Origin: Candidatus Liptonbacteria bacterium
GTDB lineage: Bacteria > Patescibacteriota > Minisyncoccia > UBA6257 > 2-01-FULL-56-20
Reading direction: 5' to 3'
NCBI GenBank assembly: GCA_016212635.1
Contig: JACRFR010000023.1
Location: 1 to 35,987 of the forward strand
Length of the DNA stretch: 35,987 nucleotides
Position 1 is the first letter of the stretch. Every line of letters begins with the position of its first letter. Made by a program: the position numbers and the translations under genes. Positions 1 to 35,987 of this stretch are shown one piece after another. Below the pieces are notes generated by a model. That model ran no database searches, was not told where the DNA came from, and worked only from the letters and a program-made list of their open reading frames with translations.

Positions 1-106
1 TGAAAAATATCCGGGATCCATTCAGTATTCCCACCTGGATTCTCCGCCGGAGGCGGACAGGCGGCTCCAAGCTCGCCCCGCACTTGATGCGGGGGCCGGA
101 ATGACA
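1..106. repeat. Fragment of a dispersed intergenic repeat (ggattctccgccggaggcgg...ccccgcacttgatgcgggggccggaatgac)
   Basis: Non-coding, GC-rich, internal hairpin ccccgcacttgatgcgggg; resembles the widespread class of intergenic repeats ending in GGAATGAC. Window edge truncates it. Confidence 0.45.
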
Positions 107-248
107 CCACTTGGGTAGTTTTCAGTTCATACCTCGTCAGCGTGCTGCGAGGTGGTTGATTGGAAATGGCGTGATTCAAGCCTCTTCGCGGTTACCGGCC
201 ACTGCCCCCGTTGCCCCACGCCATCCATTGGAAGTCGCGAGCCGTATT

Positions 249-284
249 TGGTATTATATTATCCGATCGACCAGTATAATACCA
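249..284. promoter_or_regulatory. Palindrome upstream of PaaX/Cas2-like gene 1 (tGGTATTATA...TATAATACCa)
   Basis: Inverted arms GGTATTATA/TATAATACC; contains TATAAT and half-site GATCGACCAGTATAATAC shared with the downstream palindrome at 1028-1065. Confidence 0.7.
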
Positions 285-323
285 GAAACAATTTAAAGAA
301 CGGCCAGGGGCTGATCAGGGAAT

Positions 324-944
324 ATGAAAGGGGATTGGACCATACAAATTCTGGAAGGGTTTAAACAGGCCGCGCTGGACCTGCCTACGGCGCTACAGGC
401 GTTTTTGGAATCGGGCTACGGGGCCAGCGCCGGGAAGATGATTCGCCGGTTCGACGAACTGCAAAACCAGAAGTTGATCGAACGCCAAGAAGACGAGTTG
501 TTTTCTCGCGAGCGGCGCCGGTTCTATAATCTCGTATCCTGGCTGAAAAAGGACGGATTGGTAGAGGCCAAGCGGCGACCGGCAGGGATCTTTTATCGAA
601 CTACCAGCAAGGGACTGAAGAAGCTTGAACATTTGTATCACAGGAAAAGTTCCGTTTTGCCCGCGCCTAGATATTCCGGCGTTCCAAGCAACCGTTTGAC
701 CATCGTCAGTTACGATATACCCGAGCGTCACCGCCGCAAGCGACGCTGGGTAAGTGCGTGTCTGCTAGGTTTGGGCTTTCAAGCCGTGCACCGGAGCGTC
801 TATCTGGGGAAGGTGGTCCTGCCGCGGGAGTTTATCCAGAGCATCGGTCGATTGAAACTAGCGGGATATTTGGAAATATTCGAGATCACTAAGTCCGGTA
901 CCTTGCGCCGACTGACCGAGCCCTCGACCGGGAGTAACTCTTAG
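324..944 (+). CDS. PaaX-like / Cas2-like fold transcriptional regulator (winged helix plus Cas2-like domain)
   Basis: 206-aa ORF; C-terminal 'LTIVSYDIPERHRRKRRWVSACLLGLGFQAVHRSVYLG' matches the PaaX-C/Cas2-like pattern (DIPe..R..R..L..lGF...qrSV); N-terminal part looks like winged helices. Confidence 0.7.
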   Translation: MKGDWTIQILEGFKQAALDLPTALQAFLESGYGASAGKMIRRFDELQNQKLIERQEDELFSRERRRFYNLVSWLKKDGLVEAKRRPAGIFYRTTSKGLKKLEHLYHRKSSVLPAPRYSGVPSNRLTIVSYDIPERHRRKRRWVSACLLGLGFQAVHRSVYLGKVVLPREFIQSIGRLKLAGYLEIFEITKSGTLRRLTEPSTGSNS

Positions 945-1027
945 GCGATTATGTCTTATCGGAGCGGCGCACAGCGCCGGAATTCTGTTACCAAGATCGG
1001 AATGCTAACCCCCGGTACCTTAACCCT

Positions 1028-1065
1028 CTTGTATTATACCAATCGATCGACCGGTATAATACAAG
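1028..1065. promoter_or_regulatory. Palindrome downstream of PaaX/Cas2-like gene 1
   Basis: cTTGTATTATACC-aatcgatcgacc-GGTATAATACAAg, 13-bp perfect arms; shares GATCGACCRGTATAATAC with 249-284. Confidence 0.75.
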
Positions 1066-1297
1066 CAAGGGGTGGATGGGGGGTGGATTTGGATGTCGGG
1101 TTTTCCCTGCGTCAGAATTTGCGAACCGATTCCCAAACTCTGGTCAGGGGAGCGCGCGGCGGTTGAGGGCGCGCGCTCCGAAGCGTTTTTCCTTTGACCG
1201 TCAGTGGGGGGACGGTCAATCCCGATTAGTCATCGGGACCCGCCCAGGTTTTCGGGCGTACGGGATTGTTCAGCGTCGGCTCCCGCTGGGCCGGATG

Positions 1298-1633
1298 TTA
1301 GGCGTCTGGGGGCGCGAGTTTTGCGAGCTTGCCCCAGACGAAGAAGCTTGCAGTTGGGTGGATCAACTGCCCGGCCGAGTTCCTCTTGAACCCGGCCTCG
1401 AGCATGGTTTTCACCCATGCCCGTGCTTCTTCCTCGGACGTCTCATACGACTGGACGTCCGCGTTGTACGGCCACCAGGCCGTACAATCCGCCGGCTTAC
1501 TGCACCGGCGGATCTCCCCCCTGAAACCGGGCGGGGGCGCCAATCGCTCCCCCCCGGTGTCCGGCACCAGGGAGGCGCTCCCCCATCGATCTTCCCCGTT
1601 TGGCTCATTCCGAGCCAAAAATTCTATTTTCAT
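1298..1633 (-). CDS. Hypothetical protein (MKIEFLARNEPNGEDRW...)
   Basis: ATG at 1633 preceded on the minus strand by an AAAGGAG Shine-Dalgarno; ~111 aa. No family recognised. Confidence 0.5.
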   Translation of the reverse strand: MKIEFLARNEPNGEDRWGSASLVPDTGGERLAPPPGFRGEIRRCSKPADCTAWWPYNADVQSYETSEEEARAWVKTMLEAGFKRNSAGQLIHPTASFFVWGKLAKLAPPDA

Positions 1634-1848
1634 GTCTTCTCCTTTCGATTTCCCCCTTGGGGGATGTTCTAACCGCACCTTTGCGTTCGAAAGGAGTTTC
1701 CGCAGTAACAATCTTGCGGAAAGCGGGCTGTTGATTTTTCTCCCATCTCCCCTCCTCGGGCAGGAGGGGAAACCAACAATCCGCTTCCCGCAAGTTTCCC
1801 ACTTCGAATTATCAAAGAGCGACCGGGCCTCATAATACCAGAAGCGGC

Positions 1849-1877
1849 TTGATAATTAAGCCGATTTTAGCTATAAT
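1849..1877 (+). promoter_or_regulatory. Sigma70-type promoter TTGATA-17 bp-TATAAT
   Basis: TTGATA 1849-1854, spacer 17, TATAAT 1872-1877; lies upstream of the MITE inserted ahead of mntA. Confidence 0.7.
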
Positions 1878-1913
1878 ACTGTAGCATAAAGATTGTAATA
1901 TGTCAATATGAAA

Positions 1914-2035
1914 CGGCCTGTCGGAAACGTCAAAAAGTTATTCCCTGAGCCCGTCGAAGGGTAGCTTTTTGGCGGGTACATGGCATGGCCCTCGACAAGC
2001 TCGGGCAATAAAATCGGTGGTTTCCGAACAGCGCC
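1914..2035. mobile_element. MITE-like element copy 1 with 8-bp target-site duplication ATATGAAA
   Basis: Ends cGGCCTGTCGGAAAC / ...GTTTCCGAACAGCGCC (degenerate terminal inverted repeats); flanked by ATATGAAA at 1906-1913 and 2036-2043; further copies at 28499-28610 and 35623-35745 (inverted). Confidence 0.8.
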
Positions 2036-2037
2036 AT

Positions 2038-2442
2038 ATGAAAAACGTCAGGAAAATTACAAACTACTTATCTAAAATCCCGGCAATCCAGGCGGTCTAT
2101 CTTTTCGGCTCCGTGGCGGAGGGGCGAGAACGGCAGGACAGCGATGTGGATATAGCGGTGCTTTTGTCGTATAAGTTGACCGCGAGTCAGCGTTTTCATT
2201 TACGGACCAGATTGTCTGCTGATCTTGCCGGGCAAATGAAGCGTCGAGTGGATGTAGTAGTATTAAACGACGTCCAATCGGTGTTTTTTAAGTATGTGAT
2301 CATCAAAGAGGGTCGGTTGATCTATCAAAGGTCCGAACTGTCGCGGGCGGAGTTTGAGTGTCGGACGCTTGGCGACTACTTTGACTTTCAACCGTTCCTT
2401 AATCTGTATAATCAACATTATGTCACGCGAAACGCGCGCTAA
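2038..2442 (+). CDS. mntA: MNT-domain nucleotidyltransferase antitoxin (MntA-like)
   Basis: GSVAEGRERQDSDVD matches GSx10DxD of minimal nucleotidyltransferases; overlaps the downstream HEPN gene. Start set at ATG 2038 (MKNVRKITNYL), not 1969, which lies in the MITE. Confidence 0.85.
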   Translation: MKNVRKITNYLSKIPAIQAVYLFGSVAEGRERQDSDVDIAVLLSYKLTASQRFHLRTRLSADLAGQMKRRVDVVVLNDVQSVFFKYVIIKEGRLIYQRSELSRAEFECRTLGDYFDFQPFLNLYNQHYVTRNAR

Positions 2443-2869
2443 AATCATCGCCAAGCTGGATAAGCTGGATGAGTATCTGGAGTATTTGGCTAAAATCAGG
2501 CGGGTGGACGAGAAGACCTTTTTGGCAGATTACCGCATATTCGGCGCGGCCGAGCGCTACCTGCAGTTAGCCATTGAAGTTCTCCTGGATGTCGGCAAAC
2601 TCTTAGTGGTTTTGGAAAACCTGCGTCGGCCGGATACTAATCAGGATATTTTCACCATCCTCGCCGAACGGAAAGTAATTTCTCGAGCGCTTCTGGATCG
2701 CCTGCAGAGGCTGGTCGGTTTCCGGAATATTTTAGTGCACGACTATGAAAAAATAGACCGGCAGATCGTGTTTCGGAACTTGCGCCGCAATCTCAAGGAC
2801 TTTCAAGATTTTCGCCGCGCGATTATCCGGTATCTCCGCGGGTCCAGCGGTCCATACAAAAAGTCATAG
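2420..2869 (+). CDS. hepT: HEPN-domain toxin (HepT/DUF86-like)
   Basis: Starts at ATG 2420 overlapping mntA; 'FRNILVHDY' matches the HEPN Rx4-6H motif (RNILVH). Confidence 0.85.
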   Translation: MSRETRAKIIAKLDKLDEYLEYLAKIRRVDEKTFLADYRIFGAAERYLQLAIEVLLDVGKLLVVLENLRRPDTNQDIFTILAERKVISRALLDRLQRLVGFRNILVHDYEKIDRQIVFRNLRRNLKDFQDFRRAIIRYLRGSSGPYKKS

Positions 2870-2880
2870 AGCTAGCGATT

Positions 2881-2914
2881 ACCCCACCTACCTCCCCTTA
2901 GAAAAGGGGAGGAA
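2881..2914. repeat. Pyrimidine-rich hairpin repeat accccacctacctccccttagaaaaggggagga
   Basis: Near-identical copy at 5271-5303; related inverted or variant copies at 4885-4918 and 34133-34170. Confidence 0.7.
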
Positions 2915-2929
2915 CAAAAAACCGATCTT

Positions 2930-4855
2930 ATGACCTCTCAAGAAATCCGACAAAAGTATCTGGATTTCTTTGCCGCCCGGGGGCATGCGATTATTCCCTC
3001 CGCTTCGCTCCTGCCGGAGAACGACCCCACTACGCTTTTCACCGGTTCCGGCATGCAGCCGCTCGTGCCTTGCCTTTTGGGCGAGGCGCATCCTTTGGGC
3101 CGGCGGTTAGTTAACTCCCAGAAAAGTTTCCGGGCGGAGGACATGGACGAGGTGGGTGATAATCGTCATACCACGTTCTTCGAGATGCTGGGCAACTGGT
3201 CACTCGGGGATTATTTCAAAAAAGAACAACTGGCTTGGTTTTTTGAATTTTTAACCGACGGGGTGGGGCTTGACCCACAACGATTATATATCTCGGTTTT
3301 TGCGGGAGACGAGAAGAATAGCGTGCCTCGCGATACGGAATCGGTGGAAATCTGGAAAAAGGCTTTTGCTGCCAAAGGTATTGAAGCTCGAGACGCAGAG
3401 CTTTTAACCGAAGCGCGAGGCGGCGAGTTGGGCATGCAAGACGGGCGGATTTTTTATTACGACGCCAAGAAAAACTGGTGGAGCCGTTCCGGTACGCCGG
3501 ATCAGATGCCCGCGGGCGAACCGGGCGGACCGGACTCGGAGGTATTTTTCGATTTTCAAACTCCGCACGATCCGAAATTCGGCAAAGAGTGCCACCCCAA
3601 CTGCGACTGCGGACGGTTCATGGAAATCGGGAACTCGGTTTTCATGGAATACCGGAGAGTAATCGCCAATAATGCCAATAGCGGAGGTAATAATGCGAAT
3701 AAAAATAGGGGCGAATGGTTCGAGAAGCTGCCGCAGAGGAATGTGGACTTCGGCGGGGGATTGGAGCGGATTGCGGCAGCCTCCATCAACTGTCCGGATA
3801 TTTTTAAAATAGACACGCTTGGCGCAATTCTTGAGGAGATGAAACGACGATTCAGCTGGGATTATGATTTAGCAAGTGACGGAGAGAGAAAAATCATGAG
3901 AATAGTAGCCGACCATCTCCGCGCTGCTGTTTTTATGGCAGGCGACGGAGTGTTCCCGTCAAATAAGCACCGAGGATATATGCTTAGGAAAATCTTGCGC
4001 AGAGCCATATTTAAAGCACATAAATTGGCCTCTGGTTTTTCTAATCTATACCCCCTTGCTAACACGGTAATCTCCTCTTATAAATCGGCCTACCCGGAGT
4101 TGGCGGAAAGAAGTAAAGATATCCATTCGGTTCTAGAAGAGGAGGAAATGAAATTCATGAAAACTATTGTGGGTGGAACAAGGGAATTCGAACATCTGGT
4201 AAAAAATGGAAAAATTACCGGTGTAGATGCGTTTAATCTTTACCAGAGTCATGGATTCCCTTGGGAGCTGACCGAGGAGTTGTCTTTGCAGCGTGGTCTA
4301 GATGTGAATCCCGCGGAGTTCCAGGCGGAATTTGAAAAGCACCAAGAGTTGTCTCGCACCGCTTCCGCCGGAACATTCAGGGGCGGTTTGGCGGACCAGA
4401 GCGAGCCGGTGGTGCGGTTGCATACAACCACCCATCTCTTGAACGCGGCATTGCGGAAGGTGCTGGGCGATCACGTTTGGCAAAAGGGCAGCAATATCAC
4501 CCCCGAACGGACCCGGTTTGACTTCACTCACGCGGCGAAACTAACCGAAGAACAGAAACAAGAGGTGGAAAAAATAGTGAACGAGGCGATCGCGCGGGAC
4601 TATGAGGTGAAAAAGGAAGTTCTGCCGCTCGAGGAGGCGCGGAAGTTGGGAGCAATCGGCGTTTTCGGCGAGAAGTATTCGGATACGGTGAGCGCTTACA
4701 CTGTTTGGGATCCTGAAACCGGCGAAGTATTCAGCCGGGAGTTCTGCGGCGGCCCGCACGTGGCGCACACTGGGGAAATCAAGGGTAAGTTCCATGTCGT
4801 AAAGGAAGAAGCCGTAGCCGCCGGAGTGCGCAGGATAAAGGGGGTGGTAGAATGA
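2930..4855 (+). CDS. alaS: Alanyl-tRNA synthetase (short, no C-Ala domain)
   Basis: N-terminal 'RQKYLDFFAARGHAIIPSASLLPENDPTTLFTGSGMQPLVP', 'GGGLERI', editing site 'HTTTHLLNAALR' and 'CGGPHV'; 641 aa ending just after the editing domain. Confidence 0.97.
   Translation: MTSQEIRQKYLDFFAARGHAIIPSASLLPENDPTTLFTGSGMQPLVPCLLGEAHPLGRRLVNSQKSFRAEDMDEVGDNRHTTFFEMLGNWSLGDYFKKEQLAWFFEFLTDGVGLDPQRLYISVFAGDEKNSVPRDTESVEIWKKAFAAKGIEARDAELLTEARGGELGMQDGRIFYYDAKKNWWSRSGTPDQMPAGEPGGPDSEVFFDFQTPHDPKFGKECHPNCDCGRFMEIGNSVFMEYRRVIANNANSGGNNANKNRGEWFEKLPQRNVDFGGGLERIAAASINCPDIFKIDTLGAILEEMKRRFSWDYDLASDGERKIMRIVADHLRAAVFMAGDGVFPSNKHRGYMLRKILRRAIFKAHKLASGFSNLYPLANTVISSYKSAYPELAERSKDIHSVLEEEEMKFMKTIVGGTREFEHLVKNGKITGVDAFNLYQSHGFPWELTEELSLQRGLDVNPAEFQAEFEKHQELSRTASAGTFRGGLADQSEPVVRLHTTTHLLNAALRKVLGDHVWQKGSNITPERTRFDFTHAAKLTEEQKQEVEKIVNEAIARDYEVKKEVLPLEEARKLGAIGVFGEKYSDTVSAYTVWDPETGEVFSREFCGGPHVAHTGEIKGKFHVVKEEAVAAGVRRIKGVVE
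3656..3709 (+). repeat. In-frame copy of the GAGTAATCGC...AATAATGCGAAT repeat inside alaS
   Basis: gagagtaatcgccaataatgccaatagcggaggtaataatgcgaataaaaata; related copies at 13008-13061, 13608-13657 and 28711-28757 (inverted). Encodes VIANNANSGGNNANKN. Confidence 0.85.
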
Positions 4856-4873
4856 GGGGAGAAGGGGGAGCAA

Positions 4874-5259
4874 TTAAGTTTCTTTCCCCTCCTTGTCTAA
4901 GGAGGGGGAGGGGAGGTGCTCCCGAATTTTTTGGAGCACGGCTGGCAAGCTCGAATAAATGTCGTTATTAGTAAATCTTAAAAATCGCACGCCAAAAGAT
5001 TCTATGTATTTTTGACGCCTCCGATCTTGTTGCGGGGTATCGCCTATGAAATGTGAATCCCCGTCAATTTCAATCGCCAATTTACGAGCGGGGCAACAAA
5101 AATCGACAACAAAAGAGTCAAAACATATTGTCTGCGGAACCTAGATCCTGATTGTTTTTATCTCAACTTCGACCAGAGTATGATCTCGGCCGCTGGCATG
5201 TTCTGGCGCAAAGCCCTGCGCGCGATTCTCGTGGTTCTTCGATTGAATATTCGAGTCAT
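4874..5259 (-). pseudogene. Decayed DUF559-type (endonuclease-like) gene
   Basis: Minus strand from ATG 5259: MTRIFNRRTTRIARRALRQNMPAAEIILWSKLR* KQSGSRFRRQY then -1 nt frameshift to FDSFVVDFCCPARKLAIEIDGDSHF...; one in-frame TAA plus one frameshift. Confidence 0.8.
4885..4918. repeat. Pyrimidine-rich hairpin repeat variant (inverted)
   Basis: tcccctccttgtctaaggagggggaggggaggtg; same family as 2881-2914. Confidence 0.55.
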
Positions 5260-5270
5260 GAAATGATTTT

Positions 5271-5303
5271 ACCCCACCTAACCTCCCCTTAGAAAGGGGA
5301 GGA
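5271..5303. repeat. Pyrimidine-rich hairpin repeat copy 2
   Basis: accccacctaacctccccttagaaaggggagga; same as 2881-2914 with 1-nt indels. Confidence 0.7.
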
Positions 5304-5325
5304 GTACATGTGCTATACTTACCTC

Positions 5326-5985
5326 ATGCAAACCATAACCAGTCGGGACTGGAAGGCGATTCTGATTATTGGCGCCGGGGTCGGCTTACTTGTCCAACCG
5401 CTGGTCGCGAACCTTTGGCCGGTGATCAGTCTGCCCTTTCGAGTTGTAATCTCTCTCGGTTTTATGGTTTTGTCGGTCAGCATACCTTTACAAGTCGTAA
5501 TTTTTCTAGGCTTTGCAGTTTTAGCTCCGGTGGCTCTCTGGATCGCGGCGATGCTTACTCGTTGGCTACCGGGAATTTTTCAATTTGCCAAGTTCGCCGC
5601 AGTTGGCACTCTTAATTCTTTCGTGGATTTAGGCGTGCTCAACTTGCAGATTTGGTTTTTCGGCGGCACTGCCGGCTTGGCTTACGGAGTTTATAAGTCC
5701 GTTTCGTTCGTAGTGGCTAACGCCAATAGTTTTGTCTGGAATAAGCACTGGACGTTCAACGAGAAGAAACCGACCACCGGCCGCGAAGCCCTGTTGTTCT
5801 ACCTGGTGGCGGCTGCAGGCTGGGCGGTGAATGTCGCCGTGGCTTCGGTGGTGGTGAACTATGTGGCCGCGCCGACGAGCATCGCCCCCAAGCTTTGGGC
5901 TAATATCGGAGCGATCCTGGGTATGGTTTTCTCTCTGGCGATCAATTTCTTGGGATATAAGTACTTGGTCTTTAAGGAAAAATAA
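5326..5985 (+). CDS. GtrA-like membrane protein
   Basis: 'FAKFAAVGTLNSFVDLGVLNLQIWFFG...VANANSFVWNKHWTFNE' matches the GtrA family; start at ATG 5326 supported by TATACT-N6-ATG. Confidence 0.8.
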   Translation: MQTITSRDWKAILIIGAGVGLLVQPLVANLWPVISLPFRVVISLGFMVLSVSIPLQVVIFLGFAVLAPVALWIAAMLTRWLPGIFQFAKFAAVGTLNSFVDLGVLNLQIWFFGGTAGLAYGVYKSVSFVVANANSFVWNKHWTFNEKKPTTGREALLFYLVAAAGWAVNVAVASVVVNYVAAPTSIAPKLWANIGAILGMVFSLAINFLGYKYLVFKEK

Positions 5986-6003
5986 GCCGGGAAACTGCAA
6001 TCC

Positions 6004-6108
6004 ATGCGTGTCTTGCAAACAGTTCTAATCATTATCGGTGTGGTCGTGCTCCTAGCTGCCGTCGGCTATTTGGCCAGCTCGCAATCACTTTCATCTGCTT
6101 GGCGCTAG
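6004..6108 (+). CDS. Putative single-TM small protein (34 aa)
   Basis: MRVLQTVLIIIGVVVLLAAVGYLASSQSLSSAWR*; one hydrophobic helix, located between two membrane-protein genes. Confidence 0.35.
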   Translation: MRVLQTVLIIIGVVVLLAAVGYLASSQSLSSAWR

Positions 6109-6121
6109 GACCTGAAACAAC

Positions 6122-7240
6122 ATGCCCCGAGAGAACAATAAAAGCCATTACTTCTACTTCGCGATCCTTTTGGGCGCGCTGGCCATGGTCGGCGCGATCC
6201 TTTTGCCCTTTTTGACCGTTTTGGTTTTCGCCGTCACTTTCGCAGTGGTATTCTATCCTTTGCACCGGCGCTTGTTGCGCACCCTGCCTGCTTGGCCAGG
6301 AGTGGCCGCGTTCCTGTCCTCTCTTTTGGTGATCGTCGTAGTCCTGATCCCGCTCACCGCCCTGGGTATTTCCGCTTGGAGCGAGGCCGGCAACTTATAC
6401 GCGAAACTGACGCAACAACCGAGCGGCACTATGGCTCTGGGCGGTGTTGCGGGTCGGGTTCAGGAACTTTTGCCCCCGTCGGCGCGAGCTTGGCTGGCCA
6501 ACTCGCCGGTTGACGCGGATCGGTACATAGCCCAAGTTTTAGATTGGTTGGTTCAGAAAGGCGGCCAATTTTTCTCCGGTGCGACGCAATTCGTGTTCGG
6601 TTTCGTGCTGATGCTGATCGCGCTGTATTACTGTTTTAAAGACGGCGCGCGCTTGGCCCGCGGCGTGGTCGAACTTTGTCCGCTGGCACCGGATCATACC
6701 CGCCGCATTTTGGAACGGCTGCGGCAAACCGTAGTGTCAGTGGTCTTAGGATCCTTAGTGGTAGCTCTGGTTCAGGGTATTTTGGCAGGCATCGGTTTTA
6801 CCTTATTCGGCTTGCCCCAGGCGGCGATTTGGGGCTTGGTCACGGTCGCCGCCGCCCTTTTGCCGGTTCTAGGCACGCCGATCGTGACTGTGCCGGCATC
6901 CTTATACCTAATTTGGACCGGCAACCTGGTGAATGGAGTAGGGCTCTTGGCCTGGAGCTTGCTGATTGTCGCGCTGATCGACAACGTACTCCGTCCGTTC
7001 ATTATCCGGCGCGGAGTAGACCTTCACCCCCTGTTTATTTTGCTGGGCGTCTTGGGCGGGATCACCTTCTTCGGCCCGGCGGGATTTCTTTTGGGCCCGA
7101 TCGCAGTGGCTTTCTTGTTTGTTCTCTTAGACCTATATCCCGAGCTGGCTCACCCCGCTAGAGAATGCCCCGCGGCCCACCCTACCCGAAGTTCCATTTC
7201 TAACGGGGTAAACCGCAAGTCCGGCAGGGATGAGGAGTGA
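6122..7240 (+). CDS. AI-2E family transporter
   Basis: 372 aa, multiple TM segments, 'DNVLRPFIIRRGVDLHPLFILLGVLGGITFFGPAGFLLGPI' typical of AI-2E/UPF0118. Confidence 0.9.
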   Translation: MPRENNKSHYFYFAILLGALAMVGAILLPFLTVLVFAVTFAVVFYPLHRRLLRTLPAWPGVAAFLSSLLVIVVVLIPLTALGISAWSEAGNLYAKLTQQPSGTMALGGVAGRVQELLPPSARAWLANSPVDADRYIAQVLDWLVQKGGQFFSGATQFVFGFVLMLIALYYCFKDGARLARGVVELCPLAPDHTRRILERLRQTVVSVVLGSLVVALVQGILAGIGFTLFGLPQAAIWGLVTVAAALLPVLGTPIVTVPASLYLIWTGNLVNGVGLLAWSLLIVALIDNVLRPFIIRRGVDLHPLFILLGVLGGITFFGPAGFLLGPIAVAFLFVLLDLYPELAHPARECPAAHPTRSSISNGVNRKSGRDEE

Positions 7241-9982
7241 GTGACGGCGGAACATCGGCGCTTCATGGATCCCAACCAAAAACCTTGGCACGTACAGATC
7301 CCGGCTGACCTGGAGCGATTGTTCCGAATTGAGCTCCGAGTCGGCTTGAGTTCCGCGGAGGCTAGTCGCCGGCTGGTTGAATCCGGGCCGAACCAGCTGC
7401 CTTTGGCGCCGCCGACCAGCGGTTTAGTTTTATTCCTGCGTCAGTTCCAAAGCCCGCTGATCTATATCCTCCTGGCTGCGGCAGTGGTAGTTTTTGCCCT
7501 GCGAGAAGTAACGGACGCCTCTATTATTTTCGTCGTTCTGGTGATCAATGCCATTATCGGCGCGATTCAAGAAGGCCGGGCCCAGAATACCTTACTCGCT
7601 CTGCGACGCTACGTAGAGACCAGCGCCACTGTTCTTCGGGATGGTCAGGAAGATATCGTTCCCGCCGCCACGGTGGTTCCTGGCGATGTGATAATTTTAC
7701 GGGAGGGCGAGAAAGTGCCCGCCGATGCGCGCTTGGTGGAAACCGAAGCGCTGCGCGTAGACGAGGCCTCGCTGACCGGGGAGTCGCGCCCGGTTCACAA
7801 GGACGCCGCGCCGTTGCCGGACGGCGAGCGGCCGCCTGCGGAACAGTGGAATCTGGTTTTCCAAGGCACTAGTGTTACCGGCGGAACGGCCCGGGCGATT
7901 GTGGTCGCGACCGGCGCCCATTCGGTCATGGGACAGATCAGTGCGACTATCGCGCAAACCGACACCGAGATACCGCTCCAGGGTCGCTTGCGCCGTTTGT
8001 CTCAAGTGATCATGTACGCCGTGCTCGGCATATGTCTCCTGCTTTTCGCGCTAGGCGTGGCCAAGGGCTTGCCGATTCGGACCATGTTCGCCACCGTGGT
8101 TTCTTTGGCAGTATCTATTATCCCCGAGGGTCTGCCGGTGGCGCTAACCCTGACGCTTGCGACCGGCGTTTGGCGAATGGCCAAACGGAATGCCCTGGTC
8201 AAGAAACTTCAAGCGGTGGAGGCCTTAGGCCAAGCGCAGATAATCGCGGTGGATAAAACCGGCACCCTGACGCGCAATGAATTGGTAGTACAAAAAGTGT
8301 GGGTTAATAGCACCACCTATCAAGTGACCGGTACCGGCTATCAGGTTCAAGGCGAGTTCCGGCGGGAGGGACAACTGATCGATCCGGTGAGCCACCCGGA
8401 TCTGGTGCTGGCCGGAAAAATTGCCACCTTGTGCGCTAATGCTCGGGTCTTCTTTGATACTGAACGCCAAGTTTGGCATGTGGCGGGCGATCCAACCGAG
8501 GCCGCTCTCCTGGTCTTGGGCGAGAAAGTTGGTTTTCGGAAAGATGATCTGGAACGGGAACTGCCCCTGGTCGCCGAACTGCCGTTCAATTATAAGACCA
8601 AGTACCACGTGACTCTCCACGGGAGCGGTACGGCTTACTTGTTAACTTTAGTGGGGGCGCCGGAGTCGGTAATGCTCCGAGTAGGACGGATCTATGAAGG
8701 TGGCGTGCTCCGGCCGATCACTGATCTGGACCGCGCGCGGTTCGAAGCGACTTTCCGCGAAATGTCCGCGACCGGGCTTCGAGTGGTGGCCTTTGGCTTC
8801 CGAGAACTGCCGGACAGCGACCTCCGCGCCGGGCACGAGCAGCTGTTAGACACCAAACATGTTACTCTGGTCGGTTTCTTCGGCATGTCCGATTCGCTCC
8901 GTCCGGAAGTTCCGGAGGCGGTCCGCGCCGTGAACGCGGCGGGCGTGCGGGTGGCGATGATCACCGGCGACTATCCGCTGACCGCCCAGGCGATCGCCCG
9001 CGAGGCCGGCATCTATCGAGAAGGTGACAGCATTCTGACCGATGCGGACTTCGGGAGCTTGTCGCAAGCCGAACTGGACCGGCGACTGGGGCAAACCAGC
9101 GTTTTCGCGCGGATCACGCCGGAGCATAAGATGCAGATCATCCAGGGTTTCCAGCGCCGAGGGGAAGTGGTCGCGATGACCGGCGACGGAGTCAACGACG
9201 CACCCTCCTTGGTCGCGGCCGACCTGGGCGTGGCCATGGGCAAGATCGGCACGGAAGTGGCCAAAGAGGCGGCGGACATCGTACTTCTGGACGACAACTT
9301 CGGCACTATCACCGCGGCCATTGAAGAAGGTCGGAGCATTTATCAAACCATTCGCAAGGTGATCCTGTATCTTTTCTCCACCAGTCTGGCGGAAGCGGCC
9401 ACGATCATCGTCGCCCTGCTTCTGGGTTGGCCCCTGCCGCTCTTGGCGTCCCAGATCATCTGGTTGAATCTGGTGACCGACGGGTTTTTGACGGTGGCTC
9501 TGGGCATGGAGCCGACTGATCCGGAAGTGATCCGCCGGCCGTTCCAGAAGCCCAGCCGGTTCATCTTGGATCAGCCAATGCTGCCGCGCATGCTCATTAT
9601 GGCGGCAGTCATGACCATCGGCGCTTTGTATCTCTTCGGCGAGTTGGCCGCAGTCGATCTGAACAAGGCTATGGCGATCACTTTGACCGTTTTGGCGGTG
9701 GTCCAGTGGCTGAACGCTTGGAATTGCCGCTCCGAACATCGGTCCATCTTTCAGCAGAATCCATTCAGCAACCCCCACCTGGTGGGCGCGACCGTAATCG
9801 TGATCAGTCTGCAGTTCCTGGCGATGTATACTGAACCGCTCCGGAGCATTCTCCACCTGTCACCGCTCGCGCCGCTGGAGTGGCTAGCCGTGTTGTTAGT
9901 CGCCGCCCCGGTAGTGGTGGCGGATGAGATCTGGCGTTTAAGTAATCATTACTTTGACCAAAAAGGGCGTAGATACACTTAA
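7241..9982 (+). CDS. P2-type cation-transporting ATPase
   Basis: TGES, SIIPEGLPVALTL, DKTGTLTRNEL, MTGDGVNDAPSL; 913 aa with GTG start (ATG alternative at 7265). Confidence 0.95.
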   Translation: MTAEHRRFMDPNQKPWHVQIPADLERLFRIELRVGLSSAEASRRLVESGPNQLPLAPPTSGLVLFLRQFQSPLIYILLAAAVVVFALREVTDASIIFVVLVINAIIGAIQEGRAQNTLLALRRYVETSATVLRDGQEDIVPAATVVPGDVIILREGEKVPADARLVETEALRVDEASLTGESRPVHKDAAPLPDGERPPAEQWNLVFQGTSVTGGTARAIVVATGAHSVMGQISATIAQTDTEIPLQGRLRRLSQVIMYAVLGICLLLFALGVAKGLPIRTMFATVVSLAVSIIPEGLPVALTLTLATGVWRMAKRNALVKKLQAVEALGQAQIIAVDKTGTLTRNELVVQKVWVNSTTYQVTGTGYQVQGEFRREGQLIDPVSHPDLVLAGKIATLCANARVFFDTERQVWHVAGDPTEAALLVLGEKVGFRKDDLERELPLVAELPFNYKTKYHVTLHGSGTAYLLTLVGAPESVMLRVGRIYEGGVLRPITDLDRARFEATFREMSATGLRVVAFGFRELPDSDLRAGHEQLLDTKHVTLVGFFGMSDSLRPEVPEAVRAVNAAGVRVAMITGDYPLTAQAIAREAGIYREGDSILTDADFGSLSQAELDRRLGQTSVFARITPEHKMQIIQGFQRRGEVVAMTGDGVNDAPSLVAADLGVAMGKIGTEVAKEAADIVLLDDNFGTITAAIEEGRSIYQTIRKVILYLFSTSLAEAATIIVALLLGWPLPLLASQIIWLNLVTDGFLTVALGMEPTDPEVIRRPFQKPSRFILDQPMLPRMLIMAAVMTIGALYLFGELAAVDLNKAMAITLTVLAVVQWLNAWNCRSEHRSIFQQNPFSNPHLVGATVIVISLQFLAMYTEPLRSILHLSPLAPLEWLAVLLVAAPVVVADEIWRLSNHYFDQKGRRYT

Positions 9983-10053
9983 TAAAAGGGAGGAACGGAG
10001 GGGTCAAATCTGACCAATGGCATATTCGAATAAAATCACGTAAACTTTAACCC

Positions 10054-10347
10054 ATGGACCAACCTCAACCAACCCCACCCCAAATTCAAGTCCGTGCCGC
10101 CGATGCGGATATCAAAGGCGTTTATTCCAACGTGATGCAGGTCGGTTCCACCCGCGAGGAGTTCGTGTTCGACTTCTTCAATATGGTCGGCGGCAGTGGG
10201 GCGCTGGTTTCCCGAGTAGTGGTCAGTCCCGCGCACGCCAAGCGCATCCTGGAAGCGCTCAAGGAAGGGATCGCCAAGCACGAGCGGGAATACGGGGCGA
10301 TCACTGCCGGTCCGGGCCCCAGCGGCGAATTAGGTTTCAAGACCTAG
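10054..10347 (+). CDS. DUF3467 domain protein
   Basis: 'YSNVMQVGSTREEFVFDFFNM...SRVVVSPAHAKRILEALKEGIAKHE' matches DUF3467. Confidence 0.8.
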   Translation: MDQPQPTPPQIQVRAADADIKGVYSNVMQVGSTREEFVFDFFNMVGGSGALVSRVVVSPAHAKRILEALKEGIAKHEREYGAITAGPGPSGELGFKT

Positions 10348-10361
10348 TAATAATTACCACT

Positions 10362-11279
10362 ATGCCTACCCGTATCGTTATTTTGGGTGCGGGGGATATC
10401 GGCCGCGCCTTGGCCGTTGTTTTGGAACAAGCCGGCCATGGCGTGCTGCTTTGGGACAAAGACCCGCAGAAAGTTCCCAACCAGAAACCGCTCTCTGGTC
10501 TGGTGCCCCAGGCCGAGGTCATTTTTATATGTGTGCCGTCCTGGGCTCTGCGCGAAGTGTTGATCGAGATCTCGCCCTTCCTGCCATATGCTACCACCGT
10601 AGTCTCCTTGACCAAGGGAATTGAAGTCAAGTCGCAGAAATTGGCGGACGAAGTTATGTGCGAATTGCTTTCCCGCAACCGGCCATTTGCCGTCTTGGGC
10701 GGTCCGCTTCTGGCCGAGGAAATCGTGCAGGGTTTGCAAAGCGTGGGCGTAGTCGCCTCCAATAATCGCGCCGTCTACGATCGGTTGGCGGCGGTCAGCC
10801 AGGGCACCCAGCTGATGCTGGAATACTCCAGCCACGTCCATCAAATTGCGCTAGCCGGCGTGCTCAAGAACATTTACAGTCTCATGATCGGTGTCGCCGA
10901 CGGCTTGGCCTATGGCAGTAACACCAAGGGCTGGTTAGTGGCGCAAGCCACCCACGAGATGACCGAGATATTTGCATTTTTCCGCTATCCGCCAGCAGTT
11001 ATCTTGAGTACCGCCGGTTTGGGCGACTTGATCGCCACCGCTTTCAGTCCTTACTCCCGAAACCGTAAAGCGGGTAATGAGCTGGCTCGAACCGGCACTA
11101 TTTTTACCACCAGCGAGGGCATTGTTTCTTTACCGCCGATGCTCAATTTGCTCGGAGAAGGCGCCCGCCGCCTGCCCCTGCTTCAAACCCTGCGGCGCAT
11201 CGTGATCGAAAAGCAGCCGGCCAATCAGGCACTCACGGAGTGTCTGTCCGCGACCGTCCAAGCGCGGGAGCTGGAGTGA
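10362..11279 (+). CDS. gpsA: NAD(P)-dependent glycerol-3-phosphate dehydrogenase-like
   Basis: N-terminal GAGDIGRAL Rossmann, 'LAGVLKNIYSLMIGVADGL', 'GLGDLIATAFSPYSRNRKAG'. Confidence 0.85.
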   Translation: MPTRIVILGAGDIGRALAVVLEQAGHGVLLWDKDPQKVPNQKPLSGLVPQAEVIFICVPSWALREVLIEISPFLPYATTVVSLTKGIEVKSQKLADEVMCELLSRNRPFAVLGGPLLAEEIVQGLQSVGVVASNNRAVYDRLAAVSQGTQLMLEYSSHVHQIALAGVLKNIYSLMIGVADGLAYGSNTKGWLVAQATHEMTEIFAFFRYPPAVILSTAGLGDLIATAFSPYSRNRKAGNELARTGTIFTTSEGIVSLPPMLNLLGEGARRLPLLQTLRRIVIEKQPANQALTECLSATVQARELE

Positions 11280-11288
11280 TTCGTGATT

Positions 11289-11318
11289 TTGACATTTCAG
11301 TTGTCCACAGAGTAGAAT
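11289..11318 (+). promoter_or_regulatory. Possible promoter TTGACA-18-TAGAAT upstream of the low-GC cassette
   Basis: TTGACA 11289-11294, TAGAAT 11313-11318; a second -10 TATAAT at 11333-11338 lies 6 nt before ATG 11345. Confidence 0.45.
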
Positions 11319-11344
11319 ACGCACCTGTCTGATATAATAAATAT

Positions 11345-11602
11345 ATGCCTAAAACAGCGAAGGAAATAGTGGAAGCTGCTTATAAATACATGGTCGATGT
11401 CATGCAGATTCAGGCTGGCAAGATATCAAATGTCAGAGTTGAAGAACTTGAACCAGTAGAAGCAGAGGGGAGAAAGATTTGGAGTGTGGTGTTAAGCTAC
11501 GATGCCGTGGGCGATTTTGTGTTTGACAAAACCAGACAGTACAAACAATTCAAGGTAGATGGCGAAGGTGTTGTTCTTGAAATGAAAATCAAGAAAGTCT
11601 AG
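11345..11602 (+). CDS. Hypothetical protein (85 aa), low-GC cassette
   Basis: Complete ORF, good -10 (TATAAT-N6-ATG). No confident family. Confidence 0.65.
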   Translation: MPKTAKEIVEAAYKYMVDVMQIQAGKISNVRVEELEPVEAEGRKIWSVVLSYDAVGDFVFDKTRQYKQFKVDGEGVVLEMKIKKV

Positions 11603-11612
11603 ATGCTTTCTG

Positions 11613-12161
11613 GTGAACAATCTGGCTAATTTAGCTGAAATACAAGACTACCGTCTCTATAATCCAGGGGCACAATTGTTGTTAGACACTAATGTGCTAC
11701 TCATCTTTCTTGTCGGCATATATGATGAGGATTATTTAAAAGAGTGCCCCTTAATGACAGATAATAATAAGAATTATGGAAAGGAACATTTCGACTTAGT
11801 ACAAGAAATACTGAAATGTTTTATTTATAAGATAGTAATCACGCCGCAGGTACTCGCGGAGATTTACATGCTTTCTAGTAAAAAAATAAAACCACCCTCA
11901 AGATTTAATGAGTATTTTGTAGGGCTAATTAATCAATTAAAGAAATGCCGAGAAGAACACATTCCGCTTAAAATTCTCCTCGAGGGGAACGGTAGCGTTG
12001 TGCGATTTGGCTTCACTGATATTTCACTAGTCGAAGCTGCAAAAAAATTGAAGTCGGCGATTTTAACAGACGATTTTCCTCTCTATGAAGCATTTCGTGA
12101 GGTGGTGCCGGTAATATATTTTAGCCAGGTTTGCGTCGCTGGAATTTTTGACCGTCGGTAG
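11613..12161 (+). CDS. PIN-domain-like protein
   Basis: 'LLLDTNVLLIFLVGIYDED', internal acidic residues and C-terminal 'SAILTDDFPLYEA' fit the PIN fold. Confidence 0.7.
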   Translation: MNNLANLAEIQDYRLYNPGAQLLLDTNVLLIFLVGIYDEDYLKECPLMTDNNKNYGKEHFDLVQEILKCFIYKIVITPQVLAEIYMLSSKKIKPPSRFNEYFVGLINQLKKCREEHIPLKILLEGNGSVVRFGFTDISLVEAAKKLKSAILTDDFPLYEAFREVVPVIYFSQVCVAGIFDRR

Positions 12162-12211
12162 CGTTTGAGATATACTATCCCGGTCCCGCCGCGCGAGCGG
12201 CGCTTCTCAAC

Positions 12212-13009
12212 ATGTCTCGCTGGCTCATCGCCGCCTTCATACTTTTTGCGCTCCTGCTCGCAGGCGGAGGATTTTATTTTAAATCCAGCGCCGGCGGTGT
12301 TTCTTTTTTGCCTTTGGTTGTGGCCGCCTCGGCTCTTTTAGATAGCGCCAATCCCTGCGCCTTCTCGGTCTTGCTTTTAACCATCGCTTTTTTGTTCAGC
12401 CTCGGCCGTTCCCGGCGGGCCATCCTGGGTGTGGGCGTAACTTACATTACCGGTATATTCTTGGCCTATATTGCGATCGGTCTGGGCTTGCTGGGCTTAC
12501 TCCAAGTCACGTTGGGCGCAAACCTACCACCCTGGTTCTTGGTCTTGTTCGGCGGGCCGCACCTGGCCTCCAAGATCGGGGCGGTTATCTTGATTATATT
12601 CGGCCTCTTGGATCTCGTGGGCGAGGCCTTCCCAAGCTTTCCCATAAAACTCAAAATTCCCCAATCCGCCCATCAAACCATCGCCCGGCTCATGCAGCGC
12701 GCTTCTTATCCCGCGGTGTTCCTGCTGGGAGCCGCGGTCGGTTTGTATGAGTTTCCCTGCACCGGCGGGCCGTATCTGTTCGTGCTGGGACTTCTGCACG
12801 ATCACGCAACATACTTGCGAGGGTTGCTGTACCTGGTGTTCTATAACCTGATCTTTGTTTTGCCGCTGGTCGTGGTTTTGGTTCTGGCCAGCCAGCCGGC
12901 GGTGCTCCAGAAGTTCCAGGCCTGGAAAAAGTCCAACATTAAGGGCCTGCGCTTCTGGACCGGCCTGGGCATGGTCCTGTTGGGGGTGCTGCTGTTCGTG
13001 CTACAATAG
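12212..13009 (+). CDS. CcdA/DsbD-TM-like membrane protein
   Basis: 'ALLDSANPCAFSVLLLTIAFLFSLGRSRRAILGVGVTYITGIFLAYIAIGLGLLGL' and second 'FPCTGGPYL' motif. Confidence 0.8.
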   Translation: MSRWLIAAFILFALLLAGGGFYFKSSAGGVSFLPLVVAASALLDSANPCAFSVLLLTIAFLFSLGRSRRAILGVGVTYITGIFLAYIAIGLGLLGLLQVTLGANLPPWFLVLFGGPHLASKIGAVILIIFGLLDLVGEAFPSFPIKLKIPQSAHQTIARLMQRASYPAVFLLGAAVGLYEFPCTGGPYLFVLGLLHDHATYLRGLLYLVFYNLIFVLPLVVVLVLASQPAVLQKFQAWKKSNIKGLRFWTGLGMVLLGVLLFVLQ

Positions 13010-13061
13010 GAGTAATCGCAAATAATGCGAATTACCGAGGTAATAATGCGAATATACTAAT
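13008..13061. repeat. GAGTAATCGC/AATAATGCG repeat filling the gene junction
   Basis: ggagtaatcgcaaataatgcgaattaccgaggtaataatgcgaatatactaata; begins at the stop codon of 12212-13009 and ends 2 nt before ATG 13064. Confidence 0.85.
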
Positions 13062-13063
13062 AG

Positions 13064-13609
13064 ATGGAGAACCAATTTTCGGAGGAACAATTTAAAAAGC
13101 TGCTAAATAAGGTGGCGGAGCTGAAGAAAGACAACAAGCTGGACCTCTCGACCGAGGAGGATCTGTCGCTGGCGATTATGAACTTGGTCTCGCTGGAGGA
13201 GCATTACTTTTTTACCGCGGAGAAAACCGGCAAGCCGGAGTATTTCGACCTGCTCTCGGAGGTGCGCGAAATACGCAAGACGCTTCTGGCGCGGATGATT
13301 CCGGCCAAAGAGGGGGAGGCTTGGTGCATTTCCAAACACCTTCTGGCCGCCACCATGCGCCTGATTGAAGTCGGCACCAAGCTTTATGGCAGCGGCCAGA
13401 AAGAGGAGGGGCGGGCAACTTTCGACCAGGCCTATCGAATTTACGCCTTATTCTGGGGCATCCGGCTGAAACTGATCGATCTGGCGGGGGTTAAGAAAAT
13501 AGACGATGGGCAACTGAACATTCACGACACTGCTGGGACCGATCAACCCCATAAACCCTGGTCCTATCAAGACATTGTCGAAAAACTGGTGGACTGTTGT
13601 GACGAATAG
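13064..13609 (+). CDS. Hypothetical protein (181 aa)
   Basis: Complete helical ORF between repeat copies; family not recognised. Confidence 0.75.
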   Translation: MENQFSEEQFKKLLNKVAELKKDNKLDLSTEEDLSLAIMNLVSLEEHYFFTAEKTGKPEYFDLLSEVREIRKTLLARMIPAKEGEAWCISKHLLAATMRLIEVGTKLYGSGQKEEGRATFDQAYRIYALFWGIRLKLIDLAGVKKIDDGQLNIHDTAGTDQPHKPWSYQDIVEKLVDCCDE

Positions 13610-13657
13610 AGTAATCGCAAATAACGCGAATTGCAGAGGTAATAACGCGAATAACGC
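13608..13657. repeat. GAGTAATCGC/AATAACGCG repeat filling the gene junction
   Basis: agagtaatcgcaaataacgcgaattgcagaggtaataacgcgaataacgc, directly abutting ATG 13658. Confidence 0.85.
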
Positions 13658-14017
13658 ATGAGACATAAACAGATCATTGTTGGAGTAGTACTGTTGCTTT
13701 TAGTGATCGGCGCCAGCTGGTATTTTTTTGTGCCGCGAGCCGAGCCGGGAGCCGCGGCGCTGGCGGAGTGCCTGCGGGACAAGGGCGTGACCATGTACGG
13801 TTCCGCGACCTGCATTCACTGTCTCAAGCAGAAAAAACTCTTTGGCTCCGCTTTTAGTTTAGTGCCCTATGTGGAGTGTCCCGACAATCCCCAGATGTGT
13901 CTGGCCAAAGGGATCCAGGGGTTCCCGACCTGGGTAATGCCGGATGGCCGCAAGCTGGAAGGGGAGCAATCTTTCGCCGCGCTCTCGAGCGCGAGCGGCT
14001 GTACGCTGCCACAATGA
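13658..14017 (+). CDS. Membrane-anchored thioredoxin-like protein (CIHC)
   Basis: N-terminal TM; 'TMYGSATCIHCLKQKKLFG...VECPDNPQMCLAKGIQGFPTWVMPDGRKLEG'. Confidence 0.8.
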   Translation: MRHKQIIVGVVLLLLVIGASWYFFVPRAEPGAAALAECLRDKGVTMYGSATCIHCLKQKKLFGSAFSLVPYVECPDNPQMCLAKGIQGFPTWVMPDGRKLEGEQSFAALSSASGCTLPQ

Positions 14018-14061
14018 CTAATGACTAATTAACTGTCAATAGTCAATCGTCAATCGTCGCT
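14013..14061. repeat. Heptamer array (aatgact x2, aattaac, tgtcaat, agtcaat, cgtcaat, cgtcgct)
   Basis: Seven consecutive 7-nt units; contains the stop codon (TGA 14015-14017) of the upstream gene. Confidence 0.8.
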
Positions 14062-14065
14062 TTTT

Positions 14066-15334
14066 ATGAAGATCCAAAACTGGAAAGAACTCGCAACCTC
14101 CGATCTGCGGCGGACGGCTTTAAATTTGGCGGAGACCGCGCTCGCGGCAATCGATACTCGCCCCGCGGTGCGGCGCGCGGTGGCGTGGGAAGATTCAAAT
14201 TTGCGGATCGGCGAAGAGCGCCTGGCCCGCGCGGCGCTCCGCCGGATCTTTTTAGTAACGGTCGGCAAGTGTGCGGGCGATGCGGCCGCGGCACTGGAGG
14301 AAATTCTGGGCGATCAGCTTGCGGCGGGAATCGCTCTGGACATAAAACCGAACTCGAGTTTACGGAAAGTCAACATCCTGGTTGGTACTCACCCCCTACC
14401 TTCCGCCGAGAATGTGGCCGCGGCCCATAAAATACTAGACCTACTGCGCGCGGCGGGGCTGCAAGCCGATGATCTGGTATTAGTAGTTGTTTCCGGCGGC
14501 GGTTCCACCTTGCTCTGCACCGATCGCCCCGCGGAGGAACGCGGGCTATTCCAAAACCTAACTCGCAGCGGCGCGACCATCCAGGAGATGAACACGGTTC
14601 GCAAACACCTCTCAATGCTGCGGGGCGGGTTTCTGGCCCAGGCGGCTTACCCGGCCCAGGTCCGCGGGCTGATATTTTCGGACGTACCGGGGAACGACAT
14701 CCAATTTATCGCTTCCGGCCCGACGGTAGCGGACGCGACCACCATCGCCGACGCGGAACAGGTGCTGGCGCGGTATGGCCTGCCTCCCGCAACCGGCTGG
14801 ATGGAAACGCCCAAAGACCCGAAGTATTTTCAAAACGTGCGAAACTTGACGGTCGTATCCAACGCAGTGGCACTCCAGGCAATGGCCGCCGCGGCGCAGT
14901 CTGCCGGTTACGCCGCAAGCGTGGTAACTGAAACCTTATCCGGCGAAGCGGCCGCTATCGGCCGCCAAGTACTCGCGGATTTGAAGGGCCGGCCGGGGCG
15001 AACAGTACTGCTCTATGGCGGCGAGACCACGGTCACAGTGCGCGGGGCGGGTCGGGGCGGCCGTAACCTGGAGGTGGCCCTGGCTGCGTTACCCGAGATC
15101 GGTGCGAACGAACTTATTCTGACTTTGGCCACGGACGGGCACGACAATGGTCCCTGGTCGGGCGCGATCTGTGATATAATCACCCAGGCGTCCGCGAACC
15201 AGATCCATCTCCAGCCCGACGCTTTCTTGGCCGGGAATGACTCTTATGGATTTTTCGAATTAGTCGGCAACTATCTGGTAACCGGACCGACCGGGGCCAA
15301 CGTGTCGGATATAATCATCGCGCTCAAGGAGTAG
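14066..15334 (+). CDS. Glycerate 2-kinase (DUF4147/MOFRL)
   Basis: 'VVVSGGGSTLLCTDRP', 'ATIQEMNTVRKHLSMLRGG', 'DVPGNDIQFIASGPTVAD', 'LATDGHDN'. Confidence 0.9.
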   Translation: MKIQNWKELATSDLRRTALNLAETALAAIDTRPAVRRAVAWEDSNLRIGEERLARAALRRIFLVTVGKCAGDAAAALEEILGDQLAAGIALDIKPNSSLRKVNILVGTHPLPSAENVAAAHKILDLLRAAGLQADDLVLVVVSGGGSTLLCTDRPAEERGLFQNLTRSGATIQEMNTVRKHLSMLRGGFLAQAAYPAQVRGLIFSDVPGNDIQFIASGPTVADATTIADAEQVLARYGLPPATGWMETPKDPKYFQNVRNLTVVSNAVALQAMAAAAQSAGYAASVVTETLSGEAAAIGRQVLADLKGRPGRTVLLYGGETTVTVRGAGRGGRNLEVALAALPEIGANELILTLATDGHDNGPWSGAICDIITQASANQIHLQPDAFLAGNDSYGFFELVGNYLVTGPTGANVSDIIIALKE

Positions 15335-15347
15335 AATATGGATAGCA

Positions 15348-15505
15348 AATTATTCTAATTAACCTAATTATTCTAAGTGCTCTAAACAATGACCGATGAT
15401 CCAAGTTCCAATTTGGGTCAGTTAGAACAATTAGAATAATTTCCACTATTGGGGATTGTTTAGAATAATTAGAGTAATTAGAACAATTAGGTCAATTATA
15501 AATTA
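15348..15505. repeat. 9-bp periodic degenerate repeat array with inverted halves
   Basis: Left: ATTCTAATT AACCTAATT ATTCTAAGT GCTCTAAAC; right: TTAGAACAA TTAGAATAA and TTAGAATAA TTAGAGTAA TTAGAACAA TTAGGTCAA (reverse complement of the left unit). Confidence 0.8.
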
Positions 15506-15524
15506 AGGTAGTTAATACTTACAT

Positions 15525-17972
15525 ATGATTTCCAAGAAACTAGTAATTCCTCTAGACAAAGTCACCCTACGTGACGTGCCAAGCGTCGGCGGCAAAAATG
15601 CGTCCCTGGGCGAACTGCTGCACGATCTGGCCCCCCAAGGAGTCCGTATTCCCGGCGGTTTTGCGGTTACGGCGGAGGCCTATCGCTTCTTCTTACAAGA
15701 AACTGGCCTGGATAGGACCATCCGCCGCACTCTCAAGGGCCTGAACGTCCACGATCTGGCCGACCTGGCCCGGCGCGGCCTCTCGGTGCGCGAGGCGATC
15801 CGCGGCACGGAATTGCCGAAACCACTGGCCCAAGCGATCCGCAGATCCTACGCACAGATGGAACGGCACTATGGCCGTAAAGTGGACGTGGCGGTGCGCT
15901 CCAGCGCGACGGCGGAAGACCTGCCCGGGGCGAGCTTCGCCGGCGAGCATGAAACCTTCTTAAACATGCGCGGCGCCGAGGAGGTGCTGGCCGCGGTCCG
16001 CGCGGCGATGGCATCTCTCTTTACCAATCGAGCGATCTCCTATCGCGTGGACAAGGGCTTTGACCATTTTAAAGTGGCTCTCTCGGTCGGCGTCCAAAAA
16101 ATGGTTCGGTCGGATCTGGGTTGCTCCGGCGTGATGTTCACCCTGGATACCGAGTCCGGTTTTAAAGACGTGGTTCTGATCAATGGCGCCTGGGGCTTGG
16201 GTGAGTTGATCGTACAGGGGGAGGTTACGCCCGACGAATTTCTGGTTTTTAAACCGACCCTGGCGGACGGTCGGCACGCGCTGATCTCTAAACGCCTGGG
16301 CGTCAAGAATCGCAAGTTTGTGTACAACTCCAATCGCGGCTTGCACAGCATCAAGCTAGCCAAGACCTCGCCGCGGGAGCTGGGCACATTCGTGCTAACC
16401 GAGAATGAAGTGCTGACCCTGGCCCGCTGGGGCGCGGCGATTGAAAAGCACTACAGCGCTCGTGCTAAGCGCTGGACGCCCATGGATATCGAGTGGGCCA
16501 AAGACGGCCGCACCGGGGAACTCTTCATCGTCCAGGCGCGGCCGGAAACGATCCATGCCGGGCGGGACTACGCCAAAGTCCGGCAGTATACGCGCACCCA
16601 AGACGCTCCGGTCCTGGTCCGAGGAGCGGCGGTCGGAAGCGCCATCGCGTCCGGGACCGCGCGGGTAATTTTAGACGCCAAACATATCCGCGAGTTCAAA
16701 CCCGGCGAGGCGCTGGTTACGACCATGACCGATCCGGACTGGGAGCCGATCATGAAGATCGCGGCCGCCATCGTAACCAACAAAGGGGGACGGACCAGTC
16801 ACGCCGCGATCGTCTCGCGCGAGTTGGGCATCCCTTGCGTAGTGGGTACCGAGCGCGCCACCCGCAAAATTAGAACCGGTCAGAAGATAACCGTGGACGC
16901 ATCGGGTAATGAGGGTCTGGTCCTCCAAGGCACGGTGCCGTTTCACATCACCGAGCATGACGTGAAGAAAATGCCCCAGACGCGCACCGAGATCATGGTC
17001 AACGTGGCGATTCCGGATAGCGCCTTCGCCGCTTCTTTCCTGCCGGTTCGGGGGGTAGGGTTGGCCCGGGAGGAGTTCATTATTGCTTCCCAGATCGGCG
17101 TTCACCCGTTGGCCGCGCTCCATTTTAAAAAATTACCGCCTGTTCTGCGCCGCAAGATCCATAAACAAATGGCTGGCTGGACCGACCCGGTAGAGTATTA
17201 TGTGGACAAGCTGGCCTACGGCATCGCCAAGATCGGCGCCGCCTTTTATCCCCGGCCGGTCATCGTACGCTTCTCGGATTTCAAAACTAACGAGTACCGC
17301 ACCTTGCCGGGCGGAGAGCTGTACGAACCCAAGGAAGAGAATCCTATGATCGGCTGGCGGGGCGCGTCCCGTTATTACCATCCCGATTTCGCGCCGGCTT
17401 TCGCCTTGGAGTGCCGGGCGCTCCGAAAAGCCCGCACGGACATGGGGCTGACCAATATTATTCCGATGATACCTTTCTGCCGTACGTCGGAGGAGGGTCG
17501 AAAAGTAGTGGCGCTGATGAAAAAACACGGCCTGGATCGAGCCACGGACAAAACTTTAAAGGTTTATGTGATGTGCGAAATACCCGCGAACGTAATTCTG
17601 GCAGACCAGTTCTTAAATATATTCGATGGCATGTCCATTGGCTCCAATGACCTGACCCAGCTTACGGTGGGCATTGATCGCGATGGTAGCGCCTTGGTGC
17701 GGGGTATCGCCAACGAGAACGACCCTTCGGTCCGGCAATTAATCACAGAGGCGATCCAGCGCTGTCGGGCGCGGCATAAGTACATCGGGATCTGCGGCCA
17801 GGGGCCGTCGGATATGCCGGACTTCGCGCAATTTCTAGTTAAACAGGGGATAGAGAGCATGTCGCTCAATCCGGACTCGGTCGTGCCCACTTTGCTCGCA
17901 GTGGCCAGACTGGAAAAGAAAATAGCGAAGAGCGAAAAGCGAAGAGCGAAAAGCGAAAAGAGAGAGAAATAA
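15525..17972 (+). CDS. ppsA: Phosphoenolpyruvate synthase
   Basis: 'AVRSSATAEDLPGASFAGEHETFLN', 'GGRTSHAAIVSRELGIPCVVGT', 'SIGSNDLTQLTVGIDRD'; 815 aa. Confidence 0.96.
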   Translation: MISKKLVIPLDKVTLRDVPSVGGKNASLGELLHDLAPQGVRIPGGFAVTAEAYRFFLQETGLDRTIRRTLKGLNVHDLADLARRGLSVREAIRGTELPKPLAQAIRRSYAQMERHYGRKVDVAVRSSATAEDLPGASFAGEHETFLNMRGAEEVLAAVRAAMASLFTNRAISYRVDKGFDHFKVALSVGVQKMVRSDLGCSGVMFTLDTESGFKDVVLINGAWGLGELIVQGEVTPDEFLVFKPTLADGRHALISKRLGVKNRKFVYNSNRGLHSIKLAKTSPRELGTFVLTENEVLTLARWGAAIEKHYSARAKRWTPMDIEWAKDGRTGELFIVQARPETIHAGRDYAKVRQYTRTQDAPVLVRGAAVGSAIASGTARVILDAKHIREFKPGEALVTTMTDPDWEPIMKIAAAIVTNKGGRTSHAAIVSRELGIPCVVGTERATRKIRTGQKITVDASGNEGLVLQGTVPFHITEHDVKKMPQTRTEIMVNVAIPDSAFAASFLPVRGVGLAREEFIIASQIGVHPLAALHFKKLPPVLRRKIHKQMAGWTDPVEYYVDKLAYGIAKIGAAFYPRPVIVRFSDFKTNEYRTLPGGELYEPKEENPMIGWRGASRYYHPDFAPAFALECRALRKARTDMGLTNIIPMIPFCRTSEEGRKVVALMKKHGLDRATDKTLKVYVMCEIPANVILADQFLNIFDGMSIGSNDLTQLTVGIDRDGSALVRGIANENDPSVRQLITEAIQRCRARHKYIGICGQGPSDMPDFAQFLVKQGIESMSLNPDSVVPTLLAVARLEKKIAKSEKRRAKSEKREK
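17924..17965 (+). repeat. Heptamer array AGCGAAR x6 at the 3' end of ppsA
   Basis: agcgaag agcgaaa agcgaag agcgaaa agcgaaa agagaga; encodes the KSEKRRAKSEKREK tail. Confidence 0.85.
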
Positions 17973-18051
17973 TATCATCTCATTCGTATATTCGTATCAA
18001 TTCGTCCACCTTCGTTAAAACTTCGGCGGATAAATATTTCGTAGCTAAATT

Positions 18052-19062
18052 ATGAAGATTGCTTTTTTCGAACTGGAGGGCTGGGAAAAAGAACAGATCC
18101 TGGGGAGCTTCCCGCTGGGCAGTGCGGAGCTGCTCGCGGCCAAGCTGGACGAGCACACCCTGCCGGATCGCACCGACTTTGAAGTTATTTCGGTCTTTGT
18201 CGGTTCCCGAGTGAACGCGGCGGTGCTGGACCACCTTCCTAATCTCAAGCTGATTACCACTCGCTCCACCGGCTACGACCACATTGATTTGCCTGCTTGC
18301 CGGGCCCGGAATGTGGCCGTGGCGTACGTGCCCGGCTACGGAGATAATACGGTGGCGGAGTTCGCGTTTGGACTGCTCTTGGCCGTGATGCGCAAGATCT
18401 ACCAGGGTATCGATCGGGTCAAGGAACACGGCTCTTTCGATCTCGCGGGACTGCGCGGTTGCGACTTGAAGGGTAAGACTTTAGGCGTGATCGGTACCGG
18501 CCGCATCGGCAAGGAAGTTGTTCGGATCGGTTTGGGTTTCGGCATGCAGGTCGCCGCCTTCGACCTTTTCCCGGATGTAGCCTTTGCCGCGCAAGCGGGC
18601 ATCCGTTACATGTCTTTGGATGAACTGCTGGCCAGCTCCGACGCGATCACTGTCCACTGCCCCCTGACCGATCAAACTCGGCACCTTTTGAACAGCCAGC
18701 GCCTAGAACACGTCAAGCGCGGGGCGTTTCTGATCAACACCGCGCGGGGCGGCATTATCGAGACGGAGGCGCTGGTTCAAGCTCTGCAAAACGGCACTAT
18801 CGCCGGTGCGGGCCTGGACGTGATCGAGGAGGAAGGAGAAACTAAGGACGAGTTGAACTTTCTGACCCAGGCCCATCCGCGCGCCGAAGAACTGCGCACC
18901 CTGGTGGAGAATCACATCTTAATGCGCATGCCGAACGTCTTGGTCACGCCCCACATGGCGTTTAATTCCCAGGAAGCGCTGGGCCGAATTTTGAAGACCA
19001 CGATTGACAGTGTCCAAAGTTTTTTGGAAGGCAAACCGGCCAATCTGGTGCCGGAGGGTTAG
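18052..19062 (+). CDS. D-isomer-specific 2-hydroxyacid dehydrogenase (D-lactate dehydrogenase-like)
   Basis: 'TTRSTGYDHIDL', 'LGVIGTGRIGKEVVRIGLGFGM', 'LINTARGGIIET', 'VTPHMAFNS'. Confidence 0.92.
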   Translation: MKIAFFELEGWEKEQILGSFPLGSAELLAAKLDEHTLPDRTDFEVISVFVGSRVNAAVLDHLPNLKLITTRSTGYDHIDLPACRARNVAVAYVPGYGDNTVAEFAFGLLLAVMRKIYQGIDRVKEHGSFDLAGLRGCDLKGKTLGVIGTGRIGKEVVRIGLGFGMQVAAFDLFPDVAFAAQAGIRYMSLDELLASSDAITVHCPLTDQTRHLLNSQRLEHVKRGAFLINTARGGIIETEALVQALQNGTIAGAGLDVIEEEGETKDELNFLTQAHPRAEELRTLVENHILMRMPNVLVTPHMAFNSQEALGRILKTTIDSVQSFLEGKPANLVPEG

Positions 19063-19175
19063 GGTTTTGAAGTATAAAAAGTCAGTTAATATCAGGTCCG
19101 TGCCTGGGGATTGGTGTTGTCCGGGCTTGGGTATATACTGTCTGTCCGGCGGGGTTCCGGCCGGAGCCGAAAATC

Positions 19176-19210
19176 CCGTCAACAGTCAGTAGTCAAAGGT
19201 CAATAGTTAT
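19176..19210. repeat. Heptamer array ccgtcaa cagtcag tagtcaa aggtcaa tagttat
   Basis: Five 7-nt units with GTCA core, upstream of the glutaredoxin gene. Confidence 0.75.
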
Positions 19211-19230
19211 TAAAATAATTACTAAAATTC

Positions 19231-19467
19231 ATGCCCAACATTACAATTTATTCCACGCCCTCGTGTGTCTACTGTAAAATGGCCAAGGCTTTCTTCCAGA
19301 AAAACCAGGTTACCTATACCGAAAAAGATGTGGCCGTCGACACTGTCGCCCGGGACGACATGGTTCAGAAGTCGGGGCAGCTTGGGGTGCCGGTAATCGA
19401 CATTGACGGTACCATCGTGGTCGGCTTCGATCAGCCCCGCCTCCGCGAACTGTTAAAGTTAAAATAG
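19231..19467 (+). CDS. Glutaredoxin-family protein
   Basis: 'TIYSTPSCVYCKMAKAFFQKNQVTYTEKDV...GVPVIDIDGTIVVGFDQPRL', CVYC active site. Confidence 0.92.
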   Translation: MPNITIYSTPSCVYCKMAKAFFQKNQVTYTEKDVAVDTVARDDMVQKSGQLGVPVIDIDGTIVVGFDQPRLRELLKLK

Positions 19468-19469
19468 TA

Positions 19470-19553
19470 TTGACCATCGACCATTGACGCTTGACCATTG
19501 ACGCTTGACTCTTGACTCCTGACTTCTGACCCCTGACACTCGATCCATGACCC
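19470..19553. repeat. Heptamer array, 12 units of YTGACNN in unbroken register
   Basis: ttgacca tcgacca ttgacgc ttgacca ttgacgc ttgactc ttgactc ctgactt ctgaccc ctgacac tcgatcc ATGaccc; last unit contains the next gene's start codon. Confidence 0.9.
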
Positions 19554-20785
19554 GGATACTTATCCTGGGCGGCGGCTTCGGCGGCACTTATCTGCTGCGC
19601 TCGCTTCGCCGTAAAATCGCACCCTCGCAGATTACTTTAGTAACTCGGGACGACTACTTTACGTTCACCCCTTTGCTCCACGAGGTTGCGACCGGCGGCT
19701 TGGCCCCCGCCACCATCACCGAACCGCTCCGCGATCTGAACGAAGATAACCGAGTGGGCCTGGCCCGAGCGGAAATTCGACGGATACGTCTCCAGGATCG
19801 CGTGGTCGAAACCGATCAAGGAGAAATCTCCTACGATTGCTTGGCGGTCGCGCTGGGTTCGGAATCGGAGGATCATGGCACGCCCGGAGTTGCCGAGCAC
19901 GCTCTGATCTTGAAGTCCTTGTCCGATGCAGTCCGGATCAAGAACCATGTTTTAAATCAGGTTCAAGCGGCGGCTCGCGCCACGAATCCGGTCGAGCAAC
20001 AAAGGCTCGCGCGGGTGGTGGTGGTCGGCGGCGGCGCGACCGGAATAGAGTTGGCTGCGGAGCTCGCGGATCTCTACCGGCACACTTTGCGCGGCCTCTA
20101 TCCCGAGCTTTTTCGAGATACTAGATTCGGTCCCGAGTTGGTTCTGCTGGCCAAGGCCGATGAACTTTTGTCTTATCTACCCCCATACTTCCGTACGCGC
20201 AGTCATACCGCGCTCACGCGGATGGGAGTCGTTGTACGCTTGGGCGTCACGGTTACGGCAGTCGGTACGCAGGGGGTCCGGCTCATGGGTGGCGAGGAAA
20301 TAGCTAGCGGCACGGTCTTATGGGCGGCGGGAGTGAGGCCTAGCCGGGTAGAGTTTCAGCCGGCGGTGCCGCGGTCCGCTCGCGGGCGAGTAATCGTTTC
20401 CCCGAATCTAAATTTAGCGGAGTTTCCGGAAGTATTCGTTCTGGGCGACATGGGGACCCCGGCTGGTCTCCCCGTGCCGGAGTTGGCCCAGGCGGCGACC
20501 AAAGAGGCGGAAGTGGTTGCGGGGAATATTCTCCGTCACCTGGCCCGGCGGCCGCTCCGGCCATTTCGCTATCGTTCTTCGGGCAGTCTGCTGTCCTTGG
20601 GTCGCTGGCAGGCGATCGCGCAGATCGGCCCGGTACATTTAAGGGGACCGTTTGCCTGGTGGTTGTGGCGGACGATCTATTTGAGTAAACTATTGACCGG
20701 GCGCAAGCGCTTGGCGGTCGCGCTGGAATGGACGGTCAATCTTTTCCGTCCTCGCGATACCCGCATAGTGAACGACAATCATTAA
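19547..20785 (+). CDS. NDH-2-like FAD/NAD(P) oxidoreductase
   Basis: 'RILILGGGFGGTYLLRSL', 'VVVVGGGATGIELAAELAD', 'FVLGDMGTPAGLPVPELAQAATKEAEVVAGNI'. Confidence 0.92.
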   Translation: MTRILILGGGFGGTYLLRSLRRKIAPSQITLVTRDDYFTFTPLLHEVATGGLAPATITEPLRDLNEDNRVGLARAEIRRIRLQDRVVETDQGEISYDCLAVALGSESEDHGTPGVAEHALILKSLSDAVRIKNHVLNQVQAAARATNPVEQQRLARVVVVGGGATGIELAAELADLYRHTLRGLYPELFRDTRFGPELVLLAKADELLSYLPPYFRTRSHTALTRMGVVVRLGVTVTAVGTQGVRLMGGEEIASGTVLWAAGVRPSRVEFQPAVPRSARGRVIVSPNLNLAEFPEVFVLGDMGTPAGLPVPELAQAATKEAEVVAGNILRHLARRPLRPFRYRSSGSLLSLGRWQAIAQIGPVHLRGPFAWWLWRTIYLSKLLTGRKRLAVALEWTVNLFRPRDTRIVNDNH

Positions 20786-20839
20786 TCATTAATCATTAAT
20801 CATCCGTCATCCATCATTAATCATTAATCATTACTAATC
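20777..20839. repeat. Heptamer array AATCATT-type, 9 units
   Basis: aatcatt x3 aatcatc cgtcatc catcatt aatcatt x2 actaatc; contains upstream stop TAA (20783-20785), ends 2 nt before ATG 20842. Confidence 0.9.
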
Positions 20840-20841
20840 CC

Positions 20842-22005
20842 ATGCCTCCCGAAATTATCCCGGATCAATTTGGTCCCGAGTACGTTATTCAAGTATCCGA
20901 TTCCTCGGTGGGTATGAAAGGCTTTTTGGTGATCGACAACACCGCGCGCGGCCCGGGCAAGGGCGGTCTGCGCATGACGCCGAACGTCACTGCCGAGGAG
21001 GTCTTCCGCTTGGCGCGGGCCATGACCTGGAAAAATGCGCTGGCGGATATTCCTTTTGGCGGCGCCAAGTCCGGCATTGTATGGGAAGCGAGGAGCGAAG
21101 AGGGAAGAGCGAAGAGTGAAGAACGAAAAAGGAGCTACGTCCAAAGTTTTGCCCGGGCGCTCAAACCACTACTGATTAAAAAATATATCGCCGGTCCGGA
21201 TGTGAGTTCCGGCGAAAGAGAAATGCAGTGGTTCGTGGAGGCGGTGGGGAATTGGCGGGCCGCGACCGGCAAGCCGGCCAACTACTGCATGAGCGTTTTT
21301 GGCAAGGAGGGGGAGCGCTGCGGCATTCCCCACGAGTTCGGCTCGACCGGTTTCGGCGTGGTCAAGTCCGCCGCGGTGGCGGCCGAGATCGCGGGGATTA
21401 ATTTGAAAGGCGCGAGGGTGGCCATCCACGGTTTCGGCAATGTGGGCACTTTCGCCTACCAGTACTTGACCGAGATGGGCGCCACGGTGGTGGCGCTGGC
21501 TGACCGGCTGGGAGCGGTTTACTCGTCGCGCGGTTTTGAGAAGCGGGCGATAGCCGATGCCATCCAAAACAAGAAAGAACTAACAAAAGTTTTTCCCAAG
21601 AATAAAATACCGTCGGAGGATTTCTGGTCCTTGCCGGTGGATATTCTGATCCCGGCTTCGGTGACTGATGTTATTCATGAAAAAAATTATCGCGGCATCC
21701 AGGCGCGCCTGATCGTAGAAGGCGGCAATATTCCCATGCGGGAAGAGATCGAAGAAAAGCTTTTCGCCAAAGGCGTTGTGATCGTGCCGGACTTTGTGGC
21801 CAATGCCGGCGGGGTGATCTCCTCCTATGCGGAGTACCGCGGCTATAACCCCAAGCGCATGTTCGAGCTGGTGGAGCGGAAAATCACCAAGACTACCCGC
21901 CGGGTCCTGGAATTAAGCGCCAAGCGGAAAATAAGCCCCCGGCGAGTAGCGCTAGAATTGGCCCAAAAACTGGTTCGGGAACGAATGGCTAAGCGGCGCA
22001 GCTAG
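20842..22005 (+). CDS. Glu/Leu/Phe/Val dehydrogenase
   Basis: 'GPGKGGLRMTPNVTAEEVFRLARAMTWKNALADIPFGGAKSGI', 'VAIHGFGNVGTFAYQYLTEMGATVVALAD'. Confidence 0.95.
   Translation: MPPEIIPDQFGPEYVIQVSDSSVGMKGFLVIDNTARGPGKGGLRMTPNVTAEEVFRLARAMTWKNALADIPFGGAKSGIVWEARSEEGRAKSEERKRSYVQSFARALKPLLIKKYIAGPDVSSGEREMQWFVEAVGNWRAATGKPANYCMSVFGKEGERCGIPHEFGSTGFGVVKSAAVAAEIAGINLKGARVAIHGFGNVGTFAYQYLTEMGATVVALADRLGAVYSSRGFEKRAIADAIQNKKELTKVFPKNKIPSEDFWSLPVDILIPASVTDVIHEKNYRGIQARLIVEGGNIPMREEIEEKLFAKGVVIVPDFVANAGGVISSYAEYRGYNPKRMFELVERKITKTTRRVLELSAKRKISPRRVALELAQKLVRERMAKRRS
21086..21127 (+). repeat. In-frame heptamer array GAGCGAA x6 inside the dehydrogenase gene
   Basis: aagcgag gagcgaa gagggaa gagcgaa gagtgaa gaacgaa = 42 nt, encodes ARSEEGRAKSEERK. 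Confidence 0.85.
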
Positions 22006-22105
22006 CGTTTTAATTTACACCGGAAGAATCGTATCCAAACCCCGCATCTCATCCTTGCCAACTTATGGGTAGCGGCTGCTTAGGGCGGGGATAGCAAAAT
22101 ATAAA

Positions 22106-22145
22106 ATCTGCTAGTTTGACAACGATCGTTGTCAAACTAGCAGAT
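22106..22145. repeat. Perfect 40-bp palindrome
   Basis: ATCTGCTAGTTTGACAACGA|TCGTTGTCAAACTAGCAGAT with no loop; followed by direct repeat AACCACACTCC x2. Confidence 0.9.
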
Positions 22146-22253
22146 AAGATAACCACACTCCAACCACACTCCAAAATTGACTTAACTGTCAAGTTGTTTT
22201 AGTTTTTAGCGAGCGTCTAGAAAATTTAAAATGACGCAAAAAGGAGGCCCAAA

Positions 22254-23825
22254 ATGGGCGCAGCGATTGAGTCGCAGTATGCTCTCGCGTACGCCCGCAA
22301 GCTCGGGGCGTCCTACGCGGATCTGCGCGTTACCCGCCGCCGAGCGGAGCGCGCAGAGCTAACCGATGGAGTTTCACCCGGGCTGTCCGGTAGCAATACG
22401 GCCGGCCTGGGCATCAGAGTCCTTGTGAGTGGCGCCCGGGGTTTTTCGAGCATTCAGCTCGACGGGACTCCGGGCCGCGCCAGCTTACGTGAACTGGTTC
22501 GGGAAGCGGTGGAGTTGGCGAAAGTCAGCGCCAAATTTCGCGCTTCGCGAATCCGGCTCGCGCCGCTTCGCGGATTTAGTCCTGGGAAGGTTGACTGTCG
22601 CAGTAGCGCGACTACGCCTTATCACGGACTAGCCCCCAGAGAGAGAATGCGTGTCCTGCGCGAGTGGGACAACGCCCTCCACGGCCGCATGGTGGCCCAG
22701 CGAACCGTCGCGATTGAAACCGACCAGTGCGACTACTACTTCGCGCAGGTCGAGCGCGGCGAGTTCCGCGAGATCCACCAGAACCGGCGAGGGTGCGAGC
22801 TGGATATTTCCGTAACCGCGATCGGTCACGGGGAAGTCCAGACCCGCTCGCGGCTTTTCGCTGGAACTGTCGGCTACTCTTTCCCGCTGACCGAAGCCGT
22901 GGAGAAAGAGTGCCGCCGGCTGCGCGTGGAAGCGACCCGCCTACTCCGCGCACCGGAGTGCCGCGAGAACAGGTGCGATCTGATCATCCTGCCGGATCAG
23001 TTTGCACTTCACGCGCACGAACTGGTCCATGGTATGGAAGGCGACCGGATTGGCGACTGGAAAGACAACCGGATTGGTGAATGGACCGAGGGTCTGGACT
23101 ATGAGGCTACCTACATGGGTGGCGCCATCATGTCTGATCCGAGGTTTCTTGCCGGTCAGGGTGAGTTCCGTCTGGCGAACAAGTGTGTCACGCTTCTCGC
23201 GGACGCGACTTTGCCTGGTGGATACGGGACGTTCAACTTTGACGACGATGGCGTGCCCGCCGCCAACTTTCCGCTTCTCGAGCAGGGAGTGTTCCAAAAC
23301 TTCTTGCACTCGCGGGAAACGGCGGGCATGCTCGCCCGGGCGACCAAGAATCACGAACTCCGCCGGAGCCCCGGTATTGGCTGCTCGCGCGCGTCCGACT
23401 ACAGTCGGATGCCGCTTGTTCGGATGACCAACACCGTGTTGGTTCCGGGCGAGGCAACACTCAAAGCGCTGGTTGCCGGCGTCGATCGCGGGCTGATAAT
23501 CGCTACGCCTTACTCGTGGTCAATGTATCCCTTTCGTCGGGGATTTATATTTGGCTGCGAGATCGGATGGCTGATCAAGGGCGGGAAGATCGTGGGCATG
23601 GTCCGAAACCCGGCCTACCGCGGCGGCACCGTCAAGTTCTGGAGCTCCATCCGGGCGGTTGGCTGCGAGTCCGAGATTCACAACCAACCCAACTGTGGGA
23701 AGGGCCAGCCGGGACAGGCCATCGGCACCGGGCACCAGACGCCGCCGGTCCTCGTGGAGGGCGTCCAGGTGTTCAGTCGCCGGAAGTTTCGGGGAGGGAA
23801 GAAAGGAGGCAAAAAATGCTCTTAG
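22254..23825 (+). CDS. tldD: TldD/PmbA-family protein, TldD-like
   Basis: 523 aa, SD AAGGAGG; 'LHAHELVHGMEGDRIGDW' aligns with TldD LHEAVGHGLEGD region; C-terminal domain conserved. Confidence 0.8.
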   Translation: MGAAIESQYALAYARKLGASYADLRVTRRRAERAELTDGVSPGLSGSNTAGLGIRVLVSGARGFSSIQLDGTPGRASLRELVREAVELAKVSAKFRASRIRLAPLRGFSPGKVDCRSSATTPYHGLAPRERMRVLREWDNALHGRMVAQRTVAIETDQCDYYFAQVERGEFREIHQNRRGCELDISVTAIGHGEVQTRSRLFAGTVGYSFPLTEAVEKECRRLRVEATRLLRAPECRENRCDLIILPDQFALHAHELVHGMEGDRIGDWKDNRIGEWTEGLDYEATYMGGAIMSDPRFLAGQGEFRLANKCVTLLADATLPGGYGTFNFDDDGVPAANFPLLEQGVFQNFLHSRETAGMLARATKNHELRRSPGIGCSRASDYSRMPLVRMTNTVLVPGEATLKALVAGVDRGLIIATPYSWSMYPFRRGFIFGCEIGWLIKGGKIVGMVRNPAYRGGTVKFWSSIRAVGCESEIHNQPNCGKGQPGQAIGTGHQTPPVLVEGVQVFSRRKFRGGKKGGKKCS

Positions 23826-25222
23826 GGCATGAGTATGTTTCCGAATTTCTCCTGCGGGCGATCCGGCTCGCCGCGCGCCACGGCTTCGAGGCCGAGGCGT
23901 ACTACTACGGAGAAGTGCTTCGGGGTATGCGGTCCGCCCGCCAAGGCATCCATCAGACGCCAACCGCACGGGAGGGAGAGCTTGTTCTTCGATTGCGAAA
24001 AACAACACGCGGTAAAACGCGCGCAGTTGAAGTCGTGGTTTCCTCACCGGCGGACATCGGCACGGCCGTGCGACAGGGCAAGGAGCTCATCGCCTCCGCC
24101 CGGCCCAACCCGTTACTCTACCAGCTCGAGCCGCAACCCGCGGACTTACCGGAAGAGCGCCTACGCCTTCAGGTTGTCCCTAAGCAGTTTTGGGATGATC
24201 TGCCGACAAAGAGCGCCGCCTTCCGGACAATCCGTAAGGATGCTGTGGAAACTCCGGGTTGGTACGGAGCCGGGTACTTTCTAACGGCGGCGCACGAGAT
24301 CGGAGCTGCGAATAGCTCTGGGCTTCTGCGCTACGCCGCCGGGTGCTACTCCGGGTTCACGGTAGTGGCGACCGGCGGCAAGCGTCAGCGCCAGCTCACT
24401 ACCTACGCCGAGGACTTCGCGAAACTGCCGCAAGAAATCGACTACCGTCGGGTAGTTGCGGAAGCTTTCGTGAGAGCTCGCCTAACCGACGGGTTGCCCT
24501 TCCTCGAGCCCCTGAATGGACGGTCGCGGATTCAGATGGACGCGGTTCTTTCACCGAACTGCGTTAACGACTGGATCAAAGACCTTACCCCCACTTTCTG
24601 CGGCTACGCCGTGCATAACGGCGAGTCGTATGTAAGTGACCGGGTTCGGGGCAAGTCGCGGATCGCCAGCTCCTGCGTGACCCTGCGGGACGACTGGCAG
24701 GATCCGCGCGGTCTCGCGGTACCGTTCGACTTGGAGGGTCGGACCCGGCAACAAGTTATCCTGATCGACCACGGGGTCTACGCCGGCCACTGTCACGACG
24801 GAATGTCGGCGATTGTGGCAGGCGAGGCGCCCACCGGTCACTCCGGGTTTGAGCTCGGGACCGGTACTCCCGACCTCCTGGTTCTCGGCGGTGAGGACCA
24901 CTCCATGGAAGACCTCGTCGTTTCCTGTGATCGGCCAGCGCTCATTCTAACCTGGCCCCACTATTCCTCTGATATGTATGAGAAAGAGGGAATGTGGACC
25001 GTCACCGGCCACCACGGCGTCTTCCTCGCCAAGGGCGGTCGCATCGTTGCGGTTTGCCCCCCGACCAGAATCCGGCTCCGGACCTTCGACGCGCTCCGGC
25101 GCGTTGAGATGCTATCCGCGAGCCAGCCGGTTTTCGACGTCGAGCGGTATCCGCTCACCCTGCCGTCGAGTGCGGTGGTGCCGGGGATCAAACTCCGAAA
25201 CGTCGAGTTTCTCAACTTCTAA
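23816..25222 (+). CDS. TldD/PmbA-family partner (TldE-like)
   Basis: Start ATG 23816 after GAAAGGAGG, overlaps tldD stop; PmbA-like organisation and C-terminal 'VVPGIKLRNVEFLNF'. The ORF-track start at 23516 is internal to tldD. Confidence 0.75.
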   Translation: MLLGHEYVSEFLLRAIRLAARHGFEAEAYYYGEVLRGMRSARQGIHQTPTAREGELVLRLRKTTRGKTRAVEVVVSSPADIGTAVRQGKELIASARPNPLLYQLEPQPADLPEERLRLQVVPKQFWDDLPTKSAAFRTIRKDAVETPGWYGAGYFLTAAHEIGAANSSGLLRYAAGCYSGFTVVATGGKRQRQLTTYAEDFAKLPQEIDYRRVVAEAFVRARLTDGLPFLEPLNGRSRIQMDAVLSPNCVNDWIKDLTPTFCGYAVHNGESYVSDRVRGKSRIASSCVTLRDDWQDPRGLAVPFDLEGRTRQQVILIDHGVYAGHCHDGMSAIVAGEAPTGHSGFELGTGTPDLLVLGGEDHSMEDLVVSCDRPALILTWPHYSSDMYEKEGMWTVTGHHGVFLAKGGRIVAVCPPTRIRLRTFDALRRVEMLSASQPVFDVERYPLTLPSSAVVPGIKLRNVEFLNF

Positions 25223-25224
25223 CC

Positions 25225-25264
25225 CAGGCCCTCCGATTCATTTCGGAGGGCCTGCACTTTTTTA
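25225..25264 (+). terminator. Rho-independent terminator of the tldD-tldE operon
   Basis: CAGGCCCTCCGA-ttcatt-TCGGAGGGCCTG followed by cacTTTTTT. Confidence 0.9.
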
Positions 25265-25272
25265 ATACCAAC

Positions 25273-25376
25273 AGGACTTACGCGTTTGACTATCTTATTC
25301 CTCCTTCCTTCCGCCGGAGGCCGATCCTCCTCTGGAGGAAGAAAAGGGAGAATTAACGCCCAAATGCGTAAGTCCT
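25273..25376. mobile_element. MITE-like element with 16-bp terminal inverted repeats
   Basis: AGGACTTACGCGTTTG (25273-25288) / CAAATGCGTAAGTCCT (25361-25376), 15/16 match; ~104 bp, non-coding interior with hairpin. Confidence 0.75.
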
Positions 25377-25428
25377 AACCAAGCCAAACAACTACCCGCC
25401 GAGGGTTGGGGTCACAGAGACTGATCGG

Positions 25429-25472
25429 TCCATAATCTCCCCTTCGACGGCCGTCGAAGGGGAGATTATGGA
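25429..25472. repeat. Perfect 44-bp palindrome
   Basis: TCCATAATCTCCCCTTCGACGG|CCGTCGAAGGGGAGATTATGGA, no loop. Confidence 0.92.
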
Positions 25473-25571
25473 TATAGAGTGCTTCCCGGATATTTAGCAC
25501 TTTAAACGGGGACCAGATTGGGCGCGGCTAGCTTACCTTTCCTTGGGGAGGATGTTATACTAATCACTATC

Positions 25572-26504
25572 ATGCCCAACACTCTTGGTTACGACCAGCC
25601 GCTTTTTATCCTGGCTTTTGACCAGCGGGCTTCGATTTTAGAGAAGCTTCTTCAATTGTCTCCGGGTCAGACGCCATCGCCGGAAGTGGCGGATCAAATG
25701 GAGCGCTTTAAAACTGCTATTTATGAGGGTTTTCGCTATGCTCTGGCACACGGCGTACCGCAAGCAGAAGCGGCAATTCTAGTGGATGAGCAGTACGGCC
25801 ACGCGATTCTGCACGACGCTGTCTTCCACGGCTTCACCGTGGCGCTGACCACCGAGAAGACTGGTCAACACGAATTCGATTTTGAGTATGGCGATGAGTT
25901 CACCTCCCACCTCCTGAAATACCGCCCGACTTTCGCCAAGGTGCTGGTGCGGCATAACCCCGAAGCGGGGGATGCGTTAAACGTCCACGAGCATGCCAAG
26001 CTGGTCCGGCTGCGGGAGTTTTGCGACCGGGAGAACTTCAAGCTCTTGGTCGAGTTGATCTTGCCTCCGACCGATGCGCAGCTGGCCTGGGTGGGCAACG
26101 ACCTGGCCCGCTACGATCGCGAAATTCGACCCGCCCTGGAAATTAAGCTGGTCAAACAGTTTCAAAACGCAGGGATCGAGGCGGACGTTTGGAAAATAGA
26201 AGGCTTGACCAGCGCGGAGCAGTATCGGGCGTTGGTCGGCCAGGTGCAAAGCGGGGGACGAGATAAGGTCGGCGTGGCGGTGCTCGGCCGCGCGGCGAGC
26301 GATGAGCAAGTGGAAGAGTGGCTCCGGGTCGGCGCGGGCGTGGACGGGGTGATCGGTTTCGCCGTGGGCCGGACAATTTTCTGGGAGCCGATCGCGCGTT
26401 ACCACCAAGGGAGCCAGACCTGGGAACAAACCGTGGAGCAGATTGGCGAACACTATCTGCATTTTTATCGAGTTTTTAGTAACATCAAGTCGAAAAAGTC
26501 ATAG
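25572..26504 (+). CDS. DUF2090 / IolC C-terminal-like aldolase
   Basis: 'LFILAFDQRASI', 'LVDEQYG', 'LVRHNPE', 'FAVGRTIFWEP'; TIM-barrel DUF2090-like. Confidence 0.75.
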   Translation: MPNTLGYDQPLFILAFDQRASILEKLLQLSPGQTPSPEVADQMERFKTAIYEGFRYALAHGVPQAEAAILVDEQYGHAILHDAVFHGFTVALTTEKTGQHEFDFEYGDEFTSHLLKYRPTFAKVLVRHNPEAGDALNVHEHAKLVRLREFCDRENFKLLVELILPPTDAQLAWVGNDLARYDREIRPALEIKLVKQFQNAGIEADVWKIEGLTSAEQYRALVGQVQSGGRDKVGVAVLGRAASDEQVEEWLRVGAGVDGVIGFAVGRTIFWEPIARYHQGSQTWEQTVEQIGEHYLHFYRVFSNIKSKKS

Positions 26505-26551
26505 GTCATAAGTCAATAGTCATTAGTCATCAGTCAATCAATACTCATGCC
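26496..26551. repeat. Heptamer array, 8 units of NAGTCAN
   Basis: aagtcat aggtcat aagtcaa tagtcat tagtcat cagtcaa tcaatac tcATGcc; includes upstream stop TAG 26502-26504 and downstream ATG 26547. Confidence 0.88.
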
Positions 26552-27269
26552 CAAATCACAAGTTCCGCCGGTCGCCAAGAAATCAGTTAAAAGCGAAACA
26601 AAACCCCGGATAAATTATCTCTTCCCGGCTCATCAGCACGATGTCTCCCCCTGGCGGATTTTTAAGATCATGGCCGAGTTCGTCAACGGATTTGAATTCC
26701 TGCGGCAATTCACCCGTGCGGTATCGTTCTTCGGCTCCGCGCGAGTCGGTCTGGAACCGCGGATGTACACGGAGGCGACCAAGCTGGCGCGCATGTTCGC
26801 GGACGCGGGTTTCGCGGTGGTGACTGGCGGGGGCCCGGGCATCATGCAGGCGGCGAATAAGGGCGCATTTGAGGCCGGCGGACGCTCCATTGGCTTGAAT
26901 ATTAAACTGCCTTTTGAACAACGGACCAATAAGTACGTCACCGACGCGGAAAGCTTCGAGTACTTCTTCTCTCGTAAGGTTATGCTGTCTTTCGCCGCGC
27001 ACGCCTACATTTTCTTCCCCGGTGGCTACGGAACTCTGAACGAAATGTTCGAAATGGTAGAGTTGGTGCAAACCAAGAAGATCGAACCCCTGCCGATAGT
27101 GCTGGTCGGTCGGGATTTTTGGACTCCGCTTCTGGATTGGTTGAAGACGGTTGTTTTGGACAAAACTCGCGGCATAGAGCCGGAAGACCTGGCGATCATT
27201 CATGTGGCCGACAATGCGGAAGAGGCCTTTCGTACCGTGGTCCGGCTAATCCAGCCGCTTAAGCGGTAA
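26547..27269 (+). CDS. LOG/TIGR00730-family Rossmann protein
   Basis: 'VVTGGGPGIMQAANKGAFEAGGRSIGLNIKLPFEQ' and 'PGGYGTLNEMFE'. Confidence 0.92.
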   Translation: MPKSQVPPVAKKSVKSETKPRINYLFPAHQHDVSPWRIFKIMAEFVNGFEFLRQFTRAVSFFGSARVGLEPRMYTEATKLARMFADAGFAVVTGGGPGIMQAANKGAFEAGGRSIGLNIKLPFEQRTNKYVTDAESFEYFFSRKVMLSFAAHAYIFFPGGYGTLNEMFEMVELVQTKKIEPLPIVLVGRDFWTPLLDWLKTVVLDKTRGIEPEDLAIIHVADNAEEAFRTVVRLIQPLKR

Positions 27270-27271
27270 GC

Positions 27272-28279
27272 ATGGATCTTGTGCCGGATCCGGAAACATC
27301 GATCATGCGCAAATCCATCCTAGAATTTCCGCGGCAGTTCGAGTTTGAGCCGGTCATCGCGAACGCGGATAAGTTCCGGCGATCGCCGCACGTCATCGTC
27401 TGCGGCATGGGTGGGTCGCACCTGGCTGGCGACTTTTTGAATCCGATCGAGCCAGAAATAAATCTGCGTGTTTGGAGTGACTACGGTTTACCGCCAGTCC
27501 CAGAGGATGAATTGCAGGACTCCTTGATCATTGTGAGTTCCTACTCCGGCAATACTGAAGAGACGCTGGATGCTTATCGCGCGGCCCGGGAGCGAGGTCT
27601 GTCACTGGCCGCGGTGGCGGTCGGTGGTAAGCTTCTGGAGTTGGCCAAGAAGGATGGCGTGCCATATGTCCAACTGCCGGACACCGGTATCCAGCCGCGA
27701 ATGGCCTTGGGCTTCAGCTTGCGTGCCATGCTCGCCTTAATCGGGGACCAAGACGGCCTGCAAGGGACGCGGGGGCTGGCCCAGGACCTGCCCGCCGAGG
27801 TTTTGGAGTCGGAGGGGCGCGACTTGGCCAAGTGGCTCAAGAACTACGTACCGGTTGTTTACGCTTCCGACTCTAACCGGTCGCTGGCTTACTACTGGAA
27901 GATAACCTTAAACGAGACCGGTAAGATCCCGGCTTTCTATAATGTTCTGCCGGAGCTGAATCACAACGAGATGAACGGCTTTGATGTTAAGTCCGGTTCT
28001 CGCCCACTGGCCCAGAACTTCGCTTTTATTTTCCTTTCAGATACCGACGACCACCCGTTGGTTCAAAAACGCATGGCGATATTGAAATCTATGTACCAAG
28101 ACCGCAAGCTGCCGGTCCGAACCATCCCACTTGTAGGTCAAACCAAGTATCATAAGCTGTTTACCAGTGTCCTTCTGGCAATTTGGACCGCGTTCTGCGT
28201 CGCCGAGCAATATGGCCTGGAACCGGAGCAGGTCCCGATGGTGGAGGAATTTAAAAGGCTAGTGACTACTGACCGATGA
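27272..28279 (+). CDS. Bifunctional phosphoglucose/phosphomannose isomerase (SIS)
   Basis: 'VIVCGMGGSHLAGDFL', 'IIVSSYSGNTEETLDAYRAA', 'LPELNHNEMNGF'. Confidence 0.92.
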   Translation: MDLVPDPETSIMRKSILEFPRQFEFEPVIANADKFRRSPHVIVCGMGGSHLAGDFLNPIEPEINLRVWSDYGLPPVPEDELQDSLIIVSSYSGNTEETLDAYRAARERGLSLAAVAVGGKLLELAKKDGVPYVQLPDTGIQPRMALGFSLRAMLALIGDQDGLQGTRGLAQDLPAEVLESEGRDLAKWLKNYVPVVYASDSNRSLAYYWKITLNETGKIPAFYNVLPELNHNEMNGFDVKSGSRPLAQNFAFIFLSDTDDHPLVQKRMAILKSMYQDRKLPVRTIPLVGQTKYHKLFTSVLLAIWTAFCVAEQYGLEPEQVPMVEEFKRLVTTDR

Positions 28280-28302
28280 CCATTGACTATTGACTGTTGA
28301 CT
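28261..28302. repeat. Heptamer array, 6 units of NNTGACY
   Basis: agtgact actgacc gatgacc attgact attgact gttgact; contains upstream stop TGA 28277-28279. Confidence 0.85.
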
Positions 28303-28321
28303 AGGGGGCGGGGAGTAAGGG

Positions 28322-28470
28322 AAAAGCCCGACTTCCTCCGAAGGACCTCCCCCGAGGTTCACCCTCCCCAATATTCATTCTTCGGTTCCCGGAGGTTGAA
28401 CCTCCTAATATCGTTCTGGTTTCTCCCCGAGGTCCGTCCTCCTTTGGAGGTCGAACCTCCCGACATTAAA
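28322..28470. repeat. Cluster of CCTCC/GGAGG hairpin repeats
   Basis: ggaggttgaacctcc, ctccgaaggacctcccccgaggttcaccctcc, cctcctttggaggtcgaacctcc; non-coding self-complementary repeats. Confidence 0.65.
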
Positions 28471-28498
28471 TCTACCCGGACATATTCCTAAAATTAAA

Positions 28499-28610
28499 GG
28501 CGCCCCTAAAAAGTTATTCCCTGAGCCCGTCGAAGGGTAGCTTTTTGGCGGGTACAGGCATGGCCCTCGACAAGCTCGGGCAATAAAATCGGTGGTTTCC
28601 GAACAGCGCC
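28499..28610. mobile_element. MITE-like element copy 2 (left end truncated)
   Basis: AAAAAGTTATTCCCTGAGCCCGTCGAAGGGTAGCTTTTTGGCGGGTACA...GGTTTCCGAACAGCGCC nearly identical to 1930-2035. Confidence 0.85.
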
Positions 28611-28710
28611 CCGCGGCTTGGGGTATTGATTCCACAATTCGCCGCCCGCCTCTTTCCGTTGTAGAATATATTTGGCGTTAGTTCTGCGAACTGCGCACTA
28701 CGAACTCTCT

Positions 28711-28757
28711 TCATTCGCATTATTACCTCCCCGATTAGCGTTATTAGCGATTACTCT
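28711..28757. repeat. Inverted copy of the GAGTAATCGC/AATAATGCG repeat, abutting ATG 28758
   Basis: cattcgcattattacctccccgattagcgttattagcgattactct = reverse complement of the family. Confidence 0.85.
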
Positions 28758-29504
28758 ATGCAGAAGCTCTCCCGCTCCAAGATCGACCTGTTCCACGAGT
28801 GCCAGCGCTGTTTTTGGCTGGAGGTCAAGCACGGCGTGAAACGCCCCCCGGGATTCCCATACACCATCAATAGCGCGATCGACTGGCTTCTGAAGCAGGA
28901 GTTCGACGAGTATCGGGCGCTTGGCCGGGCGCACCCCATTATGGAGGCGGCCGGGATCGGAGCGGTGCCTTATGAACATCCGAAGATCAATGAGTGGCGG
29001 CACAACTTTACCGGTATCCGATTTGAGCACAAGCCGACTGACTTCTTGGTCTTTGGCGCGGTGGATGACATTTGGGTTAACCCGGCAGGGGAGTTAATTA
29101 TTGTGGACTATAAATCCACCGGTTCGGTTCAGCACAAAATCTACGATGAGTACCGCCGCCAACTGGAGGTTTACCAGTGGCTCTTCCGCCAGAACGGATT
29201 TACGGTTTCCGAGACGGGCTATTTCGTTTTTGCTCGGGTCAGCAAGGCCCACGGTTTCTCGGCGCACGCGGATGCCGGACCGGCGGAGGGCGAGGCCCAT
29301 GAACGCGCGCTTTTGCCCTTCGATATTTTTGTCGAGCCCTTAACCGGCAACCCATCCTGGGTGGAAGGCGCCTTAGCGGACGCCCACCGGGTATTGGACT
29401 CGGATACGCCGCCTGCCCCGGGCGGCGATTGCGAACACTGTAAATATCGCCGCGCCGCGAATGAGCATGCCGCAGGGAAAATGTCACATCCCGCCAGTTC
29501 TTAG
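28758..29504 (+). CDS. PD-(D/E)XK nuclease family protein (Cas4/AddB-nuclease-like)
   Basis: 'LSRSKIDLFHECQRCFWLEVK', 'FGAVDDIWVNPAGELIIVDYKSTGS', 'RRQLEVYQWLFRQNGF', C-terminal 'CEHCKYRRAANEH'. Confidence 0.8.
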   Translation: MQKLSRSKIDLFHECQRCFWLEVKHGVKRPPGFPYTINSAIDWLLKQEFDEYRALGRAHPIMEAAGIGAVPYEHPKINEWRHNFTGIRFEHKPTDFLVFGAVDDIWVNPAGELIIVDYKSTGSVQHKIYDEYRRQLEVYQWLFRQNGFTVSETGYFVFARVSKAHGFSAHADAGPAEGEAHERALLPFDIFVEPLTGNPSWVEGALADAHRVLDSDTPPAPGGDCEHCKYRRAANEHAAGKMSHPASS

Positions 29505-29511
29505 CGGAGAT

Positions 29512-29549
29512 CATCTATTCTATTGTTCTTGAGAACAATAGAATAGATG
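29512..29549. repeat. 38-bp palindrome (18-bp arms, TG centre)
   Basis: CATCTATTCTATTGTTCT-TG-AGAACAATAGAATAGATG. Confidence 0.88.
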
Positions 29550-29559
29550 GAGGGTCTTT

Positions 29560-29931
29560 GTGCTAATGATTATGCCTGCGCCGATTAGATCTAAGGAATA
29601 TTACTGGACATTCCATGCGCGCAATAAAATGCGCCAGTACCAGTTGTCGGAGCAAAGGGTACGGCGGGTGCTCCACTCCCCGGCGCGGATCGAGGAGGGG
29701 ATTGCGCCCAATACTATTGCGGCCATGCAGGTGGTTCCCGCGCCCAAGCGCCCCTATGAGATCTGGGTCATGTTGCAATCTGTAAGTCGAAAGTCAGAAG
29801 TTAAGGGTCAAAAGTCAAAGGTCAAAGGTCACGAGTCAAAGATCATTTCCGCCTGGCGCTATCCCGGCCGCACCAAGCCCGGCGATCCTATTCCAGCGGA
29901 GATATTACGAGAGCTAAGAATGCTGGCGTGA
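29560..29931 (+). CDS. Hypothetical small protein (DUF4258-like?)
   Basis: 'YYWTFHARNKMRQYQLSEQRVRRVLHSPARIEEGIAPNTIAAMQ...IISAWRYPGRTKPGDPIP'; family assignment uncertain. Confidence 0.6.
   Translation: MLMIMPAPIRSKEYYWTFHARNKMRQYQLSEQRVRRVLHSPARIEEGIAPNTIAAMQVVPAPKRPYEIWVMLQSVSRKSEVKGQKSKVKGHESKIISAWRYPGRTKPGDPIPAEILRELRMLA
29784..29846 (+). repeat. In-frame heptamer array, 9 units of NAGTCAA
   Basis: aagtcga aagtcag aagttaa gggtcaa aagtcaa aggtcaa aggtcac gagtcaa agatcat = 63 nt (21 codons) within 29560-29931. Confidence 0.88.
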
Positions 29932-29978
29932 TTTAGCGCAACTTGTCCCACTTGCCTCCGTTCCGTCCCTACGGCACC

Positions 29979-30016
29979 TTACCACATTATCTGGCTATGA
30001 CCAGATAATGTGGTAA
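29979..30016. promoter_or_regulatory. Palindrome upstream of PaaX/Cas2-like gene 2 (site A)
   Basis: TTACCACATTATCTGG-CTATGA-CCAGATAATGTGGTAA, 16-bp perfect arms. Confidence 0.85.
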
Positions 30017-30035
30017 AGCAATAGTGGCTCCACAC

Positions 30036-30074
30036 CACCATGTTATCTAGCTATGACCGGATAGTGTGGTAAAA
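30036..30074. promoter_or_regulatory. Imperfect palindrome upstream of gene 2 (site B)
   Basis: CTATGACCGGATAGTGTGGTAAAA direct-repeats CTATGACCAGATAATGTGGTAAAG of site A; partner arm degenerate. Confidence 0.75.
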
Positions 30075-30092
30075 TAAGTTTGATCGAAAAGC

Positions 30093-30665
30093 ATGGCTGG
30101 AATTATCCGAAGAGGGGGTAACTCTCATAAAATACTTAACACCCTGGCAATCAGCGCTGGTTTTTTGGCTATTTCACTCATTTCTCCAGGTTCCAGTGGC
30201 GTTATCGTTCAGGGATTGGTTCGGGGTTACTTTCGGAGAAGGTCTTTTGAGAAACACAGGTTTTTGAGAGACATTCGGAGGTTGCAGCGGTTAGAGATGC
30301 TAGATTTTCGCGAGCTGGCGGATGGAAATATCAGGATAACTCTGTTGAAAAATGGCCGACGCTTTGTCTTGACCGACAAATTGGATAATCTGAAAATCAA
30401 GCGACCGATAGCGTGGGACGGTAAATGGAGACTGGTAATATTCGACATTCCTCATGATCAGCGCCGCGCCCGGGATGCGTTTCGCGAGAAACTTACCGAC
30501 CTAGGCTTCCATCAGCTACAGAAAAGCGTTTTTATTATCCCATTCCCTTGCGAAAAAGAATTGGATTTTATTATGACCTACTGGAATGTCCAAGACCACG
30601 TTTTATTGCTGTATGTCAGTTCTTTTGAGGGAGAAGCCAAACTCAAGCATCACTTTGGGTTATAG
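30093..30665 (+). CDS. PaaX-like / Cas2-like fold regulator, second copy
   Basis: 'GKWRLVIFDIPHDQRRARDAFREKLTDLGFHQLQKSVFIIPFPCEKELDFI' is the PaaX-C/Cas2-like domain; N-terminal winged-helix-like segment. Confidence 0.75.
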   Translation: MAGIIRRGGNSHKILNTLAISAGFLAISLISPGSSGVIVQGLVRGYFRRRSFEKHRFLRDIRRLQRLEMLDFRELADGNIRITLLKNGRRFVLTDKLDNLKIKRPIAWDGKWRLVIFDIPHDQRRARDAFREKLTDLGFHQLQKSVFIIPFPCEKELDFIMTYWNVQDHVLLLYVSSFEGEAKLKHHFGL

Positions 30666-30712
30666 CTCGTGTTCCTTAGGCGACAGCCCGCCCCCCTCTG
30701 TTTCTTTGCTAC

Positions 30713-30758
30713 TTCTACACCACGCTATCTAGCCATAGCTAGATAGCGTGGTGTAGAA
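30713..30758. promoter_or_regulatory. Palindrome downstream of gene 2 (site C, inverted)
   Basis: TTCTACACCACGCTATCTAGC-cata-GCTAGATAGCGTGGTGTAGAA, 21-bp perfect arms; same core as sites A/B on the minus strand. Confidence 0.85.
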
Positions 30759-30801
30759 AAGAAGTGGGCTGGGGAGGGAAGGGGAGGGAAGGATGGGGAT
30801 A

Positions 30802-30829
30802 TTGAGCGAGTTTCGGATACTGGTATAAT
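30802..30829 (+). promoter_or_regulatory. Promoter TTGAGC-16-TATAAT (leaderless architecture)
   Basis: TATAAT ends 6 nt before ATG 30836. Confidence 0.6.
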
Positions 30830-30835
30830 CAGCCC

Positions 30836-31300
30836 ATGCCTGGTTATCGCGCCGAATATCCCTGGAGAAGCACGGATAGAGCGGCAGGTAGGGATATGCA
30901 GCGCTTAATGCTATTCGAGCAGAGGTCGGGCGAGATCGGGCAGATGCTCCAGGGGACATTCAACCTCCCCGAGGAAACAGCTCGGCGTCTGGAACGATTG
31001 CTCTTTGATACAGCCGTCGAGCCACAAGAGACAGTTGACCAAATACGCGCGAGCGAGAAATCTTTAGTTTATCACCCTCCTTACTTCCAGGTTCAGGGGG
31101 TGAGCGATTCGGCGTTTCGGTGTCCGGATGGGAAAAGTTTTCTGGATTTGTTTACACGCGATAAATTAGCGGAGCACTCATCTCCGGAAACATTGGTCGC
31201 AGGAATCGAAGTGGCGGTGGAGTACGAGATGGAAAATTTGTCTAAGATCAGAGAAGCCATGGCAAGCGCCTCTCGGGAGCGGAGAGAATTGGAACATTAA
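30836..31300 (+). CDS. Hypothetical protein (154 aa)
   Basis: Complete ORF with promoter immediately upstream; no family recognised. Confidence 0.65.
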   Translation: MPGYRAEYPWRSTDRAAGRDMQRLMLFEQRSGEIGQMLQGTFNLPEETARRLERLLFDTAVEPQETVDQIRASEKSLVYHPPYFQVQGVSDSAFRCPDGKSFLDLFTRDKLAEHSSPETLVAGIEVAVEYEMENLSKIREAMASASRERRELEH

Positions 31301-31322
31301 TATCCGAAATCTGGCAGAATAT

Positions 31323-31916
31323 TTGTTTAGCACCATGACTAAAAAGCGCTGGTATGGAATAATTCTAGTGGCGGTGATAGTTTTAGTATTAGCGGTAGTT
31401 TGGCCCAAACCGGGCCAGGCACCGTCCCCGCCACCCCCTGGTATTTCAGCCGATAACCAAACTCCACCCACCAACATGTTTATCACCAGCCCTGCTTTCA
31501 ATAATCAGGAAACCATTCCCCGGAAATTCACCTGTTCTGGAGGCGATATCAATCCTGAATTGCAAATTCAAAATGTTCCGACTGGGGCTAAATCACTGGT
31601 CTTGATCGTAGATGACCCAGACGCCCCGGGTGGTATATTTACCCACTGGACCATCTGGAATATAGGCTCCAAAACAACTGTGGTGAAAGAAGAAAGCAAG
31701 CCGCCGTCCGCGGTGGAGGGTACGACAGATTTTGGCCGGATCGGCTGGGGCGGGCCGTGTCCACCGCCCGGCACGCCCCATCGGTACTTCTTCCGACTCT
31801 ACGCCGTGGATACCCTGCTTGATTTGCCGGCTGGTGCCAGCCGAAAACAACTCGAGCATGCCATGGAGGGGCACGTCCTCCAGGCCGCCGAGCTCATGGG
31901 TATTTTTAGCCGCTGA
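31323..31916 (+). CDS. YbhB/YbcL (PEBP, Raf kinase inhibitor-like) protein with N-terminal TM/signal
   Basis: 'IPRKFTCSGGDINPELQIQNVPTGAKSLVLIVDDPDAPGGIFTHWTIWNI', 'GWGGPCPPPGTPHRYFFRLYAVD'. Start may be ATG 31335. Confidence 0.93.
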   Translation: MFSTMTKKRWYGIILVAVIVLVLAVVWPKPGQAPSPPPPGISADNQTPPTNMFITSPAFNNQETIPRKFTCSGGDINPELQIQNVPTGAKSLVLIVDDPDAPGGIFTHWTIWNIGSKTTVVKEESKPPSAVEGTTDFGRIGWGGPCPPPGTPHRYFFRLYAVDTLLDLPAGASRKQLEHAMEGHVLQAAELMGIFSR

Positions 31917-31928
31917 TCTTTTATCCCC

Positions 31929-32189
31929 ATGAACGAACGAGTCATAGACAGTTTGCCGGATGACCGTGTGCCCGAATTGGGCAAGACGCTTGTGCTTAAC
32001 GTGTGGTGGGTGGATGGCAGGAAGCGCCAGCGCGTACGCTTTTGGGCCACACCGCCCGAGGGGAAGGAGTCCGAGGTTATGGAGGATACATATGAAGAGT
32101 ATGAACCCGGCAAGTGGCGAAAAGTGCCGGGCGAGCCAGAGGCCGATTATGGCCCAGCGCCCACTAGAAATTCTGGTAATCCGGGCTAA
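31929..32189 (+). CDS. Hypothetical protein (86 aa)
   Basis: Complete ORF downstream of the PEBP gene; family unknown. Confidence 0.45.
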   Translation: MNERVIDSLPDDRVPELGKTLVLNVWWVDGRKRQRVRFWATPPEGKESEVMEDTYEEYEPGKWRKVPGEPEADYGPAPTRNSGNPG

Positions 32190-32343
32190 ACTGCTATCCC
32201 CAGTCCGTCTTGACAGAAATATCGGATTGCTTAATACTCCCATCAATGAAAGAGAGTCTTTCCATCTGTAGCACTGCCCCAGGCGCCCGTTACTTTGCGT
32301 TTTACTTTTTTTATCCCGCCACCGCGGCCAGGGAGTCTTAAAG

Positions 32344-32371
32344 TAGCGAAAAGCGAAAAGCGATAAGCGAA
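32344..32371. repeat. Heptamer array tagcgaa aagcgaa aagcgat aagcgaa
   Basis: Four AAGCGAA units, same consensus as the ppsA 3'-end array. Confidence 0.8.
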
Positions 32372-32380
32372 AAATAAGAG

Positions 32381-32404
32381 CCCCCTGACCGCAGGGGGAT
32401 TTTT
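32381..32404 (+). terminator. Terminator-like hairpin CCCCCTG..CAGGGGG + T-run
   Basis: ccccctgaccgcagggggatttttg. Confidence 0.7.
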
Positions 32405-32502
32405 GTATACGTTGCGATTCGGATGCTGGTCGGGTCAAGCGACCTAACTATCCTCCGGGTCGGGACCGCAAGCAATTGCCAACCGAACCGGGCGAGCTCT
32501 TT

Positions 32503-32880
32503 ATGAAAAGAATAATGCCGTTTTTTTCCGCGATTTCTGCGGACGGCGAGAATCCGGAATCGGTGCGATTACTAAACGTAATTGCCACCGAACCGGATAG
32601 CGGCGCAGGTTTCTCTTTCTGCTGGTGTCTAGGGGTGCGCACCGGTAGTTTTCGCCAAAACGGAAACTACGGGTCCATCTCGTTATATCAGCAGGAGGGA
32701 GGCTTAATTCTCCGTATAGGTGATTCTGCGGAGAACTTCCCAACCCGGATACATAACGGCCAGTCCGTAGTGCTCTGGGTCGGCCGTGCCGCTCTCGCCA
32801 CCCGCCGGCGCGAGATCGTGCGGGCCATCGTGGCCTATGCGATCTCCGGCGACCCTTCGGTCCTGGGAGACGGCAAGTAA
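32503..32880 (+). CDS. Hypothetical protein (125 aa)
   Basis: ATG 32503 (MKRIMPFFSAISADG...); followed by a 14-bp perfect hairpin at 32910-32942. No family recognised. Confidence 0.5.
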   Translation: MKRIMPFFSAISADGENPESVRLLNVIATEPDSGAGFSFCWCLGVRTGSFRQNGNYGSISLYQQEGGLILRIGDSAENFPTRIHNGQSVVLWVGRAALATRRREIVRAIVAYAISGDPSVLGDGK

Positions 32881-32909
32881 CACCTGCCGTTTCCCTAAGC
32901 CAATCCAGC

Positions 32910-32942
32910 CCCAGTGGTCCGATTCAAGATCGGACCACTGGG
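32910..32942. terminator. Hairpin after 32503-32880 (CCCAGTGGTCCGAT-tcaag-ATCGGACCACTGGG)
   Basis: 14-bp perfect stem; no T-run, so terminator role is uncertain. Confidence 0.55.
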
Positions 32943-32947
32943 CGCAG

Positions 32948-33090
32948 TTCTTATCTGAAGATGACTGCCCGTGCAGTCATTCCGAGGTATTCCGAGGAAT
33001 CTCGTAATCAAAAAATCAGATTTTTCGCACGACCCAGAATGACTAACTGCACGGGATATCATCTTCAGGTCGGAGACTTATCCCGACCTG
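32948..33090. other. Structured repeat element copy 1 (CTTATCYGAAGAT...ATCTTCAGGTCGGA...CGACCTGA), containing a nested GTCATTC...GAATGAC repeat
   Basis: Nested inverted arms GAAGATGA/TCATCTTC-like and CCCGTGCAGTCATTC/GAATGACtaaCTGCACGGG, then CAGGTCGG/CCGACCTG; shorter second copy at 33714-33776. Confidence 0.65.
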
Positions 33091-33251
33091 ACTCCAGATC
33101 ACCATGTCAGTTAAAATATCCAATATTTCATTTAGACCAGAACAAACCCCTTCTTGGATAAGGGTCGGTTTGGTTTGTCTGCGGTCTAATAAGCCAAGCG
33201 CCTCTCCTCCGGGAAAGGCGTCAGCGTTTTCCGGAGAAAGCACTTTGACGC

Positions 33252-33644
33252 ATGAAAAACCAAAATTACGAATCTGTTTGCGAACGGATAATCACCGGCT
33301 CCGGAATCGGAGTGGTGGGCGACTGCCAAGCATATCTCGGACCAGCCATCCGCTGGCTGGCCGGAGTAGAAAACGGGAGTTACTGCCAGGTGCGAACCGG
33401 TACGGCAATCCACTTGGTCTGGCTGCGCCAAGAATTGGGCCGGTTAGCCGCCTCGCTCGCGGTCGGGCAACTGACGGCGAACGAGATGGACGGCTTGTTG
33501 CGCATGCGCGGCAAGCTGGCCGAACCCTTGCCGCGGATCCCGTTCCATCGGCGCGCCAGGATCATTCGATTTTGCCAGGCGCTACAGGTCGTCTGCCATA
33601 TTGGCTCGAAACGCGCCCGCAACATGCTCCGTGGCAGGGGATAG
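33252..33644 (+). CDS. Hypothetical protein (130 aa)
   Basis: MKNQNYESVCERIITGSG...; followed by a 13-bp perfect hairpin at 33665-33701. No family recognised. Confidence 0.5.
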   Translation: MKNQNYESVCERIITGSGIGVVGDCQAYLGPAIRWLAGVENGSYCQVRTGTAIHLVWLRQELGRLAASLAVGQLTANEMDGLLRMRGKLAEPLPRIPFHRRARIIRFCQALQVVCHIGSKRARNMLRGRG

Positions 33645-33664
33645 TATGCCCCGCCGATTCACCT

Positions 33665-33701
33665 TGCGGCTCCCGGAAAGCACGCGCCTCCGGGAGCCGC
33701 A
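33665..33701. terminator. Hairpin TGCGGCTCCCGGA-aagcacgcgcc-TCCGGGAGCCGCA
   Basis: 13-bp perfect stem downstream of 33252-33644. Confidence 0.55.
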
Positions 33702-33713
33702 CATAATCTAACT

Positions 33714-33776
33714 TCTTATCCGAAGATTGATCCGCCCCGCGTGCCAATCTTCAGGTCGGAAGTATTGACCTGATAC
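33714..33776. other. Structured repeat element copy 2
   Basis: CTTATCCGAAGATtgatccgccccgcgtgccaATCTTCAGGTCGGAagtattgaCCTGA, shared with 32948-33090. Confidence 0.65.
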
Positions 33777-33893
33777 TTGCACCTTTACATGTTTCCGGTT
33801 TGGGAGAAGATAGTGCGAATTTGCGCGAATCTATACGCGAATCTACGCGAATAGAATATTCTCCCAGGCCGGAAAGGAGCCGCCTGGCGCGTA

Positions 33894-34075
33894 TGACACC
33901 ACAAGAAACATTAGAGACCGTCACGCCCAGGATGGCCGACGGGGTTCCACTCAACCCCGAGGAATTCTGGGCTGGCGCCGAGGAGTTGCTCCCCGGCACT
34001 ATCGAAGAGGAGCTCTTCCCCGAGGCCGCCGCCGAGGCGGCCAAAAGGAAAGAAAGGGAAGAGTGCTGGGCATGA
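33894..34075 (+). CDS. Hypothetical small protein (60 aa)
   Basis: MTPQETLETVTPRMADGVPLNPEEFWAGAEELLPG...; preceded by GCGAATC repeats (33810-33852), followed by ACCCGAG..CTCGGGT hairpin (34078-34113). Confidence 0.4.
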
Positions 34076-34132
34076 AAACCCGAGTGAGCGCAAACAACGC
34101 GCTCGCTCGGGTCCCACTTAACAATTTGAAAT

Positions 34133-34170
34133 TTACCCCCTCCTTTTCTAAGGAGGGGGTAAGGGGAGGT
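34133..34170. repeat. Pyrimidine-rich hairpin repeat variant
   Basis: taccccctccttttctaaggagggggtaaggggaggt; related to 2881-2914. Confidence 0.55.
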
Positions 34171-34199
34171 CGAATTGATATGCCAAAGCAATACCACCC

Positions 34200-35555
34200 A
34201 TGAACAATAAGAATTTTAAAACCGTTCTCATTCTCGGTTTCGGCCGCTTCGGCAAACTTCTGGCCGAGATCCTTAAGCCAGATTTTGACGTGGCCGTTTT
34301 CAGCCATCGGGACGTGCAGGCCGAGGCGGCTACTCTTGGCGTCAAGCAGCTGCCGCTCCAGGAAGGCCTGCGCCGGGACGCCGTGTTTTTCGCCGCCCCA
34401 ATCTCCAAATTTGAGCAGGCGTTGAACGAATGTCTGCCATTTCTCAAAGAAGCCAGGCCGAAACTTCTACTCGACGTTCTCTCGGTCAAAACCTACCCCA
34501 AAACTGTTTTCGAGCGTTTCCTACCTCCCGAGCAGGAAGCGCTTTTGACCCATCCCATGTTCGGTCCCGACAGCGTCCGACTGAACGGCGGCCTGAAGGA
34601 TCTGCCTATCATGCTGGACAAGTTCCGAGCATCCGAGGAAAGTTATCGCTTCTGGTCGGAGTATTTCCGGGGTAAAGGCCTGCGCGTGGTCGAGATGTCC
34701 GCCGAGGAGCACGATGAGCATGCCGCCCGGAGTCAGGGAGTGGCGCACTTCATCGGCCGGGTGTTGGAGGACCTGCGTTACTCACCGACCCCCATAGACA
34801 CGCTGGGTGCTCGGAAGTTACTGGAAGTGGAAGAGCTCGCGCGCAATGATGCCTGGGAGCTGTTCGCTGACCTTCAGAATATGAATCCCTACACCAAAGC
34901 CATGCGGGTGGAGTTGGGCGGAGCGGTGGAGCGAATTTACAACCGGCTTCTGCCCAATCGGGTTGATCCCGACACGCTGGTGGTCGGTATCCAGGGTGGT
35001 CGGGGTAGTTTCAATGAGCAAGCGGCAAGGTATTATCTGGAACGTACCGGCGTCGAACAACACGACATCCGATACCTACATACTACCGAGAACGTGCTCC
35101 AAGCCCTCCACGAAGGTAATGTCGATCGCGGGCAGTTTGCGATCCACAACTCGGTCGGCGGAGTGGTCGGAGAAAGCATCGAGGCCATGGCCAGGTATAA
35201 GTTTCGCATCGTGGAGGAGTTCGCGATTCAAATTTCTCACGCGCTAATGGTTCATCCGGACGCCGATCTGGCCCGAGTGGATACCATCATGACTCATCCC
35301 CAGGTTTTGGCGCAGTGCAAGCGAACGCTCGCCGAGAAGTATCCGCGGCTCCGGCAGGTGAGCGGCGAAGGGGACTTGATCGACCATGCCCTGGTGGCGG
35401 AAAAACTCGGCCATGGGGAACTGCCCAAGAGCATCGCCACCATGGGCAGCGCGCTTTTGGCCGAACTGAATAATCTCCATATTATCGAAGATCACCTGGA
35501 AGATCAGAAAGAGAACTTTACCAGCTTCCTCTGGGTCGAACGCCCTACAAGTTAA
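34200..35555 (+). CDS. Fused prephenate dehydrogenase (TyrA) - prephenate dehydratase (PheA PDT domain)
   Basis: N-terminal 'LILGFGRFGKLLAEIL...LDVLSVKTYP...THPMFGPDSV' = TyrA; C-terminal 'GIQGGRGSFNEQAARYYL...AIHNSVGGVVGESIEAM...KENFTSFLWV' = PDT. Confidence 0.85.
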   Translation: MNNKNFKTVLILGFGRFGKLLAEILKPDFDVAVFSHRDVQAEAATLGVKQLPLQEGLRRDAVFFAAPISKFEQALNECLPFLKEARPKLLLDVLSVKTYPKTVFERFLPPEQEALLTHPMFGPDSVRLNGGLKDLPIMLDKFRASEESYRFWSEYFRGKGLRVVEMSAEEHDEHAARSQGVAHFIGRVLEDLRYSPTPIDTLGARKLLEVEELARNDAWELFADLQNMNPYTKAMRVELGGAVERIYNRLLPNRVDPDTLVVGIQGGRGSFNEQAARYYLERTGVEQHDIRYLHTTENVLQALHEGNVDRGQFAIHNSVGGVVGESIEAMARYKFRIVEEFAIQISHALMVHPDADLARVDTIMTHPQVLAQCKRTLAEKYPRLRQVSGEGDLIDHALVAEKLGHGELPKSIATMGSALLAELNNLHIIEDHLEDQKENFTSFLWVERPTS

Positions 35556-35622
35556 TCCCTCTGACCTGGCCGCAATCGTGTCCCCTCCGCCCCTGTCTCC
35601 CTCCGCCTCCCGTCCCCGCCCT

Positions 35623-35745
35623 GGCGCTGTTTGGAAACCACCGATTTTATTGCCCGAGCTTGTCGAGGGCCATGCCATGTACCCGCCAATAAGCTACCCT
35701 TCCACGGGCTCAGGGAATAACTTTTTGACGTTTTCGAACAGCGCC
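35623..35745. mobile_element. MITE-like element copy 3 (inverted orientation)
   Basis: GGCGCTGTTTGGAAACCACCGATTTTATTGCCCGAGCTTGTCGAGGGCCATGCCATGTACCCGCCAATAAGCTACCCTTCC...AACTTTTTGACGTTTTCGAACAGCGCC; both terminal inverted repeats retained. Confidence 0.85.
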
Positions 35746-35855
35746 CCCCTACTCTTGCCATTCTCTATGAGATTACGTACTAGTACATGAGTACAGTACA
35801 CGCGCGCCGCCCTGTCCCCACTGGCCGGTTGAGTCCGGTTAAGTCTCAGTATTTT

Positions 35856-35987
35856 CTAATCGACAAATGAGCCCGAAATAGCCTGGGCGTAGATGGTCGG
35901 TAATTGAGGCTTGAAATGGATGGTTTTGAATAATTCGGCCTTGGCTTTTTGCATGGCAACAGCACACTCGTTATCGCTTTGCCCCAA
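35856..35987 (-). CDS. 3' end of a gene running off the window (unknown product)
   Basis: Minus strand reads ...LGQSDNECAVAMQKAKAELFKTIHFKPQLPTIYAQAISGSFVD*; open to the window edge. Confidence 0.5.
   Translation of the reverse strand: MGQSDNECAVAMQKAKAELFKTIHFKPQLPTIYAQAISGSFVD

Follow-up and report, generated by a model that had tools for sequence, protein, structure and literature searches.

A heptamer array in the loop of a probable glutamate dehydrogenase from Candidatus Liptonbacteria: likely a coding member of a genome-wide seven-base repeat family

The window analyzed here is the whole 35,987-nt stretch of contig 63 from a draft MAG of Candidatus Liptonbacteria (1.02 Mb, 94% complete, 0.09% contamination), which is the only genome of its genus among those compared. 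On the + strand, positions 20842..22005 encode an intact 387-amino-acid dehydrogenase. Both the N-terminal domain (PF02812; 1.3e-26, 93.2 bits, cut-off 25.3) and the NAD-binding domain (PF00208; 1e-46, 160.1 bits, cut-off 23.4) score above the Pfam cut-offs, which places the product in the Glu/Leu/Phe/Val dehydrogenase superfamily. The nearest PDB entries in sequence as well as in fold are Thermus glutamate dehydrogenases, and the best Foldseek matches of the predicted model are all glutamate dehydrogenases, with E values down to 5.5e-33 and TM scores of 0.75-0.85. The product is probably a glutamate dehydrogenase (GDH) within this superfamily.

The gene contains a heptamer array at 21086..21127 (+ strand), recognized by TRF, translation, and alignment. 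It is composed of six imperfect GAGCGAA-type units (canonical form AAGAGCG), which read aagcgag gagcgaa gagggaa gagcgaa gagtgaa gaacgaa and remain in frame. TRF reports the array at 21087-21127 with a period of 7, 5.9 copies, 82% matches, and a score of 54. Residues 82-95 (EARSEEGRAKSEER) are encoded by the array and are followed by KR. The 7-nt self-match of the array is 28. When the same peptide was recoded with random synonymous codons at the usage of this genome, the mean self-match was 14.0 and 28 was reached in 3 of 100,000 recodings (P = 3e-5); random peptides gave a mean of 9.4, and none of 100,000 reached 28. At the other periods from 5 to 12, the self-match of the array is 9-16. Because the array exceeds both nulls, the periodic signal lies in the DNA and not in the amino acids alone, and a 7-nt period over at least about four units is present beyond chance. 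The initial annotation had described an in-frame period-7 array in an otherwise intact enzyme, and the sequence, TRF, Pfam, and the synonymous null all bear this out. It had also placed the array directly after the GGAKSGI segment, where VW in fact intervenes (GGAKSGI-VW, then the array).

The GDH was compared with relatives from Parcubacteria/Paceibacteria, Liptonbacteria included. The spacer from the GGAKxG segment to the VQSFAR helix has 22 residues in this GDH versus 15 in most relatives (IVW-PGG-SDE-KK..V). The net gain is therefore 7 residues, or 21 nt, which equals three heptamers. An insertion of 14 codons had been proposed; the gain is half as long, since some of the array sits on residues aligned with the standard [S/T]DE.KK start of the helix. 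The array is absent from about 36 aligned GDH relatives, in agreement with the expectation that close relatives lack it, and the period-7 scan was positive in only one of 35 GDH ORFs, namely this one. An ancestral charged segment whose codons show no 7-nt periodicity had been named as the contrary outcome; the relatives lack the segment, which rules out its ancestry, and the codons are periodic. In the AlphaFold model (mean pLDDT 90), a strand at residues 73-80 is followed by a weak block at 81-90 (mean pLDDT 57) and a helix at 86-110. According to these bounds and the low-pLDDT block, the array encodes the loop together with the beginning of the following helix, which correspond to codons 82-97 (EARSEEGRAKSEERKR; 21085..21132, + strand; translation and AlphaFold). 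The expanded loop predicted after the GGAKxGI motif thus appears in the model as an extension of the loop and helix start at residues 81-90. The loop is presumably tolerated and exposed at the surface, and the enzyme would have normal activity, with the array probably neutral.

The same GDH loop is an insertion hot spot that carries other in-frame inserts in relatives. Five of them (L075, L077, L079, L098, and L106) have 10-residue (~30 nt) in-frame inserts, with two copies in L077, while the insert is shorter in L100 and long in L016. The DNA of these five relatives' 10-residue inserts contains inverted-repeat stems, for example CCGCC...GGCGG and CCAGCCG...CGGCTGG, which differ in sequence across genomes yet remain paired. 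This looks like a coding-sequence hairpin preserved through compensating changes.

TRF also detected other arrays on the + strand of the window. An AATCATT array (20777..20833) spans the stop codon of an NDH-2-like gene and ends 8 nt upstream of the start codon of GDH. A GAAAAGC/GAAGAGC array (17913..17960) encodes the C-terminal tail (EKKIAKSEKRRAKSEK) of a pyruvate phosphate dikinase-like ORF (15525-17972, supported by Pfam) and shares its unit family with the GDH array. Intergenic arrays include a TTGACTC-type array (19468..19537) that stops 9 nt short of the start codon at 19547, AATGACT and GTCAATC arrays (14013..14058) that stop 7 nt short of the one at 14066, and an AGCGAAA array (32345..32373). 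An AAGTCAT-type array (26496..26538) lies over a stop codon and ends about 9 nt upstream of the start codon at 26547, and a CTATTGA-type array (28259..28303) covers the stop codon at 28279. An AAGTCAA-type array (29784..29845) is located within a small ORF (29560-29931) that has no Pfam match. About 100 nt past the GDH stop codon, a perfect 40-nt palindrome (atctgctagtttgacaacgatcgttgtcaaactagcagat) occurs at 22106-22145, with an 11-nt tandem repeat just after it at 22151-22174.

Beyond the window, TRF found 110 period-7 arrays in 514 kb of the MAG versus none in a Markov control; the next most common periods were 9 (35 arrays) and 10 (13 arrays). At a lower threshold, 808 kb yielded 200 period-7 arrays with only 61 canonical unit types, versus about 179 expected from as many random heptamers of the genome. 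A single-substitution network joins 57 of the 61 types, whereas the null averages 26% and peaks at 62%, and AAGAGCG, the GDH unit, is joint commonest with 19 of the 200 arrays. Many arrays of related units, linked in one network, are thus spread across the genome. The GDH array had initially been regarded as an isolated occurrence in a single enzyme; it belongs instead to a heptamer family that extends across the genome and has dozens of members in core genes. Exact heptamer runs reach 15.7 per 100 kb here versus about 2 across the first sample of relatives, and 10 and 17 per 100 kb, from small samples, in the genomes G010 and G042. No MutS_V domain turned up in this MAG, although 11 of 14 control genomes have one, which is compatible with a slippage mechanism but not decisive.

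Many arrays sit at gene junctions. Genes were called with a simple custom hexamer-score caller that fixes array positions relative to genes only approximately; by these calls, the coding strand is purine-rich in 23 of the 34 arrays that lie closest to a stop codon and pyrimidine-rich in 25 of the 29 that lie closest to a start codon (Fisher p=2.8e-5). At the junctions in L040, L038, L065, and L057, a purine-rich array follows the stop codon and a pyrimidine-rich array precedes the next start codon, and these pairs form imperfect inverted arms that flank a short spacer. No common flanks or element ends were seen around the arrays in the loci inspected by eye, and a mobile element with fixed flanks was rejected for these loci on that ground. 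A flank comparison of 168 arrays gave 120 similar pairs, with other repeats among them.

In the 514 kb sample, 43 of 110 arrays (about 40%) are within or overlap predicted genes, and the per-base density of arrays is about six times lower in genes than in intergenic sequence. Hosts named by Pfam include an IleRS-type synthetase (several arrays), another class-I synthetase, a class-V aminotransferase (three), TIM (two), RpoA, SecA, and the ATP synthase gamma subunit (AtpG), together with TrmD-, Fmt-, Fpg-, SpoU-, PcnB-, and UDP-glucose-dehydrogenase-type enzymes. In the Pfam and orthologue analyses of host genes, some minus-strand genes lacked their start codon, which leaves the conclusions unaffected. 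A synonymous-null scan of 425 genes of this genome gave 42 period-7 peaks in 28 genes versus 0-4 peaks at the control periods 4, 5, 8, 10, 11, and 13. Arrays that could be aligned to orthologues fall mostly in variable loops. In the IleRS-type ORF (L062:2476-6144, contig 32), a histidine-phosphatase-superfamily domain is located inside the synthetase at residues of about 506-665; the orthologues of many relatives align across this region, and others do not. The aminotransferase (L038:10219-11628, residues of about 93-107 and 355-372) and L192 carry a second dispersed repeat that encodes an NESxANLRIRKF-like peptide and matches several other places of the genome in different frames.

Arrays also occur in the orthologues of other genera. 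The scan by empirical P gave 31 period-7 peaks in TIM (48 ORFs), 38 in IleRS (30 ORFs), 25 in the aminotransferase (26 ORFs), and 1 in GDH (35 ORFs), with 0-2 peaks per gene at each control period. TIM, IleRS, and the aminotransferase together have 94 period-7 peaks versus at most 4 at any control period. In these three enzymes, the arrays of other genera often lie in matching loops but are built from different units. The two main array loops of TIM precede YEPxWA and VLYGGS (L160-L189, L260-L277). The loop before VLYGGS is positive (P<0.01) at period 7 in 20 of 45 sequences, versus 0-2 at other periods. Among the TIM control segments, the downstream one was positive in 0 of 45 and the upstream one in 11 of 45; the latter is not a clean control because arrays in several genomes lie near or overlap it (the loop before YEPxW). 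TIM units vary by genome (CTACTCG, AAACCTA, AGTTCGA, ATTCCAT, and AAAGCTT), and nearly all array-bearing TIM loops have 12-14 residues. Arrays in TIM and IleRS often substitute for sequence at constant length, whereas the GDH loop grew. A phylum-wide IleRS sample had 7 peaks in 83 kb versus 38 in 104 kb for nearer relatives.

Together with these data, it can be proposed with reasonable though incomplete confidence that the GDH array is a coding member of the genome-wide heptamer family and arose by a slippage-type gain of three units that kept the frame in a tolerant loop. Most likely, 7-nt units would multiply through slippage-type tandem duplication that favours a connected set of units. In GDH, a net gain of three units would have kept the frame and extended the loop that leads from the GGAKxG segment into the next helix, and the array may have persisted because this loop accepts insertions, with no function of the array being required. 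Selection would then filter the arrays and remove most of them from genes; the six-fold lower density inside genes is as expected if this is so. Two observations count against slippage: the small connected unit set exceeds what blind slippage on random sequence yields, and the replacement at constant length in TIM and IleRS is left unexplained by simple expansion. A broader claim, for which confidence is evenly balanced, is that a 7-nt process continually rewrites the loops of core enzymes in this Patescibacteria order and would be a main source of their loop sequences, with the GDH array as a fresh example.

The small unit set would be better explained if arrays were copied between places by recombination, gene conversion, or a mobile process not yet known, so that the GDH copy came as an array. 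The restriction to 61 unit types among 200 arrays against a null of about 179, the inclusion of 57 types in the single-substitution network, and the units shared by in-gene and intergenic arrays all speak for copying. This origin is nevertheless considered rather unlikely, as the loci inspected by eye have no common flanks or ends, many of the flank pairs that do look similar are other repeats, and the net lengthening of GDH amounts to exactly three units. The position of the charged extension next to a conserved active-site segment of a fully intact enzyme might indicate an adaptive change in regulation, assembly, or partner contact. Arrays of the GDH family, however, are also found in unrelated enzymes and between genes, the loop of relatives holds unrelated inserts or none, and the peptide is a consequence of the DNA repeat; an adaptive role is thus very improbable. 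Purine-rich codons do by themselves give a higher 7-nt self-match (mean 14.0 in the synonymous null versus 9.4 for random peptides), and the genome is a draft MAG, but an assembly artefact, or chance or biased codon use in a loop rich in K, R, and E, is scarcely credible as the source. The synonymous null (P = 3e-5) rejects chance or codon bias for the GDH array, the genome has 200 period-7 arrays, reading frames in core genes are kept, and the orthologous loops of relatives also have period 7.

The GDH array therefore appears to be a single imprint of a seven-base repeat process acting across the genome, and no special feature of GDH. Known heptamer arrays are mostly intergenic, whereas here they are found in frame in the middle of essential enzymes, with many per genome and in matching loops across genera. 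This provides a testable case of mutational bias that shapes protein loops and poses the question of why the period is 7. It also serves as a warning that odd K/R/E/S-rich or LLATRYSLL-like segments of Patescibacteria proteins may be repeat-derived and non-functional. The literature searched, mostly open-access papers, yielded no account of such arrays for Patescibacteria; because of this scope, the density of heptamer arrays inside housekeeping enzymes is only provisionally regarded as undescribed so far.

Direct repeats of the heptamer TAACTGA are known from marine Beggiatoaceae, Cyanobacteria, and Bacteroidetes (MacGregor 2015, PMC4679880). Like the arrays here, they are short tandem runs of a 7-nt unit dispersed across genomes, often located before start codons or across stop codons and sometimes in ORFs. 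They differ in having one fixed, mostly intergenic unit, with ORF cases mostly in hypothetical proteins or at protein ends, whereas 61 related units occur here and many arrays lie in the middle of core enzymes. The GDH unit is of the AAGAGCG type and is thus no TAACTGA repeat in the strict sense. In the GGGAATC repeats of Xanthomonas and the GGGGA(C/T)T repeats of Nostoc, arrays after genes have the purine/G-rich sequence on the coding strand, and arrays before genes have it on the opposite strand (PMC4692102), and the strand bias found here agrees with this rule. Those repeats are G-rich and G-quadruplex-capable (PMC4692102), while the GDH array lacks such G-runs; the same paper cites a polymerase-contact idea on why the period is 7. 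Phase-variable heptanucleotide repeats (for example HMW of Haemophilus influenzae and NeuO of E. coli K1) are likewise tandem and near or in genes, and they change by slippage, but they switch surface genes through frame or promoter changes, while the host here is a metabolic enzyme. Rickettsia palindromic elements are in-frame palindromic inserts in housekeeping proteins. They resemble the present arrays as selfish-looking repeats tolerated in frame within housekeeping proteins, but they are longer palindromes, whereas the GDH array is a purine-rich tandem heptamer repeat in direct orientation, without a palindrome or a visible inverted partner in the gene, and so is not an inverted repeat of this kind. 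The hairpin inserts in the GDH loop of relatives are closer to the Rickettsia palindromic elements than the GDH array is.

Follow-up and report, generated by a model that had tools for sequence, protein, structure and literature searches.

A winged-helix–Cas2-like protein paired with its own long palindrome in Patescibacteria: a candidate repeat-spreading element

Introduction

Among described systems, the closest in organisation to the units reported here are the RAYT/TnpA-REP proteins with their REP/REPIN sequences (REPtron; PMC3116915, PMC8266576). In both cases, a gene lies among palindromic repeats that are also dispersed as intergenic orphans, and the repeat families are genome-specific. 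However, RAYT is a Y1/HUH nuclease, whereas the present unit encodes a winged helix followed by a Cas2-like fold. Its palindromes are long and mostly symmetric up to the centre, the GTAG tetranucleotide is not a common mark of them, and up to 14 separate protein/palindrome pairs occur in one genome. Elements of the IS200/IS605 type are likewise small, contain a single gene and have palindromic structures close to either end, but the unit described here is devoid of an HUH transposase, full-length palindromes form its outer limits and no fixed target was seen.

With respect to the protein, two other groups are comparable. PaaX, the repressor of the phenylacetate operon (8a39), also consists of a winged helix and then a Cas2-like domain. 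Unlike PaaX, the proteins studied here have no C-terminal PaaX domain and no paa operon, retain an Asp in the Cas2 fold, and belong to multicopy, patchily distributed units with palindromes on both sides. The nucleases Cas2, VapD and BPSL1038 share with them the ferredoxin fold, the Asp ending strand 1 and the Ser at the turn between strands 2 and 3, and in these nucleases the corresponding Asp pair is catalytic (PMC10491678). Differences from this group are the winged-helix fusion, a genome without Cas1 and the pairing with an own palindrome. No report of PaaX-/Cas2-like proteins with palindromes in Patescibacteria was found in the literature searched (preprints and most subscription journals lay outside the search), and the novelty lies in the pairing of this winged-helix–Cas2 protein type with private palindromes.

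Results and Discussion

Organisation of the loci in the window

The window, i.e. the whole analysed stretch of 35,987 nt, belongs to a patescibacterial genome assembly of 1.02 Mb in 65 contigs with 14 PaaX_M genes, and its relevant features are collected in Table 1. A sequence-only reading had described gene 2 as PaaX/Cas2-like, and the profile matches of its product to PaaX_M (PF20803, E 4.6e-22) and Cas2 (E 1.2e-5) agree with this. The three palindromes around the gene are placed as that reading had claimed, with the two upstream copies forming direct repeats, the second with an imperfect dyad, and with the 21-bp arms of the downstream copy being perfect; the same layout, as had also been proposed, recurs at gene 1. 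Perfect arms of 16 and 21 nt have a chance of about 4^-16 and 4^-21 per position, which places them far above chance for 36 kb. What did not survive was the GACCRG-type centre thought to be common to both families. It was ruled out by alignment of the centres, being absent from the downstream copy of gene 2 (GCCATAGC), while between genes 1 and 2 the letters stand in a different register to the dyad.

Table 1. Protein genes and palindromes located in the window.
Feature	Coordinates	Strand	Description
Gene 1	324..944	+	206-aa paralogue, second subgroup; PaaX_M E 6e-7, Cas2 E 2e-5
Gene-1 palindrome, upstream	244..289
Gene-1 palindrome, downstream	1028..1065
Orphan palindrome	22106..22145		Perfect 20-nt arms; family of the contig C46 gene
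Orphan palindrome	25429..25472		Perfect 22-nt arms; family of the contig C60 gene
Orphan palindrome	29512..29549		Perfect 18-nt arms; 7-copy family, cognate gene absent from assembly
Palindrome A, gene-2 family	29979..30016		Upstream copy; perfect 16-nt arms around 6 nt
Palindrome B, gene-2 family	30036..30074		Additional upstream copy; dyad imperfect, 86% identity to A
Gene 2	30093..30665	+	ORF, 190 aa, winged helix + Cas2-like (PaaX_M)
Palindrome C, gene-2 family	30713..30758		Downstream copy; perfect 21-nt arms around 4 nt

In a similarity search of the genome, the palindrome families of genes 1 and 2 were represented by their own flanking copies only, with no orphans. The window also holds tandem AAAGTCAAAGGTC-like short repeats at 29790-29850, within a DUF4258-like ORF (29560-29931).

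Palindrome families and their orphan copies

Inspection of the flanks in this one genome placed each of the 14 PaaX_M genes between a matching palindrome pair, perfect or imperfect. These palindromes measure about 36–46 bp and are gene-specific, with an arm sequence that changes from gene to gene, and at some genes, gene 2 included, two copies are found on one side. Palindromes scoring 15 or more numbered 101 in the 73 kb beside PaaX_M-type genes and 27 in the 457 kb lying 1.2 kb or more from them; accidental pairing of inverted repeats is excluded by this enrichment together with the perfect long arms.

When all 14 families were used as queries, most of them had orphan copies elsewhere in the genome, about ten for the C32 family and one to four for others; these counts derive from similarity searches of one draft assembly with known palindromes, in which families without a known member are missed. 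The family with seven copies (TATTCTATTGTTCT...), found in the window and on contigs C24, C26, C60, C58 and C9, lacks a cognate gene in this assembly. A second species (G186) likewise yielded at least 10 orphans from three to four families. At C64:6413-6489, C36:9917-9992 and C35:12674-12749, palindromes of the sister families C25 and C32 are fused into a composite repeat of about 76 bp, two of the three being located about 55 bp from a contig end. Furthermore, in G000 and its relatives numerous contigs have an end only a few hundred bases or less from a unit or orphan palindrome, and the assemblies therefore probably under-count both.

The intergenic location of orphans bears on the main rival explanation, according to which the proteins are lineage-expanded, autoregulated PaaX-like repressors, each paralogue binding its own operators and the scattered palindromes constituting a regulon. 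Such an origin is in agreement with the upstream palindrome, which typically ends near the start codon, but a matching copy is also present 3′ of the gene in more than 90% of cases. Orphans occupied 21 tandem, 9 convergent and 0 divergent gaps, compared with 66, 18 and 13 gaps in the background, which was taken from the same stretches (the counts are small and ORF calling was simple). That convergent gaps hold orphans and divergent gaps hold none is the reverse of operator behaviour. In light of this and of the further evidence discussed below, we consider the repressor explanation unlikely, although it deserves serious attention.

Alternatively, the palindromes could be ordinary bidirectional terminators or RNA hairpins, only incidentally associated with the genes. 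Several orphans indeed follow a stop codon by a few bases or separate convergent genes, and the outer arms of some are A- and T-rich. This explanation nevertheless appears very improbable, as copies also occur 5′ of genes, both flanks share a gene-specific sequence that co-diverges with the protein, some members have an unpaired middle, and Rfam gave no match in the window.

It could also be proposed that Y1 (HUH) transposases mobilise the palindromes in trans as REPs, with the Cas2-like genes as passengers or captured regulators. The genome does carry three Y1_Tnp genes, two of them adjoining palindromes, yet those palindromes are different and GC-rich, the queried PaaX-type palindromes map to none of those loci, and it is with the Cas2-like protein that the PaaX-type palindromes co-diverge; we regard this scenario as improbable. 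In profile searches, the unit protein matches PaaX_M and Cas2 and not Y1_Tnp. At C40:8543-8773 and C31:6429-6659 of G000 (L343, L344), Y1_Tnp genes are located near their own GC-rich long palindromes and are probable true RAYT/REP units, and with such different palindromes in the same genome two systems may coexist.

Anatomy of the palindrome

A profile was built from the palindromes of 60 gene pairs, with positions counted from the dyad. Positions 1–4 are almost fixed, the commonest classes being CGATCG or CGGCCG and another class being GCCATGGC. Positions 5–8 vary and yet are paired in 77–93%, while positions 9–18 are gene-specific and paired in 82–100%, and the symmetry fades by about position 20. 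Where upstream and downstream copies differ at positions 9–18, both arms had changed together in 39/71 cases, compared with 20/353 in the flanks, which indicates that the symmetry itself is kept up, via selection or via copying from one arm to the other. The middle of the palindrome is unpaired in many deeper relatives, so that the outer arms and the centre represent its constant elements. In the palindromes of the 60 genes, G is scarce in the 5′ arm at positions 6–15 (2–10%), creating a strand asymmetry. In addition, the gene-proximal arm of upstream palindromes (e.g. L100, L112, L151) often carries a TATAAT-like box 6–9 nt 5′ of the ATG, which would imply a promoter within the palindrome and a leaderless mRNA.

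Co-divergence of protein and palindrome

Across 72 genes, protein identity correlated with half-site similarity (Mantel r = 0.44, permutation p ~0.0005). For partial correlations, the protein was split at residue 104 into its winged-helix and Cas2 parts. Similarity of the Cas2 domain followed that of the palindrome centre once the winged-helix effect was removed (partial r 0.44, p = 0.001), and similarity of the winged helix followed that of the outer arm once the Cas2 effect was removed, where the correlation was small (partial r 0.14–0.17, p = 0.001). The converse partial correlations were about zero or negative, and the domain-wise correlations persisted when each subgroup was taken singly and when different genomes were compared. 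The suggestion that these are paralogous protein/palindrome pairs that have diverged together thus finds support in the own pair present at all 14 paralogues and in the overall correlation, which resolves by domain. Such domain-wise co-divergence predicts a symmetric complex with a Cas2 dimer on the dyad. It would suit any DNA-binding protein, repressors included. Recognition of its own palindrome by each protein is, in our opinion, very likely on these sequence comparisons. The sequence-only reading went as far as recognition; the orphans, the unit-less sites, the invariant Cas2 residues and the phylum-wide spread go beyond it.

Protein fold and conserved residues

In the AlphaFold2 model of the gene 2 product (mean pLDDT 89.6), a winged helix at residues 37–84 precedes a ferredoxin fold at residues 112–175, and the model of the gene 1 product presents the same architecture (mean pLDDT 89.7). 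The score for full-length PaaX (TIGR02277) is 28.9 bits, below the cut-off of 264.55, and the gene 2 product is devoid of the PaaX C-terminal domain. With respect to the NCBIfam cas2 model (cut-off 24.5 bits), gene 2 scores 27.7 and gene 1 scores 22.4, only a partial match. A search for Cas1 in the source genome found none, and association with CRISPR was dismissed on that ground.

Among solved structures, E. coli PaaX (8a39, E 7e-6) is the best match, followed by Cas2. Together with the winged-helix domain, this match to a repressor speaks in favour of the repressor explanation. Against it, the Cas2 Asp is invariant here, while in our reading of the alignments the equivalent residue is Glu for E. 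coli PaaX and Thr for Rv0674. Both Asp118 and Ser145 are conserved in 72/72 aligned proteins, and the Asp motif was recovered from the relatives' set for 85/85 genes and from further loci for 105/109. It is from these conserved residues that we infer catalysis, and we regard the protein as a self-specific DNA binder that is probably a nuclease. Alternatively, the invariant Asp and Ser could be structural.

Distribution over Patescibacteria

PaaX_M genes are patchily distributed, being found in 34/61 genomes among relatives and in 95/294 genomes drawn across the phylum, with 1–14 copies per carrying genome (0–14 overall), some of them disrupted. A flank motif, defined as a segment common to both flanks with an identity of 25/36 or more, accompanied 72/79 genes of relatives. 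It was also found at 70/75 loci of an independent collection (the best 80 of 485 relatives) and at 16/25 of the best phylum matches, as opposed to 9/287 control positions. Titles in the independent collection name Patescibacteria lineages, e.g. Jorgensenbacteria, Azambacteria and Curtissbacteria, and one 'Deltaproteobacteria' MAG. Homologues mostly without flanking palindromes, which the sequence-only reading had named as evidence against itself, are thus not what was observed among relatives or in the independent collection. With a strict test for paired palindromes, the last two sets gave 28/75 and 4/25, against 70/75 and 16/25 with the shared-flank test. An obligatory hairpin is weakened as a candidate by the unpaired middle of many members in the wider Patescibacteria.

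The unit in the 'Deltaproteobacteria' MAG (L286) has typical palindromes and points either to transfer beyond the phylum or to an error in binning. Carriage by viruses was rejected, as IMG/VR gave a single viral relative, without paired palindromes.

The palindromes of the source genome had no full match in the loci of other species that were compared, where one common outer arm was accompanied by a different centre. On these comparisons, the palindrome families appear private to the genome, and spread is indicated by orphans within the genome, with none seen between genomes. Such privacy argues against the repressor explanation, as does E. coli paaX, which has no such flanking palindromes.

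Loci with and without the unit

Three species of one genus (G008, G032 and G026) were compared at three loci, named leuS, thrS and tsaD from our reading of the flanking sequence. At leuS, G008 carries the unit and G032 lacks it, with 1058 and 282 bp, respectively, between conserved flanks. At the other two loci, the unit is present in G008 and G032 and absent in G026, the corresponding distances being 923 and 186 bp at thrS (G032 vs G026) and about 1.7 and 0.6 kb at tsaD. The two orthologous units at thrS have diverged jointly in protein and palindrome. No leftover palindrome was seen at the inspected empty sites, and these three filled/empty comparisons, in which the flanks are too diverged to define junctions, revealed no transposition intermediate or target duplication. 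Presence or absence of the unit as a block is established at these loci, where loss and gain would look alike, and this coming or going as a block is a further point against the repressor explanation.

Proposed element

Taken as a repeat-spreading element, the unit would consist of a truncated PaaX (winged helix and Cas2-like ferredoxin domain, no ligand domain) and its own long palindrome. The protein most likely binds this palindrome as a symmetric dimer, with two winged helices placed on the gene-specific outer arms, about 9–18 bp from the dyad, and with the centre (CGATCG, CGGCCG, GCCATGGC or similar) covered by the Cas2-like dimer, which bears the conserved Asp pair. The protein probably nicks or cuts this DNA at the dyad or close to it, and repair or recombination at the cut could duplicate, spread or remove palindromes and the whole palindrome-gene-palindrome unit. 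Orphan palindromes would represent non-autonomous repeats left behind, as in the life cycle of RAYT/REPIN, and the palindrome just 5′ of the gene probably also limits the gene's own expression. Dimer binding, the route of mobilisation, autoregulation and transposition of the unit are steps that we infer.

We find it fairly likely that the protein/palindrome pair acts as a repeat-spreading element with a RAYT/REPIN-like organisation and an unrelated protein. The fuller proposal is more tentative: it is quite possible that this is a new small mobile element, of which Patescibacteria hold many private versions, and whose winged-helix–Cas2 nuclease cuts the dyad of its own palindrome and thereby spreads or homes both that palindrome and itself.

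If true, a phylum with very small genomes would hold a protein/palindrome system able to spread in the absence of a known transposase, and Cas2 would be found outside CRISPR as a mobile-element enzyme, the Cas2-fold counterpart of RAYT/REPIN. The same fold and active-site Asp, seen here with an own palindrome and no Cas1, also have a bearing on the origin of Cas2. From dozens of naturally diverged protein/site pairs, the rules by which winged helices and Cas2 dimers read DNA could be derived and tested. Finally, such elements could account for many Patescibacteria genes that match PaaX or Cas2 models.
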